A DNA stretch of 64,000 nucleotides from NCBI GenBank assembly GCA_012861695.1, contig JAAOOA010000354.1, forward strand, positions 1 to 64,000, in the 5' to 3' direction. The first letter of the stretch is position 1. The number at the start of each line of letters is the position of its first letter. Made by a program: the position numbers and the translations under genes. Below are positions 1 to 64,000 of the stretch, one piece after another. Below the pieces are notes generated by a model that had not been told where the DNA came from, did not search any database, and was given only the letters and a program-made list of their open reading frames with translations. The stretch is from Trematomus loennbergii. Its lineage: Eukaryota > Chordata > Actinopteri > Perciformes > Nototheniidae.

Positions 1-82
1 CCGGTGTGTCACCATGTGTCCCCGGTGTGTCCCGGTGTGTCCCCGGTGTGTCCCATGGTGTCCCCGGTGTGTCCCCGGTGTC
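1..82. repeat. Short tandem repeat of GTGTGTCCCCGG
   Basis: About seven imperfect units of 10-13 bases built on 'gtgtccccgg'. The single-copy version in the related repeat at 36670 has one such motif, so the array is an expansion inside the interspersed repeat. Confidence 0.75.
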
Positions 83-704
83 AGGAGACTCTCACAAAGT
101 GTCAGGAAATAAACCCCTCTCTCTTTTCCTCCGTACCCACATCTCTAAAAACGGGGGAACAACGGAGCTGATCCAGATTTGCTGCGTCATGACGACATTA
201 CTAAAATGTGGGCGGGCTTACACCAACGGCCAACAGAAACGTTGCTGTCAGAAACAATGAGACGTGTTCTGGAAGTAATATGGTCTGTGTTTACATTAGC
301 ATGCTAACACTCAGAGCTAACCGTACTGGAGAGAGCATGTGTGAAGAAGCAGGAAATCAAAAGGAACTCACCTGTGGTAAACCTGAGAGAGAGAAAGAGT
401 TTGAGCTCCATACTGTTTCAGAGAGAATCCTTGATGTGGTTGGAACATGATATGGAGTTTAATCACGGCAGCATTTAGCTGAGTTTCTGCTGGTAGAATT
501 CTGATCAGCATAGCTCCACCTCCTTTTTTTTTTTCAAGCTAAGGACCGAACCTGCTTTCTCTAACAGCTGAACAGAGGGATATGAGGGATTTCTAAAATG
601 CATGATCTGTTGGTATTTTGAGCAAACACTCATAGACATGTTTTATATTTGTTGTATATCTGAGACCCACATATATGGCTAAAAATAGCAGATAGGAGAC
701 CTTT
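1..704. repeat. Teleost interspersed repeat with terminal AAAGG..CCTTT, cut by window edge
   Basis: This stretch matches the start of another copy at about 36618-36900: both share the run through 'gtgtccccggtg', 'aagtgtcagraaa' and 'tacccamatctctaaaaa'. The right end near 690-704 (GATAGGAGACCTTT) is a rough inverted match to the left end of the other copy (AAAGGGGACCTATC), so the family probably has short terminal inverted repeats. I see no coding capacity. It lies just upstream of NLR leucine-rich-repeat exons, probably in their intron. Class is inferred from termini only. Confidence 0.55.
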
Positions 705-797
705 GAAACCCTTTAACTCTGAACAGATTATTAAACCTGGAGTTATTTCAAACAGGAACTTTGTTTTCTAAAGTTACATCATGTTTTCTTTATTCAG

Positions 798-966
798 ACT
801 GAGGTGGTGCAGGTTGTCAGAGATCAGCTGTTCTGCTCTGATCTCAGCTCTGAAGTCCAACATCCATCTGAGAGATCTGGACCTGAGTAGAACGCTCTTG
901 CAGGATTCAGGAGTGGAGCTGCTGAGAGATCTCTGGAGAGTCCAGACTGCAGACTGGAGACCTCAG
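798..966 (+). CDS. Fish NLR leucine-rich-repeat exon, two 1-base deletions
   Basis: Acceptor 'tttattcag' and donor 'CAG|gtcagt' bound an exon that in pieces reads [17 protein letters not shown], then LRDLDLS and [10 protein letters not shown]. This is the standard fish NLRC3-like LRR pair. Such LRRs sit at the C-terminus of NLR innate immune sensors and are thought to take part in ligand recognition or autoinhibition. The intact paralogue at 48019-48192 is 174 bases; this one is 169. Two visible losses are one base in 'gatctctgg' (paralogue gatcttctgg) and one C in 'gagacctcag' (paralogue gagaccctcag), so the frame breaks. Either a decayed exon or base errors. The rest of this gene lies left of the window. 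Confidence 0.75.
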
Positions 967-1356
967 GTCAGTTCACTGACTCTCTGTTACTGCTGGAGAT
1001 CTCATGTTTCACTTGGAATTTAACCTGATTTATATTCACTAATAACTTACATCCATAAAGAAGTAAATGTTCTTTTATTCATACTTTCATTTGTAGCTAC
1101 TAAAGTAAGAACTGCAGACATACATGTTGACTGTTCTTAAAGGAACTGTAATAGATGTTAGTTGTAAAAAGTAAATATGTATTTAAATTTAGTAAACGAT
1201 AAACTCTGAATAAAGGTTCATCTGAAGTCATTTTAGTTTTACATGATAAAGTTGACTTTCTGAAGAAGACATGTTTTTGTTCAGATTCATTTAATGTTGA
1301 GTAACATCTGATGATTATAAACAGGTGTTTATCCTCATCATGTTTTCTTTATTCAG

Positions 1357-1527
1357 ACTGACGCACTGCAGTTTGTCAGAGATCAGCTGTTCTGCTCTGA
1401 TCTCAGCTCTGAAGTCCAACATCCATCTGAGAGATCGGACCTGAGTCTCAACGCTCTGAAGGATTCAGATGAGGAAGCTGCTGAGAGATCTTCTGGAGAG
1501 TCCAGACTGCAGACTGGAGACCCTCAG
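1357..1527 (+). CDS. Fish NLR leucine-rich-repeat exon
   Basis: Second LRR exon of the truncated NLR copy, flanked by 'ttattcag' and 'CTCAG|gtcagt'. Its length of 171 bases (57 codons) equals that of its paralogue at 48593-48763. It carries the same [13 protein letters not shown] core and the [17 protein letters not shown] end. A missing T ('gagatcggacc' for gagatctggacc) and an extra A ('gatgaggaagctg' for gatgtggagctg) offset each other, so about 17 codons between them are read in another frame. Confidence 0.75.
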
Positions 1528-1775
1528 GTCAGTAAGGGGTCTCTGCTGGTTCAGCAGTATTGTATGAACCACAGGGAGGTGTTCTCTCACTGGGAATCAC
1601 AACAGATCAGTGATGTTACCCACTGACTGCAGGACTCTTCATTCTTTCCATCAAACTATAGAAGGCCAGCTGAAATGCAAAGCCACACTTTAGTAATCAA
1701 ACTCTCTAACAGACGGGGTTTTACAGAAGAGTGGAAAGGTAGTGTGTTATTATGGGATGTTTTTAGTTTCTAGAC

Positions 1776-2318
1776 CAGGGGTGTCCAAACTGCGGCCCGG
1801 GGGCCAAATGAGGCCCTCGGAATCGGCCCTCAGCAAATTCTGAAAGTATAATGGAATATGGCCCACAAAGGAAACTTCTGCTTGTCTTGTATTGTACTTC
1901 TTAAATATATATGTACACATATATTACTCAGTAGTATTCATGTGTTCATAATCCCACCTTTAAAATAAATTCAGTCAATTAAAGCTGAAAACATTTTCTA
2001 ACAAATCTAACTTGATAAGAAAAAAGCCAATAACTTATTTTATAACAAGCGTGAAATAAACCCTTCATATTTCCTGTAATTATAATCAATCTGAAGATCC
2101 TGTTTAAAGCAATGAGCTGCTGACAGATACAGTGAACCTCTGGAGAGCTGAGCTGTTTTGTTTCTTAAAGCATCTCAAGTAACAAGCATCCTTTACCTTC
2201 ATGTGATTGAGTTTCCTGACTTATAACTGAACTTATGAGGCAACATACCTCTAGAGAGCGGCCCAGACCTTTATATATTTCTGTATGTGGCCCTCGGTGA
2301 AAAAAGTTTGGACCCCTG
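1776..2318. mobile_element. Non-autonomous hAT (Charlie-like) element with near-perfect 8-bp TSD
   Basis: The element begins CAGGGGTGTCCAAACT and ends AGTTTGGACCCCTG, the inverted termini typical of vertebrate hAT-Charlie elements. It is flanked by ttctagac (1768-1775) and atctagac (2319-2326), a 7/8 target duplication. The paralogous NLR 3' region at about 49000-49035 has no element at this point, which gives an independent empty site. There is no open transposase, so it was moved in trans. Confidence 0.88.
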
Positions 2319-2502
2319 ATCTAGACCAATGACTGGTTACTTCCTGTAATGCAGCTGAGAGCTGTGGCAGGCAGTCGTAGTGTTTGCAGAGAAGATATGA
2401 TGGGATGTAAAGCATGAGATCAGTCAGGACTCTGAAGCTGACTCAAAGAACAAACACTTATTTAAACTGGATCCATAATGTTGGATTGTGTTCATCCTAC
2501 AG

Positions 2503-2714
2503 GATCAGAGAGAGACGATCAGAGCCAAGATCCAGAAGACCTGTGAGTACTGAATATCCTCCATTCATCAAGAATGAAAACTCTTTCATGGAGCATGTCC
2601 TCAGAGGAAAACAACACTCTTGTTTCTCTCTCTTCATCATTTGGCTGTTTCTCTCCATGTTTTATCATCATATTCTCTCTCTCTCTCCTTCTCCTCTCAG
2701 GTGACAGGAAGTGA
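2503..2714 (+). CDS. Putative C-terminal exons of the truncated NLR gene
   Basis: A 40-base exon (2503-2542) lies between 'catcctacag' and 'CT|gtgagt'. Its paralogue at 50920-50963 reads [13 protein letters not shown] in the frame set by the LRR exons. The copy here is 4 bases shorter, so the frame is disturbed. A following acceptor after a CT-rich tract (2684-2700) would add a few codons and a stop, TGA at 2712-2714. No stop-bearing equivalent could be seen in the second copy, so the terminal exon is tentative. The paralogy of the flanks (2340-2680 against 50755-51060) is clear. Confidence 0.45.
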
Positions 2715-3165
2715 AGACACAGAAAGGTGAGAGGTCGTACCGTGTGAAGTTTATTTATTGAGGTTTCAACACGTTTTTCTCGTGTTCCAGACAAATCTGT
2801 AAGCTCAGGTTTTATGTGTTCTCAGTTTATTCATCACGGGCGAGTTTGAGACGTGAAGAGAGCGAGGAGGCATTTTGGAAATAAAGAAGAAGGCTGCAGC
2901 TGATGAGAGACTTCCTGTTGGCTCTCCTCAATATGAAATGAACAAAAACAATCAATTGTACTTAAAGCTTTTCTTAAGCAGAAAGATGTGTTGCACATAC
3001 ACCTGCTGCTACCTACCACCACCTCCCACCCATCCGTCACCAAAGAGGAGACTCCATCGACCCCAGATACCCCAACTCACTCTTCTCAGGTTAGCTTGGA
3101 GCCCCGCCTTTACCTGCCCAACACCTCACTTTGAACGATGTAGTCATCCGGATATCTGCATACTG
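2715..3165. other. No gene seen; likely 3' flank of the NLR copy
   Basis: Single-copy-looking sequence with stops in all frames. It includes 'gaagaaggctgcagctgatgag' type text but no recognisable domain, splice pair or repeat terminus. Confidence 0.4.
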
Positions 3166-4194
3166 AGGCTGCGTTTCACTTCTCTTATTTTTCATTTCCT
3201 CGCTCCTCGGTCTCGGTCCACGGAAGTTGATTGTCTGCGCCATCTTGAGTAACGTCCCAATGGCCTTATTTTGCCGGAGGAGCGAGGAGCGATAATGGAG
3301 GAGCTATAACCGAGGAACCACCAGAACCATCCTTCGATGAAATCCTCAGATACTCGCCCCGCCCCTACTGTGTATCGCTCACTGATTGGACGATGCAGCG
3401 CATGCACTGATCTGATGCTTCTTGACATGAGAGCAGTTTCCCAGCGGAGTGAAGAAAACACATGAAACTCACGGGACTCACTCCTCAGTTCATACTGTGT
3501 TCTGTTTCAATGAATGCATCATTCAGTTACAAATATGTGATATATCTGAACACAAAGTGGACAAAATCATTTTATCATTATTGGAAACATTTTCATGATC
3601 GCTTTTTTTCGTTTTACATTTTCATTGATTGTCATTTCCATTCAGTCAGTCATTAAGTGCTATTTAACATGTTAATGTGCTACATATCCACACAAAACAG
3701 ACAAGTGTGCAATCCAATGAATGTTAATCTAACTGGGTTTTGATAGATAACATATCTCTTTTCTTCTCTCAATTATTTATTTCATTGTGCACTCTAATCA
3801 ATATTAATCCAACTATTGTTCGTTTATACATTTTAAGAATGGCGTTCATCTTTTTGAGAATGAGTTCTTATTTTATTTAATGTATTTGGGTCTACAACAG
3901 ATGATACAAATGTTTGTGTCAGTAATGTGTACTAACAGAGGCGGGGGTGTTGTGAAAATAACGGGGACAGAGCTGCTGTCAGACGATCAGCTGTGCAGCG
4001 TCATCACAAACGGACGTCGCTTCACGTGACGCTCCGGAGAGGAAACGACTTCCCATTGCTCTTAAAACTAATTTCCCTGCTTCTCGTGGTTTCCTTGCGT
4101 CTCTCCATGCTTCCCTGGTGGAGGGACTAGTCGCAGGGAAACGACGCAAGTGAGGGACGCAAGGAATCCATTTAACCGAAGTGAAACGCAGCCT
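3166..4194. mobile_element. 1.03-kb DNA element with 17-bp perfect terminal inverted repeats
   Basis: The left end AGGCTGCGTTTCACTTC and the right end GAAGTGAAACGCAGCCT are exact inverse complements. The interior is AT-rich and encodes nothing recognisable, so this is a non-autonomous element. A GC-rich patch at 3200-3310 ('cgaggagcgataatggagg') belongs to the family also seen at 6080, 37030, 62700 and 63560. I could not define a target-site duplication, so the superfamily is open. Confidence 0.7.
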
Positions 4195-4559
4195 GAGAGT
4201 GGGACGCAGGACCCGGTCAATGAGCTGCTGGAAGGGGGTCCACTGGACTGGGAGGGCGCTTGGATCTGTGATGCCTTGCTCTTTCTGAAAGGGGAGGACA
4301 CCTATCTGCCATAGTTTCTCCACCTGACGACCTGACGGCATAAAGAACATCTGATTTAATGTGTGGTAGGGAAATAATCATTTTGAGGATAAAGTATGTG
4401 TATATAAATATGTAATTTACAACAGCTGTAAGATGCTTGATAAGCTTGAAATGCACCTTGAAAATGCTTGAAAGGTGCTTGAATTGGAAAAGGTGTAAGA
4501 ACCCTGTAATAAAGTCCTTATCTTTGGAAATTGAAACTTTTCTGCTTGCTAACTTTTAT

Positions 4560-4800
4560 TTGTTGATACCATACTTACTATAGGGATGACTACATCATTA
4601 TTAAAGCTAATTAACTATAGATTCACTATAAGATCACCATAGCCAACTCTATGTATCACTAAAGTCATTCTCTATCGTGTTTTCCAAAAGACCATAGAAA
4701 TACTATAGAAAGCACTATAGTGATACCACATAAAACTCTATAGTATAAACTATAGTCATTTCCTATAGAAACACTATAGTGATACCATACAACCAGTGTT
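4560..4800. repeat. CTATAG-rich repeat block
   Basis: Contains many copies of the palindrome CTATAG, mostly as 'actatag' or 'ctatagaaa', in direct and inverted orientation, for example 'cactatagtgatacca' twice. Probably the remains of a MITE with internal repeats. No coding content. Confidence 0.5.
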
Positions 4801-4859
4801 TCCGCCAGACCAGGGCTGAGAGGGCGTCCACCCCGAGAGCGGGGGGTGGGGTGTTTTCT

Positions 4860-5060
4860 TCTTAGTTTTTGCAACAGTCTGTAAATATACACAACTTATA
4901 ATAAAATGCACACATTGACCTTTTCTAGACTAAACACAGGTATGATCCTAAGTTAAAAACATATGAGGTTATCATGAGGTTGTTAACATCGCAGTTTATC
5001 AGTGATGTTTGCTGGAACAGTTTGTAAACCGCGTGTTTCCTGACGGACCACACACAGCGC
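4860..5060 (+). repeat. Dispersed segment also present at 62346-62555
   Basis: The stretch from 'ttagtttttgcaacagtctg' to 'gtgtttcctgacgga' is almost identical in the same orientation near the right end of the window. Single-base differences occur, such as cagtttatc against caatttatc. The next repeat blocks differ, so it is an interspersed unit or part of a scrambled duplication. Confidence 0.7.
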
Positions 5061-5095
5061 TGAGACCGGTCTCCAGTCAGCACCGATGCAGACTC

Positions 5096-5883
5096 GGGTC
5101 GTTTCTCATCTCGAGGATATTGGCTTCCAAGCCAATATTTCAAGGATGCTACGTCATCGAGTGTCGCCGAAGTACTGTTCCAATCTCCAGCATACTTGGA
5201 ATTCCACCGAGGCCGCGTCCTTGGTTTGGGGGAAATTTCGAGGCTGCACATGGGTAGACTTCACGTCCTTAAAATCCCCACAATGCTTTGCGCATGGACC
5301 AATTTCCCCAAATCTGTGGCGGAAGATGTAAGGAGGCGGGGCCTCTCATATGACGCACACCTGCACACTTGCTAGCCTGTTCCACTCTTCGGGTGTTCTC
5401 AATCGCGAGTACGCTTGCTTGGTAGCACATGTCTGCCGAGCATCTTGCTTCAGAAGCGAGTCAAGAATACTTCCTGGCATTCGGAAAACGAAGTGTGGAA
5501 GACGCTAGCAAGTGTGCAGGTGTGCGTCATATGAGAGGCCCCGCCTTACATCTTCCGCCACAGATTTGGGGAAATTGGTCCGTGCGCAAAGCATTGTGGG
5601 GATTTTAAGACCGCGAAGTCTACTCATGTGCAGACTCGATATTTCTCCAAACGGAGTACGCCGGGCTCGGTAGATTTCCAAGTATACTGGAGATTGGAAC
5701 AGTACTTCGGTGGCACTCGATGACGTAGTATGCTTGAAATAGTGGCTCTGAAGCAGCTTTACTCGCGATTGAGAAACACCCTTCGTTTTCCGAATGCCAG
5801 GAAGTATTCTTGCCTTGCTTCTGAAGCAAGATGCTCGGCTCGGCTGTGCTACCAAGCCAGCATCCTCGCGATTGAGAAACGGC
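5096..5883. mobile_element. MITE (outer copy) split by a second MITE of the same superfamily
   Basis: The outer element starts near 'gggtcgtttctcatctcgag' and ends near 'ctcgcgattgagaaacggcc', degraded forms of the termini GGGTGTTTCTCAATCGCGAG. Its body follows the complete copy at 50118-50509 up to 'tgttccactcttc' (5390) and resumes at 'ttcgttttccgaatgcc' (5782), so the material between is a later insertion. No transposase is present. Confidence 0.75.
5391..5781 (-). mobile_element. Inner MITE inserted in the opposite orientation, TTC target duplication
   Basis: It starts gggtgttctcaatcgcgag and ends ctcgcgattgagaaacaccc. The body is the reverse complement of the intact copy at 50118-50509. 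TTC at 5388-5390 and again at 5782-5784 flanks it. The uninterrupted copy reads 'cactctttgttttccg' at this point, so a 3-bp duplication is well supported. The left terminus has lost one T of a TTT run. Confidence 0.85.
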
Positions 5884-6130
5884 CTCGCTGTTTGGGGGCT
5901 TGATAGCCCACTCCCCCTCCACACCGCTCCACACTCGTTGGTTTGGAACAGCACACAGCGGACCCTCCGCGCGATCGTGCAAACGGAGGGTAGTGTGTAG
6001 GGTAGGGTGTAGGGGGCGGTTTGGGATTGGGCAGAGATGTCCTTCAACATGGCGCGCTGAAATCAATTTCCGGGTCACTACCGGAGGACCGAGGAGTCGA
6101 GGAGGGGAAATGAGTGAAATGAGAAAGAGC
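5884..6130. repeat. GC-rich dispersed repeat fragment
   Basis: Contains 'ggtttggaacagcac', 'ggaccctccgcgcg' and 'cggagggtagtgtgtaggg', which recur in inverted form at about 61900-62080. It ends with 'accggaggaccgaggagtcg', which recurs inverted at about 62600. Probably fragments of a MITE family. No gene seen. Confidence 0.55.
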
Positions 6131-6732
6131 CTCAGACAGTTTTACTGAAGTGAGTGTGATGGAGACAACAGATCGATGTGACCTTAGAGAACAATGCTAT
6201 GAGAATCTACCTGCATAATACTGATAGATACGTTAGATTACTTTTTATATTTATCACCTTTGCTTTATGTAGATGACACTTCTCAGGAAAAAGGGATTTT
6301 ATTAATGTATTTATTATCTTAGTTTTTTTTTTAAATCCCGTTTGCTGTGTTAATGACAAACATACAGGAAGTTTATGATTTTATTTGACTTTTTTCAGAT
6401 ATAGAAGTTGCACATGAGCTCCCATTATAAATATGTTCAGAAAAGTGTTTAACCAAAACAGTCAGAAATGTCACGGTTTAAACTCTTAAAAACCACATTT
6501 TAAAATCCTGCTTCTTGTTATAAATGCAGTTCACCTGTCCTCCACAAGGGGGCAGAGCTGCTGTATAATGTGGTACAGATGGAAATGGAAACATACATGT
6601 TGTCTATCTAAAGCCTCAAATAGGGTTTTATCATTTTAATCTTTATACAGTCAAAGTACACCTCTGTATGTCTTTCATTTCTATGAAGAAAATAAATTGT
6701 AATTTATTTAATGTTCACATATTATTTATTAT
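6131..6732. other. No feature recognised
   Basis: AT-rich sequence with no long frame, terminal repeat or tandem array that I can support. Confidence 0.4.
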
Positions 6733-6830
6733 TGTCAAAGCATTTCAGATATTCATTGCTATCGGGATGTGAAGAGCATTCCATGGAATATAACAAAAAG
6801 TGTTTCTGAAGTGAATTACATACCCTACCT
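6733..6830. mobile_element. 3' fragment of a TTAA-type MITE
   Basis: Matches the right half of the complete element at 23811-24188 ('attcattgctatcggg', 'attccatggaatataac') and ends 'taccctacct' followed by TTAA at 6831-6834, as the full copy does. The left half is missing. Confidence 0.75.
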
Positions 6831-6869
6831 TTAAGTTGGTGAAGATGTTTCTCCATCTGCATGTTTTGG

Positions 6870-7160
6870 AACATTTGATCGTTTCTCCAAATACTGACTT
6901 TTTTTTCAAAAGATTCAAACTTTTCAGAAAATCTAAATTTGTACTTATTGATGAAAAACCTAATTTCAAATTTTTTGCAAAAAATTCTTTCTATTTTCTC
7001 AAATCTCAACATTCTGAGTTATTTTCTCAAAATCTCAACATTCTCATAAAAATTCTGCCTATTTCTCAAAATTCTGTATATTCTCTCAATTTTTTACTTT
7101 TTTCACAAAATTCGGACTTTCTCAAAATTCTGTCTTGTCACAAAATTCGGACTTCTCAAG
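6870..7160 (+). repeat. Degenerate tandem repeat of CTCAAAATTCTG
   Basis: About a dozen loosely spaced motifs of the form 'tctcaaaattctgac' or 'cacaaaattcggac'. It is related in style to the cleaner array at 55680-56135 and begins right after the MITE fragment. Confidence 0.6.
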
Positions 7161-7395
7161 ATCTTAACATTTTGACTTTAAAAAAAAAGTACATTAAAAA
7201 AGGTTAAAACTGAAGATTGGTAAACATTTCATCAGGACTGAAGTTGCTTCACACAGTAAAGATAATGTATCATTTCTACAGAGACACTATTGGAATACGT
7301 TTCCTTTTAAATGGCAGTGGATGACCCGCTTTATTTCACAGAGACATTTCTACACCATGAACAAAAGGAGACGAGACAAAGTGTCAATAAAAACC

Positions 7396-7401
7396 TTTAT
7401 T
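7396..7401 (-). terminator. Candidate poly(A) signal AATAAA of citrate synthase
   Basis: TTTATT on the + strand reads AATAAA on the - strand, about 1.18 kb downstream of the citrate synthase stop. That is a plausible 3'UTR length. Cleavage would fall near 7375-7390. Other AATAAA strings exist in this AT-rich DNA. Confidence 0.4.
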
Positions 7402-8584
7402 ATTTTCTTTTTTTCGTTGGGTTTGCCCTTTTTGACCCTTCCTGACCTAACCCCCACACATTCCTCTACTGAAGCCTCCGGACACGAACAACCTCTACGC
7501 TGCTCTACGATCAAAATAACCCCAACACAAACCAGAAGAGGGGATTTTAAAACACGGAGGAAGCTACTGACTAGAAATAAACTACACATGGAGTGTTGAC
7601 GAACCCAGCGCTTCGAGAGCAAGCGTGAACCTTCAGAATCTGAAAGCACCGGCAAGGAGTCGTGTATTTACATAGCTGCAGCTTCTACACGACGCTGTGG
7701 GGAAACTACGGGAATCATTGGGGTTATTACAAGCTCATACAGTCAAGCTATACATATATATAACTATGTACACAAAGTATAAATAAAACCACCCAATGAG
7801 AACCCAGAGATTATAGTTTTATACATATTCAACACCAAAGAGAAAAGAAACTGTAAAAAGGGGGACGCAGTCATCCTGGTTTCATCTAACGCTAATAATT
7901 AGGGGGGTCCAATCAAGTGCTCAGGTTGGAGTAGTTGATAAAGACACACACTCAAATAGAGACGGGACTTATTGTACAAAGCCCCCCCCCCCCACACCCT
8001 CACCCCAACACACTTCATAATTCACGCTTGCTCTTAAAGGATTTACTGCCAATTACAACACCCTTTGCTCAAATCTGTATTCTTTAATTACCGTTACTGT
8101 ACATTACTCTCCGCGCTTTGAGCAGAGAGCCGTTAAAAACAGACAGGAAGTCGACACAGTTATTTTGATCATAGAGGTCACAGGTCATTAAGACAAATTA
8201 AAAGAAACTACAAGCAGCAGGAGGAGGAGGGACCAAAGATTTAAAGGGCCAGTACCTTTTTTTTAAATGGTCGACTCTAAACTGGAGTGTTCGTTAACGG
8301 GAGTGAAGTGCGGGGAGGGGAACGTTGCATAATTGAAGCTTGCAGGGGGAACAATAACTGCGACTTTAGATGTTCGATAATATCCCATAATTCCCTTTGA
8401 ATGTCACCGCCTGGTCGTAGGAACACAGCTGCGAGTCTACTGCGGGTTACACGTGTTTTAAAATGGCCCTTCTTTAGAGGATTAAAAAGCGTACTGTCTC
8501 TTTAAATCCCTGGATGTTTCCTCCGCCCCTGCAGCCCTGACTCTCTAAGCCCCGCCCCCCCCCCCACCACCTGTGCTCAGGTGT
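7402..8584 (-). other. cs: Probable 3'UTR of citrate synthase
   Basis: Runs from the restored stop codon to the first good AATAAA, without introns or known repeats. It contains C- and G-homopolymer tracts at about 7981-7993 and 8553-8566. Extent is inferred. Confidence 0.4.
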
Positions 8585-8754
8585 TCAGCCTGACTTGGCC
8601 CCACCAGAGCCATCAGTCCGTCCGTGCTCATGGACTTGGGGCGCTCCAGAGGGAAGCCCAGCGCCCGGCTCCACACCAGCTGAGCGAGGACACCGAGAGC
8701 CCGGGAGACGCCGAACAGAACCGTGTAGTAGTTCATCTCAGACATCCCATAATA
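8585..8754 (-). CDS. cs: cs exon 11 (C-terminus), 1-base deletion near the stop
   Basis: Reads [20 protein letters not shown] onward to [10 protein letters not shown]. The expected end is AKSG-stop. One G is missing from a run (four C's on the + strand at 8599-8602 where five would keep frame). As written the frame runs past the normal TGA (8585-8587) into a poly-G tract and stops at 8545. I give the boundary with the usual stop. Confidence 0.93.
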
Positions 8755-11700
8755 CTGCAGAGAGGAGGGGGGGGGGGGTTAATACCAGAGATGCAAACAG
8801 ATTAACATGAAGAGAGATACCTGAGGAATTCAACAACTTCATCTCATCACAATATGGACGAGTGCAAAATCCAAAGCACAGTATTTGTTATTGAAAAGGT
8901 GAATTATGAGCTACGTTTAAATGGAGCTGAAGAGATATCCCAGGCTAAGAGATCAACTCAGTGAAAGCACCGCCTGCTGACCAATCAGAGCTCAGTGTGC
9001 AGAGTTTAAAGCGATCAAGTCATATTACAGGATAGAGGAAATACAGAAAAACTGGGAACAGGAAAGACGGCCGGCAAAAATCAACTGACTGTGTGAACGT
9101 GAACATTAATAGAATATCCCCTCCCATCTTCAGAGCAATCTGACTATTATAACATTAGCGTTAAGAAAGCTTACTTAAATATCTGCCACGACATAAGTAA
9201 CCGGATCAGAGTAACATTACGTACAGTCCGCGGCACTGTGAGTGCAGACGTCGATGTGTCCCATTATCATTCATATCATATCACATCATAATGTATCATA
9301 TATCTCCTTATCTGAGTCAGCTTCTTGAGCCGTATCTGGCCGTGCAACACTCACAGTGTCACATACTGGATGCAGAAGTATATTTTAAGCAACACATTAA
9401 GTTGACGAAACACTCGAGTCAAATGTAATTAAAGTCAGATCGTGTCTTGGACGGGGCAGTGATTTCATAAACCTGTTAATGTACGCATTCAAACACTTTC
9501 TCTGTTACCAGCTGTATTCACCTTGCAGGTGCAGCTATGTGGCTTTCATCCTGGATAAAGTGTTTAAGTCATGGATGTTTAAAGTTTAACTTCTTCATAT
9601 TTGACTAATATTAAAGTTCACTTTTCATTCAGGAAGTATGACGCTGCGCTGTCAGTACGCTTGTCCGTGTTTGTGATTGGTCGAATGCTCCAAATACCAC
9701 CCCTTTCATGTGAACGCGCACCTAACTAGATAGGACACGGCTGGCTTGAGCGATCCACTTGATAACCAGCGTCGTAGTACAGCTTAGCCAGAGCGCGTAT
9801 GTTTTGGATTGGGCCAACCGGCTAACTCAAACATATCCAGGTTAGGTTGAACCAGCTTCGTAGTACAGGCCTCTGGTCTTCATTGATATATCTACACTGT
9901 AGCTATGATCACATGACAATGAACGCCTTGAAACCTGAATATGAACGCCTTGAAACCTGAATATGAACGCCTTGAAACCTGAATATGAACGCCTTGAAAC
10001 CTGAATATGAACGCCTTGAAACCTGAATATGAACGCCTTGAAACCTGAATATGAACGCCTTGAAACCTGAATCTGAAACACGTCTCACCTGCAGCAGGAC
10101 CCCGCTGTGGGCGTCCACGTTGGGCCAGGGGTTCTTGGCCTTGCCCTGCTCCAGCAGCACGTTGGGCACGATCTTGTAGAGCTGAGCCACCATCTTGAAC
10201 AGCGGGTCGTTGGGCAGGTGCTTCAGAGCAAACTCCCGCTGGCAGGTGTAGCGGGGGTCCGTCTTCCTCAGGACGGCGTGGCCGTAACCGGGGACAACCT
10301 GCAGAGAGAGAGAGAGAGGGGGGGACACATTTAGGGAGAACGTATGGAGTACTTCCTGCTTCTACTGCTTCCAAATACGCTAATAAAAAGTAATTCTTTG
10401 TTAAAAACGGAGCAACAGATCTAGTAAATTAACAAAGTAACGATGTATGACTGCCAATATTAATTTAAACGTTTTATTGATTTAAATTGACATGCACCCG
10501 CTAGGAAAAATAGTCCGTTGTTACCGTTTGAAATACGTAGCAACGGCAGGAAGGTGGACCTTTTTGATTACAGATTTGAAAACATCGTTGCTTGCTTTAA
10601 AAGTAGCACAATTCATGATGTCAAACCTTGGAAAGTATCTAGATACCCCTGCCCTAATGCCAAAGGAACTGCACACTGAATATGTGTCGCCGTTTGATGT
10701 CTGTGTCTGGACCGCTGCGTAAAAAGGACGGTTTCTGCCCCGTTACTTCTCCGCTGTTTCCTTGTCCCAGTTCCAAACTGTATACAATTAAATCGAGCGG
10801 ACTTCTTTCTGCAGATGTGAGCGTCCTCAACAACGGTCAATAAGTGCTTGACAGCGGCGGTCTGTACTACTGGATTAACAACGTGTTCTGAATTGACCAA
10901 TCAGAATCGAGTATTTAACTAAGCCATGTAATAATGCCACTCAACATATCCTTGGATTGATACCGTGTCCCTTTAAGTTATACGCGTGTGCTCTCCAATT
11001 ACCACCACTCCATTTTTGTAATTAATATCATTTATTTATCCCAGAAACGTTTGCTCAATCACCGAAATACCCCGTGCGCCATCTCGTGCTCAAAACAAAC
11101 ATACAAACGTGCACAAATGGTAGATATTGGAGTTTCTTTACCCGTCCAGACTTGAGTGTGTTCCAGATGTAATCCCTCATCTTCTCGTCAGACACTTCTC
11201 CTCCCAGCTCCTTCTGCAGCGCCGTCAGCCACACCAGCACCTCCTGCACACACACAGTTATTAATGTGATGAAACTGTGAGTACATTCATGCTAAATAAT
11301 TAGGGATGGGAATGATTAATCGAATATTCAAAATGATTCAGGTATTCGAATACGAGTTATGAATATTTAGATTTTAATTTGTTAGTTTTGTTTAGTGGGA
11401 GGGCCTAAATTGAGAGAGGTCAGAAGGTTGTTATGTTTTAAGCTGTAGTCCCTATAGCTGTCAACTCTTCAATAAATTGGACTTGGTTTCTTTATTTATT
11501 GAAAGAAATGTTTTTATTACATTAAAAAAAAAAAAAAAATGTTTTATAGGATATGTAAATTTGGTTTTGTGGGTCGAATATAAAATTTGCTTTCAAATTC
11601 CCATCCCTACTAAATAAGTACACCATTATGACACTTCCATGATACTATCTGAGCCACTTTTTGGTTCAAATAGAGAATGTTCAAACATTCAGTTTGTTTG

Positions 11701-14700
11701 AAAGAAATCCCTTTACTACGAAACCATCACATGTTTAACTATCATGAGTACGGGAGCAAAGCAGTGAGCGTCTGTCAGGAAGCTGGGTCACGACCAACCA
11801 GCTGGGAATAACATTGATGGCAAGATGTATTAAAGGAAACTTCATCTGAGCTCAATGAGGCCGAGATAATGCAAGTAGGAGAGGATTTAACAGCCTGTCA
11901 ACTCCAAATGAAGCTCCACAACGCTCTGTTTATCACATATTTTGAGGAGAGACCCTGAAGACACATCCTTACAGTCATTTAGTTTTTTACACCTGAGCTT
12001 TTCCTATCCCTGCACTATTTCTTAATGTCTTTCATTTGTGTAAAGCGCCTTGTGTTGAAAGGTGCTGTATGAATACACTTGCCTTCCTACTTAATCATAT
12101 TGAGAGACATATTCCACCCTTCAGTGAAATGTAACGTGTTGGTGGTACAGACCTGGTTGGCGAGGCCGTGCAGAGGGCCAGCGAGGCCGTTCATGGCGGC
12201 GCTGAAGGACAGGTAGGGGTCGGACAGAGCGCTGCCCACCAGGTGGCTGGTGTGAGCGCTGACGTTCCCTCCTTCATGGTCACTGAGAGAAGAGAGATGT
12301 TCAGAGGTCAAAACCCTGCTATGTGCTGATGCTGTACCTGTGTGTGTTACATGTAGTGTGTGTACCTGTGTGTGTTACATGTAGGTGTACCTGTGTGTGT
12401 TACATGTAGTGTGTGTACCTGTGTGTGTTACATGTAGTGTGTGTACCTGTGTGTGTTACATGTAGTGTGTGTACCTGTGTGTGTTACATGTAGTGTGTAC
12501 CTGTGTGTGTTACATGTAGTGTGTGTACCTGTGTGTGTACCTGTGTGTGTTAAATGTAGTGTGTAACTGTGTGTGTTACATGTAGTGTGTGTACCTGTGT
12601 GTGTTAAATGTAGTGTGTGTACCTGTGTGTGTTACATGTAGTGCGTGTACCTGTGTGTGTTAAATGTAGTGTGTGTACCTGTGTGTGTTACATGTAGTGT
12701 GTGTACCTGTGTGTGTTACATGTAGTGCGTGTAGTGTGTGTACCTGTGTGTGTTAAATGTAGTGTGTGTACTTGTGTGTGTTAAATGTAGTGTGTGTACC
12801 TGTGTATGGTGAGGTAGTGTGTGTGTACCTGTGTATGGTGAGGTAGTGTGTGTACCTGTGTATGGTGAGGTAGTGTGTGTACCTGTGTATGGTGAGGTAG
12901 TGTGTGTGTACCTGTGTATGGTGAGGTAGTGTGTGTACCTGTGTATGTGAGGTAGTGTGTGTGTACCTGTGTATGGTGAGGTAGTGTGTGTACCTGTGTA
13001 TGGTGAGGTAGTGTGTGTACCTGTGTATGGTGAGGTAGTGTGTGTACCTGTGTATGGTGAGGTAGTGTGTGTACCTGTGTATGGTGAGGTAGTGTGTGTG
13101 TACCTGTGTATGGTGAGGTAGTGTGTGTACCTGTGTATGGTGAGGTAGTGTGTAGTGTGTGTACCTGTGTATGGTGAGGTAGTGTGTGTACCTGTGTATG
13201 GTGAGGTAGTGTGTGTGTGTAGTGTGTGTACCTGTGTATGGTGAGGTAGTGTGTGTACCTGTGTATGGTGAGGTAGTGTGTGTACCTGTGTATGGTGAGG
13301 TAGTGCGTGTACCTGTGTATGGTGAGGTAGTGTGTGTACCTGTGTATGGTGAGGTAGTGTGTGTACCTGTGTATGGTGAGGTAGTGTGTGTACCTGTGTA
13401 TGGTGAGGTAGTGTGTGTACCTGTGTATGGTGAGGTAGTGTGTGTAGTGTGTGTAGTGCGTGTACCTGTGTATGGTGAGGTAGTGTGTGTACCTGTGTAT
13501 GGTGAGGTAGTGTGTGTAGTGTGTGTGTGTGTAGGTGTGTACCTGTGTATGGTGAGGTAGTGTGTGTACCTGTGTATGGTTGTGTAGTGTGTGTACCTGT
13601 GTATGGTGAGGTAGTGTGTGTACCTGTGTATGGTGAGGTAGTGTGTGTACCTGTGTATGGTGAGGTAGTGTGTGTACCTGTGTATGGTGAGGTAGTGTGT
13701 GTACCTGTGTATGGTGAGGTAGAGCCTCATGAGCTCAGTGAACTGGGAGTCGTTGTATCCCAGCATGTTGCTGAAGTTGTGGACCAGTCCAGGTTGGAGT
13801 CGATGGCTCCGATGCTGCTCACGGTAAAGGTTACGGTAAATCTTAGCAGCGATGCAGGGCAGCTTCGCAATCAGATCCATGGAGTCCTCGTACACGAACT
13901 GAGCGGAGCAGCACAAGAGGGTTAAAGGAATTAAAGAGCAATGCATCGGATAGTCGAGAGACAAGGTTTCATTTTCCGGCCGTAGCTCCAAATAAACCGT
14001 CAGTGTTTGCCATCAAGCTCCTGCTCTCCCCGTGTCTCTCCCAGAGTCTCCATTGCTTCAGAAGTCTCCATCACAGTATGACATTTTCAGGAGAGGACGA
14101 CGTGTGACGGTTTGAACTCACCTCCCAGTACTTGGACTTGTGCACCCCCTCGGAGTAGGCGCGGGCGAAGCTGCTCTCGCTGTTCAGAGCCGTGATGGCG
14201 GCGCTGAACTGGGACATGGGGTGCAGGTTGGTGGGGAAGTTATCCAGCATGGTGACCACGTGGGAGGGGAGGGCCGCTCGCTTAGCCCACTCTTTGGAGA
14301 CCCAGCTCACCTGAGAGACAGAACACACACACACACACCGTTAGAGGAACACACACCGTTAGACAGGAACTGAAGTATCCTGCTCTTACTACATCATGTA
14401 CAGTTTCATCCCACAGGCCATAAGACTAAAACACCTGAACTAAGAACATCCAGAACATCCATCTGTTCATGCAACTTACAAATGATGTATCACTTGTATA
14501 GAGACTCTTATGGCACTATTTCTATTCTATTTGATTGTATTTACTTGCACTATTTTATCTGTGTTATTGTGTTGCTCTGTTGGAGGAGCCTGTGACCTCA
14601 GATTTTCATTGTCATATCTACACTGCATCTGCTGAACACATGACAATGAAAGCCTTGAATTGAGATATCCTGCTCCGACTGCATCAAGCACAGTTTCTTT

Positions 14701-17700
14701 TGTTTTATTTGCACCATTTTGGAGGAGACTGGGACTTCAGATTTTCATTTGTAAAAACATTTATACAGTCAAAGTACGTCCTTAAAGTTTACAATATTAT
14801 TTAAGATAAAAAATAAAAAAAACACTATACAAAATGTGTTGGATGGTTTTTCCATTCATAAAAACGACGCTGTGGCGACTGAGCATATGATACTGAGCAT
14901 TTGATACTGAGCATGTGATACTGAGCATGTGATACTGAGCATGTGATACTGAGCATGTGATACTGAGCATGTGATACTGAGCATGTGATACTGAGCATGT
15001 GATACTGAGCATGTGATACTGAGCATGTGATACTGAGCATGTGATACTGGGCATATGATACTGAGCATGTGATACTGAGCATGTGATACTGAGCATGTGA
15101 TACTGAGCATGTGATACTGAGCATATGATACTGAGCATACGATACTGAGCATACGATACTGGGCATACGATACTGAGCATACGATACTGAGCATACGATA
15201 CTGGGCATACGATACTGGGCATACGATACTGGGCATACGATACTGGGCATATGATACTGGGCATATGATACTGGGCATATGATACTGAGCATATGATACT
15301 GAGCATATGATACTGAGCATATGATACTGAGCATATGATACTGGGCATATGATACTGGGCATATGATACTGAGCATATGATACTGGGCATATGATACTGG
15401 GCATATGATACTGGGCATATGATACTGGGCATATGATACTGGGCATATGATACTGAGCATATGATACTGGGCATATGATACTGGGCATATGATACTGAGC
15501 ATATGATACTGGGCATATGATACTGGGCATATGATACTGAGCATATGATACTGGGCATATGATACTGGGCATATGATACTGGGCATATGATACTGAGCAT
15601 ATGATACTGAGCATATGATACTGGGCATATGATACTGAGCATATGATACTGAGCATATGATACTGGGCATATGATACTGAGCATATGATACTGAGCATAT
15701 GATACTGGGCATATGATACTGGGCATATGATACTGAGCATATGATACTGAGCATATGATACTGGGCATATGATACTGAGCATATGATACTGAGCATATGA
15801 TACTGAGCATATGATACTGGGCATATGATACTGAGCATATGATACTGAGCATATGATACTGAGCATATGATACTGGGCATATGATACTGAGCATATGATA
15901 CTGAGCATATGATACTGGGCATATGATACTGAGCATATGATACTGAGCATATGATACTGAGCATATGATACTGGGCATATGATACTGAGCATATGATACT
16001 GAGCATATGATACTGGGCATATGATACTGAGCATATGATACTGGCATACGATACTGAGCATGTGATACTGAGCATGTGATACTGAGCGTATGAGAAAGAC
16101 TTTGAATATAGAAGCTCAAGTGCAGTATTTAACTACAATTTGGATTGACTTGTACTTCACTTAAGTATTTCCATTCAATGCTACTTAATACTTTTACTCG
16201 ACTACATTTACACGACAGCTTTAGTTCATTTTCAGAAGCAGATTTTGCTTCGATATAAAACGTGATAACCTCTTAACGTTTTGCAAAACTAAAGCAGTGG
16301 AATCGACCATTACTCTGGATATTCTTTCCCTACATTACCGTCTTCATTTGCCTCTCTATTGCTAGTATATTTATTATTTTACTCAATGTGAATTTGCTAT
16401 ATTCCTGCTGTTTGTGATGCAAGGTATTTATTTAGTCTGTTCTTGTTTCCTATATACTGTGACCATGACCGAACGGGGTAAGGTGGGTATTTTTATTTCC
16501 TTAAAATAGACAAATATTTTTGTACAACATTCAATGTGTTGAAGATGTGATGTCTGCAAAAAACTAATACAAAGATTTTGGAAAAAACCCACAAAAAACC
16601 AGTGGAATAATTTATTTATTTGACTTTTATGTTATTAGTAAATGTTCCTATGTGTATATATCAGACTTCAAAATGTCCTCAGTATTTATTTAATGCTGGA
16701 GATTCTTCTAAATACTCACATAAACCTGAAAGGAGCAGAATATCTCGTCTCTAAGTGAAGAGTACTTTTCACCGATAAATGCAGATGTGTTGGTTGTACA
16801 TTTACACTGAGCTGTTCATTTTAAAGGTAGAATGGAAATAGTTTGTTAAGAAGAACCTTTTAAAGTCAAACTCAGATGCAATATAGTTCAGAATATGGGT
16901 TATAAGAGGTGAGGCCATACTGAAATATGTAGCCGTCAGATAAAAGTGTTATCAGTGCGATTACCCTCTTCAAGGCGAACAGTGGCAGAGGTATTTAGAA
17001 AAAGGCCGACTGAGGGTTTGTTCCCTGGTTATAAGACAATCAGTAGTTCATAGGAGGCTGTGACCTGGAGATAAAACAGTCATAATAAAATGCGTTCAAA
17101 ACTAGGTCAGGCTCAGAGCAGCTTCACAGAATTAGGTCACAGAGAAAATGGTTTTATTGGCCGGACTTTTACCTACACTTTCAGAAGAATAAAGATAATG
17201 ACGACACGAGTCTCAGACAACGGCCTCTACTGTTAGAGATGCTTTCAATGAGGGGGAATGTCTAGGGCCGCCCTCCACTAATCGTCACACGTTTATGATG
17301 CATTGCGATTATAAATATATATTTTTTATTTCCCAAAATGGTTTCAGTTTCAAAGGCTGATAAAGAGCGGTACTATAACAGCGTGGCACGGACGCAGCGG
17401 TGTGAACAGCAGACGCTCCGGAAAGGATTCTTATTGTGTGTGTGACATTAACAGTTATAATTACCCACAAAGACAAGCTGTTTATCCATATATCCATATA
17501 TCTATCTATCCATCAATCCATATATCCATCTATCTGTATCTATCTATCTATCTATCTGTATCTATCCATCAATCCATATATCCATCTATCTGTATCTATC
17601 CATCATCCATATATCCATCTATCTGTATCTATCTATCTCTCTATCCATATATCTGTATTTATCCATATATCTGTATCTATCCATCAATCTGTATCTATCC

Positions 17701-20700
17701 ATATATCCATATATCTATCTATCTATCTGTATCTATCCATATCTATCCATATATCTATCTATCTCTCTGTATCTATCCATATATCTGTATCTATCCATCT
17801 ATCCATCTATCTATTTATTAGGGATGGGAACGATTAAACATTTTTTTTTTTGGGAGGGTTGCCTAAGTTGATTACATATTATCAAATGGAATAATTCAAT
17901 GTATACGTCAGTGCCATAGCTAAATGTGTTAGGTCTAAAGGTGTGTTTTGCTCCGCTCACCGGCCCTCACATCGGGCAGAGCTGCAGGTGCTGATCTCTC
18001 TCTCTCTCTCTCTCTCACGTCCGGTTATACTTCACTCGCGTTTATGTCCAAACCCATCAGATCTAGTTCTAGCTAATGCTATGGCTGCTGCCCCTCCCTA
18101 CACGCAGACCACGCAGACTCAAACCTCATCTTAAGCCCACATTCCAGCTGAGAGGGTCTTCTCTACAGCTGGCCTGATTGTGAATCGCCTACGCACCCGC
18201 CTCTCCCCTGAGTAGACATGCTCATATTCTTAAAGAAGAATGAGTATTGAGTAGCTGCAGTCTGTGCAGAGGCCCTGTTACAGGTTGATCTCTGTTGTGA
18301 TAGGGTTACGTTACCCTAACCCGTTATGGTGTTCGTGGATGATCCCTCTTTCATTTAAAACAAGTTATGTTTTAAGCATGAAAGCTGTAGGCCTATAGCT
18401 GTCAACTGTTCAAACTGTGATCACCAGTTCAATACATTTGACTATTTCGACTTGGTTTCTATACTTATTTGAACATGTATTTATTTGTTTTTCAAAATAA
18501 AATGTTTTTCTCTTCCAGATATGTACATTTCGGTTAACCGTTTTATTGGGGGTCGAATATTCGAATATACATTTGCTTTCAAATTCCCATCCCTACTATC
18601 TATCCATATATCTATCTATCTCTCTATCTCTCTATCTATCCATCTATCCATCACATATGATGAAGTTCCTCTTCATCATAATCATCAACCCTCATTCTGC
18701 AGGAAAATCTAATTTAGGAAACGAGACGAAGTGGAGATACGATCTGACGAAGTGGAGATACGATCTGAAGAGCCCCGGCAGATGGATGCAGATAATGAAC
18801 AGCTGTGAACTCGTTACACTTCATCTCCCCCTGCTCTCACCTGCTCCTCGGTGGGCACCTGTCCTGTGATCAGCAGCCAGAAGAGACCCTCGGGCAGCGG
18901 CTCCTCTCCTCCGGGAGCTTTGGGCAGCAGACCCTGACATTCTGGGATGCTGTAGCCACGGAAACGGATACCCTGCGTTTCAATGGAGACAGAAATGTAT
19001 TGTTATCGTGCAGATTATATTCTTTCATTTCTTATATGCTAGTTGTTTGATCTTATGTTTGCTTGCATGTATAGTAGGTGTGGATAGCTGAAACTATACA
19101 TGACAATAAAACATCTGAATGCTTTCATATCATCCTGGCTGGATTATTGTAACTCCATTCTCACTCGTTTTAGTCACCTCTGACCCGTCTACAAATGACC
19201 CACCAGGTCCAGCAGGAGGACTCGCATCACACCCATCTTAAGAGCTTTACATTGGCTTCCACATTTACATTTAGTCACTTCACAGATGTGGATGAATGAT
19301 GTGAAATATAATCAAGTGTTAAATCAGACTTTAGTTCCACCTGGAGTAAATCCACAAGCTACCCTGCAGTATACAAACTCATTCAAACTAGCTGCACCTT
19401 TACCAGCTTTGAGAACACTTTCATGATCAATCATTATAAAACATATCATATATATTATTCTGAAATGGACCAATCTGCACAATGACTACTTTTACTGTCG
19501 CTACTTTCACTATATTTTGATGAGAATACTTTCCTACTTTTAGTTGAGGAACCTTTTGAATGCAGGACTTTTACTGAAACAGAGTATTCCTACACTCTGG
19601 TACTTCTACTTTTACTCAAGTACAAGATCTGAGTACTTCTACTTTTACTCAAGTACAAGACCTGAGTACTTCTACTTTTACTCAAGTACAAGACCTGAGT
19701 ACTTTTACTTTTACTCAAGTACAAGATCTGAGTACTTCTACTTTTACTCAAGTACAAGATCTGAGTACTTCTACTTTACTCAAGTACACAATCTGAGTAC
19801 TTCTACTTTTACTCAGGTACAAGATCTGAGTACTTCTACTTTTACTCAAGTACGCGATCTGAGTACTTCTACTTTTACTCAAGTACAAGATCTGAGTACT
19901 TCTACTTCTACTCAAGTACGCGATCTGAGTACTTCTACTTTTACTCAAGTATGCGATCTGAGTACTTCTACTTCTACTCAAGTACGCGATCTGAGTACTT
20001 CTACTTCTACTCAAGTACGCGATCTGAGTACTTCTACTTTTACTCAAGTACAAGATCTGAGTACTTCTACTTTTACTCAAGTACGCGATCTGAGTACTTC
20101 TACTTCTACTCAAGTACGCGATCTGAGTACTTCTACTTCTACTCAAGTACAAGACCTGAGTACTTCTACTTTTACTCAAGTACAAGATCTGAGTACTTCT
20201 ACTTTTACTCAAGTACAAGACCTGAGTACTTCTACTTTTACTCAAGTACAAGACCTGAGTACTTCTACTTTTACTCAAGTACAAGATCTGAGTACTTCTA
20301 CTTTTACTCAAGTACAAGGTCTGAGTACTTCTACTTTTACTCAAGTACAAGATACTTATACCACCGCCGTTTATAGGCTATGAAAGAAACTATTTGAAAA
20401 CGAAGGCTAAAGCTAACGTTAGCAGATAGTGACAATGTATGCTAGTTAGCCAGCTCAACGATTCATTAAATAATATTGCGACAGAAACACTTTTCAGTGC
20501 ACATCACGCTCTGCTGGTTAGAACACCCCGTTCTAACCAGCGGTCCAGTCTGTGCCAGTGACTTTGGACCGCACAGTTAATATTAACGAACGCACCGTAG
20601 GTAATGTAGCTAATGAAGCTAGACCCTCATCCCGGAGCAGCAGAGCCTTATTATACATCCATGAGCAGAGCTGACAGGCAGGAAGACTTGTGCTCGCGCT

Positions 20701-23700
20701 TCATTATAATATATAAAAAATAACACCATGCGTGTCATGATGGCACATAACAGCTCGCGGCCGCAGATTACTCCGGGTCCCTGTTTTAAGGTTCTTGTTA
20801 TCACGTATAGAGCCCTGCATGGACAAGAGTACTTGAGTGACCTTCTCCATCCCTTCATCACCAGTAGGTCACTTAGCTCTTCTCCTGGCTGTCCCTCGCT
20901 CTCCAAAACTAAAAAGGTGACCGTGCTTTTTGAAGTAGTGGCTAGTGGTTGTGGATGATTTGATTTCTGCTCACAGGATGAGTTAGGACATGCTGCTCTG
21001 CGTCTGAAGGCTCTCAGAGTAACCAGGGCAAGTGCCTCAGAGGGAGTTTCACTTATTAAAGCAGCTTGGAGGCAAACTGACCTCATCAGGATCCAGAACA
21101 GAGGTCTCGTACACCAGACCCTTCATCCCCCGCATGCCTCCGTACACCTGGGGACACAGCAGAGGATAAAGAGACATTAGGACATGACATTAGGACATGG
21201 TGGAGACATTAGGACATGGTGGAGACATTAGGACACGGTGGAGACATTAGGACACGGTGGAGACATTAGGACACGGAGGAGACATTAGGACACGGTGGAG
21301 ACATTAGGACACGGAGACATTAGGACACGGAGACATTAGGACATGGACAATATATATTTTAATTTAAATATACGTGATATATATATATATATATATATAT
21401 AACACGTATATTTAAATAAAAAATATTTAAAGAAAAGTTTTTCTGAAAAAAATATTTTTTTTTTAAATATTTTTTTTAGAAAATCTCACAATTCTGACTG
21501 TTTTTCTCAGAAAGATATTAAAAAAGATTTTCTGAAAATTATATTTATAACATTTGTTTTGTATTTTTTTCCTAAAATCTCAAATGAATTACTTTCTTTC
21601 AAAAAACAAAAAAAAATAAACTTGTGAAATCTCAAATGTTTCCCATGTGGCCGTAATTCTCTTCTGTCTATCTCCAATCTAGTCTGATCTAATACACAGA
21701 AGTTAGTGCTCTTTGAAAGGCTGCATTGGTATACATGTTATCACGCTTCAGTGTCCTTAAAAATGTGGTTGTATGGATATTATATTCTTTCTGGAACAAC
21801 ACAGGAACCGACACAAGACGTTATCGTGACCGGCCTGTAATAGATGTCAAAATGTGAGCTTCTGCTTCTGCTTTTACGAGGCGTTTTGAAATGCAACGGA
21901 TATATTGGCGTCTGCTAACCGTGTCGACGGTTCAGGAGCGTTTAGTGTCTCCTCTGATATAGAAACAATACATCAAGTCTGAGGTTAATAATCTGAGTTT
22001 CCCCCGCACGCTGTTCGGCTGCCGCTAACGTTAGCTCAGCTTGTGTCTCTGGTTACTTCAGATCCAGGTACCATGACTAAACACCTTTCATCCGGTTAAA
22101 AATCAACCAAGACGTGGCTTAAAACTGGATAAGAAGTACGTTTATGACCACTTCTGTCAGCTAACGTACGCTCACAGGAGACAGAGGATTAACGTTCATT
22201 ACAATTACACATTTCTCTGAAACTACTCGACTGATATTGCATATTTAAAATGATGTGTAACCAGACAAAGATATTGAACCGTGGCGTTCGTCACTCACCA
22301 TGTCGACGTTGATCTGACCTATGTTGGTTTTGCCGTACTGCTGTTTGAAGCTCTTGATGCGGGTCTGTTCTTTGGGGATGAGGTCGGCCAGGATATCCTT
22401 CAGATTCTGCAAAAAAAAACACAACTTTATTTAACATCTAATCTTTCAAATACAAACACACTGCTCCTCCGCTGTGAACCGGGGATAATCAAACAGACTT
22501 ATGTCAACAATGAAGGGAGAGAGATTGATCTGTGGCTCGGCAAAGGTCAGCGTGTTCTATTAATACAACAGAGGAGGAACCAGTGGCTTTTACACATATA
22601 TTCTAAGTTGTGTTTGGAAATATTATAGGAGTATTTTAACAACATTTAAATGTACAAAAAGCTAAGTACAAGATTCTGCACATTGGAATTTAAGTCAAGA
22701 AGTGTGCAGACAAGAGCGCCGCTTCGAACTGAAAGACAGACTTATGTGCGGGGTTCACAATATTAGTATATATATATACATTTTATATATATTTGTTATA
22801 CAATATCCCCACGATAAGCTCACATGACGTGCCTTAGTGTCATGTATAGCGTCTATGAAGGGGGTTAGTAGTGTCCTTAGAATAATAATGACATGAATAT
22901 AGGAGGCAGTGCACTTACTGTTGTTGAAGCGCTGGCATTTCTGGCAGCCTGAAGGAACGCGGCATTCTGGGAAAACACAAGAAATACGATTTTGAGTGAG
23001 AAGCAGAAACCCCAAAACTCGTCATGAACTGTGCAAAAAGTCGATATTTCATATGAGCAAAAAATGTAAATCCAACTCGTTATTTAATGCTTATTTATCT
23101 ATTAAATATCGTTTGACACTTTGCACGATCCTGTCTGGTACTAAGCAAAGTATGATCTTACTTTAAGTAAAAATGTACCCATGAAGCAACACTTCTAGGT
23201 TACTGAAGCTACTTATGAACCAAGACAACCTTAAAATAATTGAACGAAAGCTGCAGATTCATTTTTGTTGTTAGTCAGGTCTATGCAGGAATCCTGAAGT
23301 CACATGTAAGACCTTTTTTAAGACCCTTTCCATACATTTTAAGACCTCATCGCCACTTTGAGTTTGAACCGGTTACCATGGCGACACACTTCACCTCACA
23401 TTTACTATATACAGTATTGATCGTCCTTCCTCCTTATCTTCCAACCATTTGGACGCTAACTTGCATTTCAAAATGTAACACCTTGGAAAATGCCGTTTAA
23501 TACTTTTTAATAGCCTTTATTCAACTCGTAACACTTTGTAAGACCCCGCGGACCCCCTGTAGTCCTGCTATTACCTGAGTAAAGACAGACTTTCAAACTA
23601 ATATGTTGAAGTAGTAGACATCTTCACACCTAAACATTTTCTAGTTATTCAAAATTCAAATGACAGGTTCTTTCTGACCAGTAAACAGAGATGTGAGACG

Positions 23701-26141
23701 GGCTGGACAATATACCGATGATACCGATATGATGATGGGAGACTCGATAAGATATTTAGATAATATCTCACAGCATTACAGTGAAGTGATGTCAATATTA
23801 TTCAACTTAAAGGTGGGGTAGGTAAGTTTGAGAAACCGGCTTGAGATCGCTAGAATTTGAAAATACACAGCCGGAGAAAATCTGCCACTTCCTTCCAGAG
23901 CCCCTCCTCCAACACACACGAACGCGCACATGACCAATGAGGGCACGAGATGTTTGTGCACAGATGGAAGGCTGACAGGCAGGTAGGCCATCCAGTTATT
24001 TTAGCCGGGCCGGCTCAGATGATTGGTCGTGCTTTTTACAGTACTACAGCTTCCACTGATGATATTTTTTTATGGATTTTTTGTCAAAGCACTTCAGATA
24101 TTCATTGCTATCGGGATGTTAAGATTATTCCATGGAATATAACAAAAGTGTATCTCAAGCCGGTTTCTCAAACTTACCTACCCTACCTTTAACAGACTGT
24201 TAGAGCTCTTGTATCGTTGGTTTTTACCCACATAAATGTTAATATTTTTGTAAAACACCAAAAGTCCATCGTACAATATTGAGGTTTTTAAATATGAAAC
24301 ATATTCCTCCCATACCGTTCCCCCTGCACTGCAGCGCAGACGAGGCGTTACAACTAGAAACTAATCAAGCGTCTAAATAATGAATCCTTTAGTGACAAGC
24401 ACTTCATTTCTCCTCTCTGAAAGTCCTCTGGGCTCCAGCTCTAAGAACTGATTCATTATTAGCCGAGATGAGGCGGCTATAATAGGTGGAAGATAATGAG
24501 GAAGACTCTGACGTTCTTCACGGAGGTTAACTGAGGGTGTCTGGTTTTGCCGGTTTAGTCTCAGTACGAGCTAAAACCTGTTTGTATACAAAGAAGCAGC
24601 CGTCACTTGACATATTCAGTGTTAAAAATCACACAACAAAGGTTTAACCTCGCCTCATTTAACCTCTGATTCCTGCAGGTGTTGTATCGTCAACCTCAAT
24701 GAGACGTTTCTAAATCAACAATGTACACAAAGATAATTTTTATAGGGTCATTTGTGCACGGCTAAGATAAGACTGGGAATAATCAGGTGGCTTTAGATGT
24801 TTGGTGATTGCTCAGCGTTTATGATCGGCTACTTGAGCGTTTGGCCAAGATAAGCGATGTAAAGGAAATGACAAACATCCTCATTAAACTGAGAGAACAA
24901 ACATTGCTCTGGGATTCCTTCAGTGTCGATGCTTCAGGAGGTTTTAAGAATCTCTTCTGATATAAAAACAGTGAATAAAGTTTATTTTGAGGTTAAAAAA
25001 TCGGAGTTTTCTTTCCGGCTGCCGCTAACGTTAGCTCAGCTTGTGTCTCTGATCACTTCAGATGTCCTTCACTAAAATCCTTCATGCGGTTCAAATGGAG
25101 TTAAACAGCACCATGAAGTGGCTTGAACCTGGATACAAAGTTAGCTTCTGGCAGCTAACGTATGCTCACAGGGGATTCAACTGCGTCACAGGAGACAGAG
25201 GATTTAAGTTCATTAAGATCTCTGAAACGACACTAAATATTTAACATAGGGCTATGGTTTGTTACACACTTTAAAAGCAGACATTTTACTCGGGCTGCAA
25301 TAATTTGTTATGACTGTTGTTGCTATTTGATTAAGGATGTTGCATGGGACCATTATCATTAAATAATAGAAGAAAATAGCATTTAGATGCGCAGCTCCAC
25401 TGTCCTGGAACAGTCTGCAATTAAAATGGAAACTGAGCAATCTGGTGCCACTAAATGTTTTTAAAGCTCGGTTTGGATGCTCCTCAATCGGAAGCTGTTG
25501 GTACCTGTTCATGTGGATAGTTATGTAAACTGTAATCCCTGTAATGATACTGTATGATGTCCTTTTGATGCTCTGTCTATGTTTTAATGTTTCATGTGGA
25601 ACCTACTTGAGCAGGTCTCCCTTGAAAAAGAGATCAATGATCTCAATGGGATACAACCTGGATAAATAAAGGTTTGAAATGAAATGAATGGAGATATTTA
25701 AAATGATCACAGTGAGTTTTACCAGATAAAATATATTTTATTAAGTGCGTAAAATATGATTTGTAGGCGTGGACATCTCTCTAAAACCACGATCCTTCAT
25801 TCAGAATAACATTTATTTTGCGTGCATCAAATATTGCGCTTCTTGCCAATTCATCTTGGTTAATTATGCACCATAATACCTGCCATGATGAATGATCCTT
25901 TAAGCCCCGATTTGGTGCTACAGGACGTACGGATTAAAGACGTACCTGCTGTGGTTATGAACGTGTTTGGAGGAGAGTAATCTTGTTAAAGCTCAGCGCT
26001 ACTGAAACAGGACTCTTGTTAGATTATCACATTTATCAATGAAGACACACCACACCACACACACACACACACACACCACACACACCCACACACACACACA
26101 CACCACACACCCACACACACACCACACACACACACCACACA

Positions 26142-26192
<51 letters not shown>

Positions 26193-28437
26193 CACCACAC
26201 ACACCACACACACACACACACACACCACACACCACACACCACACACAACACCACCACACACACACACACACACACCACACACACACACCACCACACACAC
26301 ACACACACACCACACACACACACGCTGAGAGAGAGGTTATGTAACGGCTCAGGGTCTTAAATATAGCGCGGCAGACACTCCCTGCGCCCTGCCAGAGGGA
26401 AAGGTTAAACGCACTCCTCTGCAACCAAGAGTCAAAGCAGGAGGAGGAAACACGTGAAGACATGTGTGTACGAGTGTAAAAAAAAACATATCTAAGGTAA
26501 CTACAACAATGTAAAAGCTGGAGAAGTTAACCGCGTCTCGTTAGTGACACTTTAAACGGCTGTATGTAAAGAAACTCTTTAAATGTTGATGCATTTAGGA
26601 ACATAATCATACTTTGTTAGCCCGTTAATTGTGATTAATGAGGCAGATACAAATGCTTTTAATTGGGGGTAAAATGTCGCCTTTGCCCTACTTACTGTCC
26701 TTGCTCTCAACTTGTGTATCACATGCTTTTCAGTCGTAGTTCAGGGACAGAGCATGATATGGGAAACAAAAAACTCCGTAATATAAAAACTCCTGTTAGA
26801 AGATTACAGCTGATAAGAGAGAAAGGGTGAGTGCATCAAAGGGGTTTATCGACATCTCTTATTACAAGACAGATAACAGGGACACCAGGTTTAAAAGAGG
26901 GGACCGTTAGTCGCTGATTTCTTGTTTTAAACGTAAGAAAAAGTTACTAGAAATCCTTCTTAGTGGATGTCAGGAGATGATGAGGGTCATCCAGTGTCAG
27001 TGTGAGAGGTCGCAGGAGTAATACAGTAGATTACTGTCACTGAAGGTCACAGTCAGCATGGAAGGAAATATATTTTATCATTCACTGTTAATGTTTCAGT
27101 AAGAACATCTAAGTAGGGGTGCAACTGTTAATAATTATCCTTAATGATCAATGTGCAGATTAATCATTTGACCTATCAAATAGCTTAAAATAATGAAAAA
27201 AATCCAAGGTGATGCCTTTAAATGTCTCTACTGTCAGGCCAAAGCCCACATGTATTCACTTTAAAACGATAAAAGCAGGACATCTCCATATTTGAGGCTC
27301 ATTTCTTTCAGTAAACTAATGAATGAATGAAAGGTGCAGCCTCTAATACTAAGCTTTCAGGTGGTGTAATCAAGACAAGCCTCACTAACCAAACCCATCA
27401 AACACATTCAAATGACTCCTGGCTTTCAGTCTGCTTGGGTTTTAGACTATAAATGATCACTTTTAAGGCGTGTAGGAACATACATCTGACCCCCTGAGAG
27501 CCTGAATGCAACCTGATATCACCCAGGGTGTCTTTGCTGTCCATTACTCGGTCAAACCTTAAAACTAAAAAGGTGACCTTTCCTGTTTGGTTGCTGAATG
27601 ACTTGCTGGAGCAGAAACACTGTGTCCTTAATGCCCTTTCTAACATGTCAGACTTGCATTGTCTCTGCTGTTTATCACCTGTGTTGCATGCATCGTAATA
27701 TTACCTTACCTGTCATGGTTATTTTATGCATTTAAATCACATTGCATCTTCTTTTGTGAGCATTTTAAAGTGAGTATTAATTATCAGATATCCACATGCT
27801 AAACGTGGAAACATGCTAGCTGATATTGCACAATAAAACTGATGTTTGTTGAATTATTCCACACTAAAACACTTGTTTCAACCTTACTATATAACTGTTA
27901 TATATATATTTTAAGACACAGTAGATTTTTAATGTTAGATATTTGGCAGAAATCCTAACCTGAAGGTCAACAGTGTTTCCTGAATAAACACAAAGTCTGA
28001 GCTGACTTTAGAAGCACTCCCAGTGTCTGTTAATGATTCATGCTTGTTATATTTAAGGTTTACCAGAGAACAGAGAAAGTTAACTGGACACAGAAACACA
28101 GAAACTCAGAAACACGTTCAGGCAGGACCACCAGGCCAGCTAATGCTAACCGTGGCTAACAAGACACAACTTCATAAACTCACATTATATCGTAATACCA
28201 TCCCTATATAAAAACAGCAAGGAATTAAGACTACTATTAGGTTGATTTGGAAAGTATTGACCACACCCTGCGTTAACAGGATTTCACAATGTGGTTGACA
28301 GTGCTAAGCTAACTAGCCTAAGCTAACTAGCGTCGTTAGCTCAACAACTTTGACATCTAAATCTCAGCCGTTTGGATTCTACTCACCTTTGAGTTGAGGA
28401 GTTTAGGCGCTAACCTGCTGACAGTGAGGAAGGACAT
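8585..28437 (-). CDS. cs: Citrate synthase, mitochondrial (complete gene, 11 coding exons)
   Basis: Catalyses condensation of acetyl-CoA and oxaloacetate to citrate, the first step of the TCA cycle, in the mitochondrial matrix. Eleven exons with GT-AG junctions join in phase to about 466 codons, the length of the human enzyme. The start [17 protein letters not shown] plus [14 protein letters not shown] gives an Arg/Ala/Ser-rich targeting peptide; the ATG has A at -3. The catalytic residues are visible: His in VHNFSNML (exon 7), His in GPLHGLANQ (exon 8) and Asp in NVDAHSG (exon 10). The order matches vertebrate CS throughout. Three short deletions in G/C homopolymers (two in exon 7, one in exon 11) alter conserved text; a retained essential gene would not tolerate them, so I suspect base errors. 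Introns carry several minisatellites. Confidence 0.97.
8755..9175 (-). other. Part of cs intron 10, no feature beyond a G homopolymer
   Basis: Holds a G run at about 8767-8778 close to the exon 11 acceptor. Otherwise nothing recognised. Confidence 0.4.
9176..9870 (-). repeat. About 0.7-kb dispersed element, inverse copy of 35926-36617
   Basis: The reverse complement of this stretch follows 35926-36617 almost end to end, from 'tactacgaagctggttcaac' through 'ggataaagtgtttaagtc' to 'ggcagatatttaa'. It sits in cs intron 10. No coding frame; probably a non-autonomous transposon whose termini I cannot fix. Confidence 0.75.
9921..10072. repeat. 22-bp minisatellite, seven units, beside cs exon 10
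   Basis: Seven nearly perfect units starting gaacgccttgaaacctgaat. Immediately to the left is 'gtagctatgatcacatgacaat', the body of the LINE-type tail at about 30290, which ends 'atgacaataaaagccttgaa'. The array is therefore an expansion of that tail. It ends 17 bases from the exon 10 donor. Confidence 0.9.
10089..10298 (-). CDS. cs: cs exon 10
   Basis: Seventy codons from [17 protein letters not shown] to [11 protein letters not shown], containing the catalytic Asp in NVDAHSG. Flanked by 'ctctctctgcag' and 'CTGCAG|gtgaga'. Fully open and highly conserved. Confidence 0.97.
10299..11141 (-). other. cs intron 9, no feature recognised
   Basis: Unique-looking sequence of mixed composition. I see no repeat termini, array or alternative exon. 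Confidence 0.4.
11142..11243 (-). CDS. cs: cs exon 9
   Basis: Thirty-four codons, [20 protein letters not shown] to NTLKSGR, flanked by 'tgtgtgtgcag' and 'CGG|gtaaag'. Phase 0 at both ends. Confidence 0.97.
11300..11609. mobile_element. hAT-type MITE with 8-bp TSD ctaaataa
   Basis: Termini tTAGGGATGGGAA and TTCCCATCCCTa are inverted. ctaaataa occurs at 11292-11299 and 11610-11617. The interior has 'gggtcgaata' and a T-rich core, as in the longer relative at 17819-18595. No transposase. Confidence 0.85.
11618..12152 (-). other. cs intron 8; retroposon-like tail at 12036-12090
   Basis: Mostly unremarkable. 'gtaaagcgccttgtgttgaa' followed by 'ggtgctgtatgaataca' near 12037-12078 resembles the common 3' tail of fish SINE/LINE repeats (GTAAAGCGCTTTGAG type). 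Family not assigned. Confidence 0.4.
12153..12282 (-). CDS. cs: cs exon 8
   Basis: Begins with T completing the AG|T serine codon, then [19 protein letters not shown] to GPLHGLANQ with the second catalytic His. Flanked by 'cttctctcag' and 'CAG|gtctgt'. Together with exon 7 it keeps an integral reading frame. Confidence 0.97.
12336..12798 (-). repeat. 28-bp minisatellite in cs intron 7 (proximal array)
   Basis: About 15 units built on 'acctgtgtgtgttacatgta' plus 'gtgtgtgt', with a few ttaaatg variants and some shortened units. It shares the acctgtgt..tagtgtgtgt frame with the 27-bp array next to it, so one array probably gave rise to the other. On the gene strand each unit still holds ACAG|GTACAC, a donor-like site. 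Confidence 0.9.
12799..13722 (-). repeat. 27-bp VNTR copying the exon 7 / intron 7 splice junction
   Basis: Thirty-two units including the genuine junction at 13700-13722. On the gene strand each unit reads CTCACCATACACAG|GTACAC followed by acacacta: the last coding bases of exon 7 (LTIH) and its 5' splice site. Most units are 27 bases (nine codons, LTIHRYTHY) and have no stop. A few are 25-29 bases or carry extra tgtgtag. One unit (near 13570) has ttgtgtag in place of gtgaggtag. Confidence 0.95.
13705..13898 (-). CDS. cs: cs exon 7, carries two compensating deletions
   Basis: Opens [15 protein letters not shown] and ends [12 protein letters not shown] plus AG. In between, conserved text ([16 protein letters not shown] in vertebrates) is replaced by [16 protein letters not shown]. 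Two G's are missing after GAG (about 13817) and one C after TCC (about 13781), both in runs of three. The net loss of 3 bases restores frame, and the catalytic His of HNF is kept. The donor is CACAG|gtacac. Confidence 0.93.
13899..14121 (-). other. cs intron 6
   Basis: Short ordinary intron with good splice sites and no repeat. Confidence 0.6.
14122..14310 (-). CDS. cs: cs exon 6
   Basis: Sixty-three codons, [19 protein letters not shown] to VHKSKYWE, flanked by 'tctctcag' and 'GAG|gtgagt'. Matches the central CS helices without gaps. Confidence 0.97.
14386..14760 (+). repeat. LINE-type 3' tail, with a partial second tail
   Basis: 'gcactatttctattctattt', 'gttattgtgttgctctgttg' and 'gacaatgaaagccttgaatt' match the tail at 30160-30328. 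A shorter repeat of the same end follows at 14660-14760. No coding sequence. Orientation is opposite to cs. Confidence 0.65.
14881..16087 (-). repeat. 14-bp minisatellite, about 86 units, in cs intron 5
   Basis: The unit is gagcatatgatact with two variable spots (gAg/gGg and cATATg/cATGTg/cATACg). Variants are clustered: ATGTG units fill 14896-15118, ATACG units about 15130-15240, ATATG units about 15240-16045, and both minor forms return at the far end. 14 is not a multiple of 3 and no unit holds a stop on the - strand, so all three - frames stay open for about 400 codons. This is not evidence of protein. Confidence 0.95.
16088..16330 (+). repeat. Diverged piece of the ACTTNTACT-type teleost repeat
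   Basis: 'cttaagtatttccattcaat' followed by 'gctacttaatacttttactc' resembles the 5' part of the element at 28830-28980. Short and diverged. Confidence 0.45.
16331..17466 (-). other. cs intron 5, no feature recognised
   Basis: AT-rich intronic sequence without a tandem array, terminal repeat or exon-like frame that I can support. Confidence 0.4.
17467..17818 (+). repeat. Compound ATCT/ATCC tetranucleotide microsatellite
   Basis: About 350 bases of tatc, catc and tatg steps with a loose higher-order pattern (catatatccatctatctgt). Open frames through it are low-complexity artefacts. It continues beyond the next element at 18597-18655. Confidence 0.93.
17819..18595 (+). mobile_element. hAT element with transposase C-terminal remnant, inserted in a microsatellite
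   Basis: Termini TAGGGATGGGAAC and TTCCCATCCCTA match the MITE at 11300. Flanks ctatttat (17811-17818) and ctatctat (18596-18603) form a 7/8 TSD made of the microsatellite itself. At about 18140-18250 the + strand encodes [16 protein letters not shown] and RTRLSPE, then MLIFLKKNE, the hAT dimerisation signature of ZBED-type transposases, with the frame broken at 'gagtagacatg'. Most of the transposase is gone. It sits in cs intron 5. Confidence 0.85.
18596..18655 (+). repeat. Right part of the split tetranucleotide microsatellite
   Basis: ctat/ccat steps identical in kind to 17467-17818, separated from it only by the hAT insertion. Confidence 0.85.
18841..18972 (-). CDS. cs: cs exon 5
   Basis: Forty-four codons, [18 protein letters not shown] to GQVPTEEQ, flanked by 'gaaacgcag' and 'CAG|gtgaga'. 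Conserved along its length. A 23-bp direct duplication (gacgaagtggagatacgatc twice) lies just beyond it in the intron at about 18725-18770. Confidence 0.97.
19130..19261 (+). mobile_element. LINE reverse-transcriptase fragment (L2/CR1-like)
   Basis: Conceptual + strand pieces [13 protein letters not shown] and [10 protein letters not shown] are the familiar DYCN..L and LHWLP blocks found in L2/CR1-like LINE ORF2. The frame is broken. The fragment ends where the next element begins; a downstream block of the same type appears at 20764. Confidence 0.65.
19262..20357 (+). mobile_element. Common teleost non-coding repeat with an expanded internal VNTR
   Basis: 'cagatgtggatgaatgatgt', 'ttagttccacctggagtaaa' and 'cagtatacaaa' match copies at 28990-29700 (same strand) and 51170-51740 (inverted). 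The right two thirds (about 19612-20357) is a 33-bp VNTR of 'ctgagtacttctactttta' plus ctcaagtacaagat, about 22 units, with aagat, aagac and gcgat variants. 33 is a multiple of 3, so open frames are artefacts. Confidence 0.85.
20358..20763 (-). other. cs intron 4, no feature recognised
   Basis: Contains two 'gctaacgttagc' type motifs near 20410 and 'ttctaaccagcg' repeated inversely near 20510-20545. Nothing more. Confidence 0.35.
20764..21010 (+). mobile_element. LINE ORF2 C-terminal fragment (L2-like)
   Basis: Reads [19 protein letters not shown] and TSRSL on the + strand, the block that follows LHWLP in L2-like LINEs. It may belong with 19130-19261, split by later insertions. Decayed; no complete frame. 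Confidence 0.6.
21082..21147 (-). CDS. cs: cs exon 4
   Basis: Twenty-two codons, [20 protein letters not shown] to DE, between 'gtgtccccag' and 'GAG|gtcagt'. Confidence 0.96.
21176..21345. repeat. 19-bp minisatellite ggagacattaggacacggt
   Basis: About nine units with small deletions, 29 bases upstream (gene sense) of cs exon 4. Variants: acatgg, acacgg, acacggagg. Confidence 0.9.
21346..21640. repeat. AT-rich low-complexity block
   Basis: (AT)n at about 21376-21402 followed by A/T homopolymers. No gene. Confidence 0.8.
21921..22230 (+). repeat. Local duplicate unit, left copy
   Basis: Shares 'ggctgccgctaacgttagct' plus 'cagcttgtgtctctg', 'cagctaacgtaygctcacag' and flanking text with 24922-25235 in direct orientation about 3 kb away. 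This copy is in cs intron 3's counterpart region upstream of exon 4 and downstream of exon 3 (gene sense). Confidence 0.75.
22299..22406 (-). CDS. cs: cs exon 3
   Basis: Thirty-six codons, [20 protein letters not shown] to GQINVDM. Flanked by a T-rich acceptor ending 'ttttttgcag' and by 'ATG|gtgagt'. Confidence 0.97.
22407..22918 (-). other. cs intron 2, no feature recognised
   Basis: A small AT repeat (tatatatata) at about 22767-22800. Nothing else. Confidence 0.4.
22919..22966 (-). CDS. cs: cs exon 2 (end of targeting peptide)
   Basis: Sixteen codons, [16 protein letters not shown], between 'tgttttcccag' and 'ACA|gtaagt'. The RNASAS text matches the vertebrate CS presequence end (RHASAS in human). 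Confidence 0.93.
23811..24188. mobile_element. TTAA-flanked MITE with long inverted repeats
   Basis: Starts AGGTGGGGTAGGTAAGTTTG and ends CAAACTTACCTACCCTACCT; inverted repeats extend about 38 bases each (gagaaaccggcttgagat and its complement). TTAA flanks both ends (23807-23810, 24189-24192), the target of piggyBac and Kolobok transposases. Non-coding. It lies in cs intron 1. Confidence 0.88.
24189..24921 (-). other. cs intron 1 sequence, nothing recognised
   Basis: No array, repeat terminus or exon-like frame that I can support. Confidence 0.4.
24922..25235 (+). repeat. Local duplicate unit, right copy (cs intron 1)
   Basis: Direct-orientation partner of 21921-22230. It shares the 'ggctgccgctaacgttagct' block and the end 'caggagacagaggattwa'. 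About 70-80 percent alike by eye. Confidence 0.75.
25335..25680 (+). mobile_element. Non-LTR retrotransposon 3' end
   Basis: 'gagcaggtctcccttgaaaa' plus agagatcaatgatctcaatg and a terminal 'ggataaataaaggtttgaaa' form the classic fish LINE 3' end. Upstream, decayed text around 25390-25470 reads like the ORF2 end ([15 protein letters not shown]). 5'-truncated, as expected for LINEs. Confidence 0.75.
26040..26325. repeat. Compound (CA)n microsatellite with CCA interruptions
   Basis: About 285 bases of (CA)n broken by 'ccacac' and 'cccacac'. Open frames on both strands are low complexity. In cs intron 1. Confidence 0.95.
26326..28386 (-). other. cs intron 1 proximal part; possible LINE remnant at 27410-27650
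   Basis: Mostly unique AT-rich sequence. 'cttaaaactaaaaaggtgac' near 27560 recurs at about 20905-20925 inside the LINE fragment there, so a decayed LINE piece is likely. No other feature. Confidence 0.4.
28387..28437 (-). CDS. cs: cs exon 1 (start codon and presequence)
   Basis: Seventeen codons, [17 protein letters not shown], then 'AAG|gtgagt'. The ATG (28435-28437) is in context 'cacc ATG t'. The basic, Ser/Leu-rich start fits a mitochondrial presequence. I saw no upstream in-frame ATG that would suit better. Confidence 0.93.
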
Positions 28438-28580
28438 GGTGTCTGTGAACAGGTGTGGTATTTCCACGTATCTTGAGTAACTAAATGAAGCCGCTGCCGG
28501 TGCGGAGCTTGTTGAAGGTGCCCCCCAGAAACAGAAGGTTGAAGAAGAGGGATTCTAGCCCGCAGGAAGCAGCGACGTTG

Positions 28581-28656
28581 ATTGGTCGACGGGCGTTACG
28601 CACAGCCGCTTAGAGGATTCGATTGGTTGGAGGGATGCTGGGTTAGCGCTGATTGG
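28581..28656 (-). promoter_or_regulatory. Three CCAAT boxes upstream of cs
   Basis: CCAAT on the - strand at 28581-28585, 28622-28626 and 28652-28656, spaced 30-41 bases, about 145-220 bases upstream of the cs ATG, without a clear TATA box. Clustered CCAAT boxes are typical NF-Y sites of housekeeping promoters. Function is inferred. Confidence 0.5.
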
Positions 28657-28799
28657 ACGGACGATCTGTCTTGTGTCTGTGACGACAGCTGGAGATCAGG
28701 GTCTGTTCAAGAGCAAGCTTAAAATACCTGGTTGTAGCTCCTTTTTTGTCAAAATCCAAAATTGTACTATTTAAAACTTTGCCATTTGTGACCCCACGC

Positions 28800-29700
28800 A
28801 CTGATGCCCACAATTACCAGAAGTGTAAAGTAAGTACATTTACTCAAGTACTGTACTTAAGTACAATGTTGAGGTACTTGTACTTTACCTGAGTATTTCC
28901 ATGTTATGCTACTTTGTACTTCTACTCCACTACAGTTCAGAGGTAAATTGTGTACTTCTACTCCACTACATGTATTTAATACCTTTAGTTACTTTAGTTA
29001 CAGATGTGGATGAATGATGTGAAATATAATCAAGTGTTAAATCAGACTTTAGTTCCACCTGGAGTAAATTCACAAGCTACCCTGCAGTATACAAAGTCAT
29101 TCAAACTAGCTGCACCTTTACCAGCTTTGAGAACACTTTCATGATCAATCATTATTAAACATATCAGATATATTATTCTGAAATGGACCAATATGCACAA
29201 CGACTACTTTTACTGTCGCTACTTTCACTATATTTTGATGATAATACTTTTTTACTTTTACTTGAGGAACATTTTGAATGCAGGACTTTTACTGTAACAG
29301 AGTATTCCTACACTCTGGTACTTCTACTTTTACTCAAGTACAAGACCTGAGTACTTCTACTTTTACTCAAGTACACAATCTGAGTACTTCTACTTTTACT
29401 CAAGTACAAGATCTGAGTACTTCTACTTTACTCAAGTACAAGATCTGAGTACTTCTACTTTTACTCAAGTACAAGATCTGAGTACTTCTACTTTTACTCA
29501 AGAACAAGATCTGAGTACTTCTACTTTTACTCAAGTACAAGATCTGAGTACTTCTACTTTTATCAAGTACAAGATCTGAGTACTTCTACTTTTATTCAAG
29601 TACTAGATCTGAGTACTTCTACTTTTACTCAAGTACAAGATCTGAGTACTTCTACTTTTACTTGAGTAACATTTTGAATGCAGGACTTTTACTTGTGTGA
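28800..29700 (+). mobile_element. Common teleost non-coding repeat, full 5' part, with VNTR
   Basis: Starts near 'gtgtaaagtaagtacattta' (short inverted ACTCAAGTACTGTACTTAAG palindrome inside) and follows the same body as 19262 and 51170 (inverted). At about 29325-29690 it holds 10-11 units of the 33-bp ctgagtacttctactttta array. One unit lacks a C ('ttttatcaag'). Confidence 0.85.
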
Positions 29701-30149
29701 GTTCTGCAAAACAGATTTCAGGAAAACATGAACCCAATTGATCAGATGTCATACTCCTGGAGTTTCTTTAAGGATCTGTTTGTGATCAAAGACAGAAATA
29801 TTAAAAACCTGTGCATAAAATAATATATAATGAAAAAGCTAAATATTGCATTCATTTCTTCAAACACCTTTAGCAGTTTTTACAAAACTCATACCTTCTT
29901 AAAACATGTTTTGCTAATTCATAAAGTGGAAACATAGACCCTAAGTCAGTACAACTCAAATAAACATGAGACATTTATAAATAGTCTTTACTTTTGAAGA
30001 AGAGTAGTATTATTTCACGGAGCCTTTTTACATTGATTATTTTGTGCAAGACTCATAAACATATAATCTAAATCTGTAAAGAAAGCAGATTTTTATTGTT
30101 GGGTTTCAGGTAAGATTTGCACAGCTGGGTTTGGGATGTTCTGATTCTG
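29701..30149. other. No feature recognised
   Basis: AT-rich intergenic sequence, no array or frame. Confidence 0.4.
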
Positions 30150-30330
30150 CAGACCCTCTCTCCTCGCACTATTTCTATCCTATTTTATTGTATTTACTTG
30201 CACTATTTTAACTATTTTATCTGTGTTATTGTGTTGCTCTGTTGGAGGAGCCTGTGACCTCAGATTCTCATTGATATCTCTAAACTGTAGCTATGTTCAA
30301 ATGACAATAAAAGCCTTGAACCTTGAATCT
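30150..30330 (+). mobile_element. LINE-type 3' tail
   Basis: Cleanest copy of the tail family: 'cactatttctatcctatttt', 'ctctgttggaggagcctgtg', 'caaatgacaataaaagcctt' then gaaccttgaatc. Copies at 14386 and 9880 (expanded) share it. Confidence 0.7.
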
Positions 30331-30574
30331 CACCCCATGGCATTTCCCCTTGCACTGTGCCCCCTCTTGCGGCGAAAATGGGTATTACACGTGGAGCTTA
30401 TTTTAATACTTAATTCATAATAAAACAAAGTAGACTTGATAGCAAAATGCTAACTGGAAGAGCAGCAGGGCACTATAGCAATGCTAACAGCTACATTATC
30501 ACTGGGCAATTAAACACAAGTGGTTTAATATAAAGTCAAAACAGTATTCCTGATATCAATCAAAACACTAGTGG

Positions 30575-31724
30575 AGTATAAATACCACAAAAACAAAAGT
30601 ACACTTACCTCATAATGTACTCAGGTATTTGAGTAAAATACTGAGTGACATTCCGCCACTGATACGTCATCACGTTGATCCAGCCTGAGCACGGGGCAGC
30701 TGACAGGAGGATGGGGTGCAGAGATATCTGATAATAAGACAAATAAACAAGAACACGAGAGGCTGGTTTGCTCGTTCTTTTAATCCGTTTTCATGGCTCT
30801 AACAGCGGACTCCCTCTGCCGCTCTGCCTGCTGATGGCACTCTCAGTCTTAACTCCCATGCACACCCAACACTTCAGAGACATGTTCTGTATATATCTGG
30901 ACCTTATATATACAGTCTATGATCTGGACCTGTGATATATTGATGAAAAACAGTATAATAGGGGACCTTTCAGTGAGGTTTTGAATGCAGGATGTTTACT
31001 GGGTGATTTTCACACTGTGGTATTAATATGTTTATTTAAATAACTTTGTTGAGCTTGTTTTTAGCTCTATTTCCATCTCACTGAACATAGTCCCTGTGTG
31101 TGAACTGGTTCAGCGATAAGGCTGGTTATGAATCATGAGGAGGGGCTGCAGACAGGAAGGGAAGTTGAAAGATGCCAGATTTTACAGCTTGACGGAGCAG
31201 GAGGAGAACAGGGTGAGTGTTAACACCAGGATCTGCTTTCTAACACATTATTTACTCTGTTTTACTGGATGTCAGAACATCAGCGTCCTAGAGTCCAAAG
31301 AGACTTCTACAAGTGGTGTAAACTGGTTTTATTTCCTGTTTTCTGATTCATCAAAAGAACATAACATGCGACAGCCCAGCGCAGTCAAAATGGGGAGCGG
31401 CCTGTCTGAAGTCTGACTGATTTGATGTATTTGAACCAAGTGTTAAACTTTCCTGTCGGCTCCCAGACCGTAGTGGAGAAACAGGGGTGACTCTCTGCAG
31501 TCTTCCAGGGCCGAAGCAACAAACTTCGGGTTCAATAACCCACTTTTCAATAAGGCAGACAGGCGAGCTCTTCTTTGGGAGGCCGTTGCATTTATTAAGG
31601 TCTTTGTTACAGGTCTAACTTTGAAGACACTCGACAGACCTTTGCTGCTGCTTTCACTTCAAACACATACACCGCTCGTTCACTCTCGCTCGCTCTACCA
31701 TGCGCACACACACATGCACGCGCC

Positions 31725-31732
<8 letters not shown>
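30575..31732 (+). repeat. Segmental duplication, copy A (NLR 5' region)
   Basis: Matches 58965-59050 plus 60554-61636 in order and orientation, including 'aataccacaaaaacaaaagt', 'gatacgtcatcacgttgatc', 'ggaagggaagttgaaag', the exon-like segment at 31128 and 'cttccagggccgaagcaaca'. Copy B is interrupted by a fold-back element. Confidence 0.9.
31128..31212 (+). CDS. Possible first exon of the NLR gene
   Basis: ATG followed by an open frame, [14 protein letters not shown] to LDGAGGEQ, and a donor G|gtgagt at 31213. The same start and donor are kept in copy B (60996-61116), where 36 extra bases do not break the frame. The phase (1) does not join directly to the next NLR exon at 33797, so it may be 5'UTR or an intermediate exon may be missed. 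Confidence 0.35.
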
Positions 31733-31802
<70 letters not shown>

Positions 31803-34800
31803 AGTACTGAGCCTGTTTTTCAGATCTCAGGCTCAAAAATGCCATTCCCAGAACAAATGACCATATCTTCCCTTCTAAAAGGGTTAAATTAATAATCTTA
31901 TTCTCAAAGTAATGATAAACCTGTGAGTTGGATGTAGAAAAGTCAGAATCAATATAGATGTTTTTATTTTAAAGAAAATTCAGATTTTACATAGTAAAAA
32001 CTGTAAATTATAGTGTCCGTCCAAAATTCTTTTTTACTTATAGTGAGACCAAACCGGAAGCTGCATACACTCTGGTGGCTACCATTAGCAGCTAACTTTT
32101 TCGCTCCGATTTTTACATAAAAATTGAATTATGGATTATAAATATTTTTTCAAAGGCACAGATACATTATCAACCTATGGATCAACAGTTGTAGCCTTTT
32201 TTTTCTTCGTTTTAATGCCATTGAACACGTCTGTTGATCAGATTGACAGGTACGGTGAGACGATCTCCCGTAAAAGCTCCGTAAAGGTACGTGTTGTGAT
32301 GTCTGTGTTGCTTCCCCTGTCGCAAATTCGGATCGCTCAGTGATGATACTATAACCATATCATCTGTGGAGTCTCAGCTTTAATCGATATATTGTATGTG
32401 CAGCTACGATAAGTAATAAGGGTATCTTTATCTTGAGTTGTGTGCTAAAGTGCGTTAGCAAAAAAAACGGTGGGAGGGGTCCAATGGGGGGACCGTCGTC
32501 CTTAAGAGGACAACGTCCCCCCATTGGACCCCTCCCACCGTTTTTTTTCGAGACAATGTCTCAGGGCTTCTTAACATTTATGAAACTATTAATGTGGAGC
32601 ACCAGATTAACGGGAAAATCTCAGCTAACTGAAGATATGAACCATTTTTACCAAAACAAAACAAGGGTAATACCAAGCCTCTGAATTAGCACTAAGCGAA
32701 AAAATGCTAACGCACTTTAGCACACAACTCAAGATAAGATACCCTTATTACTTATCGTAGCTGCACATACAATATATCCGATTAAAGCTGAGACACCACA
32801 GATGATATGGTTATAGTATCATCACTGAGCGATCCGAATTTGCGACAGGGGAAGCAAACACCGACATCACAACGCGTACCTTTACGGAGCTTTTACGGGA
32901 GATCGTCTCACCGTAGCTGTCAATCTGATCAAAAGACGTGTTCAATGGCATTGAAACAAAATAAAAAATGCTACAACTGTTTGATCCATAGGTTGATAAT
33001 GTACCTGTTCCTTTGAAAAAATTATTTATAATCCATAATTCCATTTTAATGTAAAAATCGGAGCGGAAAAGTTAGCTGCTAATGGTAGCCACCAGAGTGT
33101 ATGCAGCTTCCGGTTTTGGTAACGCGTCACTCTCACTCCTTATTTGTTAACGTTTTGGTGTGTATATAACTTTCCCTCGATTCCATTGGCTCTAGCGGTT
33201 ATAAAGAGATTTCATTCATCAAAATCGAGCAAGGGGGGCCAGAGATAGGTCAAATCCACCCAAATGACCCCAGAAGTGGGTTTTTTGGCTAAATCTCTCT
33301 AAAAAGGTCAAATCTCACTTTTTTTGCATCAATCTTGATACAGGGTACTTATCATATGTTGTACTTTGGATTCCTAAAGCTTTTAGTCTACTAACCCATC
33401 ATCCAAGGGTAGTTTTCACTATAAGTAAAAAAGAACTTTTGGACGGACACTATCATTTACAGTTTTTTACTATGTTCAATCTGAATTTTCTTTAAAATAA
33501 AAAACATCTATATTAATTCTGACTTTTCTACATCCAACTCACAGGTTTATCATTACTTTGAGAATAAAGATTATTAATTTAACCCTTTTAGAAGGGAAGA
33601 TATGGTCATTTGTTCTGGGAATGTCCTTTTCAAGCCTGAGACCTGAAAAACAGGCTCAGTGCTTAACAGGTTAAGAGGTTAAAGGGATAGCAGCCTGACT
33701 CTGCATGACCCTAATATCATAACAGAAGTTTATTATTATGATGGTTTAGATTAAAACAAGTGTGTTATTATAATGTGTGTGTTTATGTGTCTCCAGTGTT
33801 AGTGGTTTATCTCTCAGACTGGAGAATGATGGTTTAAAAGATGAGGAAGAGGACACATCTTCAGTCTCCAGCTGTCTGTCTCTGAAGAGTGACTGGTCTA
33901 GAGATCAACCTATATACTTCAGTAATGAACCTGGACCTTCAGACACAAAGTAAGAGTTTCTGCTGTAACCTGACCTGAAGAGGATCCAGTTTTTATGTTA
34001 TCTGATAATCTAACCTGTTCTTTAATGATCGCAGTCAAGAAACTTAGTAACAGTACAGTAACAAAGTTTAAACTCTTGATCCCTGGCGTCATCAGCGATA
34101 GTAAATAATCTACATACAGACAGAAGTCAAAATGTGCTCTCTGAATGAACTAATGATGTTTAAAACATGTGTTGTTTCCACAGACAGAGAGCAGAGTCTT
34201 CAGTCCCCAGCTGTCTGTCTATGAAGAGTGACTGGTCTAGAGATCAACCTCTAAACTTCAGGAACGAACCTGGACCCTCAGACACAAAGTAAGAGTTTCT
34301 GCTGTAACCTGACCTGAAGAGGATCCAGTTGTTATGTTATCTGATAATTAGTGTGAATGCTGAGCAACAGACTATTGTTCTTCAAATCTTTATTCTTCAA
34401 CTTATTTCAACCAATGTTTGCTGTTTAACTGCTTCAGCATACTTTCAGCTACAGAAACCATTCAAATATTAAAATGTTCAGCTCCTTCAGGACATGACTG
34501 CTATGAATGTTCTTGCTTTGGACATTTACGCTTTTTATAATATTCAGCTTTTTAAACTTTTATTTTTACAATGTAACCCAATGGGAGGAACCTTCAAATC
34601 CTCTTTTAGCTACACCGTGTGCTAAATGCTACTCCTTCCACATACCTTCAGCTAGAGACTTTCCAACTTTAAAACGGTCACAAGACATTCAGCTATTAAA
34701 CCTGCATTCAGCTTTTTTATATCTTTTACACTTTTTGAAATATTTAACTTAGTTTGGAGCTTGGTAAAGAGGCCTTCTTCAGATTTTAACATTAGTGTGC

Positions 34801-37800
34801 GCCGCTCGTTAAGTCTAGAGTGCTTTGATCTCAAAACAGAGTGGAGGAGAGCTTGAAATCGGCCTAAAAATAAATGTTAAACCTGCCATAAGTCCCAAAC
34901 CCTAAACTCCTGTGACATCATTTGGTGATGAAAATGTAGGAAAACATCTCTTAGGTTGAAAAATAAAAACATTTACAGAGCAACTTGCAGGTTTTTTTTT
35001 ACTAGATTTATTCTTAACTTTGCCTGAAAATTACAATTAAAAAAGTTAATGCAGGATTTGATATGTTTTACGAGACATAAGGGCAGGAATTCAGAGGGAA
35101 AGGAGCCGTTTTGAGCTCTGCTACTAAAAACTGCTTTTTTTAACGTCAAACGCGTCATATTACGTCACATGGGGGAACAACTTTCTCGGACTCCTTCTCT
35201 GCCCAATCCGCGGTAGTAGTTGGTAGTTGGTTTGAGCGGTTGTGATTTAGTGAACTTGTATTTTTTCGGTAATTTTACATTGCATTTCACAATTTTTAAT
35301 CATGGTGAGCTGGAGTTTGTGCAGGTTGCACAGACTCCAGCCTGTCAGGACATCGAGTCCACAGTTTCCCTAACAGGAAAAGGACCGGAGCTAGCTTTCC
35401 TTCCTGGGTGCGTTGTGCGAGGTGCATCGACCTCCCTGCAGCACATACTCTCCACAGCTGAGGCCTATCAAACAAAACGTTTATCAGGAAACCGTATTAA
35501 ATCTCTCTCTCCCCCTTCGCTGCTCTCTCTCTCCCCCCCTTCGCTGCTCTCTCTCTCCCCCCTTCGCCTCTCTCTCTCCCCTCCGGTACACAGCACCGTA
35601 CAAGACGCACAAGACGTAGTGTGGAGTTGCATTATGTAACGCGAGATACGGCTGATACTTGCACATTAGTTCCTGTTATGGATCAGTATCAACAGTCCTG
35701 CCAGTAACGTTACTATATGATCAATACTACTTTAGTTATAGCCTGATATATGATAGCTAACTTTACAATATTGTGATGGGACCGACGTTAGCTAACATTA
35801 ACTGTAGCTAACGCCGGTCACTCACCAAGACAGCTGCCCTGTTCTCCACTGGTTCTCCTCACACCACAGCTCCATTTCTCTCCGATAGCCGTTATTTCTT
35901 CTAATCCTTGGCTGCTCCTGGGGGTATACTACGAATCTAGTTCAACATATCCTGGATATGTTTTGAGTTATCCGGTTGACTAAATCCAAAAAAAAAACGC
36001 TCTCGCTAAACGATCCTACGACGCTGGTTATCAAGTGGATCGCTCAAGCCAGCCGTGTCCTATCTAGTTAGGTGCGCGTTCACATAAAAGGGGTGGTATT
36101 TGGAGTGTTTGACCAATCTCAAACATGGACAAGCGTACTGACAGCGCAGCGCGTCATATATTTCCTGAATGAAAAGTCAACTAATATTTGACAAATATGA
36201 AGACGTTAAACTTTAAACATCCATGACTTAAACACTTTATCCAGGATAAAAGCCACATAGCTGCACCTGCAAGGTGAATACTGCTGGTAAAAGAAAAAGT
36301 GTTTGAATGCGTACATTAACAGGTTTATGAAATCACTGCCCCGTCCAAGACACGAGTGGATCTGACTTTAATTACATTTGACTCGAGTGTTTCGTCAACT
36401 TAATGTGTTGCTTAAAATATACTTCTGCATACAGTATGTGACACTGTGAGTGTTGCACGGCCAGATACGGCTCAGCTGACTCAGATAAGGAAATATATAC
36501 ATTATGATGTGATATGATATGAATGATAATGGGACACATCGACGTCTGCACTCACAGTGCCGCGGACTGTACGTAATGTTACTCTGATCCGGTTACTTAT
36601 GTTGTGGCAGATATTTAAAGGGGACCTATCATGCAAAATGCACTTTTGTACGTCTTTTATACATGAATATGTGTCCCCGGTGTTCCAGGGAACTCACCAA
36701 GTGTCAGAAAACACAACCGTCTCTATTTTCCTCCATACCCAAATCTCTAAAAAAGGGGCTGCAACGGATCTGATAAAAACTGATCCAGATTTGAACACTG
36801 TCCTGACGTCAGGACAACTTTTCACATGAAACCCTCTCCTTTCACTGATCACATCTCCATGGAAACCTTTGATCTCTGGACTCAGACACAGGTGTTCTGA
36901 TTAGGTGCTCAGCTCAGACACAGACACTCGAGGTTCATCTCAATGTCCCTCCTCCTTTCTCCCCTCTCCTCCGGGACTTGACCCGGAAATCGATCAAGAC
37001 ACGCCATGTTGAAGGACGTCCCAATCGCTGAAATGCACACAGAGGAGTCGAGGAGGGATGAGGGAGGAGGCTTCCAGAGGAGATGAGAGCGAGGATACAC
37101 AAGAGCAGACTACGCGGAAGTGTTTTCACTACTCGCGCATCAGAGCTCCGCCCCCCCTTCACAGCCTCTGCTCAGCAGCTGTTCTTACCGTTAAAGGAGG
37201 ATCAGAGTCATTCAATATTTAAAGTGCTTCATTAACCTGTTAAGCCCGAGAGACCCCGGTACCGGGGCACTGCCGCAACATCTTGCAGGAAACAGTGTCT
37301 GAGGGCATGTTCATTTAATAAACTATGAATGTTTTATATCCATGTAATGGGAAGAAACTCATCTAACTGATCATTTTGATTTTTTTTTCAAAAGAAAACC
37401 CACAATGCTAACACTGAGCCTCTGAATTAGCAACGAGCGAAAAATGCTAACAGATTACTGCACCGAAAATCACTCACAAAACCTTATTATTTATCTTTTC
37501 TCCACATCCATGACATCGATTCACATCGTGAGGTGACACAGAATCTATCGGTACCCTCATTATCACTGAATTATACGGATTTGTGACGTTATAAACAAAA
37601 CAGACATCAAAACAGATGACGCTAGGTAGCTAAAAATGCTAACATTTTTTGCTAACATAAAAAAAATAATAAAATAAAATTCATACCTTGGCTCTGTAGT
37701 CTCTCCAAAGTGGTCTTCAATGGCATTAAAATGATAAAAACGCTGCTGAAGTTAATCCCTTTGAAATGATTTCTGATAATCCATAAGCATTAAAACTGCT

Positions 37801-40800
37801 TTTCCGTTTCCAGATGTCAAAGCTAGAGATAGGTTCACTCTGATGGAAAATTACATGCGCGAAGTCCCCACCTTTTCTCTTCACAATGAGTGTGCGATTC
37901 TATTGGCTCTAACGGTCAGAAAGAGGTGTCAACCATCAAAATCGACAAAGGGGGGCCAGAGATATGAAAAAAAAAACATTTCCACCAAAATGACCCCAGA
38001 AGTGGTTTCTTTTTGCTAAATCTCTCAAAAAAATTCCTAAAGCTTTTAGTCTACTAACCCATCATCCAAGGGTCGTTTTCACTATAAGTAAAAAATAATT
38101 TTTGGACGGACACTATAATTTACAGTTTTTTTACTATGTAAAATCTGAATTTTCTTTAAAATAAAAAACATCTATATTGATTCTGACTTTTCTACATCCA
38201 ACTCACAGGTTTATCATTACTTTGAGAAAAAAGATTTTTAATTTAACCCTGTTAGAAGTGAAGATATGGTCATTTGTTCTGGGAATGTCATTTTCGAGCC
38301 TGAGACCTGAAAAACAGGCTCAGGGCTTAACAGGTTAAGAGTAAAATATATTACATCTCTTAAACGAATGAGGAGATCATACTCTATAAAAACATAATGT
38401 TTTGATATAAAATCATAACTTAGTTCTTACTTGTGGTTTTTGAAAGTCAAACATTTAGGATGTATACAAATACGGGTAGCTTAACTAATACATTTTTTAG
38501 TGATTAGTGTCTCTCTTCTGTATGACAAATTAAATAACAACATCCAATACAAAAGTTGATCTGAAACCAAATACCATAATGAAAGGATCCATCAATTATT
38601 ATTATTGTTATGATTATAATTATAACTTAAATGAAATGTTATAGCTGGAAAAACAAATACAGGACCGACAATAATACATAGATAACTATAATAAAAGAGA
38701 AGGATGGAAGAGATGGACGAAATCATTTCAATGATAAACTAGATCCCAGGTTTGAAGGGATTGATGTGGAGGGAAGTCCAGTGACAGGTGATACAACTGC
38801 ACGCACCAGAAGTAAAGGGCATTGTTTATGGTGATGCTGGAGGACATCCCAACTCATACCTGAGGACTCCTCTGTCCAGTTTAACACACTGTCTCAGCCT
38901 ATGCTATACTATATGATGGAGACCTCATACCCACTTTAACATGTTCCACATATCTTCCAGATTATTGGGGACATATGGTTGTAGTTCAAAACATGCAGAC
39001 AAAATATGTTTGCTGCTTTTCCCAGCGTGTTTTCTTTCTTTTCTTTTCTTACTACACATCCAAGCCCCCACTGTTCATGTACCCTTTAAAACAGCCAGCC
39101 ACACTACCTATTACCAGGTGTGACTGTGGCTCTGTGTGACTGCATTGGTCTCTCAACTATAAGGTTGCCGGTTCCATTCCAACAGTCATCATGTCAATAT
39201 CTTTATACCTTACTACAATGTATCAGCTAGTTATTGCAGGATAACACATACTTAGTGGAGATTGATCAACTATACTTAAACTATTGCACATCTTTTAAAC
39301 ATTATTGCTAAAAGTCACTTGTTTATACAGCTACAGTCACCATTCAGCTATTCAGATATTCAGCTTTCTCTGCATTTTCAGCAAAGTTCAGCAACACATT
39401 TGCGCAGCTTTCAGCATTCACACGCATTTTCAGCAGGAAATGCCTTTTCTAGTCTAAACTGTTCTTTAATGATCGCAGTAAAGAAACTTAGTAACAGTAC
39501 AGTAACAACGTTTAAACTCTTGATCCCTGGCGTCATCAGCGATAGTAAATAATCTACATACAGACAGAAGTCAAAATGTGCTCTCTGAATGAACTAATGA
39601 TGTTTAAAACATGTGTTGTTTCCACAGACAGAGAGCAGAGTCTCCAGTCCCCAGCTGTCTGTCTCTGAAGAGTGACTGGTCTAATGATCATCCTCCTCTA
39701 ACCTTCAGGAATGAACCTGGACCCTCAGACACAAAGTAAGAGTTTCTGCTGTAACCTGACCTGAAGAGGATCCAGTTTTATATAATCTAATATATTAAAC
39801 TGTTCTTTAATAATATCATGTGTGCAGTATAGTACAGAACAAAGGCAGCAGAGTACAGCAAGCTAACATTATTTGAGGATATTTCAATATGCATTTATAG
39901 CATCATTGTATCAGTGGCATCAAAAGGTTTTAAATGGCAAAGATATTGATAAATACTCACTAGAAACTAAATATATCGTCCAAAACATTATTTACTACTT
40001 GGGCATGTTTATGATATGTATTTTAAAGATGTTTATTAATGATAGTGATAACCTGGTGAGCTGGTTGTGTTTAGCATTAGCAGATATAACAGACAGGGGC
40101 GGACTGGCCATCGGGACGTTCGGGACGAATCCCGATGGGCCGGTACTGAAGTGGGCCGGTCGGACGATGTGGGCCGCTCGGATAAATCACTAGCACCCCC
40201 AACCCCCCCCCCGTCGACAATTTCCTCGCGGTATTTACTTGCGGCACCGAGGTGGGCCACTCGGATAACTCACTAGCACCCCCCCCCCCCCCGTTGATCA
40301 TTTACCGAGGTGGGCCGGCGATACCGAAGTGGGCCGGTCTAGAGTCCCGGGCTGATTTGTAGTCCCAGTCCGCCCCTGATAACAGAGCTTTGTGTGATTA
40401 CATGTAGAGTCAATGCAAAGACCCAGATCCGTGCCTGGAGACACCAAGAAAGTGAAGAGGTGAAATTCATGTCACCTGCGTATTCGTGCAGCGTGACACA
40501 TTTCATCTTTCATTTCATTTCATTTGTATTTGTTCCGTTCATGGTATGCACAACTTAATGTATAACAAATATTTACAAAACATGTCTCTATGAACACACC
40601 ATTGACCGAAAAGGAGCAGGGAGAAGAAAATAATCTGATATGACCTGCCCCTTTCTAAAGAAATAGAAATAGATGGTCTGTCCTTCATATGTTCTTATTC
40701 ACAGCCACACATCACAGCATCGTAGGATAACAAGAGAAACACAAAACTTACTAACAAAAATACTTAGTTCCCACTTGACAGTTAACGGAAAGAAACAAAA

Positions 40801-43800
40801 CAACACAACAACACCAAACATCACATGAACAAGGAAAAGTGCAACACCCTCACCTGAGTCCTACTGGAGAAAGAGTCTTGAGAGTGACGTTTGTGACGCT
40901 CTGCCCGTTGGTGAGAATCAGCTCCACTAATGTGACGTGCTGTAAAGGATGTGTTCATCTCCACAGAGGGAAGAGGAAGAGTGGTGTTCCTGTGGAGGAG
41001 CAGCTGTCCAGCTGTGCTCTGTGTCAGGACGTCCTGAAGGATCCAGTCTCTACCAGCTGTGGACACTGGTTCTGCAGACAGTGCATCACCTCATACTGGG
41101 AGCAGAGACCTCCATCAGGAGACCCCTCCTGTCCCCAGTGTGGAGAAAGATCCAGAACCAGAGCTGGACTGCAGACAGCCAGTCAGACCAGCTCTGTACG
41201 AGGTAAGAGGCCGAACACATGCAGCGTCTTATTCCTCTTCCTGGTTCATTTGTGTTTGAACAGGTATACTGTTGTAGAGCATAGACAGTAAGCTGTTTAT
41301 AAAACATTTAAACTCAGTCTGTTTTTGTTTTATTGTTATAATTAGATTCTCAGAGCATTTCCCTCATTCTCTCATGTTTCCTTCTCTTCCAGCAGATAGT
41401 GGTCTGCAGGAGGTTTTAGATGAACATAGGCTCAGTCTGAGGAGGAGATGTGAACGTGTGACTGAAGGAACTGATCAAAGTGAAACCCTCCTCAACAGGA
41501 TCTTCACTGAGCTCTACATCACACAAGGCCAGAGTGAAGAGGTTAATACCCAACATGAGGTGAGGCAGCTGGAGACAGCTTCCAAGAAGAAGCCCCTCCA
41601 TGACACTCCAATCAAGTGCCAGGACATCTTTAAAGCCTTACCTGACCAACAGACTCTCATCAGAGCGGTCCTGACCAACGGAGTCGCTGGAGTTGGAAAA
41701 ACCTTCTCAGTGCAGAAGTTCACTCTGGACTGGGCCGAGGGTTTGGGAAACCAAGATGTCAGTCTGGTGATCCCGCTCTCCTTCAGGGAGCTGAACCTGA
41801 TCAAAGGTGAGCAGTACAGTCTTCTCAGGCTGCTCCATGTTTTCCATCCAACCTTACAGAAGGTCACAGCAGAGCAGCTGGCTGTCTGCAAAGTGCTGCT
41901 CATCTTTGACGGCCTGGATGAAAGCAGACTTTCTCTGGACTTCAGAAACAATGAGGTTGTGTCTGATGTCTCTCAGCAGTCCTCAGTCAACGTGCTGCTG
42001 ACAAACCTCATCAGGGGGAAGCTGCTTCCCTCGGCTCTCGTCTGGATAACTTCCAGACCTGCAGCGGCCAATCAGATCCCTCCTGAGTGTGTGGACAGGG
42101 TAACAGAAGTACGAGGCTTCACTGACGCCCAGAAGGAGGAGTACTTCAGGAGGAGATGGAGTGATGAAGACCTGTCCAGCAGAATCATCTCTCACATCAA
42201 GAGCTCCAGGAGCCTCCACATCATGTGTCTGATCCCAGTCTTCTGCTGGATCACTGCTGCAGTTCTGGACCACATGTTGACTACAGACCAGAGAGGAGAG
42301 CTGCCCCAGACCCTCACTGACATGTACTCACACTTCCTGCTGGTCCAGACCAAGAGGAAGAAGCAGAAGTATGAAGAGGGACATGAGACGAGTCCACAGC
42401 AGCTGACGGAGGCTGACAGGGAGGTTCTTCTGAAGCTGGGGAGGCTGGCGTTTGAACATCTGGAGAAAGGAGACATCATGTTCTACCAAGAAGACCTGCA
42501 GCGCTGTGGTCTTGGTGTCACCGAGGCCTTGGTGCACTCAGGAGTTTGTACACAGATCTTCAAAAGAGAGAGAGTGATCTTCAGAAAACAGTCTACTGCT
42601 TTGTTCATCTGAGCATTCAGGAGTTTCTGGCTGCAGTCTACATGTTGCACTGTTACACCAACAGAGACACAGAGGTACTGAAGGACTTCCTGCAGGAGAC
42701 TATCAACAGCAGATCAGGATTACCCATCCCTGGATGACTTCCTGAAGGGAGCCATGGAGAAATCCCTCCAAAGTAAAATGGCCACCTGGACCTGTTTGTC
42801 CGCTTTCTCCACGGCCTCTCTCTGGAGTCCAACCAGAGACTGTTAGGAGGCCTGCTGGGTCGCACAGACAACAGACCAGAAACCATCCAGAGAGCCATCA
42901 GCAACCTGAAGGAGATGAGCAGTAGATCCTCTCCTGACAGGAGATCAACATCTTCCACTGTCTGACAGAGATGAAGGACCACTCAGTACATCAGGAGATC
43001 ACAGAGTTCCTGAAGTCAGAGAACAGATCAGAGAAGGAACTCTCTGTGATCCACTGCTCTGCTCTGGCCTACATGCTGCAGATGTCAGAGGAGGTTCTGG
43101 ATGAGTTGGACCTGGATCAGTACAACACATCAGATGGGACGACGAGACTGATTCCAGCTGTGAGGAACTGCAGGAAGTTCAAGTAAGTCCAGATGTGATT
43201 AACTTTATAAACTAATGTGGATCAGGAGTTTAATTATTCAAATAAACACTATAACATTTCTGCTGTTTAAATACTGAGAGCAAAATAAACCAACACTGTT
43301 CTTCTATTTATTTATAATAATAGTTAAACTGAAGCGTTCCTCTCTTCATATTGAGTGATGGAGGCGACATGTCAAACACATGAAGGACTTGAGAGGTTTC
43401 TCAGCATGTGATCACACCACACAGCAGGACTTACAGTTATCACAGAAACATGTTATTATTACTTTCTTTGCTTTTTTCTTTGCTTTTTAAGAAAATATTC
43501 ACAAAGCATACATAACCAAATAAACACATCTAAGTACAAGATGAACTACATAACAGATGACAAATCAGAAAGACATAATAAATAATAGTATTAATAATAT
43601 TACAAATGAAAGAATGGATACTTATGAATATGAATACATTATGAATACTCAGGTACACATTAATTATATTCACTGTATTGTTCTATACTGACCCATTCCT
43701 CCCACCTTTCCTCAAAGATATGCATTTGGTTTCTAATCTAGTTGTTTTCTCCGTTACATAGATTTCATTTACTAAGTTATTCCATTGTGAGTTTACTAAG

Positions 43801-46800
43801 TTATTATCTTTTAGACAATTCCTTGTCATTAGTTTGATGATGGCTTTTCTAATGACCAGAAATAGATAGGAATCTTTCTGTATCTCCTCTGGTGTTTCCC
43901 CAGTGATAGGGACAATGGGTTTTTGTTGAGAGAACAAGATATTGGACATTTCTCTTCAAACTGTTTCCCAGAAGTCTCCCAACACATCACAGGCCCAGAA
44001 TATATGTGTCTGGTTTCTGCTCAGCGCATTCTCTCCAGCATTTTGAAGTGAGGGTTTGTTTGTGTTCACTTTGAATCTGGGGTGTCTTAAAGGATGGAGT
44101 TAAAAGCTTCATGTGTTTTCTTTCCAGTAGTTTGAGTTGGTTGTGTTATGAATGTTTCTGCACATTTGTTCCCAATCTGCTTCTGGCATATTGCAGGATC
44201 ATTCATTTCCCCATTTCTTTGTTACATTAATAATACTGTGTTCATCTTGATTTCTTAATTGTAAGCCCTTAGAAGCCCATAGTTTCAACATGTGGTGGTC
44301 TTTGTTCAGTTTGTGAGGAGGGAAGTCTTGATCAGTTCATTTCTTTCAAGAAGATTACATCTTCATATCGTTTTTGATTACGACAGACTTCCCTCCAAAC
44401 CTTAAGTGAAGCAACAACCCTTTTTTTAATGATTACTTTCTAGTAGTTTTTTATCATTAAACACGTTTTTATCACAATGTGTTAGAGTTTAAAATCAGAT
44501 CTATATCATTTCCCACCAATAACAGAGTTATGTGTTAATGCTGATATACTGGGAACATCTGATGCTATCAAGTTGAACATATTGAAACTTTATTGGTTTG
44601 TTAATTGTGTTTGTGTGCGCAATAAATGTTCAGATGCTCAGAGAAGCCAAAGCATCCTTCATCCATCATTCACATCCACATATTAACTAACATTTAAATA
44701 TGTACATCTCTAATATTGTCAAGTGATTCATTTAATTTCTGTTTCTTTTGGTAACAGTCAGTGACAGCAGGAGCACAGACATGTGATCAGATCACACTGA
44801 CAACTCATTACACTCTATTATCATATATTATTATATATTATATTAAATGGACTAACAGCAAAGGTCTATCAGAACATGTTAAATCTTTTTTCATCAAATG
44901 CTTGATGTTAATATAATGTTTCCTCTTTTTAACACATGTTGTAATATATGTTTTATTATAGACTTACTGGCTATGGACGCTTAGGAACCTATGTACTCTC
45001 AGAGACTCACTGTGAAGTCGTGGCCTCAGCTCTGAAGTCTGACCCCTCTTATCTGAGAGATCTGGACCTGAGTAAGAACCCTCTGGTGGATTCAGGAGTG
45101 GAGCTGCTGATTTCTGGACTAAAGAGTCCAAACTGCAGACTGGAGGCTCTCAGGTCAGTTCACTGACTGCAGTTCATATTGATCTGTTTGTGTTTATGAT
45201 TTTCTGAATTTGAACAAATACAATGTTATTTTTATTTGTTCCGTTTTTGCTAATGACTGAATATTGATCAGAGTAACAGAGAGAAGGTGAATGTGTGAGG
45301 GAGAGAGTTTGAGCTTCCACAGACTCACTCTGTGCTCCATGAGTCAGTGGAGATGCTGTCAGTACTGATGAGCTGTGAGGGAGATGAAGGACTTGTTCAA
45401 CATCTGATCAAAGTTAAAGATCCAGATTATCAGTGGATTGTTTCTACATCATCTCTGACATTAAAACCCTGTTTCACTCTGAACAGATTATTAAACCTGG
45501 AGTTATTTCAAACAGGAACATTGTTTTCTAAACTTACATCATGTTAAATTGCGCGCTCAATAACATTTCCTGTGCTCAAAATGTTTCATAGCGTGTTCAG
45601 GATAGAGGCACAAAAGTAACGCCGCACCATGGATGAACAGCGACGCTACACATCAATCAAGCAGAGTCAGCATGCAGCTGACTCATAGACTCATATATAC
45701 ACCTAGATGAGTCATTTCAAACCTTTCATTACATTACAGAGAAAAGCTGTGAGAATGTTGCATAATGTTCAACCTAGAGAACAAACAGTTTATTGAGTCA
45801 AGGCTGTTGCATTTAAAGATTTAATAGAATTACAGACGGCTTTAGTTATGCATAAAGCAAACAACAGAATACTGCCAGAGAATATACAAAACACATTAGT
45901 TTTAATTCCAGAGGCTGAGCATCATAGGAGGAGATTACATTCTAAGCTTCAGTTAGTTTATTTATTGTAATGGTTTATTTGGTAGGGACATTGCACTTTA
46001 AAGAACACTTAAAACTATAAATGTGCCAAGTGTAAATATGCCGGATTTAGCTTTGAGCTACTTTCCATCCGCAGTCCCTCACATCAAACATTAAGAACAT
46101 GACATTTACAAACATAGCAGATACAAATACATGAAATACAAGAAAAGTGCAAAAGAGCAAGAGCAGAATACACAAGTATTTATGACATGGCAAAACAACA
46201 TAGCAGCATGGATACACAAAGTGCAAGAGAGGATACCCCTGTGTTAAAGTGCATCTAGTGGTGACCGCACGTTTGCACGTACTGCTTTAAAGCAGATGTG
46301 TCTCTTGGCGTAAACATATACAACATAGCAGCAGCGATACACTGTAACATTTTTGGCTAGTAATTTACTGTAAATATTTCACAGTAATTTACTGTAGATA
46401 TTTCACAGTAATTTACTGTAGATATTTTACAGTAAATTAGAATAAAAGTACAACTAAATACTGTGACTTTACAGTTGCCATGCCTATGGAAGTACTGTGA
46501 TATAGCAGTACAGAGCTGTGGTATTATGGTACCTTGCTGTACATAAATTACATAAATTACAGTAATTACCTGTTTTTTCACACTTTTACTGTAAAAGTAA
46601 TGTAACACTGTAGCCAGTAATTTACTGTAAATATAAAAATTTAAATAAGACTATAATATATTGTACAACTGGATTTTACCATACACAATTGAATCTGCTC
46701 AATCAACAAAGAAAAACAAAGAAAATACCCATTTTAACTTTGTATTCCTCCATTCAAGTGCAAAGTACATTTCACATGAAACTTTCTACAGACTGTGAGT

Positions 46801-49733
46801 GTCTTACCTTAGTCCTGGACATGTCTACAAAGACATCCACTCGAAGTCAGGGAGTTTTCTAAAGAATGTGCTGACATGGGGGTTTATAACGCCACGCTTC
46901 TTCTTGGCTTTCGAGCCTGTCTCAGGGTTAATGCCCAGGAAGCACCTGAAAACAATAAGCCAAGGCAACAACTTTACATTTTACATAGATCTATATGTTG
47001 CATGGTTTATTTTAAGGCACATGCAGCGGTGCCCCTTTCAATTTAAGTAAAACCTGCACCTTTTTTCTAACAACGTTTACCTCTCTTCTTTGGACGGGGG
47101 CAGCCTTTGGTTTTGCATGCGTCTCAAATTGGTCGCAACACAGCAATGTGAAACCTGGGATCAGAGAAAAAACACATTAACATATAGACATATACACATT
47201 TCAAATGTTAGAAGAAGAAATATCGGGGACAATAATGTCGCAGTCGGTGCAACAGACAACACCAGCAGAGTTTCTGTTAGAATCTTTTTTTGCCGGTCAA
47301 CATGAACATAAAGTTGAAATCTTCCGGACAAAATGAGAAAAGTACCGGCCAAAGGTCTTCTTTGTTATTTATTGAGGTTTAAAACACATTGATAACGACT
47401 CTATATTAAACCAACTAATTATAGTAGATTAACTAAATCTAATCGATAGGTTTATGATCGATACATTTATGATTCGAAAATGATAAAAGTAGGGTAGACA
47501 TGTGGAGATTATCCGACTGAACAAAACGTGATCCGTCTCTTAAATGTGTCTCAACCACAGACCTGATTTCCAGCTATTTTCCTAAATCCTGTGGAGAAAT
47601 TGCTTTTTTGTCGAGGGAACCGGAAGAAGCTTACTTCCGGGTTTTAGGACGCGTCACTGTGGCACTCTTACTAGTTTAGCTTGTTCCAGACGTAGATATA
47701 ACTAAGTGTGTTAGTTCTAACTTGAAGTGTGTGTTAGAGTCACTAACAACACTGCAACACATCTTCTTAATAAGGACTTTCCCCAAGCTTAGCTAAGAAG
47801 TGTGAGAAGTAGCAAATATAGAGAAACATTAGCAAATAAGAATCACACAATGATATTATTAAAGTAAGTAAGTAAGTATAATATTTTTCTATTACATACA
47901 TGATAAAATTCACTTTCTGAAGTAGACAGATGTTTCTGTTCAGATTCATTTAAATGTTGAGTAACATCTGATTGGATTATAAACAGGTTTGTATCCTCAT
48001 CATGTTTTCTTTATTCAGACTGGAGACCTGCAGGTTGTCAGAGATCAGCTGGTCTGCTCTGATCTCAGCTCTGAAGTCCAACATCCATCTGAGACATCTA
48101 GACCTGAGTCACAACAACGCTCTGCAGGATTCAGGAGTGGAGCTGCTGAGAGATCTTCTGGAGAGTCCAGACTGCAGACTGGAGACCCTCAGGTCAGTTC
48201 ACTGACTCTCTGTTACTGCTGGAGATCTCACATGTTCACTTTGTCATTGAACCTCATTTATATTCATTAATAACTTACATCCATAAAGTTGTAAATGTCC
48301 TTATATTCATGTTTCATTTTGAAGAGTAAGAAGTAAGAACTGCAGACATACATGTTGACTGTTTCTTAAAGGAACTGTAATAGATGTTAGTTGTAAAAAG
48401 TAAATCTATGTATTTAATATTTAGTAAACGATAACGTCTGAATAAAGGTCATCTGAAGTCATTTTAGTTTTACATGATAAAGTTCACTTTCTGAAGTAGA
48501 CAGATGTTTCTGTTCAGATTCATTTAAATGTTGAGTAACATCTGATTGGATTATAAACAGGTTTGTATCCTCATCATGTTTTCTTTATTCAGACTGAGGC
48601 GCTGCAGTTTGTCAGAGATCAGCTGTTCTGCTCTGGCCTCAGCTCTGAAGTCCAACATCCATCTGAGACATCTGGACCTGAGTGACAACGATCTGCAGGA
48701 TTCAGATGTGGAGCTGCTGAGAGATCTTCTGGAGAGTCCAGACTGCAGACTGGAGACTCTCAGGTCAGTAAGGGGTCTCTGCTGGTTCAGCAGTATTGTA
48801 TGAAACACAGGGAGGTGTTTCTCTCACTGGGGAATCACAACAGATCAGTGATGTTACCCACTGACTGCAGGCTCTTTCATTCTTCCATCAACTATAGAAG
48901 GCCAGCTGAAAATGCAAAGCCACATTTAGTAAGTAATCAACTTTCCACCAGACATATGGGATTTGACAGAAGAGTGGAAAAGGTAGTCTGTTTTTGATGG
49001 GATGTTTTTAGCTCCTTGACTAATGACTGTTACTTGTAAGAGTCGGTAGGAGCTGATAATTTATTCCGGCAAATTACTCAGACCTCCTAATTGACCTAAC
49101 CGAAGTTATTGAGTCTATGTAAGTTTGCTGCTTGGCTCAGATCCACCAACGTCAGCAAGATCTCACCTTTGAAGCAGGAGAGGAGAGCGCAGATGTCTTT
49201 TAAGTTGTTCCAATCCAAAAGGTGGGATCAGTTTATTTGAAGAAAAATAGGTCCAAACTAATACAGGGTTTTTAGCTTCTCTCGTTACAACATTATAATC
49301 ATACTAAACATATCATGCTGGGGTTATTTTCTAATCTAAAACCTTAATTCATAGTTCACACATTAAAGTCTTCCGACAAAATCCAAAAGGAATTTCCTCA
49401 CAGATCGACGGGGTTAACATCCACACACTATGGCCTGACACATGTAAGAGGTCAGTTCCTCAAAATGTTCAGATTGAATTCCGACAGAATCCAGAGGTAC
49501 CTCCTCGTGGATCGAAGGTTCTAACATTCACAACCTATAGTCCGACACATTTAAGAGGTGCAATCCTCAGAATGATCGTTAGAATTCCTAGTCTTAAAAC
49601 TTTCATCCAACCATTCACTCAGCATTCAATACACGGAGATTTAAGCAATAGTTACCAAGTTTGAGAGAACCTTACCGAGAGCAAATACCCAGCTCTCCAG
49701 GGAGAGAGCTTTACCGGGAGAGAGTATACCAGG

Positions 49734-49827
<94 letters not shown>

Positions 49828-50963
49828 AGTTTGCTCCCTCTCCGCCAGTGTCTTTATGCTCAGAAACAGGATAAAAAAACCTAAAGAAACCTCCTCCATA
49901 CCCATATTTGTGGAAACTGGGCATGGCCTCTGATGTACAGAACTGGATATGACCAGACATATTATATGGCTATGGCATAAGACACACCTTCCCATGTTTG
50001 TGTAAAAAGTTCATGACCCCTACTCTGCAGGACTTGCAAAATATTATTCTCGGCTATGGCAAAAACACCTTTTTGGGGCCTCAGTTCTTTTTCACTAAGT
50101 CAGGAGCCCCCCTCTCTGGGTGTTTCTCAATCGCGAGTAAAGCTGCTTCAGAGCCACTATTTCAAGCATACTACGTCATCGAGTGCTGCCGAAGTACTGT
50201 TCCAATCTCCAGTATACTTGGAAATCTACCGAGCCCGGCGTACTCCGTTTGGAGAAATATCGAGTGTGCACATGAGTAGACTTCGCGGTCTTAAAATCCC
50301 CACAATGCTTTGCGCACGGACCAATTTCCCCAAATCTGTGGCGGAAGATGTAAGGAGGGGCCTCTCATATTACGCACACCTGCACACTTGCTAGCGTGTT
50401 CCACTCTTTGTTTTCCGAATGTCAGGAAGTATTCTTGACTCGCTTCTGAAGCAAGATGCTCGGCAGACATGTGCTACCAAGCAAGCGTACTCGCGATTGA
50501 GAAACACCCCCTGTGTACTGCTGTGAGGGAAGAGGGACTAAACTGTCTCTCCTCTCTTATCAGTGACACCTATAAACCATTATAGGCCTTACACACTCAA
50601 TTTAACACACCACTTGTGTTTTGTTTATACTCTAAATATAGAAAATCATAAAATATGAAGCATTTTAATTGTGGGTTGTACACGAATATAATTTATTATA
50701 TTTGATTATAATTAACTTTCGTTTTAATTATTCAACCTAATATGAAGATCTCAACTTCTGTAATGCAGCTGAGAGCTGTGGCAGTCAGTCGTAGTGTTTG
50801 CAGAGAAGATATGATGGGATGTAAAGCATGAGATCAGTCAGGACTCTGAAGCTGACTCAAAGAACAAACACTTATTTTAAACTGGATCCATAACTGTTGG
50901 ATTGTGTTCATCCCTACAGGATCAGAGAGGATGAGATGATCAGAGCCAAGATCCAGAAGAACT
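31128..50963 (+). CDS. Fish-type NLR (NLRC3-like) gene with RING, FISNA, NACHT and LRRs; frameshifted
   Basis: Innate immune cytosolic sensor family, hugely expanded in teleosts. Exons in order: possible start (31128), three N-terminal repeat exons with [15 protein letters not shown] text (33797, 34184, 39628), a short linker (40408), a C3HC4 RING exon (40967), one large FISNA-NACHT exon (41393-43182), LRR exons (44962, 48019, 48593) and a short tail (50920). Introns are swollen by a fold-back element, hAT and LINE insertions. Four frameshifts lie in 42580-42945. Because cs exons nearby also show 1-2 base losses, base errors and true decay are both possible. The 3' half is paralogous to 705-2700, the 5' segment to 59-61.7 kb. 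NLRC3-like is a family label, not an orthology claim. Confidence 0.85.
31733..31802. repeat. (CT)n microsatellite
   Basis: About 70 bases of CT with a few TCC breaks. It is also present in copy B at 61637-61707. Confidence 0.95.
31803..33670. mobile_element. Fold-back (inverted duplicate) of a TTAA-type element
   Basis: Left arm 31803-32460 is the inverse of 32705-33662: for example 'ttggatgtagaaaagtcaga' at 31930 pairs with its complement near 33520, and 'gcatacactctggtggctac' near 32064 with 33095. The right arm keeps about 300 bases (33120-33420) that the left lacks. The right half, 32550-33670, aligns with the single element at 37236-38334, ends 'cttaacagg' and is followed by TTAA. So this is one element plus an inverted partial second copy. 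Non-coding. Confidence 0.88.
32461..32548. repeat. Near-perfect 88-bp hairpin at the fold-back centre
   Basis: Arms of about 33 bases ('aaaaacggtgggaggggtcc' then aatggggggac, and the exact complement) surround a 22-base core that itself contains gtcctt..aagaggac. In single strand this would form a very stable stem. Confidence 0.9.
33797..33949 (+). CDS. NLR N-terminal repeat exon 1
   Basis: Reads [19 protein letters not shown], then [18 protein letters not shown] and [10 protein letters not shown], ending AA|gtaaga. The SC.S.KSD.S motif with NEPGPSDTK is the short repeated N-terminal exon of fish NLRC3-like genes. The acceptor is 'gtgtctccag'. Confidence 0.75.
34184..34288 (+). CDS. NLR N-terminal repeat exon 2
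   Basis: Thirty-five codons, [18 protein letters not shown] to RNEPGPSDT, phase 2 at both ends so units can be added without frame change. Acceptor 'gtttccacag', donor AA|gtaaga. Intron flanks are duplicated around the third unit at 39628. Confidence 0.8.
34289..35925 (+). other. NLR intron, first part; no gene seen
   Basis: Holds many 'ttcagct' words at 34390-34740 and a CT/CCCCTTCG tandem (35500-35580, about four units of ctctctcccccttcgctg type). An open stretch at 35220-35490 shows no recognisable domain. Confidence 0.4.
35926..36617 (+). repeat. About 0.7-kb dispersed element, direct copy
   Basis: Partner of 9176-9870 in inverse orientation. It starts 'tatactacgaatctagttca' and ends 'tggcagatatttaa'. 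Its right edge abuts the next repeat exactly, which suggests a true terminus at 36617. Confidence 0.75.
36618..36900 (+). repeat. Second copy of the 1-704 repeat family
   Basis: Starts aggggacctatcatgcaaaa, includes 'tgtccccggtgttcc' and 'tccatacccaaatctctaaa'. Matches 60-190 in order. Confidence 0.7.
36935..37165. repeat. GC-rich MITE-like fragment
   Basis: 'tcctccgggacttgacccgg' and 'gccatgttgaaggacgtccc' recur in altered form at 6030-6110 and 62610-62690. The short open frames here do not look like genes. Confidence 0.55.
37236..38334. mobile_element. Non-autonomous TTAA-target element, single copy
   Basis: Inverted termini CCTGTTAAGCCC and GGGCTTAACAGG, flanked by TTAA at 37232-37235 and 38335-38338. 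The interior matches the right half of the fold-back at 32550-33670 ('ctacatccaactcacaggtt', 'aaaggggggccagagatatg'). No transposase. The TTAA target points to piggyBac or Kolobok mobilisation. Confidence 0.87.
38339..39458 (+). other. NLR intron; possible tRNA-derived SINE trace near 39120-39180
   Basis: Mostly AT-rich. 'tggctctgtgtgactgcatt' and, 40 bases on, 'ggttgccggttccattcc' resemble diverged pol III A and B boxes at about tRNA spacing. Too weak for a firm SINE call. Confidence 0.3.
39628..39735 (+). CDS. NLR N-terminal repeat exon 3
   Basis: Thirty-six codons, [20 protein letters not shown] to NEPGPSDT, same phase and splice sites as 34184-34288. Its upstream flank from 39459 copies 34020-34183 almost exactly, so the exon arose by local duplication. 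Confidence 0.82.
40094..40378. mobile_element. hAT MITE with perfect 8-bp TSD ataacaga
   Basis: Termini CAGGGGCGGACTGG and CCAGTCCGCCCCTG. ataacaga at 40086-40093 and 40379-40386. Internal 'gtgggccggtc' repeats and C runs. A well-known type of teleost hAT MITE; non-coding. Confidence 0.92.
40408..40459 (+). CDS. Short NLR linker exon (tentative)
   Basis: 'catgtag|AG' and 'AAGAG|gtgaaa' bound 52 bases. Read [16 protein letters not shown] it joins the RING exon in phase, but not the preceding repeat exon (phase 2), so either a base is missing or another exon intervenes. Confidence 0.45.
40460..40966 (+). other. NLR intron, nothing recognised
   Basis: AT-rich. 'catttcatttcatttg' is the only small repeat. 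Confidence 0.4.
40967..41202 (+). CDS. NLR RING-finger exon
   Basis: Reads [15 protein letters not shown] then [24 protein letters not shown] and SCPQC: all eight zinc ligands of a C3HC4 RING (C-x2-C, C-x-H-x2-C-x2-C, C-x2-C) are present. RINGs of this kind are E3 ubiquitin ligase modules in TRIM proteins. A RING ahead of FISNA-NACHT is known in fish NLRC3-like predictions. Acceptor 'catctccacag', donor AG|gtaaga. The frame is clean. Confidence 0.88.
41393..43182 (+). CDS. NLR FISNA-NACHT exon, four frameshifts near the end
   Basis: After 'tcttccag' it reads [19 protein letters not shown] (FISNA, about residues 1-75), then NACHT with Walker A GVAGVGKT and Walker [12 protein letters not shown], ending in VRNCRKFK with AA|gtaagt. 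Ligands and oligomerisation are unknown; NACHT is an ATP-driven oligomerisation switch. The frame is open to 42582, then breaks: a C is missing in TTC(C)AG (about 42582), a +1 shift near 42717, an A missing from AAAAA (42775-42778), and one base missing near 42943. Each side continues the known family text ([49 protein letters not shown]). Confidence 0.9.
43480..44400 (-). mobile_element. L1/Tx1-like LINE ORF2 C-terminal fragment
   Basis: On the - strand pieces read [41 protein letters not shown] and [10 protein letters not shown]: the C-terminal Cys/His..FW region of L1/Tx1-type ORF2. Frames are broken. It lies in the intron after the NACHT exon. Confidence 0.75.
44962..45153 (+). CDS. NLR leucine-rich-repeat exon 1
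   Basis: Completes the split Lys codon of the NACHT exon and reads [40 protein letters not shown] and [20 protein letters not shown]. It is the first LRR exon of the fish type, longer (192 bases) than the following ones. Donor CTCAG|gtcagt. Confidence 0.88.
45693..45960 (+). mobile_element. LINE ORF2 C-terminal remnant
   Basis: + strand text reads [17 protein letters not shown] and [20 protein letters not shown] then [12 protein letters not shown], like the RKA.R......LK..DL......YK..N..LP block that ends many LINE ORF2s. Disrupted by a stop. Confidence 0.6.
46340..46640. repeat. TTACTGTA-rich MITE-like repeat
   Basis: Eight or more copies of 'agtaatttactgtaaatat' or its inverse in 300 bases, starting and ending with 'cactgtaacatttttggct' / cactgtagccagtaa type ends. 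Non-coding. Confidence 0.6.
48019..48192 (+). CDS. NLR leucine-rich-repeat exon 2
   Basis: Reads [40 protein letters not shown] and [15 protein letters not shown]. 174 bases, intact, paralogous to 798-966. Confidence 0.9.
48593..48763 (+). CDS. NLR leucine-rich-repeat exon 3
   Basis: Reads [39 protein letters not shown] and [15 protein letters not shown]. 171 bases, intact, paralogous to 1357-1527. The preceding intron end repeats that of exon 2, showing exon-plus-intron unit duplication. Confidence 0.9.
49738..49826. repeat. (TC)n microsatellite, about 44 units
   Basis: Uninterrupted TC dinucleotides inside the 1.7-kb insertion. Confidence 0.97.
50118..50509 (+). mobile_element. Complete 392-bp MITE with perfect 22-bp inverted ends
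   Basis: Starts GGGTGTTTCTCAATCGCGAG and ends CTCGCGATTGAGAAACACCC. This is the reference copy for the nested pair at 5096-5883. No clear TSD here (tct against cct), perhaps decayed. Confidence 0.88.
50920..50963 (+). CDS. NLR short C-terminal exon
   Basis: 'catccctacag' then [14 protein letters not shown] and donor CT|gtgagt; in phase with the LRR exons (AG|G). Paralogous to 2503-2542. The following coding end is not seen in this copy because the paralogy stops at about 51075. Confidence 0.55.
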
Positions 50964-51174
50964 GTGAGTACTGAATATCCTCCATTCATCAAGATATGAA
51001 ACTCTTTCATGGAGCATGTCCTCAGAGGAAAACAACACTCTTGTTTCTCTCTCTTCATCATTTTGGCTGTTTCTCTTCACAACAACTGTCTATCAAAACA
51101 GTGACGCGTTCACTGACACTCTGTAAAATGTAAATAAACCCTGAAGAATAAAACACATGAAAACATCAACATTA

Positions 51175-51888
51175 TAACCAGTCTGTTACAGTATTACCAT
51201 CAAAATATACTTCAGTAGAAGTAGAAGTACTCAGATCTTGTACTTGAGTAAAAGTAGAAGTACTCAGATCTGGTACTTGAGTAAAAGTAGAAGTACTCAG
51301 ATCTTGTACTTGAGTAAAGTAGAAGTACTCAGATCTTGTACTTGAGTAAAAGTAGAAGTACTCAGGTCTTGTACTTGAGTAAAAGTAGAAGTACCAGAGT
51401 GTAGGAATACTCTGTTTCAGTAAAAGTCCTGCATTCAAAATGTTCCTCAAGTAAAAGTAGAAAAGTATTCTCATCAAAATATAGTGAAAGTAGCGACAGT
51501 AAAAGTAGTCATTGTGCAGATTGGTCCATTTCAGAATAATATATATGATATGTTTTATAATGATTGATCATGAAAGTGTTCTCAAAGCTGGTAAAGGTGC
51601 AGCTAGTTTGAATGACTTTGTATACTGCAGGGTAGCTTGTGGATTTACTCCAGGTGGAACTAAAGTCTGATTTAACACTTGATTATATTTCACATCATTC
51701 ATCCACATCTGTAAAGTAACTAAAGGTATTACATACATGTAGTGGAGTAGAAGTACACCATGTACCTCTGAACTGTAGAGGAGTAGAAGTACACAGTAGC
51801 ATAAAAGGGAAATACTCAGGTAAAGTACAAGTACCTCAACATTGTACTGAAGTACAGTCCTTGAGTAAATGTACTTAGTTCCTCTCCA
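51175..51888 (-). mobile_element. Common teleost non-coding repeat, inverted copy with short VNTR
   Basis: The reverse complement follows 28830-29400, with five units of the 33-bp array at 51205-51395. It ends near 'agtccttgagtaaatgtact', matching the 5' end of the copy at 28830. Confidence 0.85.
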
Positions 51889-53202
51889 GGGGCCTCATTT
51901 ATAATGCCTTGCGTAGGATTGACGTGAGAAGGTTGCTTACGTAGTACAAAGCAAAAAAATAGGTACAGACATTTTCCGACATTTTCCGATTCACAAAACA
52001 TTGCGTACCGGCGAGGGAAGTGCGTCCGGCACTCCCTACGCCTGTTTCCCTTTATAAATCACAATCGACTCGAAATGCGGCGCAGCTTTTGCAGGCTTCA
52101 CGTAACGCATATAACGCATATAAACGCCCATTCATTCATTCTGACTGACTGCATGAAGAAGATCGCAGGAAATGAGGACAGAACAGCTAAAAAGACATCT
52201 CACACCGTGTCAGGTTTAGGTTATTGTGGGGAGGTGGAGATAAATCATATTGTTTGGTGGATGCAGTTTGAACCAGAGTAGCAGCACGGAGGTCGGATCG
52301 TCACCAAAATAAATAAATAAGTGGTCCGAAAAAAGTGAATGACAAAAAAAATACACATAACCTTCCTCAGGCAGTGTGTTTGTACCGGGGACAGGAGACC
52401 CCCCCCATGATGAGAAACTGTACGAAATGATCGGAGAATCCCTCCGGAGTGGAGTCATGACGACTGGATCTGAATTATTTTTGTTGTATTTGGTGGTTTG
52501 TGTTCCAGCTGTCGATCAGCAACTATATATCCATAATCCACCAGTTAAAGGAAATACAATGTGTTGTGTTATATTAGCTTTACAATTTACCACATATGGT
52601 GTTCTTAGTTTCCATACCTCCTGTGTTTTACGAGCGACTTATCAAGTCTTGGCAAACGGCATAAAACACGATTAAACGTGATAGTATATAAAACCATGCT
52701 CGTATCTACAACCTATAGAAATGCAAAACGGCGTCAGTTTAGACGTTATTCTGTCCTCCTGCTTACCGCATCATTTATGAGAAAACATTTCATAACATGA
52801 ACACAACATATTCGAGGTGGTTTTAAATAACATATCCGTATTTATTTATTTCTCCAAGTTATGTTTTTGTGTGCACTGAGGAGTCTCAAACAGGCGTTTG
52901 TTTAATCATTTTAAGATTGGCTTTAATCAATGTTTGAAAATGAATTCTTCATATTTGATAAATGAGAGGTAACATTTTATTTATGGTATAATTTCCACAT
53001 ATTTCTCTCCATTCTTCCTTCTGCCAACGGTGTCGCAGTTTCTCGTCTCTCCGTGTGTGTGCTTAGTGCGTACACATGGGTTAGAGTTTGCGTGGAGGAC
53101 CGCACATTTTCCCGTCAAGTTAGTATTTTATAAATCGCAAACATTGCGTAGAAACTGGTGTACGCCATTTTTGAGCATATATCCCTTTATAAATGAGGCC
53201 CC
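51889..53202. mobile_element. 1.3-kb DNA element with GGGGCCTCATTTATAA termini
   Basis: Left GGGGCCTCATTTATAA and right TTATAAATGAGGCCCC are perfect inverse complements; subterminal 'gcgtac' and 'cgtaggattg' words also recur inverted. No recognisable transposase. Superfamily not assigned (Harbinger-like is a guess) because no TSD was found. Confidence 0.75.
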
Positions 53203-53220
53203 TGATCTGTAAAGCTCTCC

Positions 53221-53520
53221 CAACATATGCAGGTTAGCATCCGGCAGCTTCTATGTGCTGGGGACCCGTACTGTACATTTCTCTCATCACACTTTGGGCT
53301 CCTCAACATGTGTGGGTTCCCAGCAGGACTCTCTGAGCTGCAGACACATTCTTTCTGTGACTTTGTTCCAGATATTTGGAGCATAATAACTGAAGCTGTT
53401 TCTCCATGTTCAGGAACTCCCATCCCCCGAGTCCTGCGGCAGGAAGCGCTCCTTCTCTCCAAGAACTCCTGGACCCTGCAAGCTGCTCCAGAACCAGAGT
53501 CCCAGTGAGGAGTCCAGCCA
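53221..53520 (+). other. 93-codon open frame of unknown origin
   Basis: An open stretch from about 53227 to a TGA at 53506 contains PRVLRQEALLLSKNSW and VSPCSGTPIPR. Base composition is higher in GC than its neighbours. I recognise no family. It might be an old gene fragment or repeat-derived. No splice context supports it. Confidence 0.3.
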
Positions 53521-54214
53521 GTCCACCTCTCAGAGTTAAACTAAACTACAACATTATTAAAGATCATGTTGAAAGTTAAAAAAGGATGCTTTCAGACTGA
53601 ATCCAGAAGTTTCTCAAGCTGCAGTCAAAGCAGATCATTTGAGAAATATATAAAACAATTATAAAACTGTAATAAGAATTACTCTGAATACTTTCTTAGG
53701 ACATTTTATTTACATTTCTTTTAATCAAATGTTTCTGACTTTCTATCCGAGTGCTTTTCTCATGAATTAACGACTTCAATCTTCTTCTTTTCTCGTGTAT
53801 TTCATAAACAGGATATTGTTGTTTGTACTTATATCCTGATTGCTGAGTCAGCAGTAAAGCAGCCAGGCGTTAACGTCAGCTGGCATGTGTATCTGTTCAT
53901 TGGCTCATATGTGTAGCATGTTTAATGGCAGTGTGTTGAAAATGGCTGACAGGTGAATATGTCAGATCTCTGTGTGTTACTCAGAGAACCGTGTGCAGAG
54001 TTTTAGAAAGTGCAGAGTTGAATTGCAGATTGTGTGCAGAGCTGAAAATGTGTTTAGAGTTCTGTTTGATTTGATCCAGCCAGTTCTGCCACAGCAAAGC
54101 ATAAGGGCTCAGAGCTTGGACCTATTGTGTTCACATTATATACGCTTCCTTTAGGCATAAGGAATCACTCGGGACATTTTCATTGTTATGAGGATGATAC
54201 TCAATTATACACAA
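53521..54214. other. No feature recognised
   Basis: AT-rich intergenic sequence. Confidence 0.4.
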
Positions 54215-54380
54215 TATAGACAAAAGTATTGGACCACCTACACATTAGAGAGATACCACAGGTCCTTCCTTCCTGCAGCGGTCAGACTATATAACCACCA
54301 CGACCCCTAGTAGACCCCCCACACAACAACACAGACTATAACACCCCTTGTTGCTAAATACCAACTATGTGCAAGATGTG

Positions 54381-54431
<51 letters not shown>

Positions 54432-55050
54432 TAATACTCTGCAATATATACCTGGCTGCTAAATCCTCTGAACTGTTACAGGATGTGTATTTTGTAAAAT
54501 GTGTAACTTTTTTTTAATGATAATTTCTTGTTTAATCTTTAATACTTTGTTGTCTGCATGCTTTAGGAAACATGAAGCTGTCTCTGGCTCTCTCTGCTGT
54601 AACAATGTACATGTATCCTCTGGGACTAATAAAGGGATTCTGATTCTGATTCTGATTCTGATTCTGATTCTGATTACACCTCCAGGAGCTTTCAGGACAT
54701 CCCATTCCAAACTCTTAGGCATTCATTTGAAGTTGGTCCCCCTTTGCAGCTATAACAGCTTCCACTCTTCTGGGAAGGCTTTCTACAGATCTTGGAGTGT
54801 GTCTGTGGGAAGCCCTTTCATCCAGAAGAGCATTAGTGAGGTCACACTGATGCTGGACGAGAGGCTGGCTCTCCGTTCTAGTTCATCCCAAAGGTGTTCA
54901 GTGGGGTTGAGGTCAAGTTCTTCCACACCAAACTCATCCACCCAGGCCTCTATGGAGCTGCTTTGTGGGGCTCAGTCATGCTGGAACAGCTTCTTCCTCC
55001 ACAGACTGTTTTCTGGCTGTTTTCCACCAGATTGAGACTTGAGTTTCTTG
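54215..55050 (-). mobile_element. Tc1/mariner relic interrupted by a LINE tail
   Basis: 'tatagacaaaagtattggac' at 54215 is a Tc1-type terminus. From 55000 back to 54665 the - strand encodes broken text KLFQHD, DEFGVEELD, NPTEHLWDELERR and PEEWK, the C-terminal DDE region (NP.EHLWDELE) of Tc1-like transposases. The acidic residue block before NP is deleted and stops are present, so it is dead. A separate retroposon occupies 54243-54663. Confidence 0.8.
54243..54663 (+). mobile_element. LINE 3' end with (TTCTGA)n tail
   Basis: 'ccttccttcctgcagcggtc' at the start and 'ctctgggactaataaaggga' at the end, closing in six ttctgattctgat-type repeats, is a common fish LINE 3' end. It contains (AT)n at 54387-54426. 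It sits between the two parts of the Tc1 relic. Confidence 0.75.
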
Positions 55051-55214
55051 GTGTTTTTCACAAAAAATAAAAATGCAAAACTCAAAAAAGTATTCTTGCT
55101 AATCATTGATGAATTACACACTGTGAAGAATAATAATACATGAAAAAAATGCATCAAAGTCAATGTTGGTGCCAATTTGTATCTGTTTAGAAAATAAATA
55201 CAAATACAAAATAA

Positions 55215-55450
55215 TATCAGTGTTGTGTCTTAATGTAAACGAGCTGAGGACTCTCTATGTTCACGCTCTCCTGGATATAAACCCAACAGATCTTTGGATC
55301 TAATCTGCTTTGAATGATCTTCTTTATTTGACCTCGTACCTCCGCCCAGAACACCTTCAACTTTCTGCACCGCCAAACACAGAGAAACCACGTTCCCCTT
55401 GATTCTGTGCATGTTAAACATATATCTGGTATATTTTCATATCGGTTTAA
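55215..55450 (-). mobile_element. L1/Tx1-like LINE fragment
   Basis: The - strand reads YENIPDICLTCTESRGTWF, LCVWRCRKLKVFWAEVRGQ and IKKIIQSRLDP: the C..C....GT..H..W.C.....FW zinc-knuckle-like end of L1/Tx1 ORF2. 5' and 3' truncated. Confidence 0.75.
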
Positions 55451-55452
55451 AT

Positions 55453-56353
55453 CAGGGGTGTCAAACTCCCGTGACCTCATGTTCTGTGGCCCCGCAAGAG
55501 CGTGCAAAGAATATAATATACAACACAATTGGTGTAATTGTTGAATATTTGCTTTCTATTATTTGCCCGAGACTTCTGCTTTCAGACGTAGTTATTTATG
55601 AAGTTATTACCAGAACTGATAATAATCCAATGCAGAGCCAATAATGTGATATAAAACATTATTACCTCTGTTTCCTAGAATCTGACTTTTCTTTTCTTAG
55701 AATTGGACTTTTTTCTCAGAATTTGACTTTTTTCTCAGAATTTGACTTTTTTCTCAGAATTTGACTTTTTCTTAGAATTTGACTTTTTTTTCAGAATTTG
55801 ACTTTTTTTTTCAGAATTTGACTTTTTTCTTAGAACTGACTTTTTTCTCAGAATTTGACTTTTTTCTCAGAATTGACTTTTTTCTTAGAACTTGACTTTT
55901 TTCTCAGAATTTGACTTTTTTCTTAGAATTTGACTTTATTTCCGAATTTGACTTTTTTCTCAGAATTTGACTTTTTTCTTAGAATTTGACTTTTTTCTTA
56001 GAACTTGACTTTTTTCTCAGAATTTGACTTTTTTTTCAGAATTTGACTTTTTTTTCAGAATTTGACTTTTTCTTAGAACTTGACCTTTTTCTTAGAACTT
56101 GACTTTTTTCTCATAATTTGACTTTTTTTTTGAGCACTGAAGAAACTTGCAATTATCTGCCCTAGACTTCTGCTTTCAGACGTAGTTAATTATGAAGTTA
56201 TTACCCTATCCGATGCAGAGGCACTAATACAATATAATACATAATTTTATATATATTATATATGTATATTTATATAGTCTTAAAGTTACAACCAGCCTTT
56301 GAGTGCAACCTTAATGCTGATGTGCCCGTGATGAGATTGAGTTTGACCCCCTG
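55453..56353. mobile_element. hAT-type element with internal minisatellite
   Basis: Ends CAGGGGTGTCAAACTC and GAGTTTGACCCCCTG, a terminal pair like the element at 1776. 'gacttctgctttcagacgta' appears on both sides of the array. No matching TSD found, so one end may be altered. Confidence 0.65.
55680..56135. repeat. 19-bp minisatellite ttttctcagaatttgactt
   Basis: About 24 units with T-run length changes and tcag/ttag switches. Inside the hAT-type element. Confidence 0.93.
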
Positions 56354-56720
56354 CATTACAGTGATGCTTTTTAACATCTCTGGTTCAGCAGGAGGTTGAG
56401 ATTAGGAACAAAGGTTATAGGAGCCAGCATGCTTATTCAGCCTGAGGCAATCATCTCCATTATTGTTGTTATTTTAGATCACACACATCTGTATTTAATC
56501 ATCCCTTCAGGTGTTTGTCACGTGGGTCTTGTTGGTTTGTTTTCAGTCCACCTGTTGTTTGCCAGTAATGAATACGACACAGAGGCTGAGCTCATGTTCT
56601 GATGAACGTTTGCTCCTCTCTAAGTTACAAACTGTAAAGAGAGAAATGTAGAATGTGTGATATTGGGTTTTATAAAGAAACTCTCATTCATTGATTCCTC
56701 TTCTTCTTTTCTCGTTGCAG
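56354..56720. other. Upstream of the NEMP-like exons; nothing recognised
   Basis: No other exon of the same gene could be identified here. Confidence 0.35.
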
Positions 56721-56793
56721 AGTTTGATATTTATCTGTTTCTGCTTTTCCTCTCCGGAGCGTTGCTGTTCCTCTTTGCAGACTCACTCAGCAG
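56721..56793 (+). CDS. NEMP1-like exon (transmembrane segment)
   Basis: 'ctcgttgcag' then FDIYLFLLFLSGALLFLFAD and SLSR, donor AG|gtcact. NEMP proteins (DUF2215) are multi-pass inner nuclear membrane proteins; ADxLSRSQ followed by a second hydrophobic segment is typical. Joins in phase (AG|G) with the exon at 56891. Only these two exons of the gene are visible. In human, CS and NEMP1 are both in 12q13, which agrees with the neighbourhood. NEMP2 is an alternative. Confidence 0.6.
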
Positions 56794-56890
56794 GTCACTT
56801 TGTATGAAGACTATTTAACAACACTAAGATGCATTTCAATTAAAAAGGATAATAACATATTGAACCCTCGTCTTCCTCCCCTCAATAAAG

Positions 56891-56984
56891 GAGTCAAGTG
56901 TTCTTCTTCTCTGCTGGTATGAGCACCGGCATGATCGCCTCTCTCATCATAGTCTTCTTCATTCTGGCTCGCTTCCTGCCGAAG
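56891..56984 (+). CDS. NEMP1-like exon (second transmembrane segment)
   Basis: 'cctcaataaag' then SQVFFFSAGMSTGMIASLII and VFFILARFLPK, donor AAG|gtaagg. The 94 bases keep phase. The next expected exon was not found before 64000, so the gene is either continued outside, has a long intron, or is a fragment. Confidence 0.62.
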
Positions 56985-57612
56985 GTAAGGACTCATTTTA
57001 CTGCCATGTTGAACAGATATTGGGTTTTCCTCCAGAGGGTGGCTGCATCTCCTTTAGGGATTAGGTGAGGTCAGTCATGGGGAGGGGCTTTTCATACCAA
57101 GGACACTTAACCGATAAGCTCACGGACCACCTGACTCCCCAGACATCCAGAACCAAAAGGCCTGCTCACCACTCCAACAGTTTATAACAAACTACAGCCT
57201 GATGACAGCTTCACTTCTCTGTATCGCCTCGTTCACACATTAAATCAACAACACAAATACAACTACAGATTCTACAAGCATTTCCTTCATATGAGATTTG
57301 AAATGCTCACAGGTTTTACACCTCGTATGAAAAGTAGACGACATTTATTACAGAGTTTATGTCCGAGCCGACAGACTCTCAGAAAGATCGTTTTACTGAG
57401 AGAAATGCAAAATGCATGAAATACGACTCAAACCTCCACTGTGGATTTTCATAATAAAATACAAACTATGGTCGCAGGCCCAAGTTCAACATGAACTCAA
57501 CATTAAACACAAGTTCATTATTTACACTGTTCCATTTATTTAGCATTGGGATAAGTGTTAAAAGATTGATGGATGGTCTAACGGGTAAATTCCCTTTGGC
57601 CTCCAGAGAGGG
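56985..57612. other. No feature recognised
   Basis: Ordinary AT-rich sequence; presumed NEMP-like intron. Confidence 0.35.
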
Positions 57613-57921
57613 CAGAAGTACACATCCTTTACTCAAGTAGAAGTACACATCCTTTACTCAAGTAGAAGTACACATCCTTTACTCAAGTAGAAGTACACAT
57701 GCTTTACTCAAGTAGAAGTACACATGCTTTACTCAAGCAGAAGTACACATCCTTTACTCAAGTAGAAGTACACACATCCTTTACTCAAGTAGAAGTACAC
57801 ATGCTTTACTCAAGTAGAAGTACACATGCTTTACTCAAGCAGAAGTACACATCCTTTACTCAAGTAGAAGTACACATGCTTTACTCAAGTAGAAGTACAC
57901 ATGCTTTACTCAAGTAGAAGT
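57613..57921. repeat. 25-bp minisatellite, about 12 units
   Basis: Units 'cctttactcaagtagaagta' plus cacat, alternating cctttactcaagtag, gctttactcaagtag and gctttactcaagcag in a higher-order order. The words are those of the ACTCAAGTA teleost repeat, so it is another expansion of that family. Confidence 0.93.
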
Positions 57922-58964
57922 CTTTAGACATTTAGTCAGAAAGAGCTTCAATGGTGTTCCTCACACGTGCTGATGATGTGTTTTTATTACCCAGAGCACT
58001 CTTTGTTATTGTATCTACAGGATAAAAAAACAAAAATCTCTAATATTTATTGAGTTGTACATTCAAGTAGTATTTTACATATTAATTCAAGTATAAAAAA
58101 TAAAATCATGCATCACTTTCCCTCCGTCATAAATCATCCATTTCTTCCACTAACTCAAATCTCTTCTCGCTGTGAGGTGGTTTGTCATTCATCCAATTAT
58201 ACGGAGGATTGTTTATTTCTAATCTTCTTTATTTCAAATGTATTTGTTATTTGAAGTCGTGCATGATGTCTGCTTATTTCTGCCGTTTGAGCTCTACATC
58301 CACGATTCACTTTGCTTTGTTCACTTGTTTTATTATTATTATAATGATGAACATGTTCCCCTTGTAGATAAATAAAAATGTAAATATTTGTTTGTAGTGT
58401 CTTCTGCCATCCACACACTACGAACAAATATTTGTTTCTCCGAATCGAAAGGGGAAAATACAAAAGCATTGTACATAATTTAAACCAATCAATGTTGTGT
58501 AATTAACAAGGATAATCTGGTGTTTTGAGTTGATGAGTAGTGCAGATATCACTGGAAATAAAATCAATCGACAGTAAGGAGAATACTTACTTCCGGGTGT
58601 AAAATCCTCCGTTATCCAATGGGAATGGACGCTCACATTACCATTTCATCCCTGACATTGTTCATTATTCTGTATATACCAAATACAACCTGTATTCATT
58701 TCATGTACCTGTTGTGAAAATCACCTGAACAAGCAAACATGGCGGATCAGCTGCAGGTGGAAGAATCGTGAAAAGACGTTACGTGATGACGTCAGACGCA
58801 CGATACTAAGGGAAAGCACATCGATGCACTTTCACTGATACAAGAAGTCAACAAACTATAGATACAATCCACAACATACACCAAAGCAGAAAACTGAATC
58901 ACACATATCAAATAGACTTTTAGATTGTATTACTTTAGTTTATTGTTGTATTGGAAATGGATTT
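57922..58964. other. No feature recognised
   Basis: AT-rich. Short open frames have no recognisable content. Confidence 0.4.
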
Positions 58965-59050
58965 AGTGGAGTATGAATACCACAAAAACAAAAGTACACT
59001 TCCCTCATAATGTACTCAGGTATTTGAGTAAAAATACTGAGTGACATTCC

Positions 59051-60553
59051 TATGGGCTCAGAACAGTCTCATAATACACACATGCACACAGAAGGATCCA
59101 CACTTGTGTTTTTCAATGCACACACAAATGTGTTCCGTTTCATATTCATGTAAATAAAATCCAAATACAGAAAAAAGTGTTACATATGCATTTTGATCCT
59201 CACATATTTGTTTTCCATTTGAATCCTCTGCACCTACAAACACAAACCGCTTTCTGTGCATGGATCGCTGTGCATTCGTGTGTGGGTTTTTTGAGACTCC
59301 CTGACGGTCACCCGATTCGTACTTGTAATTTTTTTTATCTATAGCCAATCAGATGTCTCCTCAATTCTAAGCCAATCACATGAGCGCGCCCCACGAGGGT
59401 AGATTTCTTGCGTTCATGACGTAGCGCTTCATGTACGCATTGTGCGCTGTCCGGAGCTGACAGGTCCATGGAGCCTGCCTGCAGGCGCTAATCTCAGGAC
59501 ACTTCCACTCTCAGTACATTGCCACTTTCCGAGCAGGAAATGCACGCAAATACAAGCCTTTATATTATTAAGGTACAGTGCCACTTTCCGAACCATTAAT
59601 GAATGCTTGTGTACACAAAAACGGCAGGCAAAACCGTTTTAAATGTGTGTTTCCTGTATGGCGAATACAGCTTTATTTATGTCTGTATGAAGTTGTTGTG
59701 AGTGTGGAGGGAGCAGCTACAGGTTAGCTTAGCCTAATCGATCAGTGCACTACGAAGCCAGTGCTAGACAGTGAACTGTCAACGGGGGGAGCCCCGCCGG
59801 TCATTATCGGCCGATATTCACTCTTAATAGTTTGATCGGTGCTCTCTATAAAGGCCGATCAGGAGAGCTGGATCTGATCGATATGGACATAAACGTGAGT
59901 GAAGTTTTAGCGAGAAACTGAGAAACTGACGGGCTGTCAGGAGAGAGGGAGGGAGAGAGGAAAAGAGATGATCCTCCCGTGTTATTATCCGGTCATAGTC
60001 TGGTAATTACCTGCTAACGGAAACGCTGCTACACAATTCTTCTTCTTCTTCTTATTATTATTGAACCATGACCGGTAAGTTTCAAATTTGTCCGGTAAAA
60101 TTAATTCTGTCCGCGGAAACCCTGCTCCGGACAGCGCAAAATGCGTATATGAAGTGTCATGAACGCAATAAATCATAGGCTACCCTCGTGGGGACGCGCT
60201 CATGTGATTGGCTTAGAATGAAGGAGACATCTGATTGGCTATAGATAGAAAAAATTACAAGTACGAATCGGGTGACCGTCAGGGGAGTCTCAAAAAACCC
60301 ACACACGAATGCACAGTGATCATGCACAGAAAGCGGTTTGTGTTTGCAGGTGCAGAGGATTTAAACGGAAAACAAATATGTGAGGATCAAAAATGCATAT
60401 GTAAAACTTTTTTCTGTGTTTGGATTTTATTTACATGAATATAAAACGGAACACATTTGTGTGAGCATTGAAAAACACAAGTGTGGATCCGGAAATACAA
60501 GTGTGAATCCTTCTGTGTGCATGTGTGTATTATGAGACTGTTCTGAGCCCATA
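59051..60553. mobile_element. 1.5-kb fold-back element with about 430-bp inverted arms
   Basis: Left arm 59051-59460 starts TATGGGCTCAGAACAG, right arm 60115-60553 ends CTGTTCTGAGCCCATA, and the arms match throughout (gtgcatggatcgctgtg, ggtcacccgattcgtac, gatgtctcctcaattct and complements). It splits the segment that is continuous at 30640-30665 ('gtgacattccgccactg'). acattcc and acgttcc flank it, a 6/7 duplication. The 650-base centre encodes nothing recognisable. Confidence 0.9.
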
Positions 60554-61632
60554 CGTTCCGCCACTGATACGTCATCACGTTGATCCAGCCTGAGCACGGG
60601 GCAGCTGACAGGAGGATGGGGTGCAGAGATATCTGATAATAAGAAAATAAACAATAACGAGAGGCTGGTTTGCTCGTTCTTTTAATCCGTCTTCATGGCT
60701 CTAACAGCGGACTCCCTCTGCCGCTCTGCCCGCTGATGTTAGTCTTAACTCTCCCATACACACCCAAACACTTCAGAGACATGTTCTGTATATCTGGACC
60801 TATAATATATTGAAGAAAAACAGTATAATAGGGGACCTTTAAGTGATGGTTTGAATGCAGGATGTTTACTGGGTGATTTTCACACTGTGGTATTAAATGT
60901 TTATTTAAATAACTTTGTTGAGCTTGTGTTTACCTCTATTTCCATCTCACTGAACATAGTCCCTGTGTGAACTGGTTCAGCTGATAAGGCTGGTTATGAG
61001 TCAAGAGGAGGAGCTGCAGACAGGAAGGGAAGTTGAAAGTGAAAGTATGAATGAAGTCAGACTTGTCAGACTGCCAGACGCCATTTTACAGCTCGACGGA
61101 GCAGGAGGAGAACAGGGTGAGTGTTAACACCAGGATCTGCTTTCTAACACATTATTTACTCTGTTTTACTGGATGTCAGAACATCAGCGTCCTAGAGTCC
61201 AAAGAGACTTCTACAAGTGGTGTAAACTTTATTATTTCCTGTTTTCTGACTCATCAAAGCAACATAACATGCGACAGCCCAGCGCAGTCAAAATGGGGAG
61301 CGGCCTGTCTGAAGTCTGACTGATTTGATGTATTTGAACCAAGTGTTAAACTTTCCTGTCGGCTCCCAGACCGTAGTGGAGGAAACAGGGGTGACTCTCT
61401 GCAGTCTTCCAGGGCCGAAGCAACAAACTTCGGGTTCAATAACCCACTTTTCAATAAGGCAGACAGGCGAGCTCTTCTTTGGGAGGCCGTTGCATTTATT
61501 AAGGTCTTTGTTACAGGTCTAACTTTGAAGACACACGACAGCCCTTTGCTGCTGTTTCGTTCACTTCAAAGACACACAACACCACTCGCTCACTCTCCCT
61601 CGCTCTACCATGCACACACACATGCACGCGCC

Positions 61633-61636
<4 letters not shown>
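60554..61636 (+). repeat. Segmental duplication, copy B (NLR 5' region)
   Basis: Follows 30650-31732 with small indels ('tgatgttagtctta' for tgatggcactctcagtctta; 36 extra bases in the exon-like part). The left continuation, 58965-59050, is on the other side of the fold-back. Confidence 0.9.
60996..61116 (+). CDS. Possible first exon of a third NLR unit
   Basis: ATG then [17 protein letters not shown], an insert NEVRLVRLPDA, and the shared [11 protein letters not shown] before G|gtgagt. Start and donor are conserved with copy A. Later exons would be beyond the window or lost. Confidence 0.35.
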
Positions 61637-61684
<48 letters not shown>

Positions 61685-61707
61685 CTCTCTTTCTCTCTCT
61701 CTCTCTT
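61637..61707. repeat. (CT)n microsatellite
   Basis: Paralogous to 31733-31802, followed by 'ttaaagggatagc', which in copy A stands beyond the fold-back element at 33680. Confidence 0.93.
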
Positions 61708-61849
61708 AAAGGGATAGCTACCTATTATGCTGCCGGCTCTGATAAGCCTGCTCCGTGCATGCAGTGACATGTTGGATGCTGCTGTTTTGAGCATTGCAAT
61801 ATATTTGTCTTTTGTTTATAGTTAATACTGAAATTGAGTGGCGAAGTCA

Positions 61850-62150
61850 CGCCCATCTACTTCCGGTCCATGGGACCTTATTTCGGAAAAAATATGGCCC
61901 TACCCCTACACACTACCCCTCCGTTTGCACGTTCGCGCGGAGGGTCCGCCACATTAAGTGCTGTTCCAAACCAACGAGTGTGGAGGGGGAGGGGGAGTGG
62001 GCCATAGAGATATATATAAACACTAGGGCCCAATCCCAAACCACCCCCTCGACCCTACCCCTCCGTGGCGGAGTGAACTCCGTCTGTAGCCACACTCGCA
62101 GCTCAACGAGGCTCCCTCCTGTCAGATGGAGGGAGTAAATACAGCAGCAA
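61850..62150. repeat. GC-rich dispersed repeat, inverse of 5884-6020
   Basis: 'ccctccgtttgcacgttcgc' then gcggagggtccg, and 'tgttccaaaccaacgagtgt' are the complement of text at 5930-5990. 'ccctacccctccg' occurs twice. No gene. Confidence 0.6.
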
Positions 62151-62345
62151 GCTTTGGGACAAACTCCCCTCTCTCCGGCAGAAACAGGAAATGCCGTAAC
62201 TGTATGTAACAACGGTTTCAAATCAGCATCTCTGAGACAAAAAATGTAAATTAAGAACTCAAATAAAACTCCAAACATCTCTAATTGTGCTCTAATCTCT
62301 TTTTCTGTAAAGCTCTTTTAGTTTTAAACCTGATGTTTATAAGCT
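62151..62345. other. No feature recognised
   Basis: Unique-looking spacer. Confidence 0.3.
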
Positions 62346-62555
62346 TCTTAGTTTTTGCAACAGTCTGTAAATATACACAACTTTATAATAAAATGCACAC
62401 ATTTACCTTTTTCTAGACTAAACACAGCTATGATCCTAAGTTAAAAAAATATGAGGTTATCATGAGGTTGTTAACATCGCAATTTATCAGTGGATGTTTG
62501 CTGGAACTACTTGTAAACAGCGTGTTTCCTGACGGACACACACAGCGTGACTCCG
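62346..62555 (+). repeat. Second copy of the 4860-5060 segment
   Basis: Direct match including 'ttagtttttgcaacagtctg' and 'gaggttatcatgaggttgtt', with small gaps. Confidence 0.7.
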
Positions 62556-62565
62556 GTCAGGTAGA

Positions 62566-62860
62566 GACCGGGGCCCTTTCTCATGTCATCAAATGTCCCA
62601 TCCTCGACTCCTCGACTCCTCGGTCCTCCGGTAGTGACCCGGAAATGAATTTTAGCGCGCCATGTTGAAGGACATCTCATTTCTCGAAATGCACATCGAG
62701 GACCGAGCATCGAGCGTCGAGGAGGCTCTCTGGAGGAGCTATAACCGAGGATACACTGATGGGTTCTCCACAGTCCTCCACGGCTCCTTCGTGGATGCAT
62801 TTCCGGCAACAGTGATGTTTCAAAGAGTCGAGACGCACGGTCGGACTTATCTCAGCCAAT
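62566..62860. repeat. GC-rich MITE-like element (cgaggagtcgagg family)
   Basis: Starts 'ggggccctttctcatgtcat', as does the spacer at 63456. Contains 'tcctcggtcctccggtagtg' and 'gccatgttgaaggacatctc', shared in inverse with 6030-6100. Non-coding. Confidence 0.55.
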
Positions 62861-63210
62861 GACAGCTCTGCATGCATCCCCTGGATATTATTTTATTAAC
62901 TGCTTTCATCGCGACGCGATGTTTACAGTGAGAACAGCTGTGAGGTCCATGCAGAAAGCATAGCAGTGTGTATAATAATATCATATCACTCAGTATAACA
63001 GGCCTACTCTCTTTATTTGCTTTAGTTTAGTAGATATCTACAAACAAAGTCGATATTTTTCTAAAACCATTTAGTGCTTCACATAATAAAATACACAACG
63101 GCTGTAGCCTGATTATATGCTTTAGGAGCTGTAGGTGCGTGTGTGTGGTGTAGGTGTGTGTGGTACAGTGTGTGCGTAGATGCAGCGGAGAGACAGGTCT
63201 CAGTTGGTTT
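62861..63210. other. No gene; GT-rich patch
   Basis: 'gtgcgtgtgtgtggtgtagg' type sequence at 63130-63175, otherwise nothing. Confidence 0.4.
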
Positions 63211-63384
63211 GGTGTCCTCTGCTTACTTGTAATACTTGTAAATAAAACTTTTGGCCCGTCATTTATTTCCCTCATTGTAGCGACCAGAGGGGGGGGGATA
63301 TATCCAGTCTCTGATAGTGTTACGTTATTATGAGAGTGCTCTGTTTGATTCTGAAATTGTATATATTTATATAAATATATACAT

Positions 63385-63422
<38 letters not shown>

Positions 63423-64000
63423 CCGCATCTGTAGCCTGTTATTGTCTCATTACCCGGGGCCCTTTCTCATGTCTTCAAATGTTCCTCCTCGACTCCCCTC
63501 CTCGACTCCTATCCTCGAGACTTAGTCCCGCTCACAGGAGATGCGAGCGGAGGAGCCGAGGAGGGGAACCGAGGAGAGAGGAGGGGAAGCAGCAGGCGGT
63601 TAGAGAAATGAGAACTCCTCTCCTCTGAGCGGTCATTTTAAAGAGACGTCCATTAATGATGACAGGAGGCACAGCAGCCCTCTGTCTGATGGACAGATGT
63701 GTTCATGACGACTTATATATTTACTTTTAATTCATTCACAGTGCGGTATAATGAGACAATAACAGGCTACAGATGCGGACATACACACAGACACACACAC
63801 ACACAGACACACACATATATGTATATATTTATATAAATATATACAATTTCAGAATCAAACAGAGCACTCTCATACTGTAATAACGTAACACTATCAGAGA
63901 CTGGATATATCCCCCCCCCCTCTCTGGTCGCTACAATGAGGGAAATAAATGACGGGCCAAAAGTTTTATTTACAAGTATTACAAGTAAGCAGAGGACACC
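63211..64000. repeat. Large inverted repeat reaching the window end
   Basis: Left arm 63211-63453 and right arm 63748-64000 are inverse complements (ggtgtcctctgcttacttg pairs with caagtaagcagaggacacc; 'gcctgttattgtctcatta' with its complement). The (GT)n of the left arm (63386-63419) and the (CA)n of the right differ in length. The 294-base spacer is a GC-rich cgaggag-type repeat. Arms may continue outside. Confidence 0.9.

Follow-up and report, generated by a model that had tools for sequence, protein, structure and literature searches.

Tandem copies of a 5' splice site across the exon 7/intron 7 border of the citrate synthase gene of Trematomus loennbergii

Introduction

A layout in which a minisatellite supplies splice donors is already known in kind from human IFI6 (6-16/G1P3), the closest described system to the locus presented here. 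The IFI6 minisatellite is reported to consist of a 12-bp unit resembling the donor consensus, repeated in about 26 copies from near the end of exon 2, and to lengthen the protein in frame by 4 or 8 residues. The title of Turri, Cuin and Porter (1995), which PMC4526556 and PMC2572611 cite, describes the minisatellite as providing multiple splice donor sites; according to PMC4526556, splicing also occurs at two of the downstream units, and three mRNAs result. Internal tandem repeats at exon-intron boundaries have also been catalogued in human segmentally duplicated genes (PMC2812944), and tandem duplication of AGGT segments, the Rogers model, is presented as a route of intron gain in PMC4974935 (see also Zhuo et al. 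2007, cited in PMC3488318).

Here we analyse a window of 64,000 nucleotides from Trematomus loennbergii (contig JAAOOA010000354.1, assembly GCA_012861695.1), in which the citrate synthase gene (cs) carries tandem copies of its own exon 7 donor. As in IFI6, a minisatellite begins close to the 3' end of a coding exon and extends into the following intron, with a donor-like site in its units. Unlike IFI6, the cs unit is 27 bp long, a second, diverged array brings the total to 47 donors, irregular units disturb the reading frame, the host gene encodes an enzyme of central metabolism, and the extra sites are only candidate donors. Judged from its anatomy in the sequence, the cs array is a large case of the IFI6 type. 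The original prediction knew of no description of a housekeeping gene with such a donor-site VNTR; IFI6, which is not a housekeeping gene, is a partial precedent. Within the open-licence literature searched, no fish paper describing a repeat in cs intron 7 was found, nor was a fish donor array among the titles listed on donor-site repeats, new introns and exon-intron junctions.

The cases described in PMC2812944 resemble cs in having tandem repeats across an exon-intron border that are able to change splicing; those repeats are reported to form novel introns in recent paralogues, whereas in cs the donor of an old intron has been multiplied. Intron gain as modelled in PMC4974935 involves tandem copies of an AGGT-bearing segment, a feature shared by cs, although neither a new intron nor a usable acceptor is apparent in its units.

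The citrate synthase gene and the source of the repeat unit

The cs gene body occupies positions 8576..22966 of the minus strand (exons 2-11; exon 1 was not located) and was delimited by tblastn and exon mapping, with human citrate synthase as the query and a script that joined exons 2-11. Nine of the ten mapped exons gave clear tblastn matches, all within 22406-8602 of the minus strand, and the remaining one, at 22919-22966, matched weakly (E 8.9) and was placed by its splice borders. All nine mapped donors are GT and all ten acceptors AG, and the mapped coding exons contain no internal stop. The spliced protein matches the Pfam family Citrate_synt (PF00285) with 322 bits, and its best match among solved structures is the mitochondrial citrate synthase 5uqs_A, which has the same LTIHSDHEGGN motif.

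Exon 7 (13705..13898, minus strand) ends with CTC TAC CTC ACC ATA CAC AG, encoding LYLTIH plus two nucleotides, and exon 8 (12153..12282, minus strand) begins with T GAC CAT GAA GG, which completes the serine and continues as DHEGG. The natural donor, designated k = 0, has its last exonic base at 13705 (minus strand) and reads CAG/GTACAC, the slash marking the junction; its use gives ...LYLTIH-S-DHEGGN across exons 7 and 8. LTIHSDHEGGN is present in 99 of 120 relatives, among the matches listed (7999 scored). Since this motif is kept so widely, the exon part of the repeat is, on sequence grounds, old coding sequence from which the copies derive. The mapping with human CS, the GT...AG borders and the matching phase bear out the proposal that the unit joins the end of cs exon 7 to the start of intron 7.

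Two arrays of donor sites

The first array, array A, spans 12791..13722 on the minus strand and holds 32 CAG/GTAC donors in units composed of CTACCTCACCATACACAG followed by GTACACACA, that is, 18 exonic and 9 intronic bp. The units, each carrying AGGT, are arranged head to tail on the minus strand from 13722 downward (CTACCTCACCATACACAGGTACACACA); the array starts at 13722, 18 bp within exon 7, and repeats run on into the intron to 12333. A script listing placed the 32 AG/GT sites from 13705 to 12800, all sharing the CAG/GTACAC core, and 27 of the 32 unit windows are identical. Spacing between donors is exactly 27 bp in 23 of 31 intervals, and the eight irregular intervals measure 28, 29 (three times), 34, 40, 45 and 50 bp. 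Tandem Repeats Finder reported a period of 27 at 12731-13722 and a period of 54 at 12333-13722. The window contains 42 copies of the core ACACAGGTACACAC, from 12358 to 13710 and on the minus strand only, compared with none in 100 shuffles.

Thus, the array of about 32 copies that had been announced near 12799..13722 is present there, and amplification of the real donor in place, together with its immediate flanks, is supported. Copy number may also be polymorphic, as the original prediction suggested in calling the array a VNTR. The announced unit length of 27 bp was also right; its composition was not, since the two parts given for it amount to 14 + 8 = 22 bp instead of 18 + 9. The announced extent proved too short, as the donors continue to 12333 in 28-bp units with 15 more CAG/GTAC sites.

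This continuation, array B (12333..12790, minus strand), consists of 28-bp units of CTACATGTAACACACACAG followed by GTACACACA (or CATTTAA), with the same donor core as array A. Only 7 of its 15 unit windows are identical, compared with 27 of 32 in array A; array B is the more diverged of the two and, as far as the sequence indicates, probably older and intronic. At least two of its units lack an AG/GT donor site and read CAA/GTACAC and ACA/GTTACA. Together, the arrays cover about 1.39 kb and offer 47 AG/GT sites from 13705 to 12338, 46 of them CAG/GTACAC and one CAG/GTACAG. Intron 7 ends in an unrepeated stretch (12283..12332, minus strand) with the pyrimidine-rich acceptor CTCTCTTCTCTCAG.

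Two further candidates were considered and set aside. Acceptor use inside the array was rejected because CCTCACCATACACAG and TAACACACACAG precede the GT and no pyrimidine tract was seen by eye. The last donor was rejected as a working site, as it would leave an intron of only 55 nt, a length below the usual vertebrate minimum.

Donor strength and surroundings

Donors were scored with a weight matrix and by U1 duplex energy. By the matrix, the natural donor scores 4.2, the lowest of the nine cs donors (the others range from 5.3 to 11.5); its duplex energy of -7.1 kcal/mol is the third weakest of nine, after exons 2 and 4 (-6.7 and -6.6). The two measures agree that the natural donor is weak, and the matrix alone makes it the weakest. 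An ACC/GTGAGC site within exon 7 as assembled, located at the 5-bp indel described below, scores 4.52 and so lies above the natural donor, and 11 CAT/GTAACA sites in array B score 3.41 with the same matrix. Every AG/GT copy scores as the natural donor does, except the last (4.28); therefore, position and surroundings must decide the choice among copies.

These surroundings differ along the array. In the 60 nt upstream of donor 0, ACACA occurs once, compared with six occurrences downstream. At the five array A donors sampled from the 31 others (1, 2, 5, 15 and 31), the counts are 4-8 upstream and 6-11 downstream. CA-rich sequence lies mainly downstream of donor 0 and mainly upstream of donor 46.

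CA repeats are elements through which hnRNP L regulates splicing from introns near donors. According to PMC3823766, hnRNP L and LL prefer repeated CA dinucleotides, and hnRNP L acts as a repressor of CD45 exon 4 inclusion. As in these CA-repeat systems, cs has CA-rich RNA beside a donor; unlike there, the cs donors are themselves embedded in the CA-rich repeat. Regarding donor position, SRSF1 favours intron-proximal donors and hnRNP A1 distal ones, according to PMC5585400.

Proposed origin and splicing outcome

The reading that we favour, and hold to be fairly probable from the sequence, is that a minisatellite arose in place across the cs exon 7/intron 7 border and has been tolerated, since splicing would mostly select the first donor. 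The repeated 27 bp are flanked by CTAC in the exon (CT-CTAC-CTC) and by CTAC in the intron (ACACA-CTAC-ATG/TTT), as read on the exon side and across the border between arrays A and B. Slippage or template switching from one tetramer to the other would yield a 27-bp duplication of exactly this unit, which could then have expanded to 32 copies beside the probably older AC-rich intronic repeat of array B. As such a duplication would have spanned the exon border, every copy would carry the natural donor. For both the slippage origin and the ancestral state, we infer backwards from one sequence.

With regard to the outcome, most transcripts would most likely be spliced at the first donor (13705), and later copies would act as weak decoys. 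The first donor might be preferred because it is the only copy with genuine exon sequence upstream, later array A copies being CA-rich on both sides; hnRNP L bound to CA-rich RNA on the exon side of the decoys could repress these and affect the first copy less. An SRSF1 preference would act in the opposite direction, pushing use toward later copies and against first-donor choice. If splicing leaked to donors 1-6, the protein would gain 9-54 residues directly ahead of SDHEGG; of the 40 donors beyond donor 6, 30 would give rise to substrates of nonsense-mediated decay (NMD) if used.

Reading frames of the alternative donors

Each of the 47 donor choices was translated through to exon 11. The frame stays open for k = 0-6, 17, 18, 21-25 and 28-30, that is, for 17 of the 32 array A donors including the natural one, and for none of the 15 in array B. 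The irregular intervals (28-50 bp) disturb the reading frame, leaving only these 17 array A donors open. Premature stops follow from 15 of the 31 extra array A donors and from all 15 array B donors; these stops precede the exon 10/11 junction by 353-860 nt. A stop more than 50-55 nt upstream of the last junction generally elicits NMD. Since the stops of these 30 donors lie at least 353 nt before that junction, their transcripts are predicted to be NMD substrates. Donors 1-6 add LTIHRYTHY units, with one exception, TTIHRYTHY. The claim that use of donor k would add k such units in frame therefore applies to donors 1-6 and fails as a rule for any k, in view of the stops reached from 15 of the 31 extra array A donors and from every array B donor.

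These open frames raise an alternative in which the array acts as a regulated ladder of donors, giving mRNAs in 27-nt steps and a citrate synthase of variable length and/or an NMD fraction that sets dose by array length. It would draw on the core common to all 32 array A donors, on the exact frame of donors 1-6, and on human IFI6, where three mRNAs arise because two of the downstream units also act as donors (PMC4526556). Nevertheless, we regard it as unlikely. A protein search with six translated units returned 3624 candidates, none of them at E <= 0.001, although this query, which consisted mostly of repeat and reached no ordinary citrate synthases, would miss a protein carrying just one or two units. 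In addition, RYTHY is present in 0 of 120 relatives, among the matches listed (7999 scored). These negative results argue weakly against an in-frame isoform, since the query was dominated by the repeat and gene predictors may avoid such models. The insertion would also sit immediately ahead of a motif that 99 of the 120 listed relatives retain. The idea that the early units were selected to stay in frame was considered as well and rejected, because a run of six exact units is unremarkable when 8 of 31 intervals are irregular (P = 0.14). The extended proposition for icefish, that array length heritably tunes CS variants with 9-residue inserts next to the active-site exon or, via NMD, the enzyme dose, appears more doubtful still.

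Coding indels and related proteins

The spliced cs protein is closest to those of notothenioid fish, the nearest being that of the blackfin icefish (Chaenocephalus aceratus P0006), with 414 of 447 columns identical. Aligned residues differ only within a shifted patch of exon 7 and at the final aligned position; two stretches of this cs protein are missing from the P0006 model. That model, which may be homology-based, joins exons 7 and 8 precisely at the k = 0 (13705) junction, in line with use of the first donor. The Dissostichus eleginoides protein P0011 shows one further aligned difference (S/N), together with insertions of its own and a skipped stretch. Relative to the proteins of these relatives, cs exon 7 has suffered a 5-bp and a 1-bp loss at about 13780-13820 (minus strand), by which a 12-residue shifted patch replaces 14 residues, and the end of exon 11, at about 8596-8602 (minus strand), has a 1-bp loss that lets the frame overrun the stop expected from relatives.

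Because the mapped splice borders are intact and the other exons have no stop, the three coding indels are likelier to be sequencing or assembly errors than decay. Such errors in a draft assembly put the exact unit count and some of the irregular units in doubt, and both are uncertain. Draft assemblies often get array length wrong. The size or details of the array could accordingly be an artefact of a draft long-read assembly, with a real but shorter or longer array and false indels. Array length is a commonly misassembled feature, and the three indels stand in a gene whose other aligned residues match the blackfin icefish, apart from the last residue and the two missing stretches. We nonetheless judge this explanation quite improbable, as the copies are not all identical, several irregular units are changes of a whole AC or a whole motif and not random single-base indels, and no stop interrupts the other mapped exons.

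The same shifted patch in exon 7, and a C-terminus shifted past the expected stop, might instead mark a decaying gene copy that tolerates the array and makes no enzyme. This is very unlikely, given nine intact GT donors, ten intact AG acceptors, mapped coding exons free of stops, a protein that matches the icefish outside the indels, and a tblastn search in which no second exon 7 was found within the window. Least credible by far are nascent introns, in which the AG/GT of each unit would serve as both acceptor and donor and parts of the array would be removed as small or recursive introns, because the units are CA-rich and have no pyrimidine tract before each CAG, unlike the exon 8 acceptor.

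Taken as an in-place minisatellite, the cs array presents a natural competition within a single essential gene, whose dozens of near-identical 5' splice sites leave position, exon definition and bound proteins to decide the outcome. If the first copy alone is used, the locus would be informative on the choice of the first donor among many equal ones; if other copies are used, repeat number would set isoforms or dose. The array also shows that a minisatellite is able to overrun the exon border of a conserved gene.

Other repeats and genes in the window

Intron 10 of cs contains a 22-bp array of 7.2 copies with 99% matches (9919-10077, minus strand), which starts 11 bases after the exon 10 donor and whose unit also holds AG/GT (ATTCAGGTTTCAAGGCGTTCAT). 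It constitutes a second donor-side minisatellite in cs, with the natural donor itself outside it. In D. eleginoides, VLLQ appears three times within residues ~408-455 of P0011 (VLLQGAAAGCCCRVLLQVRDVFNIHYLRVLLQ), around the border of exons 10 and 11; judged from the protein, this looks like a tandem duplication of the end of exon 10 and the start of intron 10. A search with this insertion region for other species matched only the query itself. The P0011 model also skips the end of exon 7 (14 residues), as if the gene predictor had avoided the natural donor, and an array may be present in the exon 7/8 region of that species too.

Elsewhere in cs, about 87 copies of a 14-bp unit fill 14878-16093, in the intron between exons 5 and 6. 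A 33-bp minisatellite unit, TCTGAGTACTTCTACTTTTACTCAAGTACAAGA, recurs at 19596-20353, 29314-29662 and 51208-51398, the third on the opposite strand. Six other open frames were compared with Pfam, five of them without domains; the sixth, at 41278-42609 (plus strand), has FISNA, NACHT and NOD2 winged-helix domains and represents a fragment of a fish NLR-type gene.
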